From assembly GCA_004563715.1 (NCBI GenBank), contig SIRX01000101.1, positions 1-56,168 of the forward strand: a stretch of 56,168 nucleotides of DNA, written 5' to 3'. Below, one piece after another: positions 1 through 56,168 of the stretch (position 1 is its first letter; every line of letters starts with the position of its first letter). A program made the translations under genes and the position numbers. The notes beneath the pieces were generated by a model. The model saw only the letters and a list, made by a program, of their open reading frames with translations, was not told the DNA's origin and did not search any database. This stretch comes from Actinomycetota bacterium (GTDB taxonomy: Bacteria; Actinomycetota; Rubrobacteria; Rubrobacterales; Rubrobacteraceae).

Positions 1-43
1 TGGTCATAGAACAAGTGATGAGCAAAGAGGAGCGGAGAAGAAG

Positions 44-310
44 TTGGCGGTTGTAGAGAACAAAGAGCAGACTATCCAGGAGTACCGGACCCACGAAGAC
101 GACACGGGCTCGCCTGAGGTCCAGGTCGCGGTGCTCACCCGGCGGATATCACACCTCACGGAGCACCTGCGCACGCACAAACACGACTACCACTCGCGGC
201 GGGGGCTGCTCAAGATGGTCGGCAAGCGGCGGCGGCTGCTGAACTACCTGCAAAAGAACGACGTCGAGCGCTACAGGTCGCTCATATCCCGTCTCGGCCT
301 GCGCCGCTAA
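44..310 (+). CDS. rpsO: 30S ribosomal protein S15
   Basis: An 88-residue protein, the normal length for S15. It carries the family core '[13 protein letters not shown]' near residues 20-32, the '[15 protein letters not shown]' segment and the basic C-terminal helix ending LGLRR. S15 binds the central domain of 16S rRNA and organises the small-subunit platform. The start is TTG at 44, with a GGAG at 33-36 about 7 nt upstream; no better start is in frame. It is followed after 33 nt by pnp, the widespread rpsO-pnp pairing, and no terminator is visible between them, so co-transcription is likely. Confidence 0.97.
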
Positions 311-343
311 GAACCCCCCAAGAAGCAAAAGAGGAGAAACAAC

Positions 344-2404
344 ATGCGTTTAGAGATCCCCGTAGGCGAGCGCCCGATCGTGCTCGAAACCGGGAAGCTG
401 GCCAAACAGGCCGGCGGGGCGGTGCAGGCCAGGCTGGGCGACACGACCCTGCTGTCGACCGCCACCCGCTCTGCCCAGCCGCGGGCCGGTGCTACTTTCC
501 TGCCGCTCAGCGTGGATATCGAGGAGCGGATGTCGTCGGCGGGCAAGATCCCCGGCGGCTTTATAAAGCGCGAGGGACGCCCTTCCGAGCGGGCAATCCT
601 GACCGCCCGCCTCACGGACCGTCCGCTGAGGCCGCTCTTTCCGAAGGGTTACCACAACGAGATACAGGTCATCGGGACCGTTCTCGTCGCCGACCAGGAG
701 ACGCCCTACGACACGGTGAGCATGGTGGGGGCGTCGGCGGCGCTCGCGCTCTCGGACATCCCGTTCGCCGGTCCTATCGGGGCCGTGCGCGTCGGCCGGA
801 CGCTCGACGGCGAGTTTATCCTGAACCCGACCTACGGGCAGATAGACGAGAGCGACCTGGACCTGGTGGTAGCCGGCACCAAAGAGGCCATAACGATGGT
901 CGAGGCCGGGGCCAACGAGGTGCCGGAGGACGTCATCGTAGAGGCGCTGCAGGTCGCCCAGGAGGTGATCAGCGCGCAGGCAGAAGCCATAGAGCGGTGG
1001 GCCGCCGAGTACGGCAAGGAGAAGCAGCAGGTCGAGGCAGCGGACGAGAACCCGTTTGTGGAGGAGCTTCGCGGGGGGTACCTCGCCCGGATCAAGGAGA
1101 GCATCGTAAGTACCGACCGCCGGGCCCGCAACACGGCGCTCGACGAGATCAGGGAAGAGCTTCTGGAAGGCCGCGAGGAGACCGAGGTGCCTCTAATCCT
1201 GGGGGCTCTCTCCACGCTGGAGAAGGAGGCTTTCCGGGAGCTGCTGCTCAAAGACCGCAAGCGGACGGACCTCCGGGGCTTTGACGAGATCCGGCCGACC
1301 ACCGCGGAGGCCGGGGTGCTGCCGCGGGTACACGGCACGGGGCTCTTTACCCGGGGTGAGACGCAGGTCCTCTCTTCGCTGGCCCTGGCGGACCTCGGGC
1401 TCGCCCAGCGGCTCGACACCCTGGAGCCGCAGACCGGCAAGCGCTACATGCACCACTACAACTTCCCGCCGTACTCCACGGGCGAGACGGCCTTTCTGCG
1501 GGGTCCGAAGCGGCGCGAGATCGGGCACGGGGCGCTGGCCGAGCGGGCGCTCGTCCCGGTGATCCCCTCCGAGGAAGAGTTCCCGTACGCGCTGCGGATC
1601 ATCTCCGAGGTGCTGGAGTCCAACGGCTCGTCCTCGATGGCGAGCGTCTGCGGCTCGACGCTGGCCCTCATGGACGGTGGCGTCCCCATAAAAGCCCCGG
1701 TCGCCGGGGTGGCGATGGGCCTCGTCAAGGAGGGCGGCGAGTACGTCATCATGACCGACATCCAGGGCCTCGAAGACCACCTCGGGGACATGGACTTCAA
1801 GGTGGCCGGCACCCGCGACGGCATCACGGCGCTCCAGATGGACATGAAGATCACCGGCGTCTCCGCCGAGCTTTTGCAGGAGGCCCTCGGCCAGGCCCGG
1901 GAGGGCCGGATGGAGATCCTGGACATCATCCACGAGACCATCCCCGAGCCGCGCGCCGAGGTCTCGGACTACGCCCCGAGGGTCGAGGTCCTTCAGATAC
2001 CGACGGAGAAGATCGGGCTGCTCATCGGGCCGGGTGGAAAGACCATCAATGCCCTGCAAGACGAGTACGGCGTGAACATCTCGGTCGAGGATAGCGGCAC
2101 GGTGTACGTGGCCGGCATCGACGGGGTCTCGGCCAAGGGCGCCGTCTCCGCCATTACCGCCATGACAAAGGACGTAGAGTCCGGCGACATCTACACCGGT
2201 AAGGTCGTCAAGATCACCAACTTCGGGGCGTTCGTGGAGTTGACGCCTGGCCGGGACGGGCTGCTGCACATCTCCCGCCTGGCCCCGGGACGCCAGCGCG
2301 TCGAGCGGGTCGAGGACGTGGTGAGCGAGGGCGACGCCGTCAAGGTGCGGGTCCTCGACGTGGACAAGCAGAACCGCATCTCGCTGGAGAAGGTGGAGGA
2401 CTAG
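344..2404 (+). CDS. pnp: polyribonucleotide nucleotidyltransferase (PNPase)
   Basis: A 686-residue PNPase, a phosphorolytic 3'-to-5' exoribonuclease. Visible domains in order are RNase PH domain 1 (about 8-140, with GKIPGGFIKREGRPSE), the all-helical linker (about 240-300), RNase PH domain 2 (about 305-530, with GSSSMASVCGSTLALMDGG), a KH domain with IGLLIGPGGKTINAL near 550, and an S1 domain at the C-terminus (GKVVKITNFGAFVEL, then GLLHIS). The protein ends just after S1, without the long tail found in proteobacteria. ATG at 344 has an AGAGGAG ribosome site. It follows rpsO and precedes an M16 protease by 5 nt. Confidence 0.97.
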   Translation: MRLEIPVGERPIVLETGKLAKQAGGAVQARLGDTTLLSTATRSAQPRAGATFLPLSVDIEERMSSAGKIPGGFIKREGRPSERAILTARLTDRPLRPLFPKGYHNEIQVIGTVLVADQETPYDTVSMVGASAALALSDIPFAGPIGAVRVGRTLDGEFILNPTYGQIDESDLDLVVAGTKEAITMVEAGANEVPEDVIVEALQVAQEVISAQAEAIERWAAEYGKEKQQVEAADENPFVEELRGGYLARIKESIVSTDRRARNTALDEIREELLEGREETEVPLILGALSTLEKEAFRELLLKDRKRTDLRGFDEIRPTTAEAGVLPRVHGTGLFTRGETQVLSSLALADLGLAQRLDTLEPQTGKRYMHHYNFPPYSTGETAFLRGPKRREIGHGALAERALVPVIPSEEEFPYALRIISEVLESNGSSSMASVCGSTLALMDGGVPIKAPVAGVAMGLVKEGGEYVIMTDIQGLEDHLGDMDFKVAGTRDGITALQMDMKITGVSAELLQEALGQAREGRMEILDIIHETIPEPRAEVSDYAPRVEVLQIPTEKIGLLIGPGGKTINALQDEYGVNISVEDSGTVYVAGIDGVSAKGAVSAITAMTKDVESGDIYTGKVVKITNFGAFVELTPGRDGLLHISRLAPGRQRVERVEDVVSEGDAVKVRVLDVDKQNRISLEKVED

Positions 2405-2409
2405 GTCCT

Positions 2410-3666
2410 TTGAGCGACCCGAACATCAGGAAAAAAGAGTTCTCCGGGGGGCTACGGGTCTTCTCCGAGCCGCTGGACGAGGCGACGAGCGTTTCTCTGG
2501 GGCTCTGGATCCGGGCCGGCAGCCGCGACGAGCGCGACGAAGTCGCCGGCATCACGCACCTCATGGAGCACATGCTCTTCAAGGGGACCCCCGAGATGAA
2601 CGCCCTCGGCATCGCCGAAGCGTTCGAGAGCATCGGGGCCCAGGAGAACGCCGCCACCGGCGAGGAGTACACTGTGCTCTACGCCCGCTTTCTCCCCGAG
2701 CACCTCGAGAAGGCGCTCGGCCTCATGAGCGACATGGTCCTGCGGCCCACGCTCGCCGACCTCGAGCGGGAGCGGGAGGTAATCGTCGAGGAGATCAAGA
2801 TGTACGAAGACCGGCCGGACCAGATGTCCGACGAGTACCTCTCGTCCCTGATCTTCCACGAGGACACCCTCGGGCGCCCGATTATCGGGTCGGTCGAGAC
2901 CGTGCGCGGCGTGGACCACGACACCCTGACGGGCTTTCACCGAAGCACCTACACGGCCCCGAACGTCTTCGTTGTGGGGGCCGGGAAGCTCGACCGCGAC
3001 GAGTTCGAGCGGCTGGTGGAGGAGAAGCTCTCCGGCCTGCCGGCGGGGGAGCCGTTTGTTCGCCGGACGGACCCCCAAACCCCGGAGAGCCGCTTTTTCT
3101 ACAAGTTCAAGGAGACGGAGCAGTACCACGTCTCTATGGGCTCGCGGGGCCTCCCGGCGAGCAGCGGGGACCGCTACGCGATGGCGGCCCTCAACAACGT
3201 GCTCGGCGGCGGGATGAGCAGCCGCCTCTTCCAGGAGGTGCGTGAGAAGCGCGGGCTCGCCTACGCCGTGTTCTCGTACCACCAGGGTTACTCGGACGCC
3301 GGGGCCATAAAGACCTATGTCGGCTCCACAACCGGCAACGTCGAGGAGGCCGTAAAGGTCATAGCGGAGCAGCTCGGGCGCGCGCAGGAAGAGACCGTGA
3401 CGGACGAGGAGTTGGAGCGCACCAAGCAGCAACTCAAGAGCTCGACGCTCCTGGCTTTGGAGAGCACCGCCGCGCGGATGACCCGCGTCGGGCGCAGCGT
3501 CATAACCGGCTCGGAGCTGCTCTCGCCGGAGGAGATCTCCGCCCGCATCGAGGCGGTAACCACCGAGGACATCCTGCGCCTCGCCCGCCAACACCTGAAA
3601 CTAGAGAATATGTACCTCTCCGCTGTAGGACCCAAGGAACTCGACCTCGGAGGGTACCTGAATTAG
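2410..3666 (+). CDS. M16-family zinc peptidase (processing-peptidase-like)
   Basis: A 418-residue single-unit M16 peptidase. The inverted zinc motif HxxEH is seen as HLMEHMLF near residues 53-60, with the distal glutamate in EREREVIVEEIKMYEDRPD near 120-135. The second half carries the R/Y-type substrate region (SSRLFQEVREKRGLAY). Family members cleave peptides or presequences; the bacterial substrate is unknown. The start is TTG at 2410, served by GGAGGA at 2395-2400 inside the end of pnp. The pnp-M16 adjacency is also common in Firmicutes and Actinobacteria. Function beyond metallopeptidase is not claimed. Confidence 0.9.
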   Translation: MSDPNIRKKEFSGGLRVFSEPLDEATSVSLGLWIRAGSRDERDEVAGITHLMEHMLFKGTPEMNALGIAEAFESIGAQENAATGEEYTVLYARFLPEHLEKALGLMSDMVLRPTLADLEREREVIVEEIKMYEDRPDQMSDEYLSSLIFHEDTLGRPIIGSVETVRGVDHDTLTGFHRSTYTAPNVFVVGAGKLDRDEFERLVEEKLSGLPAGEPFVRRTDPQTPESRFFYKFKETEQYHVSMGSRGLPASSGDRYAMAALNNVLGGGMSSRLFQEVREKRGLAYAVFSYHQGYSDAGAIKTYVGSTTGNVEEAVKVIAEQLGRAQEETVTDEELERTKQQLKSSTLLALESTAARMTRVGRSVITGSELLSPEEISARIEAVTTEDILRLARQHLKLENMYLSAVGPKELDLGGYLN

Positions 3667-3702
3667 TCGTTCAGCTCGTCTGTGACTAAAAGACTGGACG
3701 AC
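3666..3702 (+). promoter_or_regulatory. imperfect hairpin in the RNase J leader
   Basis: The arms GTCGTTCAG (3666-3674) and CTGGACGAC (3694-3702) pair with one G-U, around a 19-nt loop. It starts at the stop codon of the M16 gene and lies just before the AGGAGGT ribosome site of the RNase J gene. It may be an mRNA processing or stability element; there is no U-tract, so a terminator is unlikely. Confidence 0.3.
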
Positions 3703-3725
3703 CAACAATGAGGAGGTAATCCAAA

Positions 3726-5387
3726 CTGTTAGACAAAAAGACCTTGCAGGTCGTGCCCCTGGGCGGACTGGGGGAGATCGGCAAGAACATGACAGCCGTG
3801 CGCCAGGAGAGCGGTATGATCCTGGTGGACGCCGGGATGTCTTTCCCGGACGAGGAGACGCCGGGCATAGACGTTGTTCTGCCGGACTTTACCTACCTCC
3901 GGGAGCACGCCGACGAACTTAAAGGAATAGCCCTGACCCACGGCCACGAGGACCACGTGGGAGCCCTGCCGTACGTGCTCCGGGAGTTCAACGTGCCCGT
4001 CTACGGCACCAAGATGACCCTCGGGCTCGTGCGGAGCAAGCTCCAGGAGTTCGGCATCAAGAAGGGGGATCTTCGCGAGATAAAGGCGGGCGACCGCCAG
4101 AACCTGGCCGGGTTCAACCTGGAGTTCATCGAAGTAAACCACTCTATACCCGGGGCGGTGGCCATCGCGATCCGCACGAACGCGGGCTTGATCGTCTTCT
4201 CCGGCGATTACAAGGTGGACTTTACCCCCATCGAGGGTGCGCCGATGGACCTGGGACGCCTAGCGGCCCTCGGCAACGAGGGCGTTCTCGCCTACTTCGG
4301 TGACTCGACCAACAGCGAGCGTCCCGGCTATATCCCGACCGAGCGGATCGTGGGCGACACCTTCAACGAGGTGTTCGAGAACGCCACGGGCCGTATCATC
4401 GTCGCCTCGTTTGCCTCACACATCCACCGGGTCACGCAGGTCGTCGAGGCGGCCAAGAAACACGACCGCCTGATCGGCGTAACCGGCCGCTCTATGATCC
4501 GCAACGTTCAGATTGCGCGAGATCTCGGCTACCTGGACCTGCCAGAAGCCATGCTCGTGGATCAGCGGGACATACACCGCGTCCCCGACGCCGACATCGC
4601 GATCCTGACCACCGGCTCCCAGGGCGAGCCCCTGGCGGCCCTCTCCCGGATCGCCAACGGTACCCACCGCACTATAGACGTCGGCCCGGAAGACACCGTG
4701 GTCATAGCGGCGCACCCGATCCCCGGCAACGAGCGGGGGGTCTCGCGCACCATCAACAACCTGATGAAGCGCGGCGCGGACGTCCACTACAGCCCGCTGG
4801 AGGCGGTCCACGTCTCGGGCCACGCCGCCCAGGAGGAGCAGAAGCTGGTTCTCTCGCTTCTCAAACCCGAGTACCTGGTCCCGGTCCACGGCGAGTTCCG
4901 GATGCTCCGGCACCACGCGAACACCGCAGCGTCCATGGGCATCCCGGAAGAGAACATCTTTATCCTGGAGAACGGCGGCCGCGTCGAGTTCAAGAACGGT
5001 CAGGCCCGCCGGCTGGAGAACGTCTCGGCCGGCATGTTCCTGGTGGACGGCGGCGGGCTCGCGGAGAGCTCCTCGGGCGTCATGCGCGAGCGCCAGCAGC
5101 TCTCGGAGGACGGCATGTTCATCGTCGTCGCCCGCATCAACGCCCAGAGCGGCGAGCTGCTCGGGCCGCCGGACGTGATCTCGCGCGGCTTCGTGGACCC
5201 GCAGGCCTCTAACGGCCTGGTCGACGAATCTATGGCCGTCGTGACGAGGACCCTGGAGCGCACCGCCCGGCAGCGCATCACCGACTGGGGAGAACTGAAG
5301 ACCGCGATCCGCAAGGACCTCTCCGGCTTCCTCTCCGGCAAAACACGCAAGCGGCCGATCATCCTCCCGCTAATTGTTGAGGTGTAA
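3726..5387 (+). CDS. rnj: ribonuclease J
   Basis: A metallo-beta-lactamase/beta-CASP ribonuclease of about 553 residues. The N-terminal block PLGGLGEIGKNM and the metal motif HGHEDHVGALP (about residues 71-81) are intact, as are GDSTNSERPGY and the beta-CASP motif region with VHVSGHA and VPVHGEF. RNase J has 5'-3' exo- and endonuclease activity in mRNA decay and rRNA maturation. Start choice: a strong AGGAGGT at 3711-3717 lies 8 nt before a CTG at 3726 but 26 nt before the first TTG at 3744, so the CTG is preferred; the alternative start is 3744. It follows the M16 gene after 59 nt. Confidence 0.95.
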   Translation: MLDKKTLQVVPLGGLGEIGKNMTAVRQESGMILVDAGMSFPDEETPGIDVVLPDFTYLREHADELKGIALTHGHEDHVGALPYVLREFNVPVYGTKMTLGLVRSKLQEFGIKKGDLREIKAGDRQNLAGFNLEFIEVNHSIPGAVAIAIRTNAGLIVFSGDYKVDFTPIEGAPMDLGRLAALGNEGVLAYFGDSTNSERPGYIPTERIVGDTFNEVFENATGRIIVASFASHIHRVTQVVEAAKKHDRLIGVTGRSMIRNVQIARDLGYLDLPEAMLVDQRDIHRVPDADIAILTTGSQGEPLAALSRIANGTHRTIDVGPEDTVVIAAHPIPGNERGVSRTINNLMKRGADVHYSPLEAVHVSGHAAQEEQKLVLSLLKPEYLVPVHGEFRMLRHHANTAASMGIPEENIFILENGGRVEFKNGQARRLENVSAGMFLVDGGGLAESSSGVMRERQQLSEDGMFIVVARINAQSGELLGPPDVISRGFVDPQASNGLVDESMAVVTRTLERTARQRITDWGELKTAIRKDLSGFLSGKTRKRPIILPLIVEV

Positions 5388-5413
5388 CTGCAGGGCCATA
5401 CCACATGGTGTGT

Positions 5414-5446
5414 TTGACGCTCAGGTAGAGCGTTATGCGCTAGACT
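5414..5446 (+). promoter_or_regulatory. candidate ftsK promoter with a dyad between -35 and -10
   Basis: TTGACG at 5414-5419 resembles a -35 box and TAGACT at 5441-5446 a -10 box, with a long 21-nt spacer. A perfect inverted repeat ACGCTC-AGGTA-GAGCGT occupies 5417-5433, overlapping the -35 and filling the spacer. The -10 ends only 7 nt before the ATG at 5454, so the transcript could be nearly leaderless. Long spacers with a dyad inside are typical of MerR-controlled promoters; that regulator type is inference only. Confidence 0.4.
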
Positions 5447-5453
5447 AGGGAAC

Positions 5454-7727
5454 ATGGCAACGAGGAAACGTGCCCCCCAGCGGTCTTCGCGCAAGACCTC
5501 CGCAGGCAAGAGCCGAGGCTCCGGAACCCGGAAAAAAGGGACTTCCGGGGCCTCGGCGCTGTTGCGGGAGTACCTGTTCACCCGCGAGGCTGCCGGGGCG
5601 GTTTTGCTGGTGCTCGGCCTGTTTTTTACCGCTGCGTTTATCAGCGGGCGGGGCGCCCTGCTCGGCGACCTGGGGGAGAGGGGGGTCACGCATTTGGCGG
5701 GCGCCGTCGGCGTGGTCTTCGCCCCGCTGGCGGCCGTGGCGGGCTTGTTGCTGCTCACGGGCCGTCTGCCGGGACGCCGGGCGCTAGGGGTTGGCCTGCT
5801 CCTGGCTGCGGCGGCTACGACCCTGGCCGCTTTTCTGCCTGAGGAGAGCAGGTTCGACGCCGCGGCTTACACAGGGGCCGGGGGCGTGCTGGGCAGCGGG
5901 CTGTACGCCGCCGTCTACCGGACCGGCGGCGTGGTCGGTGCGGTGCTGGCGCTCGTGCTGCTCTACTCGCTCGGCCTCTCGCTGCTAACCGGGCTGACCT
6001 TGCAGGCGGTCTCCGGCGCGGCCCGGAACACCGCACGAGACCTGGTGTCGAGGCTGCGCGCCCTCAGAGACCACCGCCGCGCCGGTGGCAGCGAAGGACG
6101 CAGCCGTAGCCGGGCGCGGCTGGAGGACCCTGCTTCCGGAGAGATCGCCCAACAGGAGGAACCGGCTGGACAGCGGTCGCCGTATGAGGCGCCGGCGGAG
6201 ACCGAAGAGATCGAGGTGGTGGTGCCGGGGCCGGTTGAGGCCCCGGCTTTCGAAGAGTTCCGGGAGCCGATCTCCGGCGAGTACACGCCGCCCTCGCCCG
6301 CGTTGCTCCGTTCCGGCAGCGGTGGACCGCAGCACGACGCCGAGGAGACCAGCCGGCGGCTGACGCGGGCTCTGGCGGACTTCGGGGTCGAAGCGCACGT
6401 CGTTCGGGCGGTCGTTGGGCCCCGGGTAACCCGCTACGAGCTGCGCCTCGGGAGCGGGGTCAAGGTCGGCAAGGTCCGCAACCTGCAGCAGGACATCGCC
6501 TACGCCCTGGCGGCTACGGAGGTCCGCATACTCGCGCCGATACCCGGCAAGAGCGCCGTCGGGGTGGAGGTCCCGAACACCCGGCCGGCCACGGTGACGC
6601 TGGGGGATGTCTTCCAGGAGTACCCGGGCGCCAACGACTGGGCGCTGCCTGTGGGGCTCGGCAAGGATATCTCCGGGCGAGCGGTGTACCTGGACCTGGC
6701 CGAGATGCCGCACCTCCTGGTGGCGGGCACCACCGGCAGCGGGAAGAGCGTCATGCTCAACTCCCTGCTCACCTCGCTGCTGCTCACGACCGACCCGCGG
6801 CAGGTAAAGCTGGTGCTCATAGACCCCAAGCGGGTCGAGTTGGCACCGTTCGGCCGTATCCCGCACCTCATAACCCCGGTCGTCACCGACGTGAAAAAGG
6901 CCGCCAACGCGTTGTCCTGGGCCGTGGCGGAGATGGAGCGGCGCTACGAGGTGCTGGAGAAGGTGGGGGTGCGCTCCCTGGAGGGGTACAACGACCGGGG
7001 GGAGACCTCCATGCCCTACGTGGTGGTGGTCATAGACGAGCTGGCGGACCTCATGATGGCGGCGGCGGCCAAGGTGGAAGACGCCGTCATCCGGCTCGCC
7101 CAGAAGGCGCGGGCCGTCGGCATACACCTGGTCGTCGCCACGCAGCGGCCCAGCGTAGACGTGATAACCGGCATGATCAAGGCCAACATACCGAGCCGGA
7201 TCGCGTTCGCCGTCTCGAGCCAGGTGGACTCGCGGGTGATTCTGGACTCCGCGGGGGCCGAGGCCCTGCTCGGCATGGGCGACATGCTCTACAAGCCGGT
7301 CTCGGCCTCGCGGGCCTCGCGGGTGCAGGGGGCGTATATCTCGGAGGCGGAGGTCGACCGGGTGGTGGCCGCCTGCGTGGAGGCCGGCGCCGCCCGCGGC
7401 GGGCCTACCTACGTCGAGGAGGTCACGGAGCCGCGGGGAAACGAGGAGAGCAACGGGGAGCCGGAGGACGAGCTGCTGCCGGAGGCGGCGAGCTTCGTGG
7501 TCGCCACCCAGCAGGCCTCGGTCAGCGCGGTGCAGCGCCGCTTCCGGGTCGGCTACTCGCGGGCCGGGAGGATCATCGACGCCCTGGAGCGCCGGGGCGT
7601 GGTGGGACCCTACGAGGGCTCTAAAAGCCGCTCGGTCGTCGCCACGGAGTTGGAACTGGCCGATATCTTCGCCCCGGAAGAGAACGGGGGCAAAGAAGAC
7701 AAACAGGACAAACCGGAAGCGCCCTGA
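5454..7727 (+). CDS. ftsK: FtsK/SpoIIIE-family DNA translocase
   Basis: A 757-residue septal DNA translocase that pumps chromosomal DNA during division. The N-terminus holds about four hydrophobic segments between residues 40 and 185, followed by a charged linker. The motor has Walker A GTTGSGKS near 424-432, Walker B VVVVIDELADLMM near 523, and ARAVGIHLVVATQRPSVDVITG. The C-terminal gamma winged helix (about 675-735, with RRFRVGYSRAGRIIDALERRG) is present, so sequence-directed translocation is expected. It is short compared with E. coli FtsK and has the size of SpoIIIE. ATG at 5454 has no clear Shine-Dalgarno sequence, consistent with a leaderless start. Confidence 0.95.
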   Translation: MATRKRAPQRSSRKTSAGKSRGSGTRKKGTSGASALLREYLFTREAAGAVLLVLGLFFTAAFISGRGALLGDLGERGVTHLAGAVGVVFAPLAAVAGLLLLTGRLPGRRALGVGLLLAAAATTLAAFLPEESRFDAAAYTGAGGVLGSGLYAAVYRTGGVVGAVLALVLLYSLGLSLLTGLTLQAVSGAARNTARDLVSRLRALRDHRRAGGSEGRSRSRARLEDPASGEIAQQEEPAGQRSPYEAPAETEEIEVVVPGPVEAPAFEEFREPISGEYTPPSPALLRSGSGGPQHDAEETSRRLTRALADFGVEAHVVRAVVGPRVTRYELRLGSGVKVGKVRNLQQDIAYALAATEVRILAPIPGKSAVGVEVPNTRPATVTLGDVFQEYPGANDWALPVGLGKDISGRAVYLDLAEMPHLLVAGTTGSGKSVMLNSLLTSLLLTTDPRQVKLVLIDPKRVELAPFGRIPHLITPVVTDVKKAANALSWAVAEMERRYEVLEKVGVRSLEGYNDRGETSMPYVVVVIDELADLMMAAAAKVEDAVIRLAQKARAVGIHLVVATQRPSVDVITGMIKANIPSRIAFAVSSQVDSRVILDSAGAEALLGMGDMLYKPVSASRASRVQGAYISEAEVDRVVAACVEAGAARGGPTYVEEVTEPRGNEESNGEPEDELLPEAASFVVATQQASVSAVQRRFRVGYSRAGRIIDALERRGVVGPYEGSKSRSVVATELELADIFAPEENGGKEDKQDKPEAP

Positions 7728-7756
7728 TAACCTTTGAGGGAGGGAGCTAGAGGATT

Positions 7757-8659
7757 ATGGGCGAAGAACACGAGGACCTCCACGCGCGGGATGATGCCCC
7801 CAGGATAGGCCCAACCCTGGAGAAAGCCCGGCGAGACCTCGGCCTCTCCGTCGAGGACGTGGAGGAGGACACCAAGATCCGGCGCCGGTACCTGGAGGCT
7901 CTGGAGCGCGACGACTACGGTGACCTGCCCGGGACCGTCTACACGAGGGGGTTCCTCAAGACCTACGCCAACTACCTGGGCCTCGACGGCGAGGCCCTCG
8001 TCCGGGAGATGAGGGGGAGCGGGCACGAACCCCAACCTCACCCCTCCGCTATCGCCGCGGAGCCCGAGCAGGCTCCGGACCCGCCCATACGGGTCAACCG
8101 CCAAGATCTAGCCGGCCGCAAGCTCGCTGGCCGCGGGTTCTCGGTGGCGTCCGTGGCAGGCCCGGTACTGGCTCTGGTTCTCGTCGTCCTGCTGGTGGGC
8201 GGCCTCTATTACGTGGGGAGACAGGTCATACAGGCCTCGACCGGCACCTCGGAAGTGCCCACGGCGACCCGGTCCGAGGCCCCGGAGGGAGCCGCCAGAG
8301 TAGAAGGGGAGGAAGGCGGCGCGGAACAGCCTCCGTCCGGGGAGCAGCCCGCGGTTGACGAGCTTCCGGAAGCCGAAGACGGCGATGAGACGACTGATGG
8401 TCCCAGCAAGCTCCGCATGGAAGTCCGGGTAGAGGGCAATATCTCGTGGCTCAACGTCAGGACCGACGGCGATGTCGCTTACGAACAGGTAGCGCAACCG
8501 GGCTTTTCTCGGACCTTCGAGGCGGAGAGAGCGATCTCGGTCTGGAGCGGTAACGCCGGGGCGGTGAGGATCGAGGTGAACGGCCAGGACTACGGGCGCC
8601 TGGGGGACTCCGGCGAGGTCAAAACCCGGGACTTCACCTTGAAGGCCGCTGAGAGTTGA
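7757..8659 (+). CDS. RodZ-like helix-turn-helix membrane protein
   Basis: A 300-residue protein with an N-terminal Xre/HTH_25 domain (about 14-85: LEKARRDLGLSVEDVEEDTKI, then YTRGFLKTYANYLGLD), a proline-rich linker, one transmembrane helix near 134-155, a low-complexity acidic stretch, and a C-terminal beta-rich DUF4115-like domain from about 215. This is the RodZ architecture, in which the cytoplasmic helix-turn-helix contacts MreB and the outer domain sits outside the membrane. It lies between ftsK and recA, as is common in Gram-positive genomes. Its exact role here is inferred from architecture only. ATG at 7757 follows GGGAGGGAG. Confidence 0.8.
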   Translation: MGEEHEDLHARDDAPRIGPTLEKARRDLGLSVEDVEEDTKIRRRYLEALERDDYGDLPGTVYTRGFLKTYANYLGLDGEALVREMRGSGHEPQPHPSAIAAEPEQAPDPPIRVNRQDLAGRKLAGRGFSVASVAGPVLALVLVVLLVGGLYYVGRQVIQASTGTSEVPTATRSEAPEGAARVEGEEGGAEQPPSGEQPAVDELPEAEDGDETTDGPSKLRMEVRVEGNISWLNVRTDGDVAYEQVAQPGFSRTFEAERAISVWSGNAGAVRIEVNGQDYGRLGDSGEVKTRDFTLKAAES

Positions 8660-8675
8660 AGTCCCGGATAGCCCG

Positions 8676-8704
8676 TTGGGGGCCTGCGGCCCCTCAAGTA
8701 TAAT
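8676..8704 (+). promoter_or_regulatory. recA promoter
   Basis: TTGGGG (8676-8681), a 17-nt spacer and a consensus TATAAT (8699-8704) lie 57 nt before the recA start. A GC dyad GGGGCC-TGC-GGCCCC (8679-8693) overlaps the -35 and could be an operator or the terminator of the upstream gene. No actinobacterial LexA box (GAAC-N4-GTTC) was found nearby by eye. Confidence 0.6.
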
Positions 8705-8761
8705 CAAGCGGAAGAACTGGATACCGTAAACCAAACCGAGATTTTTACCCTGGAGGGCACG

Positions 8762-9802
8762 TTGGACAAGAGCAAAGCAATCGGCGCCGCCGTCACGCAG
8801 ATAGAGCGGCAGTTTGGCAAGGGATCTATCATGCGCATGGGCGACGGCGGCCCGCGTAAGGTGCCTTCTATCTCTACCGGCGCCCTCGCCCTGGATCTGG
8901 CCCTGGGCGTCGGCGGCGTGCCCCGGGGACGGATAGTGGAGATCTTCGGCCCCGAGTCGAGCGGGAAGACCACGCTGGCCCTCCACATAATCGCCGAAGC
9001 CCAGAAGTCCGGCGGCCTGGCGGCCTTTGTAGACGCCGAACACGCCCTGGACCCGGCCTACGCCCAGGCTATCGGCGTGGACCTGGAGAACCTCTACTTC
9101 TCCCAACCCGACAACGGAGAGCAGGCGCTGGAGATCTCCGACACCCTGGTGCGTTCCGGAGCCCTGGACGTGGTCGTTATCGACTCCGTCGCCGCGCTGG
9201 TGCCTAGGGCTGAGATAGAGGGTGAGATGGGCGACTCCCACGTGGGCCTGCAGGCCCGGCTCATGAGCCAGGCGCTGAGAAAGCTCTCGGGCTCGCTGAA
9301 CCGGTCCAAGACCACGGCCGTTTTTATCAACCAGTTGCGGGAGAAGATCGGGGTTATGTTCGGGTCGCCGGAGACGACGCCGGGAGGCCGGGCATTGAAG
9401 TTTTACTCTAGCGTTAGGCTGGATATCCGGCGCATCGGGGCCCTCAAGGTCGGCAACGACACGGTTGGCAACCAGACGAAGGTCAAGGTCGTCAAGAACA
9501 AGGTTGCCCCGCCGTTCAAGGTGGTGGAGTTCGACATAATGTACGGCGAGGGCATCTCGCGCGAGGGGAGCCTTCTGGACGTGGGCATCGAGCACGGGGT
9601 GGTCCAGAAGAGCGGTGCCTGGTTCGCTTACGGGGACGAGCGGCTCGGTCAGGGCCGGGAGAACGCCAAGCAGTTCCTCAAGGAGCACGAGGACGTGCGG
9701 ACCAGGATCCTGGCGGAGATCCGCGAGAGCCTGGGGCTGGAGGCGGAACAGAGCGAGGCCGAAGACGAAGCGGTCGAGGAGCCGGCGGGGCAGACCGTCT
9801 AG
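8762..9802 (+). CDS. recA: recombinase RecA
   Basis: A 346-residue RecA. Walker [10 protein letters not shown] is at about 63-71, followed by VDAEHALDP, the Walker B region [14 protein letters not shown] and the L2-region sequence [21 protein letters not shown]. The C-terminal tail is acidic, as usual. It catalyses strand exchange and LexA autocleavage. The start is TTG at 8762, preceded by GGAGG at 8752-8756. recX follows after 7 nt. Confidence 0.98.
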
Positions 9803-9809
9803 CAGCCGG

Positions 9810-10463
9810 GTGCCCGAGGTAACCAGGGTAACGGAGGGCCGGGGGCGCGGCGGGGGCAAGGCCCGGGTCTTCGTAGACGGGCAGTTCTGGGCTGAGGTGG
9901 ATGCCGCGATGCTCGCTGACCACGGGCTCTACGAGGGCGCTGTACTCTCCGAAGAGCAGCTCCGGGTGGCGCGGGAGGCTGGCGAGCGGGGCCTGGCGAT
10001 GAGCCAGGCCCTGAACCTGCTCGGTTACCGGGCGCGCTCTACCGGGGAGGTCAGGCAGCGGCTGCGGCGTCGCAGGTACGCGGAGGAGACGGTCGAGGCC
10101 GTAGTTTCCCGCCTGCGAGAGCTCGGTTACCTGGATGACGAAGAGTTCGCGCGCAGCGCGGCCCGAGAGAAGGCGCGCAAGTACGGTCCCCGGCGGGTCT
10201 ATGCGGACCTCCGGAGCACGGGTATGGACGAGGACACCGCGCGGGACGCGGTCGAGAAAGAATTTGCGGGACGCTCGGAGTCGGACGATGCTTTTTCTGC
10301 CGCGGCGCGGCGCTATAATACGGGGGAAGGCTCCGTCGCCCTGGCGCGACGGGTCTACGGCTTTTTGATGCGCCGGGGTTACTCGGCGGAGGTCTGCGCC
10401 GAGGTCGCCCGCGGGTACCGCGGAAATCCGGACGGAGCCCAGGCGTCTGAAGCCGGTGAGTAG
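9810..10463 (+). CDS. recX: regulatory protein RecX
   Basis: A 217-residue RecX, the RecA-filament inhibitor normally cotranscribed with recA. It contains the tandem three-helix repeats typical of the family: ALNLLGYRARSTGEVRQRL, VVSRLRELGYLDDEEFARS, then a third repeat near the end (ALARRVYGFLMRRGYSAEV). The chosen start is GTG at 9810, 7 nt after the recA stop; the frame is open further upstream inside recA, but that part is not RecX-like. Confidence 0.92.
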   Translation: MPEVTRVTEGRGRGGGKARVFVDGQFWAEVDAAMLADHGLYEGAVLSEEQLRVAREAGERGLAMSQALNLLGYRARSTGEVRQRLRRRRYAEETVEAVVSRLRELGYLDDEEFARSAAREKARKYGPRRVYADLRSTGMDEDTARDAVEKEFAGRSESDDAFSAAARRYNTGEGSVALARRVYGFLMRRGYSAEVCAEVARGYRGNPDGAQASEAGE

Positions 10464-10471
10464 TACCGGAA

Positions 10472-10487
10472 GGTACTCGACGGGAGA
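10472..10487 (+). other. small hairpin with GGAA tetraloop (recX-rny gap)
   Basis: AGTACC-GGAA-GGTACT forms a perfect 6-bp stem closed by a GNRA-type tetraloop, just after the recX stop. There is no U-tract. It is the first of two hairpins in the 74-nt leader before rny. Confidence 0.45.
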
Positions 10488-10498
10488 AATATCATCGG

Positions 10499-10519
10499 GC
10501 CCCGTCTACGAGACGGGGC
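10499..10519 (+). other. 9-bp GC hairpin in front of the rny ribosome site
   Basis: GCCCCGTCT-ACG-AGACGGGGC is a perfect 9-bp stem ending 6 nt before the rny Shine-Dalgarno (GGAGG at 10526-10530). Only two Ts follow, so it is a weak candidate terminator; a processing or translation-control element in the RNase Y message is the other reading. Confidence 0.45.
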
Positions 10520-10537
10520 TTATCTGGAGGAAAACCT

Positions 10538-12080
<1,543 letters not shown>

Positions 12081-12091
<11 letters not shown>

Positions 12092-13055
12092 GGTCGGTGC
12101 GAGCTTGGAGGGTCCTTACCGCGACCTGGGCTCCGGGTTTGCCCGCCTCGCCGGGGCGGAGGGCGCGCGGCGGGCTCCTTCGCGCATCGCTAGCGTGGAG
12201 GACGCGCTGTTCGAGTTGCTCCGCAACGCCCGGGACGCCGGGGCGCGTAACGTCTACGTCGCCTCGGCCCTCAGCCGCCGCCGTTACCGGACCCTCACCG
12301 TGCTGGACGACGGTGCCGGCATCCCCGACCGCTACGCGGACCTCGTCTTCGAGCCCGGCGTTACGACTCGCCACCTCGAGCCCCGGCCAGAACCCACGGG
12401 CTCTGCGGCCCACCCGCTGCCCGCTCCGCACGGCGCAGGCATGTCCCTATACCACGTTCGGAACGCCGCCTTCGGCGCCGCGTTCGTCTCGACGTCCAAC
12501 CCCACCTCGGTGAGGGCTACCTTCGACACCAGAACCCTTCAAGAACGCACCCTGCAATCCGGAAGCCGCACCTCCCGGTCGAACCTGCTCGCGACCCTAC
12601 GGAACTTCCTCCTCCATCATGCCCCCCCCGGACAGCTCGCCGGCTACTACGGGCCGCCCGCGCGCGTCCTGACAACCCTCCTGCAAAACCGCATAATACA
12701 ACCAGGCAGTCCAACCGAACTTTGGAAATCTGGCCGGGAGCTGGGCCTCGAGCTTTCGTCCAGGACGGCGGCGAGGATATGGCGCTCGGAGGTACAGCCG
12801 TTGCCTGAAGTGGAGTGGGGGGCTGGAGGCGGGGTCTCTGGACTGGGATGGGCAGAAGCGCCGGAGGAGGCCGGAGCGCCGACCGGAGGATTGAGGGTGT
12901 TTCTGGATCGGGAGGAAATATCCGGTATCGCAGCTATACTGAGTGGAGCTGCGCGTTCGAGTTACATGGAGATCGGGGAGGTCGAGGTCAACTCCCGGCC
13001 AGGGGAGATCGTCTTGAGAGCCCGCGTCTACGAGCCGGAGGATGAGTATGAATAA
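12081..13055 (+). CDS. GHKL-superfamily ATPase of unknown function
   Basis: A 324-residue protein not assigned to a named family. The first 140 residues are a GHKL (Bergerat) ATP-binding fold: the N-box ELLRNARDAGA near 45-55, the G1 box LDDGAGIPD near 74-82, and a G2-like glycine segment HGAGMSLYHVRNAAFG near 117-132. The 'N-x-x-DAGA' form is closer to MutL, MORC or Hsp90 N-boxes than to histidine kinases, and there is no kinase H-box or receiver domain. Residues 140-324 match nothing I recognise and end in beta-strand-like sequence. TTG at 12081 overlaps the rny stop by 11 nt, and the 3' end overlaps miaB by 14 nt, so it is translationally coupled to RNA-metabolism genes. Confidence 0.75.
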
Positions 13056-14394
13056 TTCAGGGACCACCACGCCGATACAGCTGTCTTCAAAGCCCACCCG
13101 CCCTGCAGGGCCATCCGAAACAGGAACCCGGCCCAACCGGACGGCCTGCATAAGGACGTTCGGCTGCCAGATGAACGTACACGACTCGGACCGGATGCGG
13201 CGCATGATCCGGGACGCCGGTTACGCGGAGGTCCAGTCCTACGAGGACGCGGATCTCGTCGTTCTAAACACCTGCTACGTGCGGGAAAACGCCGTAGACC
13301 GAGTCCGAGGTCACCTCGGGGAGATTAACCGCCTCAAACGCGAAGGCCGGGTCAAGAGGGTCGCGCTTACCGGCTGCATCGGGGCCGCCAGCGAGGCCGA
13401 ACAGCTAGAGCGCCAGTACAACATAGACCTGGTCCTGGGAACGCATAATACTTACGAACTCGCTTCGTTCGTGGGCCTACCCACCATGGAGGAGACCTAC
13501 ACGCCGGACCTACCGGGCACGGAGGGGGACCACAGCGCCTTTGTAACGATAATGACCGGTTGCAACTACCAGTGCAGCTACTGCATAGTCCCCACGGTGC
13601 GGGGGCGTATGATCTGCCGTCCGATGGACAACATCGTCTCCGAGGTGGAGCGGCTCGTCGAGTCGGGGACGAAGTACGTTACCCTGCTAGGCCAGACGGT
13701 AGACGCCTGGCGTCAGGACGGCAAGAGGTTCTGCGACCTGCTAGAACGTGTTTCCGAGGTTGCGCCCAGAATCTGGTTTACGACGAGCCACCCGTCAAAC
13801 ATGGAGGACCGCACGCTCAAAGCTATCGGGGAGCGGGAGACCATCGTCAGGCGTCTGCACCTGCCAGTACAGTCCGGGTCCGACAAGATGCTCAAGGCCA
13901 TGCACCGCGGCTACAAAGCGGACCGGTATCGCAGGAAGATCGAGGTCTTCCGGGAGCACGTGCCGGACGGCACCCTTAGCACGGACATCATAGTCGGCCA
14001 CCCGGGCGAGACGGCGGAGGACCACGAGCAGACCCTCCGCCTCGTAGAAGACTGCGCCTTTGACTCAGCATACATCTTCAAGTTCTCTCCCAGGAAAGGC
14101 ACCGAAGCCGCGGAGTTGGGCGGGGTCGTGCCGGACAAGGTGGTGCAGAGGAGGTTCCTCCAAGTACTACGGCAGGTGGAGCAGAACGCCTACGCCCAGA
14201 ACCAACGCAAGGTAGGGAGCCTGGAGGATATCTACATCCGGCACGGTAGTACCGATGACGGTCGGTCCATAGGCGAGACGTGGAGCGGCCACGCGGTGCA
14301 CGTTGGAACCAACGCCAAGCCCGGAGAGTACGTCGAGGCCCGTATCGCCTCCGCCGGGCCACACGTGCTCTACGCGGAAGTCCCCCGGAGCTGA
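13042..14394 (+). CDS. miaB: tRNA-2-methylthio-N6-dimethylallyladenosine synthase
   Basis: A 450-residue radical-SAM methylthiotransferase that adds the 2-methylthio group to i6A37 of tRNA. The N-terminal domain has its three cluster cysteines (TFGCQMN, NTCYVREN, TGCIG), and the radical-SAM motif CxxxCxxC appears as CNYQCSYC near 173-180, followed by VPTVRGR. A TRAM domain closes the protein. ATG at 13042 lies within the end of the GHKL gene. The stop overlaps the proposed miaA start as CTGA. Confidence 0.95.
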   Translation: MSMNNSGTTTPIQLSSKPTRPAGPSETGTRPNRTACIRTFGCQMNVHDSDRMRRMIRDAGYAEVQSYEDADLVVLNTCYVRENAVDRVRGHLGEINRLKREGRVKRVALTGCIGAASEAEQLERQYNIDLVLGTHNTYELASFVGLPTMEETYTPDLPGTEGDHSAFVTIMTGCNYQCSYCIVPTVRGRMICRPMDNIVSEVERLVESGTKYVTLLGQTVDAWRQDGKRFCDLLERVSEVAPRIWFTTSHPSNMEDRTLKAIGERETIVRRLHLPVQSGSDKMLKAMHRGYKADRYRRKIEVFREHVPDGTLSTDIIVGHPGETAEDHEQTLRLVEDCAFDSAYIFKFSPRKGTEAAELGGVVPDKVVQRRFLQVLRQVEQNAYAQNQRKVGSLEDIYIRHGSTDDGRSIGETWSGHAVHVGTNAKPGEYVEARIASAGPHVLYAEVPRS

Positions 14395-15290
14395 CAACGC
14401 ACGCGGGCACCAGAAAGGCCGCCCTGGTCGTATGCGGCCCTACAGCGTGCGGGAAGAGCCGCGTCGCGGATCTCCTCTCTCACCAGCTCTCCGAAGCGCA
14501 AGGCTTTCACGCTCCCACCATCGTCGTGGACTCCATGCAGGTCTACCGCGAGATACCGAGGATAACCAACCAGGCTCGGGAGAGGCCAGCGGAGCTGCTG
14601 GGGATAGTATCCGTAACGGAAGACTGGACTATGGCCCGGCACCGGGTTGCCAGCGACGCCGTGGTGGACGCTACGAGGGGACCGTTCGTGCTCGACGCCG
14701 GGACCGGCATGTACCTCAACGCCCTTCTGCTAGACATCCCGATATACCCCAGGGTGGATGCTGGAACCAGGCAGAAGGCCACCTCCCTGTCGAGGAACGC
14801 GGTGAACCCGCGTCGCACCTCGCGGGAGAAGGAGCTGACGCTGGCCGGGGTACTACCGGAGGGGTCTCGCAGAGGCTCTATCTGGAACGGGGAGCTCCGG
14901 TACCAGACCTCCGTAATCTATCTCAGGCCGGAGAAAAGCGCGCTAGACGCGGCCATAGAAAAGCGAACCCGCAAGATATCCCGAACCGGTATCGAGGAAG
15001 CAGCAGTTCTGGAGAGCATGCTCCAGAGGGGAGCGCCGATAAACTCCTCGGTACTCGGGTCTATCGGCGTCCGGGAGCTGATCGCGAGAGTCCGGGGCGG
15101 CATCGAGGACCGCGACGTAGAGGAGTCCATCGTGCTGAGAACCCGCCAGCTCGCCCGGCGTCAGGTCCGGTGGTTCGACAAGCTCATGAAGACCCTTCAC
15201 GAAAAACCGGGTGTCTTTCAAGTCTCCGTCTTGGAAGACGCCTCCAGGTTAGACGTCGCGGGATCTCTGGCTTCTCTCCACGATAGCTGA
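14391..15290 (+). CDS. miaA: divergent tRNA dimethylallyltransferase (MiaA-like)
   Basis: About 299 residues. MiaA features that are kept: P-loop GPTACGKS at residues 16-23, the catalytic-Asp segment VVDSMQVYREI, GTGMYLNALL, and the C-terminal RTRQLARRQVRWFDKL, which matches the family TRQxAKRQxxWF. What is missing is the central family motif (DPxxAxxIxxxDxxRixRALEv); the same place holds a short unrelated stretch (about 125-175). Activity is therefore likely but not certain. The start is uncertain: CTG at 14391 overlaps the miaB stop and puts the P-loop at the usual distance; the only upstream in-frame candidate I considered is at 14280, deep inside miaB. Context with miaB and hflX supports the call. 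Confidence 0.75.
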   Translation: MTTHAGTRKAALVVCGPTACGKSRVADLLSHQLSEAQGFHAPTIVVDSMQVYREIPRITNQARERPAELLGIVSVTEDWTMARHRVASDAVVDATRGPFVLDAGTGMYLNALLLDIPIYPRVDAGTRQKATSLSRNAVNPRRTSREKELTLAGVLPEGSRRGSIWNGELRYQTSVIYLRPEKSALDAAIEKRTRKISRTGIEEAAVLESMLQRGAPINSSVLGSIGVRELIARVRGGIEDRDVEESIVLRTRQLARRQVRWFDKLMKTLHEKPGVFQVSVLEDASRLDVAGSLASLHDS

Positions 15291-15304
15291 CATACCATGC
15301 ATGA

Positions 15305-15310
15305 TACAAT
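15305..15310 (+). promoter_or_regulatory. -10 box for a possibly leaderless hflX transcript
   Basis: TACAAT at 15305-15310 lies 6 nt before the ATG at 15317, so transcription starting 6-7 nt downstream would begin at or next to the start codon. No Shine-Dalgarno sequence precedes this ATG, and no good -35 is seen. Confidence 0.4.
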
Positions 15311-15316
15311 GTGCGC

Positions 15317-16609
15317 ATGATATCGGAGAGAGCGATACTCGTCGGAGCGGGTGAGGAGATATACCTGGACGAGCTGGGCAGGCTGGCTTCGACGCTGGGC
15401 CTCGAAGTCGTGGGCCGGATGGCGCAGGCCCGCCGGGATGGCGCTGGATACTTGGGAAAGGGAAAGAGGCGCGAGCTCGCAGAACAAGTGCATAATACAA
15501 ATGCATCCTGCGTAATAACGGACGACGAGCTTACCGCTTCCCAAGCCCGGGTGCTGGAGAAGGACTGTGGCGCTGACGTCGTGGACCGCACGGAGCTCAT
15601 CATCCGAATCTTCGAGTTACACGCCAGAGACGCTGCTAGCCGCTTACAGGTGGAACTTGCCGACCTGGAGTACAGGCTGCCCCGGGTCAAGGGCCGGAAC
15701 CCGGCCCTGAGCAGGCTGGGCGGCGGCGTGGCGACTGCCGGGGCAACGCGAGGCCCCGGTGAGCAGCAACTGGAGTACGACCGGCGCGCCATCCGGCGCC
15801 GGATGGACGCCATAAACCTCAAGCTGGAGCAGGAGCGCAGCGCCCGGGCTGTGCGGGGGTCTCGCCTGCGCACAGACGGGCCGCCAACGGTGGCCCTCGT
15901 GGGGTATACGAACGCTGGCAAGACGACCATACTCAACTCGCTCAGCGGCGCCGGTAGATCCACGGCCGACCGCTTGTTCGAGACGCTCGAGACGACCACC
16001 AGGACGGTGCCGGGTGGATCCGAGCGCCCCGCAAATGGGCCTCAGAGTTCCGTGAAGCCGGATTTCGTCGTTACGGACACCGTAGGGTTTATAAGGAAGT
16101 TACCCACCCAGCTCGTCCACTCTTTCGCCAGCACGCTAGAAGCCGCGAGGTACGCGGACATCAGGGTGCTTTGTGCTGACGCGTCCAGCCCCACGCTCCG
16201 AGAGGAAATAGAGACCGTTCGCCACACCCTGGCCGAAATGTCCCGGGGATCAGAACCTCCAGAAGATCTTGAGGGCCTGGGAGAAGGGAAAGAGGACATC
16301 CTCTGCCTGAACAAGATAGACCTCCTGAGCAAGGAACGACTGGCGGACCTGAGAGCCGACTACCCGGCGGCGGTCAGGATCAGCGCCGCCAGAGACAGCG
16401 CGCCTCTACTGGAATCGATTTACGAGGCCATCTCTACCGGTATGGAGCGGCTGGAGCTCCTGATACCACACTCAGAGTACGGCCTCGCCGCCCAACTCTA
16501 CGGCAGAGCCGAGATCCACACCTCCCAGGACACCCTGGACGGGCTGCGCCTGGACCTCACCGCGCCCAAGTCCTTGGCCAACAAATACCAGCCCTACAGA
16601 ACCTCTTGA
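15317..16609 (+). CDS. hflX: ribosome-associated GTPase HflX
   Basis: A 430-residue HflX, a GTPase that splits stalled 70S ribosomes and helps in stress recovery. The N-terminal nucleotide-binding-like domain contains GYLGKGKRREL, then GATRGPGEQQLEYDRR, then the G domain: G1 GYTNAGKTT near 195-203, switch I FETLETTTRTV, G3 DTVGFI, G4 NKID. The C-terminal domain ends near SLANKYQPY. ATG at 15317 is preferred; GTG at 15311 is an in-frame alternative. It is the last plus-strand backbone gene, and the sequence after it changes to lower GC. Confidence 0.93.
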   Translation: MISERAILVGAGEEIYLDELGRLASTLGLEVVGRMAQARRDGAGYLGKGKRRELAEQVHNTNASCVITDDELTASQARVLEKDCGADVVDRTELIIRIFELHARDAASRLQVELADLEYRLPRVKGRNPALSRLGGGVATAGATRGPGEQQLEYDRRAIRRRMDAINLKLEQERSARAVRGSRLRTDGPPTVALVGYTNAGKTTILNSLSGAGRSTADRLFETLETTTRTVPGGSERPANGPQSSVKPDFVVTDTVGFIRKLPTQLVHSFASTLEAARYADIRVLCADASSPTLREEIETVRHTLAEMSRGSEPPEDLEGLGEGKEDILCLNKIDLLSKERLADLRADYPAAVRISAARDSAPLLESIYEAISTGMERLELLIPHSEYGLAAQLYGRAEIHTSQDTLDGLRLDLTAPKSLANKYQPYRTS

Positions 16610-16628
16610 TCCTTTTGATCCAACGCTA

Positions 16629-16658
16629 AATTTCCGATAAGTACAATTCTCGGAAATT
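16629..16658. terminator. AT-rich hairpin between convergent genes
   Basis: AATTTCCGA (16629-16637) and TCGGAAATT (16650-16658) form a perfect 9-bp stem with a 12-nt loop, 19 nt after the hflX stop and 12 nt from the end of the minus-strand pseudogene. Its position and symmetry suit a bidirectional terminator, although T-runs on either side are short. Confidence 0.4.
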
Positions 16659-16670
16659 AACGATAGACTC

Positions 16671-17372
16671 TCAACACGGTCCATCTTTTCGCCATCTGTG
16701 AAGCTGATCCTCGACATCTTGAGCCTTCGGTGAATTGATTCGTTTGTATATGTCAAAAGCCCGCCGGAGACGCTCGCAAGCTTGGTCGTGCCGTCCTTTC
16801 TGGTCCAGCGCAAGAGCTCCATTCCATAGCGCGTCAGCCTCTCCCAGAGGATAAGGAGCCTTGCCATATTCGCGGAGCGCCGCCTCTATGGTACACCACG
16901 TTCCTCAAGGAATCTCCGATCCACAACTTCTGAGCATATCTCCCGTGATAGCGAGTGTAGGCGGTACGGTAGTGTCATGCGCCAGTTATTCTTTGATCCT
17001 TTCTACTAGGGCCTCGATATCTTCGTCTCGACCCACGAATAGGCTTGGGCGCCAAGGGTTACTGACTACGCTCGGATCAGTCGAACCTCTTCGAGAAGAG
17101 CGATTGATGTCTTCGCCTTCAGAATGCTGAGCAACACCCTCGGCGTTCGCGCCGAAGTGGTTCCTAAAACCGAGAAATGCGAGAAATGCTAAGACGAACC
17201 ATCCTATAAATTGCAGTATCGACAGTATATCTGCCAAGATCCCGATCAAGTTACTGTTCTCCTCAATAACACCGAGGAAGATTAGAAGCCAGGGTAACCA
17301 CCATCGGAAGGTGCTGACGAGAGCTACCGTAATTGCGACAGTCGCCAAGAATGTAAGTGTTGGTGGATTCAA
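16671..17372 (-). pseudogene. remnant of a STAND-type ATPase gene (membrane N-terminus, deleted NTPase core, TPR C-terminus)
   Basis: One minus-strand frame is interrupted by stops at 16986-16988 and 16905-16907. The first 128 codons (start TTG at 17372, or TTG at 17348) encode two hydrophobic segments and end in LFVGRDEDIEALVERI, which is how NB-ARC/AAA STAND domains begin; it then stops before any P-loop. The last 77 codons (16671-16904) encode tetratricopeptide sequence (ALWNGALALDQKGRHDQA, then RRAFDIYKRI). About 230 codons remain, whereas such proteins usually have 700 or more, so the central NTPase region has been deleted. The TTG at 17372 lies inside the left end of the IS30 element, so the true 5' end may be lost as well. 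Base composition is lower in GC than the flanking backbone. Many STAND proteins act in phage defence; that role is only inferred. Confidence 0.7.
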
Positions 17373-18576
17373 CCGATCAGTGCAACACGGTAGGTTTTGG
17401 GTGTTGTTCGGATCGGAGGTGCACGAGTGGCGAGACTGGGTCGTCCTGGAGGGTTGTCTGCTGCAGGAAAGAAGGAGTTATGGGAGCGGTGGAGGGCCGG
17501 AGAGTCCATAAGCGACATCGCCCGGGCCCTACAGAAGGCTCCCGGCTCCATCCACACAATGATCGAGGCCACCGGCGGCTTCTCTCCGCCCACTCGGCGC
17601 AGGCGAAGCTGTGCACTCACTCCCTCAGAGCGGGAGGAGATCTCCCGCGGGCTGGCCACCGGAGAATCTCTTCGGGCAATCGCTTGTCGGTTGGGCCGCT
17701 GTGCTTCCACCGTGTGCCGGGAAGTAGAGCGCAACGGCGGGCGCAACAGATACCGAGCCGCAAAGGCCGAGGAGCGGAGCTGGCAGAGAGCCCGGCGTCC
17801 GAAAAGATGCTTGCTAGCGATGGTGGCAGAAAAGCTCAAGGAGGACTGGTCGCCACAGCAGATCTCCGGCTGGCTCAAAAGAGAGTATCCTTCCGATGAG
17901 GCGATGCGCGTGTCACACGAGACCATCTACCGCACCCTGTTTGTGCAGGCCAGAGGCGTTCTCAAAAGGGAGCTGCTCGCCCACCTCAGGAGCAGGCGGA
18001 TGATGCGTAAGTCCCGACGCGCTTCAACGAGAGGACAGCCGCGCGGACAGATCAAGGAAGCCGTCTCCATCCGTGAGCGTCCTCCGGAGGCAGAGGACCG
18101 TGCGGTGCCTGGACACTGGGAAGGGGATCTGCTCTCAGGATCTCGCAACACCCACATCGCCACCCTGGTCGAACGCAGCTCGCGCTTTGTCATGTTGGTG
18201 CGGGTAGGCGGCAAAGATACCGAGAGCGTCGTCGCGGCTCTCAGCGAGCAGATAAGGCGGCTGCCCAAGACCATGATCGACACCCTAACTTGGGACCGGG
18301 GACCGGAGATGGCCGCCCACAAGAAGTTCACGGTAGCCACCGACGTTTCCGTCTACTTCTGCGATCCGAAGAGTCCCTGGCAGCGGGGCACGAGTGAGAA
18401 CACAAACAGACTGCTCAGGCAGTACCTGCCCAGGAAGACCGATCTCTCAGTACACAGCCAACAAGACCTCGACCTGATCGCACTGAAGCTCAATACGAGA
18501 CCGCGCAAAACTTTAAGCTACAGCACCCCGGCTGCTACACTGGCTGAGGCTGTTGCGCTCACCAGTTGAACCCACC
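17362..18576 (+). mobile_element. IS30-family insertion sequence, 1215 bp
   Basis: The imperfect terminal inverted repeats start GGTGG at both ends and match at 21 of 26 positions: left 17362-17387, right 18551-18576. They enclose one transposase gene whose stop codon sits inside the right repeat. The dinucleotide TT flanks both sides and could be a 2-bp target duplication, which suits IS30 elements. It inserted between two convergent backbone blocks, at the 5' edge of the STAND remnant. Both ends and the reading frame look intact. Confidence 0.85.
17427..18569 (+). CDS. IS30-family transposase
   Basis: About 380 residues. N-terminal helix-turn-helix regions (LSAAGKKELWERWRAGESIS; then LTPSEREEISRGLATGESLR and IACRLGRCASTVCREVERNG) are followed by an rve-type DDE core: GHWEGDLL (first Asp), LTWDRGPEMA (second Asp) and SPWQRGTSENTNRLLRQYLP (Glu). 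These are the standard IS30 signatures. The preferred start is GTG at 17427, with GGAGGT at 17415-17420; an in-frame TTG at 17397 lacks a ribosome site. No frameshift or internal stop is seen, so the enzyme could be active. Confidence 0.93.
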   Translation: MARLGRPGGLSAAGKKELWERWRAGESISDIARALQKAPGSIHTMIEATGGFSPPTRRRRSCALTPSEREEISRGLATGESLRAIACRLGRCASTVCREVERNGGRNRYRAAKAEERSWQRARRPKRCLLAMVAEKLKEDWSPQQISGWLKREYPSDEAMRVSHETIYRTLFVQARGVLKRELLAHLRSRRMMRKSRRASTRGQPRGQIKEAVSIRERPPEAEDRAVPGHWEGDLLSGSRNTHIATLVERSSRFVMLVRVGGKDTESVVAALSEQIRRLPKTMIDTLTWDRGPEMAAHKKFTVATDVSVYFCDPKSPWQRGTSENTNRLLRQYLPRKTDLSVHSQQDLDLIALKLNTRPRKTLSYSTPAATLAEAVALTS

Positions 18577-18633
18577 TTCGCCTTTTTTGTAAGTCATGGC
18601 GCGCTCTCTGAGTATTGGAGGATCAATGACTTC

Positions 18634-19590
18634 TCAGATCGGTAGAGTATTGTACTGATATGCTCTACTGGCTAGTTCCTCAGCTCTCCTTATATACCGC
18701 ATCGTCGTCTTGGGGTCTTCGTGTCCGAGAAACTGCTGTATTATAAGTAGAGGAGCTTCGTTTACGGCCATGTTGGTACCGACGGTGTGACGGATGGAGT
18801 GCGGGCTTATGGCTTTGGTTATGCCGGCAGCGTTGGCGTATCTCTTTACGAGGTAGCGGACCATGCGGGTTGTGAGGGGCTTGTCCCTGCCCTCACGGGA
18901 GGCGAAGAGCGGTTTGCGGGCGTCGGTGCGGGAGGTAAGGCTGCGCTCGGTGAGGAGGACGTAGCGCTGAACGAGCTTCCAGAGGTCCGGAGAGACGGGG
19001 ACGTTGCGGGTTTTGTCGCCCTTGCCGCGGACGCGGAGGAAGACCTGGTCCTCCCCCACCTCTTGGAAGTCTCCCACTTTCACTTCCACAATCTCGGCTT
19101 CTCGCAGGCCGCCGCCGGCCATGACCGCCAGGAGCACGTAGTCCCGGTAGTTGTTCTGGCGAGCGGCGTTCAGCATCCGCGATAGCTCGTCCTCGGTGAG
19201 GATGTTGTAGGAGGGATCCTGCTGTACGCGGGGGCTCTTTGCGAAGAACTTGAGGGCTTCCGGGTTTATGGTGGTCACGCCGCCCATGTACGCGAACGTC
19301 AGAAAGCGGCGCATGGTGGTGAGCTTCTTGGCGGCTGTGGCCGGGGCGTAGGCGGAGATCAGGCTCTCCCGGTAGAAAGAGAGGTCTTCGGGCGTCAGGT
19401 GTCCCAGCTCTTTGCCCAGATCCCCACGCACGTAGGCCAGGAACATCTGGATCTCTGTATTATACGTTTTTTTGGTCTGGGGGCTGGTAAGGGTGCGGAG
19501 GTAGACAGCGAGCAGGCGTTCGGTGTCGTTTTCCGGGGTTGCTGGTTGGGCGTGGTCCTGACGGTCGGGAAGGTTACTCCGAGGGGTCAT
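18634..19590 (-). CDS. XerC/XerD-like tyrosine recombinase
   Basis: A 318-residue tyrosine recombinase with an N-terminal SAM-like DNA-binding domain (about 22-110) and a catalytic domain. The catalytic residues are visible: Arg in GGGLREAEI (about 162), Lys in GKGDKTR (about 188), His-x-x-Arg in SPHSIRHT (about 264), His in LGHEDPKTT (about 288) and the Tyr nucleophile in MRYIR (about 299). Length and motifs fit Xer recombinases. It overlaps the end of apt by 17 nt and has backbone base composition, so it looks like a resident gene and not the integrase of the neighbouring accessory patch. Whether it is the dif-site Xer cannot be told here. Confidence 0.88.
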   Translation of the reverse strand: MTPRSNLPDRQDHAQPATPENDTERLLAVYLRTLTSPQTKKTYNTEIQMFLAYVRGDLGKELGHLTPEDLSFYRESLISAYAPATAAKKLTTMRRFLTFAYMGGVTTINPEALKFFAKSPRVQQDPSYNILTEDELSRMLNAARQNNYRDYVLLAVMAGGGLREAEIVEVKVGDFQEVGEDQVFLRVRGKGDKTRNVPVSPDLWKLVQRYVLLTERSLTSRTDARKPLFASREGRDKPLTTRMVRYLVKRYANAAGITKAISPHSIRHTVGTNMAVNEAPLLIIQQFLGHEDPKTTMRYIRRAEELASRAYQYNTLPI

Positions 19591-20119
19591 CGTAGTTGAT
19601 GATGGAGACGACCTCGTAGCCGGCGAGCTTCTCGCGGCCGTCGAGGTAGCCGAGCTCTATGAGGAAGGCCACACCCGCGACGGTCCCGCCAGCGTTCTCG
19701 ACGAGCTCGCACATGGCGCGGGCGGTGCCACCGGTGGCTAGCAGGTCGTCGGCCACGAGGATGCGGGTTCCGGGGGGTATCGAGTCGGCGTGGGCTTCGA
19801 GGGTGTCGGTGCCGTACTCCAGCTCGTAGGAGGCGGAGATCGTCTCGCGGGGCAGCTTGTTGGGCTTGCGGGCGAGGACCAGGCCCTTCTTCACCTTGTA
19901 GGCGAGGGCCGTGCCGAAGACGAAGCCCCGGGCCTCGGCTGAGAGGACGCGGTCGTACTCCAGGTGCTCGACGGCCCGGGCTAGGGCGTCGGTCGCCTCG
20001 TGCATGGCGGGACCGTCCTCTATCAGGGGCGTTATGTCCTTGAAGGAGATGCCGGGGTGAGGGTAGTCGGGGACGGTTCGGATGTGCCGCTCCAGGTTGT
20101 GCACCGTGGGCTTTGTCAT
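19574..20119 (-). CDS. apt: adenine phosphoribosyltransferase
   Basis: A 181-residue APRT that salvages adenine to AMP using PRPP. It has the N-terminal IRTVPDYPHPGISFKDITP segment, EARGFVFG near 63, the KLP/Y region RKPNKLPRETISASYELEYG and the PRPP-binding motif VADDLLATGGTARA near 122-135. It lies 9 nt downstream of the MerR gene and overlaps the recombinase gene that follows it. Confidence 0.96.
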   Translation of the reverse strand: MTKPTVHNLERHIRTVPDYPHPGISFKDITPLIEDGPAMHEATDALARAVEHLEYDRVLSAEARGFVFGTALAYKVKKGLVLARKPNKLPRETISASYELEYGTDTLEAHADSIPPGTRILVADDLLATGGTARAMCELVENAGGTVAGVAFLIELGYLDGREKLAGYEVVSIINYDDPSE

Positions 20120-20128
20120 CGGGCGGGG

Positions 20129-20983
20129 TCAGCCTCTCTCGTTGGGGAAGGAACCGGGCGCGAACGAGTCGATCGCGTTGGCCATCATGAGTTCTTTGAG
20201 ACGCGAGTCAACGGCGGCCAGGTGGCGGGCCTTGCCTACCGCCTCGCTCACGCGCTGCTCGTCGCCACTGCGCAGCTCGGGGTTGAGGATCTGCTTGAAC
20301 ATCGCCGCCTCGCGCTCTACGGCGGCCATGATGCCGCGTAGGTGACGCGGCTGTATCGAGTACTTCGCCATTTCCTGGGCCATGCGGGCTATCTCGGCGT
20401 CGCGCTGGGTAAGCTCCCCGTTGCGCCCGATGACCCCGACGGAGATCAACTCCTCCACAAAGCGTGTGTCGGCCTCCAGGGAGTCGGCGAGCTCCTCGCG
20501 GGTGTAGGTGCGGTCCTCCAAGACGCGGGACAGCTCGTTCGAGGCCTCGTTGGCGGGCATTATCGGGGCGCCGCCCTCGATGCGCTTCTTTATGACTTTG
20601 AGCGGCAGGTACTCCTCCTCCTGGAGCTTCAGGATGTACTTCAGAAGCTCCACGTCCTGGCTAGAGAACAGCCGGTATCCGCCCCGGGTGCGGTTCAGGC
20701 TGATCAAACGCCGCCGCTCCAGGTAGCGGATCTTGCTGACCGACAGCGACGGGTAGTCGGGCCTGAGCCGCTCGACGACCTCGCCGATGGTGTAGCTGTC
20801 TTTGCCGCCGGACGGCTGGCCGGGGGCGCGCTCGGGGACACGCTCGGGCGCATCTTCGTAGAGCCGCTGCTCCGAGGGGCACCTTTCCGGATGCCCTTCC
20901 GCGCGTCCGGCGGGGGCGTCGAGCGCCGTTTCCTGGTTCTCGTAACCTGCGGTGTGGTTACCTCTGCCTTCTCCGTGATCCAC
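20129..20983 (-). CDS. MerR-family regulator, FtsR-like
   Basis: A 284-residue protein. After a charged, poorly conserved N-terminus of about 60 residues, a MerR winged helix begins at YTIGEVVERLRPDYPSLSVS, with IRYLERRRLISLNRTRGGYR and LLKYILKLQEEEYLPLKVIK. The C-terminal half (about 130-284) is helical. The pairing of an FHA (GarA-like) gene with a MerR gene of this shape matches the actinobacterial garA/ftsR region, where FtsR of Corynebacterium affects ftsZ expression; the equivalence is inferred from architecture and neighbours. The start is GTG at 20983. Confidence 0.8.
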   Translation of the reverse strand: MDHGEGRGNHTAGYENQETALDAPAGRAEGHPERCPSEQRLYEDAPERVPERAPGQPSGGKDSYTIGEVVERLRPDYPSLSVSKIRYLERRRLISLNRTRGGYRLFSSQDVELLKYILKLQEEEYLPLKVIKKRIEGGAPIMPANEASNELSRVLEDRTYTREELADSLEADTRFVEELISVGVIGRNGELTQRDAEIARMAQEMAKYSIQPRHLRGIMAAVEREAAMFKQILNPELRSGDEQRVSEAVGKARHLAAVDSRLKELMMANAIDSFAPGSFPNERG

Positions 20984-21065
20984 TAATACTCACTCCAGTC
21001 CTCTCTGGCCAACACGTAAAACTCTCTTTGGAGGGAACCGGTATCCCCCTCTTCCCAGGCCGAGC

Positions 21066-21518
21066 CTAGGTAAAAACGAACTTGAAACGGTACTTGCCGA
21101 CCTGTATCTCGTCTCCGTTGCGGAGGTCGACCGCGTCGACCCGGACCCGGTTGACGTACGTACCGTTCAGGCTGCCCACGTCCCGGATCCTGTACCCGCG
21201 GCCGCCACGCAGTATCTCGGCGTGCTCCCGGGAGACCGTGACGTCGTCCAGGAAGATGCTGCTCTGTGGGCTGCGGCCGACCGTTACGACCTCTTCGCCG
21301 ATGTCGTGCATCCGCCGCCCCGCGGTGCCCTCTACCTGGTCGAGCTCGATCAGGGCGGCGCCGTTGAAGCCGCCTTCTATGGGCGATAGAGCCTCCTCGT
21401 CGGAGAAGACGGGTGAGTAGGCGACCGTGGAATCAACGTGGGCCAGCCGGGCGCCGCAGTTGCCGCAGTACCTCATGTTCTCGGTGGTCGTCGCGCCGCA
21501 CTCGGGACAATAGTTCAT
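21066..21518 (-). CDS. zinc-ribbon FHA-domain protein (GarA-like)
   Basis: A 150-residue protein. The N-terminus is a zinc ribbon with two Cys pairs (CPECG and CGNCG, residues 4-22). A C-terminal FHA domain from about residue 70 shows the phosphothreonine-binding residues in VGRSPQSSIFLDDVTVSREH and GSLNGTYVNRVRV. FHA proteins of this size (GarA/OdhI) are phosphorylated by Ser/Thr kinases and control 2-oxoglutarate metabolism. The short DSTVAYSP segment before the FHA domain is a possible phosphorylation site but not the classical GarA ETT motif. It overlaps the rsiG-like gene by 4 nt. Confidence 0.85.
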   Translation of the reverse strand: MNYCPECGATTTENMRYCGNCGARLAHVDSTVAYSPVFSDEEALSPIEGGFNGAALIELDQVEGTAGRRMHDIGEEVVTVGRSPQSSIFLDDVTVSREHAEILRGGRGYRIRDVGSLNGTYVNRVRVDAVDLRNGDEIQVGKYRFKFVFT

Positions 21519-21784
21519 GCTCCAGGCTCCCCCTCCTGCCGTCCCATCAACACCCGGGCCAGCTCCTCCGGCGAGAGCGAGAGGCTCCCCCGGCGCACGA
21601 GCTCCGAACGGATGAGGTCTATCCGCCCCTGCAGAACCCGGCGGCGGTAGCTTATCTCCCGCTCCTCCTCGGCCAGGCGCTCCAGAAGCTCCTTGAGTTC
21701 GTTTTCGGAGACAGCGGTCAGGTCAGAGGTCTCCTCCCAATCAAACCCCTCCATGCCGCCCTCCGAAGGTTCAAGCTCGCTCAT
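21515..21784 (-). CDS. rsiG: RsiG-like c-di-GMP-responsive anti-sigma factor
   Basis: An 89-residue, mostly helical protein. Residues 41-56 match the RsiG c-di-GMP signature E(x3)S(x2)R(x3)Q(x3)D exactly: Glu41, Ser45, Arg48, Gln52, Asp56. The flanking sequence (about 26-68) is a heptad-like coiled coil, followed by a short C-terminal helix. In Streptomyces RsiG has two such motifs and, with c-di-GMP, holds the sigma factor WhiG; the Rubrobacter radiotolerans form has one motif and works as a homodimer. This protein has one motif, so dimerisation is expected. No whiG-like sigma gene is in the window. It overlaps the FHA gene by 4 nt. Confidence 0.8.
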   Translation of the reverse strand: MSELEPSEGGMEGFDWEETSDLTAVSENELKELLERLAEEEREISYRRRVLQGRIDLIRSELVRRGSLSLSPEELARVLMGRQEGEPGA

Positions 21785-21791
21785 GACCGGC

Positions 21792-21797
21792 AGTATA
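21792..21797 (-). promoter_or_regulatory. -10 box directly before rsiG
   Basis: On the minus strand TATACT (21797-21792) lies 7 nt before the rsiG ATG, suggesting a leaderless transcript. An identical TATACT sits 23 bp upstream (21820-21815). No clear -35 is visible for either. Confidence 0.4.
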
Positions 21798-21823
21798 ACT
21801 TCCTCTGAACCTGAAGTATAGTC

Positions 21824-24379
21824 TTAGGGCGCGCCTTCTCCACCAGACGCCTCCTGTTCTTCGCTCTCTATCAGGGAACGGACGACCCCGGCGTACTCCC
21901 GGGCCAGCCCGGCCGGTGGGTTGGCGTCCCCCTCTGAGGTTTCGGCGTAGACGTAGAAAAGCGGGTTATCCGGGTCCGGGAGCATCAGCACCCAACCGCC
22001 GTTGGCGTTGAGCTTGACGCCGTCGGCGAGGATGGCGTCCGGGTCGCCGCCGAACCGCTCGGCGAGCCCGCGCATCACGCGCCCCTTGGCCGACCAGGGG
22101 CACTCGAGCTTCTCCCGGGCAACGTTGCCGAAGGCGCCCCCAAACTGCCGGCGGGTCTCGGAGAGCGGTGTCTCCCGGAACAGCTCCAGCGTGCGGGCCA
22201 GGGTCATAAAGCAGTCGGGGGCCGGCAGGAAGGCCGGAAAGATGTAGTGGCCCTCGCCCGTGCCCGCGATATCGGCCCCGGTCTCGGCCCCTTTGAGCGC
22301 GGTGTTGCCCAGGCCGGTACGGCTCTGCACCAGGGTTCCGCCGTGGGCCTCTACGAGCTCCCGGTATCCGTAGCTCAGGTTGATGGGCAGCACGGTCCTC
22401 CGCGGCCGCATCCGCTCCAGGATACAGGCGAGCATCACGTCCGGCGGCACGGGGTCGCCCCGGTCGTCCACGAAACGGACGTCCTCTCCCGTGGGGCCTA
22501 CCACGCAACCGAACGCGGCCTCGACCGTCGGCACGATGCGGGAGACCCGGTCCAGGCCCTCCTCCAGGTCGGACGCGGCGCGTCCACCGACCACGTTGGC
22601 GTTCGCAAAGCCCTCCATGACCACGGCGTTGACCCCCAGCCGGGAGAAGACCCGGCTGGCGACGAGGCTCGCCACGCCGCCGGAGAAGTCCACGACGAGC
22701 GTGCCGCCGGCTACCTTCTCCCGGTCGGCGGCACGCTCGAGGCGCTCGACGTACTGCTCCACGGCCCGGCCCGGGTAGATGAGCTGCCCTATGTCGCCCG
22801 CGTAGGCCCGGCGGTACTCCTCGCGCACGAAGACCTTCTCGACCGACCGCTGGTCGGATTCGGGCATCGGGGTGGCGTCGGCGCTGAAGAACAGGATCTC
22901 CACGTCGTCTGGGTCGTCGCCGCTCCTCAGGTGGGCTCCGGCCGAGGACTTGCCGGCGAGCACGTCGTGGCGCACCACGCCCGCGTGGGCCGCCCGCAGG
23001 TCCCGCACGTTGATACCCGTCCCGAGCAGGGCGCTCGTCATCGCCCGCTTGGCGACCTGGGCCGACGGCGAAGCGTCACGCCCCAGCGTCACCACGGAGC
23101 CCGGGGCCAGGGTCGTCCCGAAGGAGGAGGCGAGACGGATCACGAACTCCGGCGTCAGGTCCACGTTGAACTTGCCCGAGACGATGCCGCCCTTAAAGAC
23201 CGTGCGCAGGCCCATCGTTTCGTGGATCAGGCTCTGCGTGATGTTCGCGCCGCTCTCGACCATCTTGTGCGGGAACACCTTTACGTCCGGGGCGATGGTC
23301 GCCCCCTCGCCGACTATCACCTCGTCGCCGAGGGCGCTGCGCTCCAGGACGCGGGCGCGGGCCTGCACGTAGCACGAGCGGCCCACGAGGGCGTCCACCA
23401 GCTCGGCCCCCTCGCCGATGTAGGAGCCGTCGGCGACGACGCTGTGCTCCACGCGGGCGCCAGAGGCGACGACCGTGTTCGTCTCGATCACCGAGTAGGG
23501 GCTTACGTACGCGCCGTCGTCCACGCGCACGTTCTCCCCGATAAACACGGGCCCCTCCAGCTCCGACTCGTTTACCCGGGCGCGGCGTCCGACGTAGATG
23601 TTCTCCCGCAAGCGCGTCCCGGGCGGCCGGACGCCGCGCATCTTGCCGGCGAGCACGTCCCGCTGGGCGCCCATGTACTGCTCCAGGTTGCCGATGTCTT
23701 CCCAGTACTCGCCGGTGACGTAGCCGTAGAGCGGCCGCCCGGCGTTCAGGAGCTTCGGAAACAGCTCCTTGGAGAAATCGTACTCGTCCTTTTTCGGGTC
23801 CGGGATCTCGTCCAGGACCGAGGCTTCGAGGAGGTAGATGCCGGTGTTGACCGTGTCGGAGAAGACCTGGCCCCAGGCCGGCTTCTCGAGAAAGCGCGAG
23901 ATGCGTCCGTCCTCCTCGGTGATGACGATCCCGAAGTCCAGCGGGTTCTCGACGCTCTTGAGGACCATCGTGGCCTCGGCGCCCTTCTCCTCGTGGAAAT
24001 GCGCCAGGTGGGTCAGGTCGGCGTCGGTGAGGGCGTCGCCGCTGATCACGAGGAACCGTTCGCCGTCGAGGTCGAGCTGCTCCTCGGCCATTTTCACCGA
24101 GCCGGCGGTCCCCGCCGGGGTGTCCTCGATGGAGTAGCGGATGTCCACACCCCAGTCGGAGCCGTCGCCGAAGTAGTCCTGTATCTCATCCGGCATGAAC
24201 TGGAGCGTCACCACGATGTCCGTGTAGCCGTGGCGCTTGAGCAGGTTCACGATGTGCTCCATGCACGGCACGCCGACGATGGGGATCATGGGCTTCGGCT
24301 GGTTGCTCGTCAGCGGCCGCAGGCGGGTCCCCTGCCCGCCGGCCATGATGACCGCTTTCTTGCCCCTGGTGTCTCTCAC
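21824..24379 (-). CDS. sugar-1-phosphate nucleotidyltransferase fused to a degenerate phosphomannomutase-like domain
   Basis: An 851-residue fusion. Residues 8-240 form a nucleotidyltransferase (GGQGTRLRPLT at 14-24, then FLVISGDALTD and FLEKPAWGQ); 255-370 a left-handed beta-helix of hexapeptide repeats; 385-835 a phosphohexomutase fold. The mutase part keeps GRDASPS (about 433) and a GTGEGHY sugar loop (about 708), but the phosphoserine loop TASHNP is replaced by LRSGDDP (about 486) and the metal loop DGDxDR by a GPTGEDV stretch (about 630). The first domain probably makes GDP-mannose or a similar NDP-sugar; the second is likely non-catalytic. GTG at 24379 overlaps the pgsA stop by 4 nt. 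Confidence 0.85.
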   Translation of the reverse strand: MRDTRGKKAVIMAGGQGTRLRPLTSNQPKPMIPIVGVPCMEHIVNLLKRHGYTDIVVTLQFMPDEIQDYFGDGSDWGVDIRYSIEDTPAGTAGSVKMAEEQLDLDGERFLVISGDALTDADLTHLAHFHEEKGAEATMVLKSVENPLDFGIVITEEDGRISRFLEKPAWGQVFSDTVNTGIYLLEASVLDEIPDPKKDEYDFSKELFPKLLNAGRPLYGYVTGEYWEDIGNLEQYMGAQRDVLAGKMRGVRPPGTRLRENIYVGRRARVNESELEGPVFIGENVRVDDGAYVSPYSVIETNTVVASGARVEHSVVADGSYIGEGAELVDALVGRSCYVQARARVLERSALGDEVIVGEGATIAPDVKVFPHKMVESGANITQSLIHETMGLRTVFKGGIVSGKFNVDLTPEFVIRLASSFGTTLAPGSVVTLGRDASPSAQVAKRAMTSALLGTGINVRDLRAAHAGVVRHDVLAGKSSAGAHLRSGDDPDDVEILFFSADATPMPESDQRSVEKVFVREEYRRAYAGDIGQLIYPGRAVEQYVERLERAADREKVAGGTLVVDFSGGVASLVASRVFSRLGVNAVVMEGFANANVVGGRAASDLEEGLDRVSRIVPTVEAAFGCVVGPTGEDVRFVDDRGDPVPPDVMLACILERMRPRRTVLPINLSYGYRELVEAHGGTLVQSRTGLGNTALKGAETGADIAGTGEGHYIFPAFLPAPDCFMTLARTLELFRETPLSETRRQFGGAFGNVAREKLECPWSAKGRVMRGLAERFGGDPDAILADGVKLNANGGWVLMLPDPDNPLFYVYAETSEGDANPPAGLAREYAGVVRSLIESEEQEASGGEGAP

Positions 24380-24924
24380 GTAGTACCTCCTCTACCCGAG
24401 ATGCGGAGTATGTTGATCACGTACAGGGCCGCCGCCAGCAGCGAGAGACCGAAACCGACGTAGAATATCCCCTCGCTCACGGCCCCGGGGAAAAAGATGA
24501 CGAGGGCCACGGCCGCCATGAGCACGGCGGTGGCCGCCTTGCCGACCGGGTTGACCGGGATCTTGCCGCCGAACACCAGCCCGCCGACCAGGGCGAGCAG
24601 GTCCCGCCCCACCAGGATGGCCACCGCCCACACCGGCAGGAGACCCCTCAGGGCGAGCACCACGGCGGCGCCGGAGAGCATCAGACGGTCGGCCAGGGGG
24701 TCCAGTATCTTCCCCACCAGCGTGGGCTGCGTCCGGCGCGCTATCTGGCCGTCGAGAAAGTCCGTCAGCGCCGCCAGAATGAAGACCGCAACCGCCGCCA
24801 TGTCGGCCTCCGCGAGCAGCAATAGCACCACCACCGGGACCATCGTCAGGCGCAAGAGCGAGAGGATGTTTGGGATGGTAAAGACCTGGCGTCCCAACTC
24901 CTTTGCGGCTCCCCCTGACGGCAT
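24376..24924 (-). CDS. pgsA: CDP-diacylglycerol-glycerol-3-phosphate 3-phosphatidyltransferase
   Basis: A 182-residue CDP-alcohol phosphatidyltransferase. The family motif D(x2)DG(x2)AR(x8)G(x3)D(x3)D is complete (DFLDGQIARR then GKILDPLADRLMLSG, about residues 55-80). Several transmembrane helices cover the rest. It makes phosphatidylglycerol phosphate. The substrate call (glycerol-3-phosphate rather than inositol) rests on similarity to PgsA and is the less certain part. It lies 23 nt after der. Confidence 0.87.
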   Translation of the reverse strand: MPSGGAAKELGRQVFTIPNILSLLRLTMVPVVVLLLLAEADMAAVAVFILAALTDFLDGQIARRTQPTLVGKILDPLADRLMLSGAAVVLALRGLLPVWAVAILVGRDLLALVGGLVFGGKIPVNPVGKAATAVLMAAVALVIFFPGAVSEGIFYVGFGLSLLAAALYVINILRISGRGGTT

Positions 24925-24947
24925 CTCCGGCGGCCCCTTCTAGCCTT

Positions 24948-26240
24948 CTAGCGGCTGCTCTTGAACCTCAATCTCAAGCTGACCCCGTACAGATCATACC
25001 GCTCCCGGAGCGCGTTCTCCAAGTAGCGGATGTAGCTCTCCTGCAAGTCTTCGGGCCGGTTGGCGAACAGGGTAAACCTGGGAGGCCCGCTGCCGGTCTG
25101 GGTCGCGTAGCGGATCTTGACGCCCCTGGCCGGCGGGTTGCGGTCCACGAGCCGGTTTACGTACTCCGCGATCTCGTGCGTCGGCAGGCGCAGGTTGAAG
25201 GCCGCCCGGAGCCGGGCGGCGAACGGCAAGACCTTTTCCACCCCGGAGCCGGTGAGGGCCGAGACCGCGATGGCGGGCGGCTTGAGGTCCGTCATCCGGG
25301 CGGAGAGCAGGTCCGCCACCTCCCGGACGCGCTCCGGGTCCACGAGGTCCCGCTTGTTTATAACGACCCCGCAGGCCCTCCCGGACTCCTCGATCTGGCG
25401 CGCGAGCTGGAGGTCGCCGCCCACGGGCCCCTCCACCGCGTCCACGAGCAGCAGCGAGACGTCCGAACGCCTTATGGCCTCGGAGGTCCGGAGCGCCGAG
25501 TAGTACGGCACGCCGCTCGCCCGTTTGGCGCCCCGGCTGACCCCGGCCGTATCGAGCAGCAGGTACCGTTCCCCCTCCACCTCGACCTCGCCGGCCACCG
25601 CGTCGGTGGTGGTACCCGCAACCTCGGAGACGACGGCCCGCTCGGCGCCCAGCAGGCGGTTGAGCAGCGTGCTCTTGCCCACGTTGGGACGGCCTATTAT
25701 CGCCAGCCGCGGCGGCTCGTCTTCCTCCGCTACGCCCGCCTCCGGCAGCAGCCCGACCACCCCGTCCAGCAGGTCCCCGACCCCGATGCCGTGGGTTGCT
25801 GAAACAGGGTAAGGCTCACCCTCCCCAAGCGCGTAGAACGGGTAGCGCTCCGTGTCGTCGGCGGGGTTGTCCAGCTTGTTCACCGCGAGCACCACCGGGG
25901 CCGGGCTCCGGCGCAACTCGCGGGCGATCGCCGCGTCGGCCTCGGTGAGGCCCGTGCGGGAGTCCACGAGGTGGATTATCGCGTCGGCCTCCTCGACGGC
26001 CACCTTGGCCTGCAAGGTGACGAGCGCCTCCAGGCCCACCTTCGCCGCCGGCTCCATCCCGCCGGTGTCCACCAGTACGAACTCCCTCCCGGCCCACTCG
26101 GCGGGGTTGTAGGAGCGGTCGCGGGTGGTCCCCGGCTCGTCGGCGACCACCGCCTGGCGGCGGCCCAGGATGCGGTTGACGAGCGTGCTCTTGCCCACGT
26201 TGGGCGCCCCGACTATCGCCACGACCGGGAGGCCGCTCAT
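24948..26240 (-). CDS. der: ribosome-assembly GTPase Der (EngA)
   Basis: A 430-residue protein with two tandem G domains: GAPNVGKST near 10-18 with DTGGM, and GRPNVGKSTLLN near 183-194 with DTAGVSRGAKR and NKRDLVD. The C-terminal KH-like domain (about 345-430) closes it. Der is needed for 50S assembly. The start overlaps the plsC stop by 4 nt; the cmk-plsC-der order matches other Actinobacteria and Firmicutes. Confidence 0.96.
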   Translation of the reverse strand: MSGLPVVAIVGAPNVGKSTLVNRILGRRQAVVADEPGTTRDRSYNPAEWAGREFVLVDTGGMEPAAKVGLEALVTLQAKVAVEEADAIIHLVDSRTGLTEADAAIARELRRSPAPVVLAVNKLDNPADDTERYPFYALGEGEPYPVSATHGIGVGDLLDGVVGLLPEAGVAEEDEPPRLAIIGRPNVGKSTLLNRLLGAERAVVSEVAGTTTDAVAGEVEVEGERYLLLDTAGVSRGAKRASGVPYYSALRTSEAIRRSDVSLLLVDAVEGPVGGDLQLARQIEESGRACGVVINKRDLVDPERVREVADLLSARMTDLKPPAIAVSALTGSGVEKVLPFAARLRAAFNLRLPTHEIAEYVNRLVDRNPPARGVKIRYATQTGSGPPRFTLFANRPEDLQESYIRYLENALRERYDLYGVSLRLRFKSSR

Positions 26241-26878
26241 CCTTTCTCCGGCAGCGAGTAGATAACCCGCAAAACGTGGTTCGCGGCTTCTCGGTAGGCG
26301 CGTCCACCCTTGATGGTGCTATCTACGGTTATCGGCTCGCCGATGTAGGCGTGGAGCTTCTCGCCCCGCAAGCGCGCGAGCGGGGTGGGTATCCTCTCCA
26401 TGTAGACGGGGAGCACCCGGGCGTTGCCGCGGACGGCGAGCATGATCACCCCGCTCTTGGCATCCCGGTCCGGACCCTCGCTGCGGTGGGTCCCCTCAGG
26501 AAAAATACCCAGGGCATGGCCTTTGGCCAGGAATTCCAGGGAGGTGCGCAGCGCGGCGCGGCCGCCCTTCTGTCGGTCCACGGGAAAGGCCCCGAAAAAC
26601 TTGAAGACCCTGCTGAATACGGAAACAAAGATCTCCTTTTTGGCCATCCAGTAGATCCTGCGGGGCACGGCCATGCCGATGAGAAACGGGTCCGGGTACT
26701 GGGTATGGTTGGCGGCCACGATCAGGGGTCCCTCCTCCGGCGTGTTTTCCTGGCCGTGTACGGTGAACCCGAAGAGGATCTTGCCGAGAAACCGCAGGGT
26801 GTGGCGGAACAACCTGTATCGCAGGGACATGCCACCCGGCCGTCGGCTTCCCTCCAAGGAGGGCGGGGGGATAGTCAT
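26237..26878 (-). CDS. plsC: 1-acyl-sn-glycerol-3-phosphate acyltransferase
   Basis: A 213-residue PlsC-type acyltransferase. Motif I H(x4)D is NHTQYPDPF near 56-64, and motif III is FPEGTHRSEG near 125. An N-terminal hydrophobic segment suits membrane association. It makes phosphatidic acid from lysophosphatidic acid. It shares one nucleotide with the end of cmk. Confidence 0.9.
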   Translation of the reverse strand: MTIPPPSLEGSRRPGGMSLRYRLFRHTLRFLGKILFGFTVHGQENTPEEGPLIVAANHTQYPDPFLIGMAVPRRIYWMAKKEIFVSVFSRVFKFFGAFPVDRQKGGRAALRTSLEFLAKGHALGIFPEGTHRSEGPDRDAKSGVIMLAVRGNARVLPVYMERIPTPLARLRGEKLHAYIGEPITVDSTIKGGRAYREAANHVLRVIYSLPEKG

Positions 26879-27534
26879 CAGGCGCCTCTCCCCAGGCTCT
26901 GCGCTAGCTCCACCACCCGGGAGACGACTTCATCCAGGCTGAGGTCGGTGGTGTCCACGATTACGGCGTCCGGCGCGGCCTTGAGCGGCGCGGTCTCGCG
27001 CTCGGAGTCCTGCCGGTCGCGCAGGCTCATCGCAGCCCGGATCCTCTCCAGCTCTTTTTCGCGCCCGCTCTGCGCCGCCCGCCGCCGCGCCCGTTCCTCC
27101 GGGGCGGCGGAGAGGAAGATCTTGAGCTCCGCCTCGGGCAACACGACGGTCCCGATGTCCCGGCCCTCCACGACGGCCCCCCGGTCCTCGCTGGCCCTGG
27201 CGGCCGCCGCCCGCTGTACGGAGAGCAGCACCCGCCGCACCTCCGGATGCGATGAGACACTGGAAGCCGCCGCCGACACCTCCGGGGTGCGCAGCGCCTC
27301 GTCCGGGACCGGTGCGCCGTCGATCTCGGCCCCCTCAGCGGTGAGGCCCACCCTACCGGCGAGGTCCCCAAGCGCCGGGCCGTCGTCCACTTCCACTCCC
27401 TCCCTCAGCGCCAGGTACGCCACCGCCCGGTAGGCCGCGCCGGTGTTGAGGTTTATAAAGCCTAGCCGTTCCGCCACGGCCCGGGCCACCGAGCTCTTGC
27501 CGCTGCCGGCCGGCCCGTCGATGGTTACCAGCAA
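26878..27534 (-). CDS. cmk: cytidylate kinase
   Basis: A 218-residue CMP/dCMP kinase. The P-loop GPAGSGKSSVAR begins at residue 7, followed by FINLNTGAAYRAVAY, EGRDIGTVVLPEAELKIFL (about 124-142) and a lid RQDSERETAPLKAAPDAV, and the conserved Asp-Thr-Thr near DTTDLSLDEV. TTG at 27534 overlaps the aroA stop by 10 nt; no ATG is near. Confidence 0.95.
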   Translation of the reverse strand: MLVTIDGPAGSGKSSVARAVAERLGFINLNTGAAYRAVAYLALREGVEVDDGPALGDLAGRVGLTAEGAEIDGAPVPDEALRTPEVSAAASSVSSHPEVRRVLLSVQRAAAARASEDRGAVVEGRDIGTVVLPEAELKIFLSAAPEERARRRAAQSGREKELERIRAAMSLRDRQDSERETAPLKAAPDAVIVDTTDLSLDEVVSRVVELAQSLGRGA

Positions 27535-28847
27535 GATATCTCCTCCAGGTGCCGCAGGAAGTCCGGGTAGGAGACGGCGGCCGCCCCCATGTCTCCGACC
27601 TCGACGCCTTCGCGCGAGGCGAGCCCGGCGACGGCGAGGCCCATCGCGAGCCGGTGATCGCCCCGGCTGTTCGCCCGGCCGCCCCGCACCCCGCCTGTGC
27701 CCGCAACGACAAAGCCATCTTTTCTCTCCTCGATCTCGACCCCCACCCTGCCGAACTCCTCGCAGACGGCGGAGACCCGGTCCGTCTCTTTTACCCGCAG
27801 CTCCCCGGCGCCCTCAAGAACCGTCTCGCCTTCCGCGAACGCCCCGAGCAGCGCGAGCAGCGGCAGCTCGTCCACCGCGCCCGGTACGTCCTCGGCCCCA
27901 ACCCGCGCCCCCCGCAAAACCGAGTGGCGCACCAGCAACTCGCCCACCGGCTCCCCCGAGATCCCTTCGGCGACGCCGCCGACCTCGACCTCCGCGCCCA
28001 TCCTCCGCAGTATATCCAGGAAGCCGGTCCTGGTAGGGTTGAGCCCGACGCCCCGGATCCTGACCTCCGAACCCGGCACCACGAGCGCCGCCGCCACCCA
28101 GAAGGCGGCAGAGGAGATGTCGCCCGGGACCCGGATCTCCGCCGGAACCTCCAGCCTCTCCGGAGGCTCTAGACCCACCCGGCCCGCGCCTCCGGGCAAC
28201 TCCTCTACCGTTACGTCCACGCCGCAGGCCCGCAAAAGACGCTCCGTATGGTCCCGGCTCCGACCCGGCTCGACCACGGTGACCAGCCCGTCAGCCATGA
28301 GCCCCGCAAACAGGATGCAGCTCTTGACCTGCGCGCTGGCTACCGGTATACGATGCTCCCCTCCCCTCAGCCCGCCGCCGTTGCCCAACACCGCGAGCGG
28401 CAGGTACTCGCCCCCACCGGCGCCCCGGATCTCCGCCCCCATCTCCCCCAACGGCCCCACAACGCGCCGCATCGGCCGCCCCCGCAGGCTCTCGTCCCCC
28501 GTGAAACACGCAAAGTTCCCGAACCCCGTGGCAATTCCTAGTATTATGCGGATAAGAGTACCGGAGTTACGGGCGTCGATTATGTCGCGGGGTTCGGGGG
28601 GCTCCTGGAGGCCGACGCCGGTCACGCGGGCGGTCGTATCCTGGAGGCTGGTTTTCGCGCCGAAGGTCTTTACGGCGTCCAAGGTCGCCAGGGTGTCGGC
28701 GGCGGGGAGGTAATTATGGATCGTTGTCTCGGTCTCGGAGAGCAGGGCTGACAGGGCCGCGCGGTGCGAGACGGACTTGTCCGGAGGCACCAGGAGTTCG
28801 CCCCGGAGGGTCTTTGCGGGCGGTATGCGAACGGGTTCGTTATTCAT
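27525..28847 (-). CDS. aroA: 3-phosphoshikimate 1-carboxyvinyltransferase (EPSP synthase)
   Basis: A 440-residue EPSP synthase of the shikimate pathway. Conserved features are PPDKSVSHRAALSALLS near 17-33, DARNSGTLIRIILGI near 92, FTGDESLRGRPMRR, SAQVKSCILFAGLMADG and the C-terminal GDHRLAMGLAVAG. It overlaps rluB by 8 nt and cmk by 10 nt. The other shikimate genes of the window (aroB, aroC, aroK, aroQ) are 16 kb away on the same strand. Confidence 0.96.
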   Translation of the reverse strand: MNNEPVRIPPAKTLRGELLVPPDKSVSHRAALSALLSETETTIHNYLPAADTLATLDAVKTFGAKTSLQDTTARVTGVGLQEPPEPRDIIDARNSGTLIRIILGIATGFGNFACFTGDESLRGRPMRRVVGPLGEMGAEIRGAGGGEYLPLAVLGNGGGLRGGEHRIPVASAQVKSCILFAGLMADGLVTVVEPGRSRDHTERLLRACGVDVTVEELPGGAGRVGLEPPERLEVPAEIRVPGDISSAAFWVAAALVVPGSEVRIRGVGLNPTRTGFLDILRRMGAEVEVGGVAEGISGEPVGELLVRHSVLRGARVGAEDVPGAVDELPLLALLGAFAEGETVLEGAGELRVKETDRVSAVCEEFGRVGVEIEERKDGFVVAGTGGVRGGRANSRGDHRLAMGLAVAGLASREGVEVGDMGAAAVSYPDFLRHLEEISCW

Positions 28848-29544
28848 GGGACCCCAGGATCTTAACCTCTTTCTCGGTTAGTTGCCGGTAGTTACCCTCC
28901 GGGAGGACGCCGAGATGGACCGGCCCGATCCTTACCCGGCACAGGGCGCGCAGGTCGAGGCCGACCGCGGCGCACGCCCGGCGTATTATGCGGTTGCGGC
29001 CCTCGTGGATGGTGAGGCGGAAGCTGGTCTCGTGCCTGCCGGGTTTCGGGTTTGTGATCTCCGGCGGGCGCATGGGCCCGTCTTCGAGGGTCGGGCCGAC
29101 GGCCAGGGCCGCCAGGGCCTTCTCGGGGACCGGGCTTGCTACCGTCAGGCGGTACTCTTTCTCGATCTCCCTAGAGGGATGAGCGACGCGGTGGGCGAAT
29201 GGGCCGTCGTTGGTCAGGAGGAGGAGGCCGGTGGTGTCGGCGTCCAGGCGGCCCACCGGGAAGAGGGCCGGTATCTGCGGCATCAGGTCGGCGACTGTCG
29301 GGCGGCCCCGATCGTCGTGGAGGGTGGTCAGGTAGCCGGCGGGTTTGTTGAGGGCGAGGTAGGCGTGTCGCCCGGGCAGCACGACGGGCCGTTCGTCGAG
29401 GAGTACGATGTCTTCCGGGGAGACCCTCCGGCCCAGAGAGGCAACTTCACCGTTCACCCGGACCCGCCCGGCGGAGATCAGGGCCTCCCCCTTGCGGCGC
29501 GAGGAAACCGCGCCCGACCGGGCGAGAAAGGCCTGCAGGCGCAC
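28840..29544 (-). CDS. rluB: 23S rRNA pseudouridine synthase, RluB/RsuA family
   Basis: About 234 residues. An N-terminal S4 domain (VRLQAFLARSGAVSSRRKGE) is followed by the catalytic domain with GRLDADTTGLLLLTNDG, in which the Asp of RLDADT is the catalytic residue, and EGRNRIIRRACAAVG. GTG at 29544 is chosen because it begins the S4 domain and shares one nucleotide with the scpB stop (TAGTG); the frame is open further upstream but that sequence is arginine/glycine-rich and unrelated. Confidence 0.92.
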   Translation of the reverse strand: MRLQAFLARSGAVSSRRKGEALISAGRVRVNGEVASLGRRVSPEDIVLLDERPVVLPGRHAYLALNKPAGYLTTLHDDRGRPTVADLMPQIPALFPVGRLDADTTGLLLLTNDGPFAHRVAHPSREIEKEYRLTVASPVPEKALAALAVGPTLEDGPMRPPEITNPKPGRHETSFRLTIHEGRNRIIRRACAAVGLDLRALCRVRIGPVHLGVLPEGNYRQLTEKEVKILGSHE

Positions 29545-30170
29545 TAGAGACCCTCCGCCTCCCCCGCCGGAGGCGTAGCCGGGGTTTCGGCCGCCCCCAG
29601 GCGCTCGCGCACCCGGGCGAGTTCCTCGTCGCCGACCAGCGAGTCCAGGGGTGGAAAGTCGGCCCGGGAGCCGGCTCCCGCGGCGGCGAAGAACTCTTCG
29701 GTGACGCCCAGCAGGGCCGGGGAGCCGGGGCTCTCCTCGTCGGCGCCGACCTCGGCGAGCAGGCCGCGCTCCAGCAGGTTCCGTACCACCGCGTCGGAGT
29801 TCACGCCCCGGACGGCGGAGATGGCGCCGCGGGTGAGCGGTCCCAGGTAGAGGGCGCAAGAGAGCACCTCGTTGGCCGCGCTGGAGAGCGGGGTGGGACG
29901 GGCTTCCTCGCGGAAGCGCTCGACCGCCGCGGCGCAGGCCGGGTTCGTCGCGAGCTGGTAGCCGCCGGCCACGTTCCGGAGCACGACGCCGGAGCTTTCC
30001 GGGGCGTACTTGACCCCGAGCTGGCCGAGGCCGTCTTCCAGTCCCGCCTCGTCCAGGCCGGTGGCCGTCCGCAGCGCCGCGGCGCTTACGGGCTGCGAGC
30101 TTACCAGGAGCACGGCCTCCAGGAGCGCGGCGGGGCTCGGGACGGCGTCATCCTTTATGGGGCCGGTCAC
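29544..30170 (-). CDS. scpB: chromosome segregation protein ScpB
   Basis: A 208-residue ScpB, the winged-helix kleisin partner of ScpA-SMC. The N-terminal LLEAVLLVSSQPVSAAALRTATG and the second winged helix (ANEVLSCALYLGPLTRGAISAVRGVNSDAVVRNLLERGLL) are typical. GTG at 30170 overlaps the scpA stop by 4 nt (GTGA). Confidence 0.93.
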   Translation of the reverse strand: MTGPIKDDAVPSPAALLEAVLLVSSQPVSAAALRTATGLDEAGLEDGLGQLGVKYAPESSGVVLRNVAGGYQLATNPACAAAVERFREEARPTPLSSAANEVLSCALYLGPLTRGAISAVRGVNSDAVVRNLLERGLLAEVGADEESPGSPALLGVTEEFFAAAGAGSRADFPPLDSLVGDEELARVRERLGAAETPATPPAGEAEGL

Positions 30171-30886
30171 GCCGGACGAAGGGTCAGCGGACCGAGCGGC
30201 TCCGGCTGGTGGAGGGCCAGGCGTCCCTCGTGGACGAGGGAGAGGGCGGCGGCAAAGGCGACGGCCGCGTTCAGCCGGTCCATATCCCGGACGAGGTCTT
30301 CGTAAGAGATGGGGCCGCGGGCGAGGGAGGAGCGTATCAGGGCGGCCAGCTCCTGAAGGGTCACCGTGATCGGCCCGAGGTGCTCTACGGGCGGGTCGGT
30401 CAGGCGCGAGAACGTCGACCGGGCGGCCCGGAGAAGCTTCTCCCGGTCTAGCCGGAGGCGTCCCGGCCGGGGCCGCAGGGCGTGGGCCGAGGCGTAGAAG
30501 CCGCGGTTCGCCTCCAACCGCCCCCGGATGGCCTCCGCGCCACGTTGGACTTTCAGGTAGGCCGTAAGGCGTTCGGCGAGCTGCTCGGGAGATACCGGCT
30601 CCTCCCCCGTCTCCCCGCCTTCCTCATCGGGCGCAGGAGCCAGGGTGCGGCTCTTGAGCAGCACGAGCGCGGCGGCGGAGCCGGCGAAGTCCGTGTCGCG
30701 CTCCAGGGTGTTTAGGTCGCCCTCTGGCTTCGAGTCGAGGTATATGGACACCAGCTCCCGGAGAGGGACCTCGAAAATCTCCAGCTCGTCGCGCAGGATC
30801 AGGGCCAGCAGCCACTCGTAGGGCCCCGAGTACACGTCCAGCTCGACGGTAAACCCCTCCAGGGCGCGTCCCGACTCCCCGATCAA
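30167..30886 (-). CDS. scpA: chromosome segregation protein ScpA (kleisin)
   Basis: About 239 residues. The N-terminus carries the kleisin signature FTVELDVYSGPYEWLLALI and the ELEIFEVPLRELVSIYL segment; the C-terminus has a winged helix with FAAALSLVHEGRLAL. ScpA bridges the SMC heads. TTG at 30886 is preferred: it overlaps the preceding stop as TTGA and has GGAGG just upstream; the longer open frame is low-complexity. scpA and scpB adjoin, as usual. Confidence 0.92.
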   Translation of the reverse strand: MIGESGRALEGFTVELDVYSGPYEWLLALILRDELEIFEVPLRELVSIYLDSKPEGDLNTLERDTDFAGSAAALVLLKSRTLAPAPDEEGGETGEEPVSPEQLAERLTAYLKVQRGAEAIRGRLEANRGFYASAHALRPRPGRLRLDREKLLRAARSTFSRLTDPPVEHLGPITVTLQELAALIRSSLARGPISYEDLVRDMDRLNAAVAFAAALSLVHEGRLALHQPEPLGPLTLRPA

Positions 30887-32016
30887 CGCGCCTCCGCGTG
30901 GAGGGGCAGCACGGAAGATATCGGGGAGTGATCCATGCCCGAGGAGCGGGCGAGCGCCGGGTCCAGCACCCGCCCCTCCGCCAGGACCACGCCCCGGCGA
31001 AGCCCCTCGTCGGCGTTCAGGGCGTCCACCAGACCACGGCCCGTCAGGGCCCTCACGGACGGCAAGAGCGCGTTCGACAGCGCGCGGGTGGCGGTGACGG
31101 GCACCGCCGCGGGGATGTTTTTCACGCAGTAGTGAACGACGCCCTCCTCCACGAACGTCGGGCGCTGGTGGGTCGTGGGCCTCGAAGTCTCGACGCACCC
31201 CCCGTAGTCCACGGCGACGTCCACGATAACGCTCCCGTCCTTCATCCCGGCTACCGTCGCCCGGTCCACCAGCGCCGGGGTACGGGTCCCGGAGACGAAC
31301 ACCGCCCCTATGAGCAGGTCGGCCCGCAACACGGCGTCCCGGACGCCCATCGCGCTGGCGGCGAGGGTCGTAACGTTGCTCAGGCGCGCCCCTTCCAGGT
31401 TGCGCAGGCGGCCCAGGTCCTGGTCCAGCACGGTCACCTCGGCGCCGAGGCCGCCTGCAACCCGGGCCGCGCCCGTACCGACGATGCCGCTGCCCAGGAT
31501 GACCACCCGGCCGGGCCGGACGCCGGCTATGCCTCCCAGCAGGACACCCCGCCCTCCGGATGCCCGCTGCAGGTAGTGCGCCCCGATCTGGGGCACGAGG
31601 CTCCCGGCGATCTCGCTCATCGACGTCAGGACCGGCAACCGTCCGTCCGCGCCGCGGATGGCCTCAAGGGCAAAAGCCACGCACCGGGAGTCCAGCAGGG
31701 CCTGCATGAGAGGCCGGTTGACCGGCAGCGACAGGAACGCGAGCAGGACCAGCCCTTCGTGCAGGTAGTCGTACTCGTCGGGTACGGGTCCCTGCACCTT
31801 GACGACTACCTCGGATTCGGCGTACACCTCCGCGGCGGACTCCACGACCCGCGCCCCGGCGGCGGCGTAGCTCTCGTCGGCGAGGCTCGACGCCACGCCG
31901 GCCCCGGCTTCGACCAACACCCGGTGCCCCGCGCGCGTCAGCTCGTTGACGGCGTGAGGGGTCATGGCCACCCGGCTCTCCTCCGGCGCCAGCTCCCGGA
32001 CGACCCCGAGCCTCAT
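30883..32016 (-). CDS. alanine-dehydrogenase-like protein with altered active site
   Basis: A 377-residue homologue of L-alanine dehydrogenase (Ald). It keeps Arg15 of the pyruvate site, the NAD-binding GSGIVGTGAARVAGGLGAEV, the Asp of DVAVDYGG and a family-like C-terminus (VVHYCVKNIPAAVPVTATRALSN). However, the catalytic Lys of the family KVKEP segment is Gln75 here (KVQGP), and the catalytic His of YLHLA is Ser96 (FLSLP). Transhydrogenase alpha subunits also lack these two residues, so a different or lost reaction is likely. ATG at 32016 overlaps the DUF3866 stop (ATGA); it precedes scpA with a 4-nt overlap. Confidence 0.8.
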   Translation of the reverse strand: MRLGVVRELAPEESRVAMTPHAVNELTRAGHRVLVEAGAGVASSLADESYAAAGARVVESAAEVYAESEVVVKVQGPVPDEYDYLHEGLVLLAFLSLPVNRPLMQALLDSRCVAFALEAIRGADGRLPVLTSMSEIAGSLVPQIGAHYLQRASGGRGVLLGGIAGVRPGRVVILGSGIVGTGAARVAGGLGAEVTVLDQDLGRLRNLEGARLSNVTTLAASAMGVRDAVLRADLLIGAVFVSGTRTPALVDRATVAGMKDGSVIVDVAVDYGGCVETSRPTTHQRPTFVEEGVVHYCVKNIPAAVPVTATRALSNALLPSVRALTGRGLVDALNADEGLRRGVVLAEGRVLDPALARSSGMDHSPISSVLPLHAEAR

Positions 32017-33074
32017 TCGGCGTCTCCTGCGGGTTCCTTCAGGGCCAGCCATACCGCTGCGGCTGCGGCATCAAAGAAAACAGCGTCGTCTTTGTAAGAC
32101 CTTCCCATGCTCTCGAAGGTTACCCCGAAGCGGGCCTCTAATCCAGAGGCCCCGTAGGAAACCGGGAGGTATGTGTGCCGGGCCGGCAAGTCGGGGGTGG
32201 ATAAATCTCGGTCCGAACCCGGGATCGCAACCCGGCATCCGCCGAGCGCCGCCTGCAGCACCGCCCGGGTGTGGTGGGATATCCCCCGATGCCGGTCCCG
32301 GGGGTCGGCGCCGGAGATGCGGGGCGCCAGAACGGCGTCCCCGGCGAGCGCGGCCGCCGCGTTGAGGGCCGTCGCCGCCGACATGCCGCCGTGGGCGTAG
32401 GGGGCGCCGGTGCCCACCACCCCCGGCCCTATGCCCGCGAGCACCACGTCCGAGACCGCGGCCGCCGCCAGGAGGCCCGCGTAGGCGTTGGGGGCCTCCA
32501 CGTCCCCGCCGAAGCAGGCTCCCGCCGAGACCACCATGTGCAAGAGGGCCTTTTCTTTAAGGTCCCTGGCCACCTCCGAGAGGGGCACCGCCAGCGCACC
32601 GCCCTCCTGCCACAGAAAAGACACCCGGCTGCCGGGCCGGAGGTCCGCCACCGCGCAGCAGGCAGGCGCCAGGTGCGAGTGCAGCGGCAGCACCACCACC
32701 GGGGTTTCCGAGAGGTCCCCGGCCTGTTCAAGCGGCGGGGCGGGGAACTGGAGCGGCGAGTACGGCAGCTTCACGAAGTGGTCCCGGTTATCCGGCGCCT
32801 CTCCACCGCTGGCCGGAAGAACGACCGCCACCCCACCCGTGCCGAGCCCCATCTCCAACCCGACGGTGTTCGCAACGACCCGCTGCCCTACCCGGGGAGC
32901 GGCGCCGAGGTGCGAGTAGAAGACGCCGACCGCCTTTGTTTCCCGGAGCGGGCCGTCCAGCACCTCCAGCTCCAGAGCGACGAGCCCTCCGGTACCCGGG
33001 CGCGAGGCCAGGACTCGGGCGACACGGAGTACGGGGCCCGCAGGACCTACGAACGGCGGGATGCTGCCTCCCAC
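32013..33074 (-). CDS. DUF3866-family protein
   Basis: A 353-residue protein resembling the actinobacterial/firmicute DUF3866 family: an N-terminal beta-rich region, a glycine-rich GLEMGLGTGGVAVV segment near 72, FVKLPYSPLQ near 100, then an alpha/beta part with GIGPGVVGTG and a C-terminal HTYLPVSYGASGLEARFG region. No known catalytic motif is recognised and the function is unknown. The start GTG at 33074 overlaps the preceding small gene by 28 nt, and the end overlaps the Ald-like gene by 4 nt, so the three are probably expressed together. Confidence 0.65.
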   Translation of the reverse strand: MGGSIPPFVGPAGPVLRVARVLASRPGTGGLVALELEVLDGPLRETKAVGVFYSHLGAAPRVGQRVVANTVGLEMGLGTGGVAVVLPASGGEAPDNRDHFVKLPYSPLQFPAPPLEQAGDLSETPVVVLPLHSHLAPACCAVADLRPGSRVSFLWQEGGALAVPLSEVARDLKEKALLHMVVSAGACFGGDVEAPNAYAGLLAAAAVSDVVLAGIGPGVVGTGAPYAHGGMSAATALNAAAALAGDAVLAPRISGADPRDRHRGISHHTRAVLQAALGGCRVAIPGSDRDLSTPDLPARHTYLPVSYGASGLEARFGVTFESMGRSYKDDAVFFDAAAAAVWLALKEPAGDAE

Positions 33075-33508
33075 AAACCGTCCTCCAGCAGAAAGGTCTC
33101 AAGCTCCGCGCGCCGGCCGCCAGCCCCCAAAGCCAGCGCCGCTCCCGACACCGGCGTCCACGAGGTCCCGAAGCGCACCCGGTACCCGGCGCGCCAGAGA
33201 TCCCGGGCCATCTGTCCGACGAGGTCCGCCGCCGCACACTGTGCGGCGGCCAGCCGGACCACCGCGGTCTCCAGGATCGCGTCGGTAATAGCCGCCGTTG
33301 CGGTCACGGACCGGAGCGCCGCGTCCAGTGCGTCCCCCAGGACCCCGTCGTCGAGCGCCCGCAACTCCACCCGGAGGCTACGCCCGGCGTCCGGGAGCTT
33401 CTCTTCCACCGCGAAGGCCTTCCGAACCGGGCCGGACACCTCCGGCCAGAGGTTCTCCGGGGGGACGTCCTCCGGGCGGCGCCACCACAGCGAAGCGCGG
33501 AACTCCAC
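33047..33508 (-). CDS. hypothetical protein
   Basis: At least 153 residues, of unknown family. Sequence such as AVEFRASLWWRRPEDVPPENLWPEV and the C-terminal GYRVRFGTSWTPVSG looks like a real folded protein. The open frame continues upstream with sensible sequence (GVALLDEEPAGKIVTC) to a CTG at 33610 that overlaps the pyrG stop (CTGA), but without ATG, GTG or TTG before 33508; the true start may therefore be a CTG at 33598 or 33610. It sits in the pyrG to scpA run with the DUF3866 and Ald-like genes. Confidence 0.55.
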   Translation of the reverse strand: MEFRASLWWRRPEDVPPENLWPEVSGPVRKAFAVEEKLPDAGRSLRVELRALDDGVLGDALDAALRSVTATAAITDAILETAVVRLAAAQCAAADLVGQMARDLWRAGYRVRFGTSWTPVSGAALALGAGGRRAELETFLLEDGLWEAASRRS

Positions 33509-33606
33509 CGCCCCGGCGGAGCAGGTTACGATCTTGCCCGCCGGCTCCTCGTCCAGCAGCGCGACCCCCGGCGCGGAGATGCCCGTCGAAGCTCTCAGCG
33601 GCGCTC

Positions 33607-36066
<2,460 letters not shown>

Positions 36067-36082
<16 letters not shown>

Positions 36083-36774
36083 GGGATACGGGTGCCGCGC
36101 ACGGCGCGCAGGACATCCACACCCTGGCGGGCGCGGTGGGCAAAGCCGGCGGGGGTGCGGCCGGTGGGACGATGGCGCAGGGGCAGGGGGACCTCCAGCG
36201 GCTCGATGCCGTCCGCCAGCAGGTCCAGCGTCATGCCGACCTCCGCCCCGAAGCCCGGCGCGAGTCCGGGCAGGGCGTCGAGGGCCGGGGCCAGGAGCGC
36301 ACGCTGGCCGGAGAGGGGTTCGACTGCCGAGTAACCGGTGCGTGCGTAAACGGCGCGCCGCGCGAAGCTCTTTACCAAACCGAATCCGCCGCCGGAGGCC
36401 GGAGGAAACGCGGCGATGGCCACGGGGTGGGCTTCGTCCAACCGCTCCAGCAAGCCCGACAGGCACGCCGCCGTGGAGCCGAGGTCGGCGTCGGAGACGA
36501 GCACGGCCTCCGGAGCGTAGTTCCTGGCGCGGGCGAGGCCCCGGAGCAGGGCACACCCCTTGCCGGCGGGCCGGCACGGAGGTCCGGCTTTGATCACCTC
36601 GGCGCCCGCGGCGTGGGCCAGGCGGGCCGTTGCGTCCCGGCTACCGTCGTCTACCAGTATTATGTGGTCTACACGCCGGAGTTTCTCCAGGGCCTGCAGC
36701 GTCGCCCGCAGGCTGTCGCCTTCGTTATGGGCCGGCACGACCGCAACGACTTGTCGGCAGGAGGGTAAAGCCAA
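36067..36774 (-). CDS. glycosyltransferase family 2
   Basis: A 235-residue GT-A fold enzyme. The N-terminal nucleotide-binding strand is VVAVVPAHNEGDSLRATL, followed by ILVDDGSRDAT and the metal-binding DxD in VSDADLGST near 95. A later FGAEVGMTLDLL and a C-terminal LRHRPTGRTPAG follow. No transmembrane anchor is visible. It lies 9 nt after steB and overlaps the MraY-like gene; the pair could build a polyprenyl-linked sugar. Acceptor and donor are unknown. Confidence 0.82.
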
Positions 36775-36783
36775 CTGCCGGCC

Positions 36784-37602
36784 CTAGCTGGGCGCCGGGG
36801 GAAAGGGCTCCGAGGCCGTAGACCGGGTACCGTAGGCGCCGTCTTCGGTGCTGTTGGCGAGCTGCACGACCGCGGCCTGGCCTGCGGCCCGGTCGGCGTT
36901 GTCCACCGAAGGTATGCCCAGCTCCTCGAAAAGCGGCACCTCGTTGCGCTCCGTATAAGACGGTTGGGCCGTCACCACCCGCACCCCAGCCTCCTGCCAC
37001 ACCTCGAGCATCGCCCGCTGCGCCTCCTCCAGGGCCTCCAGAGAGCCTTCCGGGGTCTCTGGCGGAGGCTCGCCTCCGCCGACGAACACTATCACCTCCG
37101 GGCTGTCGGCGTCGGTCGTCAACCCCAGCACCTCGCGGGCCTCCTGCAGGTAGAGTATGCGGGTCTCCAGGCGGTCCGGGCCGGTTGCCGGACCCGCGTC
37201 CTCCACGGTCGGGGGCGGCAGCGATGTGTAGGATGCCAGGTCCGCGCCGGCTTCGGAGGTCAGCGTCTGCTGGATATCCTGTACAAGCTGCTCTTCGACC
37301 CAGGGACCGGAGACCAGGGCCACGTCCACCCCGTTCAGGCTAGCGGACACCACCGTATCCGCCAGGTCCTGCATCAGTTGCTCGTCGGCGGAGGTCCTCT
37401 CCTCCAGCTCGGCGATCCGCCCGTCGCGCTCGGCGATCAACTCTCGCTGGTCGTCGAGCTGGCGCTGGATATTCGTCACTTCAGACTGGAGCTGGTCGGT
37501 AATAACGCCCCGGTCGGCCAGAGCTATACCGAGCAAGAGCCCTATCGAGAGGGCCAGAAACACGGAGATGAGCGAGATCACGTGGTAGCGGAGGTCCGGC
37601 AC
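36784..37602 (-). CDS. steB: SteB/MctB-like membrane protein
   Basis: A 272-residue protein with an N-terminal membrane segment (YHVISLISVFLALSIGLLLG, about 6-25), a coiled coil (about 33-75) and a periplasm-facing alpha/beta domain with VDVALVSGPWVEE and VIVFVGGGEPP. This matches the actinobacterial MctB/SteB family, described as a copper-export channel in Mycobacterium and as the partner of SteA in Corynebacterium cell separation. The steA gene precedes it by 3 nt, which supports the cell-separation reading. Confidence 0.82.
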   Translation of the reverse strand: MPDLRYHVISLISVFLALSIGLLLGIALADRGVITDQLQSEVTNIQRQLDDQRELIAERDGRIAELEERTSADEQLMQDLADTVVSASLNGVDVALVSGPWVEEQLVQDIQQTLTSEAGADLASYTSLPPPTVEDAGPATGPDRLETRILYLQEAREVLGLTTDADSPEVIVFVGGGEPPPETPEGSLEALEEAQRAMLEVWQEAGVRVVTAQPSYTERNEVPLFEELGIPSVDNADRAAGQAAVVQLANSTEDGAYGTRSTASEPFPPAPS

Positions 37603-37605
37603 GGG

Positions 37606-38778
37606 TCAGATCCCGAGCAGCAACTGCAGTTTTATGGCGAGGATGCGGAAGATCTCCGTCAGGTAGCTCGACGAGTAGACGGTTATCGAGACGACCAGCA
37701 GCCCGGCGATGACCAGCGCCAGCAGCTGTCCCGCCGAGGCCCGTGAAGGGTAGAGCTTGCTCACGCCTTTGGCGTCCACCAGCCGCGCCCCGACCTTCAA
37801 CCGGGTCAGGAACGTCGAGGAGGCGCCCTTCCGCCCCTTGTCCAGAAACTCCACGAGCCCCACGTGCGTGCCGACGGCGACGATCAGCTCCGCCCCGCAC
37901 TGTTCGGCGAGCAGGATGGCGATGTCCTCCGAGAGCCCCGGGGCCGCCAGCACCTCGGCGTCCGCAACACCGGCCTCCTTTACCCGTTGCATGCCCGGCG
38001 CGTACCCGGTCTCGTAGCCGTGGACCAGGACGAACTCCGCCGAGCGCAGCGCCTCGTGCGAGACCGAGTCCATATCCCCGAACACCAGGTCGGGACGCCA
38101 GCCGATCTCCCGGACGGCGTCCGCGCCGCCATCCACCCCGATGATAAACGGCTTCTCGCCCCGCAGGTACGGGCCGAGGGCCGCGAGGTCCTGGCGGTAG
38201 TCGTAGCCCCGCACGACCACCAGCACTTGCCGCCCCTGGATGCTGCGGGCCACGTCCTCCGGCACCTTCAGGGTAGAGAAAAGAATGTCGCGCTCCAGGC
38301 GCATGAACTCCACCGTGTTGCGGGCAAAACTCTCCAGGGCCTCGCCGACGCCCTCGCGGCTCTCGCACAGCCGCTGCTCGGCGGTTTCCAGGTCCAGGTG
38401 CTCGCCGGTGGCGATCAGGGCTCCGTCCCGGTAGACGCCGTCGTTGCGCAGCTCGATCTCCTCCCCGTCTCTCAGACGGTCAAACACCTTGAACCCCACG
38501 CCGTCCAGGATGTAGACGCCGGAGCGGGCCAGGATCAGGGGTCCCAGGTTCGGGTAGAGCCCGGTGGAGCAGTCGGCGGCGTTGATCACCGCCCCTACCC
38601 CGGCCTCTACCAGGGCTTCGGCCGTGACCCGGTCCAGGTTCTCGTGGTTTATGACCGGGATGCTCGTCGCGTCGAGCCGCGGCACGATGTCCTTGGTCTT
38701 GAGCCCGAGCACCGCCCGTCCCGAGAGCCGGAAGCCGTCGCTAGAACCGTTAACGCGCCAGTAACCGGAGTTCCTCAA
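37606..38778 (-). CDS. steA: cytokinetic ring protein SteA
   Basis: A 390-residue protein. The N-terminal half is SteA-specific; the middle holds a thiamine-pyrophosphokinase-like fold with GVDGGADAVREIGWRPDLVFG then DMDSVS (about 220-245), and the C-terminus has a transmembrane helix (LLALVIAGLLVVSITVYSSS, about 348-367). SteA acts with SteB at the division septum in Corynebacterium to control peptidoglycan splitting. TTG at 38778 overlaps the recN stop (TTGA). The recN-steA-steB order is the conserved actinobacterial arrangement. Confidence 0.9.
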   Translation of the reverse strand: MRNSGYWRVNGSSDGFRLSGRAVLGLKTKDIVPRLDATSIPVINHENLDRVTAEALVEAGVGAVINAADCSTGLYPNLGPLILARSGVYILDGVGFKVFDRLRDGEEIELRNDGVYRDGALIATGEHLDLETAEQRLCESREGVGEALESFARNTVEFMRLERDILFSTLKVPEDVARSIQGRQVLVVVRGYDYRQDLAALGPYLRGEKPFIIGVDGGADAVREIGWRPDLVFGDMDSVSHEALRSAEFVLVHGYETGYAPGMQRVKEAGVADAEVLAAPGLSEDIAILLAEQCGAELIVAVGTHVGLVEFLDKGRKGASSTFLTRLKVGARLVDAKGVSKLYPSRASAGQLLALVIAGLLVVSITVYSSSYLTEIFRILAIKLQLLLGI

Positions 38779-40442
38779 CGCTTCTCCACGAGAAGCTCCG
38801 AGGCGTGGGCGAGCGAGGCATCGTCGACCCGCCCGGAGAGCATCCGGGCCAGCTCCCGCCGCCGCCCGTCGCCCTCGACGCGCTCGACCCGGGTGAGCGT
38901 GCGCCCCCCCGACTCCTCCTTGGCCACCACCACGTGGCAGCCCGCTTCCGAAGCTATCTGGGGCAGGTGGGTTATGGTGAGGACCTGGCTGCGCCTACCC
39001 AGATCCCGCAGCTTCGCCCCGACGGCCGTGGCCGTCTCGCCCCCGATGCCGGCATCCACCTCGTCAAAAACGTAGGTCGCGCCCGGCTCTACCCGCTCCT
39101 GCGAAAGCCGGATGGCGAGCATGATCCGGCTAAGCTCCCCCCCGGAGGCGTATCGCCGCACGGCCAGCTCCGGCTCGCCGGGGTTGGGCTGGATCACGAA
39201 CTCGACCCGCTCGACGCCTGAAGGTCCCGGCTGGGCGGGTACCAGTTCGGCCCGGAACACCGTCTTGCCGAGGTTGAGGTCCGCCAGGTTGTCCTGGACC
39301 CTCGCGGCCAACTCGTCCGCCGCAGCCCTCCTGCCGGCTGTTATCTCCGCCGCCAGCTCTTCGAGCCGTTTTTCGCCGTCCCGTATCCTTTTCTCCAGAT
39401 CCCGGGTCTCGCCCTCGAAGTTCTCCAGCCGCCCGAGCCGGTCGCGGGTCTGCTCCAGGTATCCCTCCACGTCCTCGCCGTACTTGCGCTCCAGCGTCCG
39501 CAGCCCGGCGAGCCGGTCCTCCACTACCTCCAGGCGGCCCGGGTCGGCCTCCAGCTCGTCCACGTAGGCCCGCAGCTCGTAGAGCACGTCCTCCAGCTCC
39601 GCAACCAACCCCGAGAGCCGGCGCGCGTGACCCGAGAGGCTCTCGTCGTAGCGGGCGGCGTGCTCCAGGTCCGAGACGGCTTGGGCCGCGGAGTCTACGG
39701 CGCCGGTTCCCTCTGAAGAAAGAGAAAACGTAGCGGAGGTCGCCGCCTGGAGCAGATCGGTCACGTTGCGCAGGCGGTCCCGCTCCCGGCTCAGCTCGGC
39801 GACCTCCCCGGCGCTGTATCCCGCCTCCTCCAGCTCCGAAACCTGGTAGCGCAGGAACTCTACCTCCCGTAGCCGGGCTTCCTCCGAAAACCGGAGCTCT
39901 TCCAGCTCCCGGCGGTCCTCCTCGACGGAGCGCCAGAGTCCGGCGCGCTCCTCCTTGGCGCGCGCGGCGGCGGGTTCGAGAAAGTCATCCAGGATGGCGA
40001 GCTGTTCAGCGGGCTCGGTGAGGCGGGCCTGCTCCCGCTGGCCGTGGTAGGAGACCAGCCGCCTCCCGAGGGCGGCCAGCGCCCGGACCGGCACGGTTAC
40101 GCCGCCTGCATAGCACCGGGAGCGGCCGTCCTCCGTCAACGTTCGGCGCAGCACCAGCTCTTCCTCCTCCGCGACCTCGTCCGCGACATCGCCCAGGGAA
40201 TCTTCGAGGATGCGGCCCCTGACCTCCGGCGGCAGCACGAAGGTGCCCTCGACCGTTGCCTTGCGGGCGCCGGCCCGCACCGCCTCCGAGCGGGCCCGGC
40301 TCCCGAGCAGCATCTGGAGCGCCGTCGCGAGCAGGGTCTTGCCCGCCCCGGTCTCGCCCGTAATGGCGTTCAGGCCGGGTTCCAGCTCAAGGGTAGCCTC
40401 TTCGATAAGGGCCACGTTCTCGACGGAGATCTCCGTGAGCAC
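38775..40442 (-). CDS. recN: DNA repair protein RecN
   Basis: A 555-residue SMC-like repair ATPase. The N-terminal ISVENVALIEEATLEL is followed by Walker A GETGAGKT near 33-40, a long coiled-coil middle (about 160-370), the ABC signature RYASGGELSRIMLAIRLS near 446 and the Walker B segment ATYVFDEVDAGIGGETA. GTG at 40442 is chosen because it shares a nucleotide with the nadK stop (TAGTG) and matches the family N-terminus; a longer frame starts inside nadK. Confidence 0.95.
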   Translation of the reverse strand: MLTEISVENVALIEEATLELEPGLNAITGETGAGKTLLATALQMLLGSRARSEAVRAGARKATVEGTFVLPPEVRGRILEDSLGDVADEVAEEEELVLRRTLTEDGRSRCYAGGVTVPVRALAALGRRLVSYHGQREQARLTEPAEQLAILDDFLEPAAARAKEERAGLWRSVEEDRRELEELRFSEEARLREVEFLRYQVSELEEAGYSAGEVAELSRERDRLRNVTDLLQAATSATFSLSSEGTGAVDSAAQAVSDLEHAARYDESLSGHARRLSGLVAELEDVLYELRAYVDELEADPGRLEVVEDRLAGLRTLERKYGEDVEGYLEQTRDRLGRLENFEGETRDLEKRIRDGEKRLEELAAEITAGRRAAADELAARVQDNLADLNLGKTVFRAELVPAQPGPSGVERVEFVIQPNPGEPELAVRRYASGGELSRIMLAIRLSQERVEPGATYVFDEVDAGIGGETATAVGAKLRDLGRRSQVLTITHLPQIASEAGCHVVVAKEESGGRTLTRVERVEGDGRRRELARMLSGRVDDASLAHASELLVEKR

Positions 40443-41245
40443 TACAAGAAAGTCCTCCGCACGGCTCGCCACCACGTCCACTCGTCCGTCCGGCCTATTC
40501 TAACGCTTTCTCTGGAGAGCCTGATCCTGATGAGCCCCCCCTCGGGGATCTCGCGGGGTTCGCCGCCGTCTATGGAGAGCAAGGCGTCCCGCTCCACGAG
40601 CCGGAGCTCGGTCACCTGCTCTTCGCCGAGTACCAGCGGCCGGCTGACCAGCGCGTGGGGGGCGATGGGGACTAGCACGTAGCACTTGGCGTCGCCGGAG
40701 ATTATCGGGCCGCCGGCGGAGAGCGCGTAGGCCGTGGAGCCGAGCGGCGTCGCCGCGATAAACCCGTCGCACCGGAAGGCGAAGATCTCCTCCCCCGCGA
40801 TGGTCAGGTCTATGGAGGCGATCTGGTGCGGCCGCCGCTTGAGGAGCACAGCGTCGTTCGCCGCGAGGTACGTCTCCTCCTCGTCGTCCACCTGCACCTC
40901 CAGCATACGGTACTCCTGGACGTGCAGTTCGCCCCGGCAGATCCTGCGAACCCCAGCCTCTATCTCGTCCGGCAGCATCCCGGACATAAAGCCGACCTTG
41001 CCCAGGTTCACCCCGAGCAGCACGTTCTCCGGATAGATCCTGGACGCCCGCAGCATGGTGCCGTCACCCCCGAGGACGAAGACCAGGTCCAGGTCTTTCT
41101 CACCGTCCGGTTCGTCCTCGGGGCGCACGTCGGAGATCTCCACTCCCCACCTCTCGAGCGCCGCCGTCAACTCCTCGACGTACCCCTCGCTGACGTTCGG
41201 GTTGGCCACGATCCCGACCCGCCGCACCTCCCCAAGCTCACCCAC
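40442..41245 (-). CDS. nadK: NAD kinase
   Basis: A 267-residue NAD kinase. The phosphate-donor motif GGDGTML is near 59, NDAVLLKR near 130, and the NAD-binding segment DGFIAATPLGSTAYALSAGGP near 158-178 (Leu replaces the usual Thr in TPTGSTAY). Its position between tlyA and recN is the classical actinobacterial order. The start overlaps the tlyA stop by 8 nt. Confidence 0.95.
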   Translation of the reverse strand: MGELGEVRRVGIVANPNVSEGYVEELTAALERWGVEISDVRPEDEPDGEKDLDLVFVLGGDGTMLRASRIYPENVLLGVNLGKVGFMSGMLPDEIEAGVRRICRGELHVQEYRMLEVQVDDEEETYLAANDAVLLKRRPHQIASIDLTIAGEEIFAFRCDGFIAATPLGSTAYALSAGGPIISGDAKCYVLVPIAPHALVSRPLVLGEEQVTELRLVERDALLSIDGGEPREIPEGGLIRIRLSRESVRIGRTDEWTWWRAVRRTFL

Positions 41246-42038
41246 CGGCTACGACCTCCCGGATCCGTTTCACGTCCAGGGTCATCTCCTCCCCGCGGAG
41301 CAGGTGGAGCGGGTACTCCCGGTTGCCGGCCCGGCGCCCCGCAACGGGCGCCCGTACGAGGCCCAAGGCCCCGAAGCCCAGCAAAGCGAACTCCTCCGCC
41401 ACGCGCCGGATTACGGCCTCGTGCACCGCCGCGTCCCGCACCAGCCCGCCGCGTCCCACCTGCTCCGGCCCCGCCTCGAACTGGGGTTTGATCAGCAAGA
41501 CCGCTTCACGAACCTCGGGCGTGGTGGCGAGCAGCCGCTCCAGGGCGAGGCGCAACGATATAAACGAGAGGTCCGCGACGAGCAAATCTGGCCGGAAGGG
41601 CAGGTCGTCCCCCGAGATCCGCCGGGCGTTGGTGCGCTCCAGCACGCTCACCCGCGGGTCGTTGCGCAGCTTCCAGTCGAGCTGGCCGTAGCCGACGTCC
41701 ACCGAGATCACACGCCCCGCCCCCCGCTGCAAGAGCACGTCCGTAAACCCCCCGGTCGAGGCCCCGGCATCCAGACATAGCCTCCCCGACACCGTTACGC
41801 CGAAGGCGTCCAGTGCGGCGGCGAGCTTCTCGCCCGCCCGCGAGACGTAGGGGAAGCTCTCGCCCACCTCTAGCGGCTCGTCAGCTGCGACCTGCGCACC
41901 AGCCTTCGTGACCACGCTTCCCGCGACCCTCACGGAGCCCGCGAGGATCAGGCTCAGAGCCCGGCTCCGGCTCTCGGCGAGGCCCCGCTCTACGAGCAGG
42001 ACGTCGAGTCGCCGCTTCTGGCGCGCGCCCGTCATCAC
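41238..42038 (-). CDS. tlyA: 16S/23S rRNA (cytidine-2'-O)-methyltransferase TlyA
   Basis: A 266-residue protein. An N-terminal S4 domain (RRLDVLLVERGLAESRSRAL, about 9-28, then SVRVAGSVV) is joined to a FtsJ-like Rossmann methyltransferase with CLDAGASTGGFTDVLL near 87-102 and LLVADLSFISLR near 153. Loss of TlyA gives capreomycin resistance in Mycobacterium. The Lys-Asp-Lys-Glu catalytic set looks compatible, but I did not place every residue. It lies 8 nt after the prenyl synthase gene. Confidence 0.93.
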   Translation of the reverse strand: MMTGARQKRRLDVLLVERGLAESRSRALSLILAGSVRVAGSVVTKAGAQVAADEPLEVGESFPYVSRAGEKLAAALDAFGVTVSGRLCLDAGASTGGFTDVLLQRGAGRVISVDVGYGQLDWKLRNDPRVSVLERTNARRISGDDLPFRPDLLVADLSFISLRLALERLLATTPEVREAVLLIKPQFEAGPEQVGRGGLVRDAAVHEAVIRRVAEEFALLGFGALGLVRAPVAGRRAGNREYPLHLLRGEEMTLDVKRIREVVAGG

Positions 42039-42046
42039 CGGGGCGA

Positions 42047-42946
42047 CTAGCTCTCCCGGTGCCGGACGAACAGCGCCATGTCCCGCAGGCCGGAGGTATC
42101 CCCGTCTACCCGCTCTAGCGCGGCCACCGCCCGGTGGGCGGATTCGTCCGCCTCCCGGCGGGCGCCGTCGAGGCCGTAGACGCCGACGAAGGTGGCCTTG
42201 CCCTGCTCGGCGTCGCTACCCGCGCTCTTGCCCAGCTCTTCCCGGGTAGAGGTAGCGTTGAGCACGTCGTCCACTATCTGGAAGCACAGGCCCAGCTCGT
42301 CGGCGTACTCGGAGATCGCCGCCTGCTCGCCGGGGCCGGCCCCGGCGAGCAGCGCCCCGATCCGGGCCGAGGACTTGATAAGCGCGCCGGTCTTGAACTT
42401 GTGGATCATGTACAACGTCTCTGGGTCCGTGCCGGAGCCCACGCCGGTGTGGTCCATATCTATGACCTGCCCGCCGACCATGCCGTTCACCCCGGTGGAT
42501 CCGGCCAGCTCCCGCACAACCTCCAGGACCTGCTCGCAGGTGCCCTGCTGGTGGACCGTGATCAGGGTCAGCGCCTCCCCGAAAAAGGCGTCGCCGGCCA
42601 GGATCGCCATTGCCTCGCCGTATTTTCTGTGGGTCGTCGGCCGCCCCCGCCGGAAGTCGTCATCGTCCATGGCCGGCAGGTCGTCGTGGATGAGCGAGTA
42701 GGTGTGGATAAGCTCTATGGCCGCCGCCGACGGCAGCGTGCGGTCCGGTTCCGTGCCGAACACCCAGGCACACTCCATGCACAGCGTCGGCCGAACCCGC
42801 TTGCCGCCCCCGAGCATCGCGTAGCGCATGGCCTCCACGAGGCCGCTGAGCCTGGGCTCGTCGGAGAAGTAGAGCTCCCGCAGGTACTCCTCGAAGCGCT
42901 CCCGGTGCTCCTGGAAGCGGGCCGCGCTCCGCAGACCGCTATCCAT
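42047..42946 (-). CDS. trans-polyprenyl diphosphate synthase (FPP/GGPP type)
   Basis: About 299 residues. The first aspartate-rich motif is DDLPAMDDDDFRRGRPTTH near 81-99 (DDxxxxD form), the second is FQIVDDVLNATS near 220, and the N-terminal GGGKRVRP is present. The insertion in the first motif suits short-chain farnesyl/geranylgeranyl synthases; product length cannot be fixed from sequence alone. ATG at 42946 is chosen because the sequence before it (up to 43000) is not family-like; this start overlaps the nusB stop by 8 nt. An exo-VII or dxs gene, often adjacent, is absent. Confidence 0.9.
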   Translation of the reverse strand: MDSGLRSAARFQEHRERFEEYLRELYFSDEPRLSGLVEAMRYAMLGGGKRVRPTLCMECAWVFGTEPDRTLPSAAAIELIHTYSLIHDDLPAMDDDDFRRGRPTTHRKYGEAMAILAGDAFFGEALTLITVHQQGTCEQVLEVVRELAGSTGVNGMVGGQVIDMDHTGVGSGTDPETLYMIHKFKTGALIKSSARIGALLAGAGPGEQAAISEYADELGLCFQIVDDVLNATSTREELGKSAGSDAEQGKATFVGVYGLDGARREADESAHRAVAALERVDGDTSGLRDMALFVRHRES

Positions 42947-43349
42947 GCTCCACCTTACCCAGATCCCGGCCTCCGGCCCCCCGCAGCACCCCGCTGACAA
43001 AGACCGGAGATTCCTCTCCCGAGAAGCCCCGGGCCAGCTCCGCGGCCTCGTTCACGGCGACCTCCGGCGGCACGTCGTCAACGTAGAGCATCTCGTAGAG
43101 CGCGAGGCGCAGGATCGTGCGGTCCACCGCGCTCATCCGGTGTACCGGCCAGCCCACCGACACGTTGCCCAACCGCACGTCCAGGTCGTCTTTCTCGGCC
43201 TCGACGCCGCGCACGAGCCGCAGGGCATACCCGTCGAAGTCCCCCCGGTACGACCGCCACCGCTCGACGACCGGCGCCACGGGACACTCGTTGACGTCGC
43301 TCTGAAAAAGCGCCAGAAACGCCTGCTTGCGTGCCTTTCTCCGGCTCAC
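42939..43349 (-). CDS. nusB: transcription antitermination factor NusB
   Basis: A 136-residue all-helical NusB. It has the N-terminal ARKQAFLALFQSDVNE, the central MSAVDRTILRLALYEMLY and NEAAELARGFSGEESPVFVSGVL. NusB with S10 supports antitermination in rRNA operons. It follows efp by 25 nt, a common actinobacterial pair. Confidence 0.95.
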   Translation of the reverse strand: MSRRKARKQAFLALFQSDVNECPVAPVVERWRSYRGDFDGYALRLVRGVEAEKDDLDVRLGNVSVGWPVHRMSAVDRTILRLALYEMLYVDDVPPEVAVNEAAELARGFSGEESPVFVSGVLRGAGGRDLGKVEHG

Positions 43350-43374
43350 GCGCGGTCTCCTTTGGCAGGGCTTC

Positions 43375-43932
43375 TCAAACCCGCGTCAGATAGTCGTTGG
43401 ACCGGGTGTCGACCCTCACCCGGTCCCCCACGTTCACGAACAGCGGCACCTGCACTACGACCCCCGTCTCCAGGGTGGCGGGTTTGCTGCCGCCCGTGGC
43501 CGTATCGCCCTTGAGGCCGGGGTCCGTCTGGCTCACCTCCAGGTCGACGTGCGGCGGCGGGTCCACGCTCACGACCTCGCCGTCGGCGGAGAGCACGCTG
43601 GCCGTCCCGTTGGGCACGATGTACCCCTCAGCGTCGCCAACGACCTCCTTGGAGATCGGTATCTGATCGTAGGTATCCGTGTCCATAAAGTACATCAGGT
43701 CGCCGTCGTCGTAGAGGTACGTCATCTCCCGGGACTCGGTCCGGATGTTCTCCACCTTCTCACCGGCCCGGAACGTCTTGTCCACAACGGCCCCCGTGTC
43801 CAGGTTGCGCAGCTTCGTCCGCACGAAAGCCCCGCCTTTCCCGGGCTTGACGTGCTGGAAGTACACGACGGTGAATCGCTTGCCATCTACTTTTATGGCA
43901 GTGCCGTTTTTGAACTGGTTGGTGGATATCAT
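43375..43932 (-). CDS. efp: translation elongation factor P
   Basis: A 185-residue EF-P with three beta-barrel domains. The loop that reaches the peptidyl-transferase centre is VKPGKGGAF, with Lys32 at the tip and Pro30 before it; the C-terminal [17 protein letters not shown] is typical. EF-P relieves stalling at polyproline. ATG at 43932 has a GGGGAG site. The 162-nt gap upstream (43933-44094) contains a TAATAT (minus strand, 44018-44013) that may be the -10 of its own promoter; nothing else is seen there. Confidence 0.97.
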
Positions 43933-44094
43933 GACTTACTCCCCTGGACGATAGTTACCGGCGCCGATGCCGGCGACTCCCGCTTCGCGCCCGGCCCGTT
44001 TTAGCCCCAGCGATATTACCGCACATGGGCCGCGCCTTCTAGTCTGGTTCCCCACCGAGGTACCGTCCGCCAGCACCCGGAGACAACACCGCTC

Positions 44095-44505
44095 CTACCG
44101 CGGACGGCTGCTTTTTTCGTAACGCGGCAGGTCGTCTACAACGTCGAACCAGCCCAGCCGCTGCGAGTTCCAGCTATGCCCCTCGGGCCGGAAGACACCG
44201 GGGTCGTCGAACACCCCGATAGAGACGTAGATCTCGCCGGCCAACCGCTCGTCCTCGTACGTCAGGGAGGTACCGCAATCCCCGCAGAACGATCGCCGGA
44301 TACCGGGTGACGACCCGTAGACCGCTGGTTTTCCGCGCGTGAACTCGATCCGGTCCTCCGGATAACCGGCGAAGGCTGTTGCCGGCGCCCCGGTCCAGCG
44401 CCGGCAGTCCCGGCAGTGACAGTACGGCACGGTCTCCGGCGGCCCATAAACCCGCACACGAACGGCACCGCACAGACACCCGCCGGGGAAATGGTTCCCG
44501 CTCAC
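44095..44505 (-). CDS. GFA/CENP-V-family zinc protein
   Basis: A 136-residue GFA-domain protein. Zinc-binding cysteines appear in GGCLCGAV, YCHCRDC and CGDCGTSL, the usual Mss4-like fold; the C-terminus has EGHSWNSQRLGWFDVVDDLP. Founding members were called glutathione-dependent formaldehyde-activating enzymes, but the activity of most relatives is unproven. GTG at 44505 overlaps the aroQ stop by 4 nt, so it is the last gene of the aro operon. Confidence 0.83.
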   Translation of the reverse strand: MSGNHFPGGCLCGAVRVRVYGPPETVPYCHCRDCRRWTGAPATAFAGYPEDRIEFTRGKPAVYGSSPGIRRSFCGDCGTSLTYEDERLAGEIYVSIGVFDDPGVFRPEGHSWNSQRLGWFDVVDDLPRYEKSSRPR

Positions 44506-44930
44506 CCGTCCCCCCTGTGCAGCACGTAGTCCACCGCCACCCGGTACCCAAAAGCTCCCATGCCGGCAACCACCGCGTCCACCGCGGGGGAGACGACGGA
44601 GTGGCGGCGCCAGGGCTCCCGGACGTGTACGTTTGAGAGGTGGACCTCGACCTTCGGGATGGCGAGCGTTTCGAGGGCGTCGTGGAGGGCGTAGGCGTAG
44701 TGGGTCCAGGCGCCGGGGTTGATCACCAGTCCGTCCGAGGCCACGGCCTCCCGCACCCAGCCGACCATATCTCCCTCGTAGTCCGTCTGCCGGAACTCCA
44801 ACTCGACCGAAGGGAACTCGTCCCGGAGGTACGACTCGATATCCTTCAGCGTCTGGCTACCGTATACGTCGGGCCGGCGGGTGCCTAGAGAACCCAGGTT
44901 GACGCCGTTGAGCACGAGCACCCTACTCAT
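44502..44930 (-). CDS. aroQ: 3-dehydroquinate dehydratase, type II
   Basis: A 142-residue type II dehydroquinase. The lid loop LNGVNLGSLGTRRPDVYG carries the catalytic Arg and Tyr; NPGAWTHYAYALHDAL and VEVHLSNVHVREPWRRHSV hold the His and substrate-binding residues. Third step of the shikimate pathway. It overlaps aroB by 8 nt. Confidence 0.96.
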   Translation of the reverse strand: MSRVLVLNGVNLGSLGTRRPDVYGSQTLKDIESYLRDEFPSVELEFRQTDYEGDMVGWVREAVASDGLVINPGAWTHYAYALHDALETLAIPKVEVHLSNVHVREPWRRHSVVSPAVDAVVAGMGAFGYRVAVDYVLHRGDG

Positions 44931-45993
44931 TGACGGCCTCTATCATCTCGCGAACTTCCTCCTCGCCCACCGGAACGCCCCACACGGGCCGGCCCACGTC
45001 TTTGAGCAGCACGAAGCGGTGTTCGCCGACCCGGCGTTTTTTATCGCGGGCCATCGCCGCGAGTACCTTCTCCACGTTTCCTACGGATACCTTTGTCGGG
45101 AGCCCGGCAGCGCGGAGCAGGTTCTCATGCCGGTCGGTCAGGTCCGCGCCGAAGCGTCGGGCGGAGAGCCGAGCGGCGGCGACCATGCCGGCGGAGATAG
45201 CTTCCCCGTGCGCCAGGCCATAGCCAGCAGCGGCCTCCAGACCGTGCCCGATGGTGTGACCGTAGTTCAGAATCGCCCGCCGCCCGGACTCCAGCTCGTC
45301 CTCGGCCACCACCCCGGCCTTGAAGCGGACCGAATGCAGGACGAGGGTCCGCAGGGCGTCTACGTCGCCGGACTTTGCACCGGACACTAGGTCCAGGTCT
45401 TCGTAGAATCGCCCGCCGGCGAGCAGGCCCATCTTCACCACCTCCGCGAGCCCGTGGGATACCTCGGCCCCGGGCAGCGTCGAGAGCCGGCCGAGGTCCG
45501 CGAACACGAGCCGCGGCCGTACAAAGGTCCCGACGAGGTTTTTCCCCTCGGGCAGGTCGACTCCAACCTTGCCCCCCACGGAGCTGTCCACCATCGCCAG
45601 CAGGGAGGTCGGCAGGGCGACGAAGTCTATACCCCGCATGTAGGTGCCGGCGACAAAGCCGCCGAGGTCCCCGACTACTCCGCCCCCTAGCGCGAAGAGC
45701 GCGCCGTCGCGGGGCAGCCCCGACCGGGCCAGCCGCCGGACGGCCTCCCCGTAGACGGAGAGGTTCTTGGAGCCTTCTCCCGCAGGGATCTCCACCACGT
45801 CCGCCACCCGCCAGCCGGCCCCTTCGAGTGCTCTCTCGACATCCGGCGCGTGCAGCGGGCCGACGTTCGAGTCGGCCAGTATTGCGGCCACACCCGGTGA
45901 GAGCTCACGGCTCACGACCTCAGCGAGGTCTATGCCATCACCGACGACCACCGGGTAGGGCGTCGAGACCGGAACCTCTACCCGTTCAACCAA
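44923..45993 (-). CDS. aroB: 3-dehydroquinate synthase
   Basis: A 356-residue NAD- and metal-dependent DHQ synthase. NAD binding is in FALGGGVVGDLGGFVAGTYM near 98-117, the metal ligands in HGLAEVVKMG and NYGHTIGHGLEA (about 240-250), and Lys residues in VGGKVGVDLPEGKNLVG. Second step of the shikimate pathway. It overlaps aroK by 16 nt. Confidence 0.97.
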   Translation of the reverse strand: MVERVEVPVSTPYPVVVGDGIDLAEVVSRELSPGVAAILADSNVGPLHAPDVERALEGAGWRVADVVEIPAGEGSKNLSVYGEAVRRLARSGLPRDGALFALGGGVVGDLGGFVAGTYMRGIDFVALPTSLLAMVDSSVGGKVGVDLPEGKNLVGTFVRPRLVFADLGRLSTLPGAEVSHGLAEVVKMGLLAGGRFYEDLDLVSGAKSGDVDALRTLVLHSVRFKAGVVAEDELESGRRAILNYGHTIGHGLEAAAGYGLAHGEAISAGMVAAARLSARRFGADLTDRHENLLRAAGLPTKVSVGNVEKVLAAMARDKKRRVGEHRFVLLKDVGRPVWGVPVGEEEVREMIEAVNE

Positions 45994-46478
45994 CGTAGGA
46001 CCTCCTCGGCCACCTCGCGTTTAGTGCGCCCCTCGACCGAAAGCTTCAGGTCGGCGGCCTCCCGGTAGAGCGGGAGCCGCTCCCGGTAACGCCGCTCGAA
46101 GTCCTCGTAGCCGGCGCCGCGCAGAGGCCGGTCCGGGGCGCGGGTCCGCCGGAAGAGCACCTCTACGTCCTCTTCGAGGAACACCGTGGGCACCCGCGCG
46201 AGCAGCCTGCGGTTCTCGGGCCTCACTACCGTGCCGCCCCCGCAGGCGATGACCCGGTCGGTGGGACCGTCGAGAACCGTGACCAGGGTGCGGTGCTCCA
46301 GGTCCCGAAAGTGCTGCTCGCCGGACTCGGAGAAGATCTCCGGTATCGTCTTTCCGGCTTCCTGCTCCACGAGGCTATCGAGGTCCACGAAATCCCAGCC
46401 GAGCCGATGCGCAACGACGTTTCCCACGCTGCTCTTGCCGCTCCCCATGTAACCGACGATGGCCACCGGTCCCCGCAA
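45978..46478 (-). CDS. aroK: shikimate kinase
   Basis: About 166 residues. The P-loop GYMGSGKSSVG begins at about residue 9, the shikimate-binding VDLDSLVEQEAG follows, and ACGGGTVV and the lid TRAPDRPLRG are present. TTG at 46478 is preferred (8 nt after the aroC stop); GTG at 46463 is an alternative that would leave a very short N-terminus. The longer open frame overlapping aroC is a shadow. Confidence 0.93.
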   Translation of the reverse strand: MRGPVAIVGYMGSGKSSVGNVVAHRLGWDFVDLDSLVEQEAGKTIPEIFSESGEQHFRDLEHRTLVTVLDGPTDRVIACGGGTVVRPENRRLLARVPTVFLEEDVEVLFRRTRAPDRPLRGAGYEDFERRYRERLPLYREAADLKLSVEGRTKREVAEEVLRWLNG

Positions 46479-46486
46479 GCTCGGTA

Positions 46487-47656
46487 CTACCGGTTCTTCC
46501 CGGGAGCCGCGATGCCGATGCGCCCGGCGTAGGCGTCGTAGGCGGCGCGGATATCGGTCATGTTGTCCGCGCCGAACTTCTCCAGAAACGCCTCCGCGAG
46601 CACGACGGCGACCATGGACTCCCCGATCACCGCCGCCGCGGGCACCGCGCAAGAGTCGGCCCGCTCCCTGAACGCCCGCGAGGGCTCGCCCGTCGAGACG
46701 TCCACCGTGCGCAGGGCCTTGGCTATGGTGGAGATCGGCTTCATCGCCGCCGAGACGATGACCGGCTCGCCGTTGGTCATGCCCCCTTCGAGGCCGCCGA
46801 GGCGGTTGGAGGCCCGCGAGATCCGGCCGTCCTCCAGCAGTATCTCGTCCTGCACCTCGCTGGAGCGGTGGCGGGCCACCTCGAACCCCATGCCGACCTC
46901 GACGCCTTTTATGGCGTTTATGGACATGACCGCGTGGGCCAGCTTCGCGTCGAGCTTGTCGCGCCAGTCCACGTAGGAGCCGAGTCCCGGCGGGCAACCC
47001 TCCGCCACGACGACGAACTCGCCGCCCAGGGCGTCGCGGGCGTAGCGGGCGGCGTCTATCTCGGCCTTCATCTTCTCGGAGACCTCGGGGTCCGGGCAGC
47101 GCACCTCGGACTCGTCGGCCTTGCGGGCGTCGAGGGCGGCCCGCTCTTTTTCGTAGGCAACGCCCCCGATGCGGTAGACGGCGCTGTAGACCTCGACTCC
47201 GAACCCGGCGAGGAGCTTTTTCGCCACGCCCCCGGCGGCCACCCGGGCGGTCGTCTCCCGGGCGCTGGAGCGCTCCAGGATGTTACGCAGGTCGTTCGTG
47301 GCGTACTTCTGCATCCCGGCCAGGTCCGCGTGCCCGGGTCGGGGCAGCGTGATCGGGTCCGGGGGGTTCTCTACGGGGTCCGGGGTCATCCGGCTCTCCC
47401 AGTTGGCGTAGTCCCGGTTGGGCATGAGCATGGCTACGGGCGACCCCAGAGTGTAGCCGTGCCGGACACCGCCCAGGAACTGCACCTCGTCCTTTTCGAT
47501 CTTCTGCCGTCCGCCCCTACCGTAGCCCTGCTGGCGACGGGCGAGGTCGCGGTTTACGTCCTCGGCCCGGAGGCCGAGACCCGCCGGAACCCCGTGCACC
47601 AGGGCGACCTCCGCCGGACCGTGCGACTCCCCCGCCGTAGAAAAACTGAACCTCAC
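46487..47656 (-). CDS. aroC: chorismate synthase
   Basis: A 389-residue FMN-dependent chorismate synthase. Signatures are FSTAGESHGPAEVALVHGVP at the N-terminus, RRQQGYGRGGRQKIEKDEVQ, RPGHADLAGMQKY, RSSARETTARVAAG and GGLEGGMTNGEPVIV. It is the first gene of the aroC-aroK-aroB-aroQ run, with its own likely promoter upstream. Confidence 0.97.
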   Translation of the reverse strand: MRFSFSTAGESHGPAEVALVHGVPAGLGLRAEDVNRDLARRQQGYGRGGRQKIEKDEVQFLGGVRHGYTLGSPVAMLMPNRDYANWESRMTPDPVENPPDPITLPRPGHADLAGMQKYATNDLRNILERSSARETTARVAAGGVAKKLLAGFGVEVYSAVYRIGGVAYEKERAALDARKADESEVRCPDPEVSEKMKAEIDAARYARDALGGEFVVVAEGCPPGLGSYVDWRDKLDAKLAHAVMSINAIKGVEVGMGFEVARHRSSEVQDEILLEDGRISRASNRLGGLEGGMTNGEPVIVSAAMKPISTIAKALRTVDVSTGEPSRAFRERADSCAVPAAAVIGESMVAVVLAEAFLEKFGADNMTDIRAAYDAYAGRIGIAAPGKNR

Positions 47657-47696
47657 CGTCTAACCTCTCTCGTGTCGTCTCCGCGCGTCAACCACC

Positions 47697-47709
47697 CGCT
47701 AATATAGCG
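47697..47709 (-). promoter_or_regulatory. palindrome overlapping a -10-like box before aroC
   Basis: CGCTA-ATA-TAGCG is a perfect 5-bp dyad; on the minus strand it contains TATATT (47706-47701), a plausible -10 about 45 nt before the aroC start. No convincing -35 is seen. The 114-nt gap between the PilP-like gene and aroC (47657-47770) holds no other recognisable element. Confidence 0.35.
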
Positions 47710-47770
47710 CAAAACCCGCCGATACCGCGCCGGGCGAGGTTTACGGGAGCAATGACCGCCCCAGGCCGAC

Positions 47771-48256
47771 CTAGTCCGGTATCCCGCCGCTCTCGAACAG
47801 ATCGTTACGACCGCTTCTGCGTTCTCTTATACGCTCCTCGCGGTCGGGGCGTTCCACCGCCGGCCGGTCCTGTGCGCGGTCCCGGGTACGGTCTCGGGTA
47901 CGGTCGCCGGTCTCCCCCCGGGCGGCGGGGTCGCGCAAGTCTTCCCGGCCGGCCCGCCCCCGGGGCTCTCTGGGGTCGGCGCCAACATCATCGACCTGTT
48001 CCTCGGCCGGGGCCAGGAGCTGGCGGAAAGGATCCTTGCTCTCGTAGGCCGCGTAGGAGTCTACGGCCCGGCTCTCGACCTCCGGGGCTAGGGGCTCTCC
48101 TTCGTCTTGCTGAGCCTGGGTCGCGGTGGCCTGGTTCGACACCCGGGGCTCTTCCTCCGGGCCGCCGAGCACCACGCCGAACAGCACCCAGCCGAAGACC
48201 AGAACGCAAAGCGCCGCCAGCGTGACCGGGACCATCACCCTCAGCCTACTGGACAT
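47771..48256 (-). CDS. PilP-like membrane protein of the type IV pilus operon
   Basis: About 161 residues. One N-terminal transmembrane helix (VPVTLAALCVLVFGWVLFG, about 10-28), then a disordered linker and the short KDPFRQLL motif near 78, which is typical of PilP/GspC-type proteins. The rest is charged and contains RD-type repeats (RTRDRTRDRAQDRP). No folded PilP beta domain is recognised, so the PilP label rests on position after pilO, topology and the DPF motif. ATG at 48256 overlaps pilO by 11 nt. Confidence 0.6.
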   Translation of the reverse strand: MSSRLRVMVPVTLAALCVLVFGWVLFGVVLGGPEEEPRVSNQATATQAQQDEGEPLAPEVESRAVDSYAAYESKDPFRQLLAPAEEQVDDVGADPREPRGRAGREDLRDPAARGETGDRTRDRTRDRAQDRPAVERPDREERIRERRSGRNDLFESGGIPD

Positions 48257-48908
48257 CGGTGCCTTCCTCTCCCTCCTCTTCCTGGGCCGGTGCGTCCGGC
48301 GGGGGTTCGGGGGCCGTCGGTTCCGGTCCGGAGGGCACATCCTGCGGCTGGAAGTAGACCTCCGTGCTCAGCTCCACCTGTAGCAGACGCTCGATTCCCT
48401 CGTCCAGGACCGTGTCCTCCGCCGCCACCTCTTCGTAAGAGACCTCGTTTACCGTAACGAGCCGTACCAGGTCCATCAACCGGCCCATAAAGTCTTGTAG
48501 CTGATCGTAGGTACCCTCGAACGTCATTGTAACCGGTATGCGGGAGAATTCACCGCCTCCCGGCGGCGGCTCCGGGACCCCGGGTTCTATAGAAAGCTGG
48601 GTGACCCCGGCCGCCTCGGCGATCTCCTCGACCTGCACGACGAACGTGGGGATCTCCGGCTGCTCCGGAACCCGCTTGGAGAGCTCCAGAAGCTGACGCT
48701 CGATCTCCGGCGCGTTCTGCGCCACCGCCTCCAGCTCGGCGACCTGCTGATTCAGCTGCCCCAACTGCTCTTCTTTGACGCTCCTCTCCTCCGAACGCGC
48801 AGCGAACTCGCTGCGCAGCGGCCCGAGCAGCAGAAAGTAGTAACCAACAACCAGCAAGAGTATTATGAGTAAACCAAGGATAAGGATGTTCCGGTCGTTA
48901 CGTTCCAT
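48246..48908 (-). CDS. pilO: type IV pilus assembly protein PilO
   Basis: A 220-residue bitopic protein: one transmembrane helix (ILILGLLIILLLVVGYYFLL, about 8-27), a coiled coil (about 40-75) and a ferredoxin-like domain with IPVTMTFEGTYDQLQDFMGRL near 120-140, the PilO hallmark. The C-terminal tail is Pro/Glu-rich. PilN and PilO form the inner-membrane alignment complex. It shares one nucleotide with pilN. Confidence 0.9.
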   Translation of the reverse strand: MERNDRNILILGLLIILLLVVGYYFLLLGPLRSEFAARSEERSVKEEQLGQLNQQVAELEAVAQNAPEIERQLLELSKRVPEQPEIPTFVVQVEEIAEAAGVTQLSIEPGVPEPPPGGGEFSRIPVTMTFEGTYDQLQDFMGRLMDLVRLVTVNEVSYEEVAAEDTVLDEGIERLLQVELSTEVYFQPQDVPSGPEPTAPEPPPDAPAQEEEGEEGTDVQ

Positions 48909-49639
48909 CAGGGTGGTTCCCCATCCCGGACGGCGTCTCCCCGGACCGCGGCGTTCTCGCTCGGGGGCAGTACGTCAGCCTGGGGGTCTGGCAGCGCCTC
49001 GGCGCCGATGCGGACCTCGGTTCCGGCCTCGCCAACCCGGGTAACGAGTTGCGAGGCGACCTCGAAGTTGATGGCAGAGTCTTCAAAGGTTTCGCGGTCC
49101 AGTTCCGCCGTGTTGAGCTGGGAGTTCGCGAGAAAGCGCAGGGTGTTCATCCGGACCACGAAGTCCGCCACGTTCTCGTATCCCGGCAGGGATACACCGG
49201 TAAACGTTACGGCGCCCGGCGGCGTCAGTTGCTGTTCGGCCGGGGCGTCGATGTCGATGGGAGATGCCTGGGCGTCGAGGGTCGCCAGCGCCGTCTCTGG
49301 CGGTATCACGAAGGCGAGGCCTTGGAGGAACTCGTCCCAGAGAAAACGGCTCCTGAAAACGCCGTCGGCGACGGGTTTCTTGGCCTCCAGGCGGGCTTGC
49401 AGGTCCCTGAAGGGGCTCAGGGCGGCCAGACGCTCATTGCGTTCGGCTATCTGCTCGTCCAGCCGGGCTATCTCCTCCTGCTGGTTGTTGAGCCGCAGGA
49501 GGTAGAAAACGTAGAGGCCGACCATGACCAGGATGGCCGCGGCCCCAACGATAAGCAGTATGCCGAGCACCCCTCCCGGAGCTTGAAGGGCGGCGCCCCG
49601 GCGTCGCTCCTCTTCGGGCAGCAGGTCTATGCGTCTCAT
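48908..49639 (-). CDS. pilN: type IV pilus assembly protein PilN
   Basis: A 243-residue protein starting RRIDLLPEEERRR, the short cytoplasmic PilM-binding motif (INLLP-like) of PilN. One transmembrane helix follows (about 25-48), then a coiled coil and a ferredoxin-like domain with FTGVSLPGYENVADFVVRMN. It overlaps pilM by 4 nt. Confidence 0.9.
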   Translation of the reverse strand: MRRIDLLPEEERRRGAALQAPGGVLGILLIVGAAAILVMVGLYVFYLLRLNNQQEEIARLDEQIAERNERLAALSPFRDLQARLEAKKPVADGVFRSRFLWDEFLQGLAFVIPPETALATLDAQASPIDIDAPAEQQLTPPGAVTFTGVSLPGYENVADFVVRMNTLRFLANSQLNTAELDRETFEDSAINFEVASQLVTRVGEAGTEVRIGAEALPDPQADVLPPSENAAVRGDAVRDGEPP

Positions 49640-50808
49640 GGGTCCTCTATAGCCAGCCCCAGGGCGACGGCGAGCACCGGCTCCATCACCAGGAGTTGCT
49701 CGTCGGAGACGTTGGAGCGATTGGCAGCCAGCTTCTGTAACGGGTTGGCGCGGCGCGTCGAGATCCCCAGCAGCTCTCCCATGTAACGGTCAAGGCCCGC
49801 GACCAGCGCCCCCTCTCCCGAGACGAAAACCTGTGATACGTCCTGTGCTCCCGGCTGGGAGTAATGGTACTCGATAGAACGCTGCACGTCCTCGGCCATG
49901 ACCTGCACCGAGTCCTCCAGGCTCCGCCGGATGTCGAACCTCAAGGCCGGGTCCAGGCCGTCGGGTTCGGCCTCGTTTCCGACGGAAGTGCCGTTGGGGG
50001 TTTCACCAGAGGTTTCATCGGCCGTCTCGTCCGCGTCTCCTGCGTCTAGCTCCGGTGGTTCTGCCGGGTAATCTCCCAGCCTTACCTCCGGGTTCATGAG
50101 GTGCCGCTCGGCCTCGTCTTCCGGGATATCGGCAACCTCGGCTATGGCCTGAACCAGATGGTCGGCGCCGCCGACGATAAAGCGGGTAAGCGTCGGGTTT
50201 CCTCCCTGGGAGATGACCAGGTTGGTGATCTCCCCGCCGATGTCCAGCAGCAGCGTGGCCCCCTCGTCGAAGAGCGTTTCGGGGAGGGCCGAGCGCAGGA
50301 GCGAGAGCGCCTTGACGTCCACACCCGCCGGACGCAACCCCGCGGCACGCATCGCCGAGGCGTAGCGCGAGACCATATCTTTCTGGGCGGCCACGATCAG
50401 GATGCGGTCCAGATCGGAGCCTTCTTGCTGGGGACCGAGAACGACGTAGTCGAGCACGGCCTCATCCAGGGGCATCGGGATGTGGTCCTGGGCCTCGAAG
50501 CCTATGGCGCTCTTGAGGTCGTCGGGGTCCATGCGCGGAAAGTCCAGGAGCCGCACGACCACTTTCTGGTTCGACACGCCCAGGATGACGTTTTTCCCCT
50601 TGAAGCCGTGCGTCGACCAGAAATCGGCGATCTCGGAGGCCAGCAGATCGTGGTCGGCGACCTCGCCCCCGGTTATCGTGCCGGGAGGCAGGCTCCGGTA
50701 GCCGACGTGACGCAGTGTGTGATCCCCGCCCCGGTTGGACACCTGGACGGCCTTTATCGCGCCGCGGTCTACGTCCATGCCGACGGGTTGCGCCCTGAAA
50801 CGCCCCAT
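49636..50808 (-). CDS. pilM: type IV pilus assembly ATPase PilM
   Basis: A 390-residue actin-like protein. Nucleotide-binding motifs are GMDVDRGAIKAVQVS near 9-23, LLLDIGGEITNLVISQGG near 187-204 and VSGEGALVAGLDRYMGELLG near 343. PilM sits in the cytoplasm and binds the PilN N-terminus. An acidic low-complexity insert (about 253-285, Asp/Glu/Thr-rich) is unusual. It lies 3 nt after pilD. Confidence 0.92.
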   Translation of the reverse strand: MGRFRAQPVGMDVDRGAIKAVQVSNRGGDHTLRHVGYRSLPPGTITGGEVADHDLLASEIADFWSTHGFKGKNVILGVSNQKVVVRLLDFPRMDPDDLKSAIGFEAQDHIPMPLDEAVLDYVVLGPQQEGSDLDRILIVAAQKDMVSRYASAMRAAGLRPAGVDVKALSLLRSALPETLFDEGATLLLDIGGEITNLVISQGGNPTLTRFIVGGADHLVQAIAEVADIPEDEAERHLMNPEVRLGDYPAEPPELDAGDADETADETSGETPNGTSVGNEAEPDGLDPALRFDIRRSLEDSVQVMAEDVQRSIEYHYSQPGAQDVSQVFVSGEGALVAGLDRYMGELLGISTRRANPLQKLAANRSNVSDEQLLVMEPVLAVALGLAIEDP

Positions 50809-50811
50809 GCG

Positions 50812-51561
50812 CTAGATCCCCACTAGCAGGTCCACGTAAGCTGCCCAGAGGCCCGGGCCCAGGAAGAGGGCCAACAGCCCGCCCAGCGCCATAAACACCC
50901 CGAAGGGCAACGGGGTCCCCCGGCTCATCTTCCCGGCAACCATGAACAGGCCACCCGCTACGGCACCGGCCAGGGCCCCCAGGAAAACGGCCAGGGCCGC
51001 GTAGGGCCCGAGGAATACACCCAACATACCACCCATCTTCACGTCGCCCATCCCCATGCCGCCGGGGTAGAGAACGGCTAGCGCGAGAAGCCCCCCGACC
51101 ACGAGAAAAGCCGAGGCCAGATACACCCACCAGCGGAACGGGTCGTGGAGGGCGGAGACCACGAAGCCCGCCAGAGCGGCGGGCCCCACAATGGCGTTGG
51201 GCAACAGCCGATGCTCCAGGTCCGTGCCGGCCAGCGAGACCAGGGCCGCTATCAGCAGGAGGGCGGAGATCAACTGCAACCCTACCCCGAACTTGTAGGC
51301 TGCCGCGCCAAAAAGCACCCCCGTCGTGGCCTCGACGATCGGGTAACGGGGAGAGATCCCGGCTCCGCAGTCTCGACACCGCCCCCGGAGCAACACGTAC
51401 GAGAACAGGGGAACGTTGTCGCGGGCCCGGACGCGCGCACCGCAGGCCGGGCAGTGAGAGGCGGGCCGGACTACCGACCGCCCGGTAGGAACCCGGTGTA
51501 TGACCACGTTTAGAAAGCTCCCCACCAACAGCCCCAGAACACCGGCCAGAACGGGGATCAC
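50812..51561 (-). CDS. pilD: type IV prepilin peptidase / N-methyltransferase
   Basis: A 249-residue polytopic aspartic protease. The cytoplasmic loop keeps its four Cys (CPACGARVRAR and CRDCGAG), and the two catalytic Asp are in GTDLEHRLLPN near 129 and GMGMGDVKMGG near 185. It cleaves and methylates prepilins. No pilin gene is in the window. It overlaps the upstream acyltransferase gene by 4 nt. Confidence 0.94.
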   Translation of the reverse strand: MIPVLAGVLGLLVGSFLNVVIHRVPTGRSVVRPASHCPACGARVRARDNVPLFSYVLLRGRCRDCGAGISPRYPIVEATTGVLFGAAAYKFGVGLQLISALLLIAALVSLAGTDLEHRLLPNAIVGPAALAGFVVSALHDPFRWWVYLASAFLVVGGLLALAVLYPGGMGMGDVKMGGMLGVFLGPYAALAVFLGALAGAVAGGLFMVAGKMSRGTPLPFGVFMALGGLLALFLGPGLWAAYVDLLVGI

Positions 51562-52202
51562 ACCTCACCACCAGGGGGCACCGCTTCCAGATCCCCTACC
51601 TCCCGGTCGTCGCGGACCACCACTTTGCGGCCAACGCTCGTGTTCTGACCGAGCACCGCCCGGGCGCCAACCCGGCTGCCCGGTCCCACGACCGCGCCGG
51701 AGGAGATCCAGGCACCAGCACCGACCTGCACGTCCCGATCCACCACGGAGTTTGGCCCCAGATAGCAGTGGCTTCCAACGGTGGTGTTCGGATGAACCAC
51801 CGCCCCCGCCGCCACGACCGACCCGTCACCCACGACGGCTTCTTCCGAAATACTGGCCGCCGGATGTAAGGCTCTGGCAAACTGCCCGCCGAGCCCGCGA
51901 ATAGAGTTCGCTATCCTCAGCCGATCCTGGTTGTCCGTTATCGCCACGATGACCTGCACGGTCTCCACAGAGAGCATGCTCTTCAACATCGCCACGTCTC
52001 CGAGTATGGGAAAACCTCGCACCTTCTCAGCCAGAGCCTTGTGGGCGTCGTCGTAGAAACCGAGAACCCAGTTCTCGAAACCGGCCGAGATAAGGACCTC
52101 CAGTGCGACCCGCCCGTACCCACCCGCGCCTACTATGGCTATTCGAGGCTCATCATCAAACGCAATCCTCTCAACCTCGACTTCCGGTTGAGGTATGCTC
52201 AC
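51558..52202 (-). CDS. NeuD/PglD-like sugar O-acyltransferase
   Basis: A 214-residue protein. The N-terminal Rossmann-like domain (IAIVGAGGYGRVALEVLISAG, about 22-42) binds the sugar-nucleotide substrate in PglD relatives; from about residue 110 hexapeptide repeats (VGDGSVVAAGAVVHPNTTVG and following) form the left-handed beta-helix of acetyltransferases, with the catalytic-His equivalent near ALHPAASIS. It is coupled to pilD by a 4-nt overlap, so a role in modifying pilin glycan is possible, but this is inference. GTG at 52202. Confidence 0.8.
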   Translation of the reverse strand: MSIPQPEVEVERIAFDDEPRIAIVGAGGYGRVALEVLISAGFENWVLGFYDDAHKALAEKVRGFPILGDVAMLKSMLSVETVQVIVAITDNQDRLRIANSIRGLGGQFARALHPAASISEEAVVGDGSVVAAGAVVHPNTTVGSHCYLGPNSVVDRDVQVGAGAWISSGAVVGPGSRVGARAVLGQNTSVGRKVVVRDDREVGDLEAVPPGGEV

Positions 52203-52320
52203 GCTGATCTCGGGCTCTCTTATCTTACGTCCTCCCCCCTCGCACCTACCCAGGGTTCCGCCGGGCAGTTTAGCACCGATATCTTCATCCCGCGCTCCGG
52301 CCGGAACCCGTCGTGGCCTG

Positions 52321-53253
52321 TCAGCCGAGAAAGTGCCCTGCTAGCGCGTTGCCCCGCAAAAAGTCGGCCGCCGCGAGCGGCTTGCCACCGGGCAATTGCA
52401 ATCGTTCTACCTCGATCTCCCCCACACCGCACCGCACCAGGATTTGCCCGTCGGCGACCGTTATGCTCCCCGGCCGTTCTTCCCGGGCAGCGAACGGTCC
52501 CCGGATATCCACGAGCCTGGAACCGAGGATCTTGATCGGGCCTTCAAATTCTGGATGGTACGCCCGCGCCCCGGGCCGGGGCGCTAGGGCCCGGATCCGG
52601 TCGTGCACCTCGCTTGCCGGACGGTCCCAGCGGATCGCGAGGTCCTCGCCAGAGAGCTTGGCGGCGTAGGTTGCACAACTCTCCTCTTGCTCCTCCAGCA
52701 CCACCTCGCCGCGCTCGATAGCTACCAGAACCTCTACTATAGCTTCAGCGCCCAGACGGGCTAGCTCGGCTGTCAGCTCTCCGGCGTTCATCTCCGGCGG
52801 AACCGGCATGCTTTTTCGGAGGGCCACGGGCCCGGTATCCAGCCCCTCGTTCATGCGCATGATGGAGACCCCGGTTTTCCTATCCCCGTTCATCAGGGCA
52901 CGTTCTATGGGGGCCGCACCGCGATAGGCCGGCAGGAGCGAAGCGTGTACGTTCCAGGCGCCGGTCGTAGCAGCGTACAGGGTATCGGGGCGCAGGATCT
53001 GGCCGTAGGCCGCGACGACGAGGGCGTCGTATCGCGCTATGTCCCGGGCTACCGAGCTTATGTTCTCAGGTTGAACCAGCGCCAGACCAGCGTCGCGGGC
53101 CAGCGAGGCAACGGCTGGAGGTTTCGCCCGCCGTCCCCGTCCCTGGCGGACGTCGGGCCGGGAAATGACCAACCCGACCTCGTGGTTGGATTCCATGATT
53201 CCTCCCAGGATCGTGGCGGCGAACTCCGGGGTCCCAGCAAAGGCGACGTCCAA
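52321..53253 (-). CDS. fmt: methionyl-tRNA formyltransferase
   Basis: A 310-residue enzyme that formylates initiator Met-tRNA. The N-terminal VAFAGTPEFA, the formyl-donor site HASLLPAYRGAAPIERAL near 107-124 and the C-terminal domain with NAGELTAELARLG and ARAYHPEFEG are typical. It follows def after 12 nt, the usual def-fmt arrangement. The 118-nt gap to the acyltransferase gene (52203-52320) holds no recognised element. Confidence 0.95.
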   Translation of the reverse strand: MDVAFAGTPEFAATILGGIMESNHEVGLVISRPDVRQGRGRRAKPPAVASLARDAGLALVQPENISSVARDIARYDALVVAAYGQILRPDTLYAATTGAWNVHASLLPAYRGAAPIERALMNGDRKTGVSIMRMNEGLDTGPVALRKSMPVPPEMNAGELTAELARLGAEAIVEVLVAIERGEVVLEEQEESCATYAAKLSGEDLAIRWDRPASEVHDRIRALAPRPGARAYHPEFEGPIKILGSRLVDIRGPFAAREERPGSITVADGQILVRCGVGEIEVERLQLPGGKPLAAADFLRGNALAGHFLG

Positions 53254-53265
53254 GGCTGGTCCGGG

Positions 53266-53760
53266 CTAGCGCTGGGTCATCAGCCGCCCGCGCAGTTCGC
53301 GCATGGCGGCCTTGCGCGACTCGCGGTCGGTCCGGTCCAGGATCAGAACACCATCCAAGTGGTCGATCTCGTGCTGCAGGATGCGGGCGAGAAGCCCCTC
53401 GGCTTCGACCCGTAAAGGCGCCCCGCTCACGTCACACCCGGACACTTCCACCCGGAGCGGCCGCTCTACCTCTACCTGAATCTCAGGGATAGACAGGCAG
53501 CCCTCCGTATCTTTCTCCAACGCCTCCGCGCGGTTTTCGAGCACGGGGTTCACGATGACGTACTCCTCGTCCTCCAGGGCGGCCACGAGTATACGTTTCA
53601 GACGGCCCACCTGGTTCGCGGCGAGGCCCACGCCATCGCGTTCGCGCATGGTTTCCAGCATGTCTTCCGCCAGCCGGGCCAGCGTCTCGTCGAACCGGTC
53701 TACCGGCGTGGCGCGAGACTTCAAGACCGGGTCTCCGAACGTCCTGACCTCCAGTACCAC
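53266..53760 (-). CDS. def: peptide deformylase
   Basis: A 164-residue PDF with all three motifs: GVGLAANQVG near 42-51, EGCLSIPE near 86 (the Cys ligand) and the metal-binding QHEIDHLDG near 128. It removes the formyl group from nascent chains. GTG at 53760 is 3 nt after the priA stop. Confidence 0.97.
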   Translation of the reverse strand: MVLEVRTFGDPVLKSRATPVDRFDETLARLAEDMLETMRERDGVGLAANQVGRLKRILVAALEDEEYVIVNPVLENRAEALEKDTEGCLSIPEIQVEVERPLRVEVSGCDVSGAPLRVEAEGLLARILQHEIDHLDGVLILDRTDRESRKAAMRELRGRLMTQR

Positions 53761-53763
53761 CTG

Positions 53764-56034
53764 TTATACCTCCTCGGGGTCTATCTCAACCTGAACTCTC
53801 AGTTTGCGTCTGGCCCATTGCCGGACAACCAGCCGCACCGCCGTCGTCGCAGATCGGGTGACGGCCCCGCGGTCGCTGGAGCGCAACAGCGTCCGCCACA
53901 CGGGCTCTCCGCCCGGTTGGGCGGCGGGCACAGGCTCCGACACGGTCACACCGGGCTCGAGTGAGGGCCGCACGGACGATTCTACCGCACCCCGGACGGC
54001 CTCTTCGCCCCCCCAGAAGGTCAAGGAGGCCAGGTGCCCGAAGGGCGGATAGCCCAGGGCACGGAGCCTCGGAAGCTCGGCGGCCGCGAAGGCCGGGTAG
54101 TCTCCCCGGAGGGCGGTTTGCAGGGCGTGGTGTTCTGGCACGCGCGTCTGGACGGCCACGAGCTCGTCGGCCGACTCGGCGGCCGCGTAGAGCATGCGGA
54201 AGGCGCGTTCTACAGAGCTTATGCTGGCGCCTAGCAACAGGTTGTCCACATCGGCGACCGCAACCGCATGCCAGCTCTTTTCGACCACGCAATGAGCGGT
54301 TCCGACCACTACCGGGGCATCTTCCAGCACACGCCTGGCCGCCGTCAGCAGGCCGACGGGGGTATCGAGCGCCTGGACGATCTCGTTGCGCAACCGTTCG
54401 ACCCCGAGCCCGGTGGGGCTCATCCGTCCGGAGCCGCACACCGCACATTTGCTCGCGACCAGCGAACGGTACCCGCAACGGCCGCAGGCAGCACAGCCGG
54501 TCGCTTCCAACAGCGCAAGCGGCAGATCGCAGTCCGGGCAGGTCTGGACGGACCCGCAGCGGTTACACGAGACGCTGGTAGCGTACCCGAGGCGGTTCGA
54601 GATCAGGGCTACCCGGCCTCCTACGTCGAGCCCCCGACGGCAGGCGTCGACCAGCTCCTCGCTGAGGACGGCACCCGAGCCCCGCAGGTCTATGATGCGT
54701 GCCGCGGGCCAACTGCGCGCCGGCTGACCGGCCAGTTCCCGTATGCCGCGGCCTTTTCTGGCATAAACCCGCAGGGATGGGGTCGAGGAGATGAGCGCCA
54801 CGCCCGGTCCCTCGGCTTCCTCGCGGGCGAGGGCCACCTCCCGCACGTGGACCCGGAGCCCCTCGTAGCCCGGTCGCGCCCGATGGGCCTCGTTGGGCTC
54901 GTCCACGACGCAGATAGCGCCTAGGCGTGGTAGGGGCAGCAGGGCCGCCGGGCGCGTCCCGACCACGACGTCCGCCCGTCCCTCGCGGGCCATTTGGTAG
55001 ATACCCGGCCTGTGGGGGTCGTGGTCGCTGTGGTACGTCGCGACGGTGTGGCCCCGGGGCAGCACCTCGCAGACGTAACGCGCTAGCCGCTCTGCCACCT
55101 TTATCTCGGGGACCAGTACGAGCGCCTGCTCGCCACCCTCAACAGCAGCCGCCGCAATAGCGGCCACGGCAACAGGTTGGTCTGATGAGGGCATGCGCCA
55201 CAACCAGGCTCCACCCCGGTCTACGATCCGGCCCGCGTCCCGGCTCAAATCCCGGGCTTGGCTGCTGGGACCTGCACTGCGCCTGATGCCCAGCGTTTTC
55301 AGATGAGGCGGAGATGGGGGGCGGCGTTCGAGTTTTACGGCTCCTCTCTCGACCAGCGCGCGGACTATGGACCTCGAAGATCCGGTAGCGGCCAGCAGCT
55401 CACGCACCGGAAGTTCGCCCCCGGCATCGGACAACCGTTCCCAAAGTTCCCGCTGGCGCGGAGCGCGGGTGAGGTCCGGCCGCGCCCCGCGCCGGAGAAC
55501 CGCCCACTCGACGGGTTTCCGCTCCGGCGGCCCGGCATCGAGCCGGACCCGGTCTTCGTCTTCGGCGGCCCGCAACCCCTCACCGCCGAGGTGTCTCTTC
55601 AGGGTGGTGCGGCTCACCCGGCTACCCACGTCCCACGGCCAGCCGGGAGCAGGGTCCGTCACCAGATAACGGTTGGTTTCGAGCTTTTGAGGCAGGGCCG
55701 CGCCCAACACGGAGGAAAGCGGCATAGCCGCGGCTTCGGAGACCCTGCAACAGACTTCGACCAGGCCCGGGCTCAGACAAAGGTCCCTCACAACCCCACG
55801 AACAGGCTCGCTGGACCTGCCAGCGTCCCCCACCCCGACCACTATGCCGAGCCGGGAGTAGCCCGAGAGCGGGACGATCACGGCGCATCCCAGTCCAACC
55901 TCGCCCAGCAGGTGGTCCGGTATACGATAGCTCAGGGGCGGCAGGGCGTGGGTCCGGATCAGCAGGCTTACGCGGACCTCGCGGGCCGGCCTCGAAACTT
56001 CGGCGGCGGCTTCCAGTTCGTCGGTTCGCGGCAA
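53764..56034 (-). CDS. priA: replication restart protein PriA, helicase motifs degenerate
   Basis: A 756-residue PriA homologue. The N-terminal 3' DNA-binding domain (about 20-110) and the zinc-binding region with CNRCGSVQTCPDC and CGRCGYRS, CAVCGSGRM (about 488-538) are kept. The helicase core is altered: the Walker A position reads RMPSSDQP (about 281) with no GKT, and the DEEH box is DEPN (about 378). This pattern is known in actinobacterial PriA, which is thought to lack helicase activity but may still organise replication restart. TTG at 56034 abuts the metK stop. Confidence 0.9.
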   Translation of the reverse strand: MPRTDELEAAAEVSRPAREVRVSLLIRTHALPPLSYRIPDHLLGEVGLGCAVIVPLSGYSRLGIVVGVGDAGRSSEPVRGVVRDLCLSPGLVEVCCRVSEAAAMPLSSVLGAALPQKLETNRYLVTDPAPGWPWDVGSRVSRTTLKRHLGGEGLRAAEDEDRVRLDAGPPERKPVEWAVLRRGARPDLTRAPRQRELWERLSDAGGELPVRELLAATGSSRSIVRALVERGAVKLERRPPSPPHLKTLGIRRSAGPSSQARDLSRDAGRIVDRGGAWLWRMPSSDQPVAVAAIAAAAVEGGEQALVLVPEIKVAERLARYVCEVLPRGHTVATYHSDHDPHRPGIYQMAREGRADVVVGTRPAALLPLPRLGAICVVDEPNEAHRARPGYEGLRVHVREVALAREEAEGPGVALISSTPSLRVYARKGRGIRELAGQPARSWPAARIIDLRGSGAVLSEELVDACRRGLDVGGRVALISNRLGYATSVSCNRCGSVQTCPDCDLPLALLEATGCAACGRCGYRSLVASKCAVCGSGRMSPTGLGVERLRNEIVQALDTPVGLLTAARRVLEDAPVVVGTAHCVVEKSWHAVAVADVDNLLLGASISSVERAFRMLYAAAESADELVAVQTRVPEHHALQTALRGDYPAFAAAELPRLRALGYPPFGHLASLTFWGGEEAVRGAVESSVRPSLEPGVTVSEPVPAAQPGGEPVWRTLLRSSDRGAVTRSATTAVRLVVRQWARRKLRVQVEIDPEEV

Positions 56035-56168
56035 CTACAGGCCGGCGGCGTGGCGGAGTTCGTGGGCGCGGGAGGTCTCCTCCCAGGTGAAGCCCGCCTC
56101 GTCGCGCCCAAAGTGCCCGTAGGCCGCCGTGGAGGCGTACACCGGACGCCGCAACTTGAGGTCGCGCA
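56035..56168 (-). CDS. metK: S-adenosylmethionine synthetase, C-terminal fragment (runs off window)
   Basis: Only the last 44 residues lie in the window; the rest is beyond the right edge. They match the MetK C-terminus: [19 protein letters not shown] then [18 protein letters not shown]. The metK-priA-def-fmt order is common in Actinobacteria. No defect is visible in this part. Confidence 0.9.

Follow-up and report, generated by a model that had tools for sequence, protein, structure and literature searches.

Two solved forms of the anti-sigma factor RsiG are the closest described relatives of the gene reported here. In Streptomyces venezuelae (PDB 6PFJ, 6PFV), RsiG is monomeric and carries the c-di-GMP-binding E-S-R-Q-D motif twice in one chain, with the sigma factor WhiG as its target. 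A single-motif form has been described and solved in the Rubrobacteraceae, in Rubrobacter radiotolerans (PDB 7LQ2, 7LQ3, 7LQ4; PNAS 2021, PMC8325347). The mixture of RsiG and WhiG from that species has an affinity for c-di-GMP near 1 micromolar. Contacts to c-di-GMP from T237, R239 and K243 in sigma-4 of WhiG are a trait of the R. radiotolerans complex; S. venezuelae WhiG, bound in the twin-motif complex, makes no sigma-4 contact to the ligand, and that complex still works (PMC8325347). Start-site mapping in R. radiotolerans assigned pili and c-di-GMP enzymes to the WhiG regulon (PMC8325347).

A second described system concerns the genes beside rsiG. The odhI/garA-ftsR cluster, an FHA gene followed by ftsR, is conserved among Actinobacteria with a variable upstream region, according to the sections of PMC6683498 that treat it, and in those sections the account of the odhI upstream region does not mention rsiG. 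The main text of PMC8325347 refers to neither FHA nor synteny, and a literature search found no paper joining RsiG, c-di-GMP and FHA.

Here we describe an rsiG gene in a further member of the Rubrobacteraceae (the host), located in a stretch of 56,168 nucleotides that was analysed as a whole (the window). Its product shares the c-di-GMP motif and the predicted WhiG target with the S. venezuelae protein, and the single motif and the length class with that of R. radiotolerans. The initial annotation had presented it as a single-motif RsiG outside the classical sporulating Actinobacteria, and the identification holds; the novelty is weaker, because the host shares its family with R. radiotolerans, where the switch has already been solved (PMC8325347), and the gene adds one more Rubrobacteraceae species to the published system. 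What is new beyond that switch is only a fixed gene neighbourhood and a set of relatives without the c-di-GMP contacts, with two further points, a duplication in one relative (L128) and a conserved element before rsiG that resembles an FtsR box. The features of the locus are:

19574-20119, minus strand: phosphoribosyltransferase (adenine phosphoribosyltransferase-like), downstream neighbour, order conserved (PF00156)
20129-20983, minus strand: ftsR, MerR-family regulator, 284 aa as the longest ORF (NF050798 FtsR, 176 bits against a cut-off of 150)
21066-21518, minus strand: zinc-ribbon and FHA protein (OdhI/GarA-like), 150 aa (PF00498, 1.9e-20); its start codon overlaps the rsiG stop
21515-21784, minus strand: rsiG, 89 aa, ATG start, predicted single-motif c-di-GMP-dependent anti-sigma factor (PF22802; PDB 7LQ4)
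21617-21664, minus strand: c-di-GMP-binding motif E(x3)S(x2)R(x3)Q(x3)D, rsiG codons 41-56, exact match
21792-21825, minus strand: predicted promoter element immediately 5' of rsiG, AAGACTATACTTCAGGTTCAGAGGAAGTTATACT; a -10-like TATACT lies 7 bases before the ATG
21824-24379, minus strand: sugar-1-phosphate nucleotidyltransferase/phosphomannomutase fusion, 851 aa, upstream neighbour (PF00483, PF02878-PF02880)
24376-24924, minus strand: CDP-alcohol phosphatidyltransferase (PgsA-like), upstream neighbour (PF01066, 107 bits)

Judged by its sequence, the window ORF is a true single-motif RsiG. Residues 41-56 read EREISYRRRVLQGRID, with E41, S45, R48, Q52 and D56 matching the motif exactly, as first noted, and the pattern E...S..R...[QH]...D occurs at this one place among the 112,332 residues of the six translated frames of the window. 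The proposed identity is upheld by the Pfam RsiG model PF22802 (70.6 bits against a cut-off of 27; a profile search of NCBIfam gave no model matching RsiG) and by the nearest solved structures, those of R. radiotolerans RsiG (7LQ4, 7LQ3, 7LQ2), which can be aligned over 68 residues at E=1e-22 and from which it has diverged in sequence. S. venezuelae RsiG (6PFJ) follows at E=1e-10, and both of its motifs match. The five motif residues are invariant in an alignment of 10 Rubrobacteraceae sequences, and an AlphaFold2 single-chain model puts all of them within a single long helix spanning residues 27-64 (block pLDDT 88-95 for the motif helix); the second helix, 72-80, is short and carries no motif. 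On ideal-helix geometry they spread over about 80-100 degrees and so occupy one face, as the initial annotation had expected. A profile search finds a single RsiG in the host's own genome, and close relatives among genome contigs are nearly all from Rubrobacter. One other Rubrobacteraceae genome (G025) has two single-motif RsiG matches, both intact and each on its own contig (L198, L203), together with two WhiG matches above cut-off.

A cognate sigma factor and diguanylate cyclases, both of which the initial annotation had proposed to look for, are present in the genome, the latter represented by 12 GGDEF proteins. The sigma factor gene is:

C155:34793-35452; L002:1372-2199: whiG, FliA/WhiG-type sigma factor, cognate WhiG of the host (FliA/WhiG model, 245.8 bits)

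It is the only host sigma factor above the FliA/WhiG cut-off, the second best scoring 118 bits; it is flanked by dprA-like and rpsB-like ORFs, both named from sequence, and in the PDB it matches R. radiotolerans WhiG (7LQ4_A) best. In sigma-2, the c-di-GMP-contacting residues K53, G57 and R58 are all conserved. At the sigma-4 contacts, placed on the GLTLREIGK stretch by the spacing in PMC8325347, the host has diverged from R. radiotolerans: T237 is retained, R239 is replaced by K and K243 by Q. Since position 243 is K or R in every other motif-intact relative read (G038, with a partial WhiG match, was left out of this comparison), binding of the ligand may be looser in the host. Across the host's class, 29 genomes have both RsiG and WhiG, five have neither and six have one only (Fisher P=0.002); part of the co-absences may reflect incomplete assemblies. 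In nine genomes (G010, G011, G015, G016, G017, G023, G026, G030 and G038) whiG and rsiG lie on the same contig about 36-58 kb apart, a distance short enough that joint loss is possible.

Candidate targets of the host WhiG were sought with the flagellar-type promoter consensus of PMC8325347 (TAAA, 14-16 bases, GCCGATAA). The 3.47 Mb searched contain five exact matches, compared with a single match to the reversed pattern. One of the five is at a contig end, and each of the four with readable downstream DNA is followed, at a distance of no more than about 90 bases, by a gene or operon that encodes a GGDEF protein:

Site on C10: GGDEF protein gene downstream
Site on C139: PAS-GGDEF protein gene downstream
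Site on C91: hybrid kinase gene, with a response-regulator GGDEF gene immediately after it
Site on C52: gene for a response regulator-GGDEF-glycosyltransferase fusion, its GGDEF match weak at 28.5 bits

The last of these genes encodes a protein of 774 aa (L148:262-2586, minus strand) that combines a response regulator and the weak GGDEF domain with a family-2 glycosyltransferase under an exact WhiG-type promoter. A site with one mismatch (C169:20611, GCCGATAC) lies just 5' of a prepilin-like gene that is followed by two more prepilin-like genes and preceded by a PAS-GGDEF-EAL gene; most other one-mismatch matches in the genome were discounted as lying inside or against genes. These predicted promoters echo the WhiG regulon of R. 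radiotolerans, with its pili and c-di-GMP enzymes, and GGDEF and pilus-type targets would be common to the two species. Within the window, matches with up to three mismatches number 17 against 11.9 expected at 15-base spacing, which is near chance, and 22 against 11.7 at 16-base spacing, which is above it. None of these window matches lies before the rsiG operon, and the idea that a WhiG-type promoter drives it was rejected on that ground.

The initial annotation had also suggested that rsiG, the FHA gene and ftsR form a wider signalling unit, a suggestion that stands only as a strictly conserved gene neighbourhood. The genes from the CDP-alcohol phosphatidyltransferase through the nucleotidyltransferase/mutase fusion, rsiG, FHA and ftsR to the phosphoribosyltransferase touch or overlap. 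The FHA protein reaches 108 bits with the OdhI model NF041660, below its cut-off of 200, and the true ftsR start may lie further in than that of the longest ORF, as the NF050798 match begins at residue 65. The core rsiG-FHA-ftsR is retained in every Rubrobacteraceae locus of sufficient length, and the order nucleotidyltransferase/mutase, rsiG, FHA, ftsR recurs at locus L057, whose RsiG matches 7LQ4 over the aligned stretch. The FHA gene and ftsR follow one another as in the odhI/garA-ftsR cluster (PMC6683498), with rsiG, absent from the parts of that account dealing with the cluster, upstream of FHA in the host. In a sample of loci across the phylum, some of them the same genome obtained through two collections, FHA and/or ftsR lie near rsiG in all 71 single-motif loci and are absent beside it in 29 of 30 twin-motif loci; the twin-motif loci sampled from large genomes (L083-L093, Streptomyces-like) are, unlike the host's, away from the FHA-ftsR cluster. 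With all 71 at one locus, synteny argues for the single-motif form as the old, vertically inherited state. Beside the end of the host cluster, an ORF resembling an IS30-like transposase was recognised by eye (window 17397-18569, plus strand), within a region of lower G+C content (0.60).

The region directly before rsiG is also conserved. An element, ACTTCAGGTTCAGGGGAGGTTATACT (window 21792-21817), which ends 7-9 bases 5' of the rsiG start, is found in 33 of 49 Rubrobacteraceae loci, and the overlapping part 21801-21825, including AGGTTCAG, is similar to the FtsR box of Corynebacterium glutamicum, with 16 of 25 identities to its consensus (PMC6683498), and lies just 5' of the -10-like TATACT. 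Upstream regions of rsiG in the Rubrobacteraceae average 15.2 of 25 identities to this box against 12.4 in control pieces, and a smaller excess over control is seen in other families with single-motif rsiG. No clear FtsR box is common to the ftsZ promoters of these Rubrobacteraceae, and control of rsiG by FtsR, which the element weakly suggests, is for this reason a lead and not a result.

Several relatives retain the gene pair with altered c-di-GMP contacts. Degenerate RsiG motifs are present at these loci:

L194 (genome G021)
L195 (G022)
L196 (G020)
L197 (G023)
L199 (G026)
L200 (G019)
L076 (G009)

In place of ESRQD, G019 and G026 have EAHRD, G020 has EGLQE, G023 has EAHLN and G009 has ESLQD. 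In these same five genomes, the degenerate-motif genomes with a readable WhiG, K53 of WhiG is changed to R or N; among the genomes whose motif is intact, those with a readable WhiG have K at position 53. The motif is intact in G010 (L056). Because four of the five belong to one genus (g11), the contact losses perhaps represent two events and not five. These five genomes have 4-21 GGDEF matches, so c-di-GMP is probably still made in them. It is conceivable, though we would not favour it, that single-motif rsiG has been a fixed member of the garA-ftsR cluster since ancient times, so that c-di-GMP/WhiG, FHA-based metabolic and FtsR-based division control would be expressed together, and that some Rubrobacteraceae have made the RsiG-WhiG pair independent of c-di-GMP by matched loss of contacts. 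The degenerate pairs are natural material for asking whether sigma capture needs ligand.

Orthology to known RsiG proteins, an intact motif, WhiG, GGDEF proteins and WhiG-type promoter sites are all present in the host, and these genomic data make it very likely that pili and c-di-GMP enzymes are under a switch armed by c-di-GMP. By analogy with R. radiotolerans, two RsiG chains, with one E-S-R-Q-D motif apiece, would associate in an antiparallel coiled coil and jointly bind a c-di-GMP dimer; RsiG and ligand together would hold WhiG inactive, and a drop in c-di-GMP would release it to transcribe c-di-GMP enzyme and type IV pilus genes. The rsiG gene itself would be transcribed from the conserved promoter heading rsiG-FHA-ftsR, with FtsR perhaps as its regulator. 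We hold it to be highly probable that the rsiG product is a c-di-GMP-dependent WhiG antagonist acting through these steps. A motif arising by chance in a helical protein would be one alternative, and charged helices can produce five-residue motifs in this way; a shuffled RsiG sequence contains it in only 39 of 200,000 shuffles, RsiG is present in 34 of the 40 genomes of the class, and the 7LQ4 match and PF22802 score rule this explanation out for practical purposes.

The gene linkage itself could be read as a sign that the protein acts as coiled-coil partner to its FHA or FtsR neighbours and does not regulate WhiG, given its overlap with the FHA gene and the association at all 71 single-motif loci. 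Its direct homology to a protein whose structure was determined in complex with WhiG and c-di-GMP, the co-occurrence of RsiG with WhiG and the position of twin-motif RsiGs away from the FHA-ftsR cluster make this highly improbable. A switch that responds weakly to c-di-GMP, with RsiG as a largely constitutive WhiG antagonist, is unlikely, though less so. The host WhiG has Q at K243 and K at R239, and in genus g11 and in G009 both genes persist despite the loss of WhiG K53 and of residues in the RsiG motif, so that drift of these contacts does happen within the family; against this, the five RsiG motif residues and WhiG K53, G57 and R58 are intact in the host, and the twin-motif complexes function with no sigma-4 contact to the ligand (PMC8325347). 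The c-di-GMP-dependent antagonist remains the preferred reading.

The one twin-motif protein found inside an FHA-ftsR cluster is an RsiG of 155 aa with two complete motifs (L128:4007-4474, minus strand, genome G142), and other sampled members of its family (L098, L105) have single-motif RsiG at the same locus. Its halves are 45% identical, against 18-35% in nine other twin-motif proteins, and they group together (support 0.71) with L098 nearest. L128 apparently arose by a second, independent internal duplication of the RsiG motif, with confidence kept moderate by the short alignment, and it offers a natural second case of twin-motif formation.
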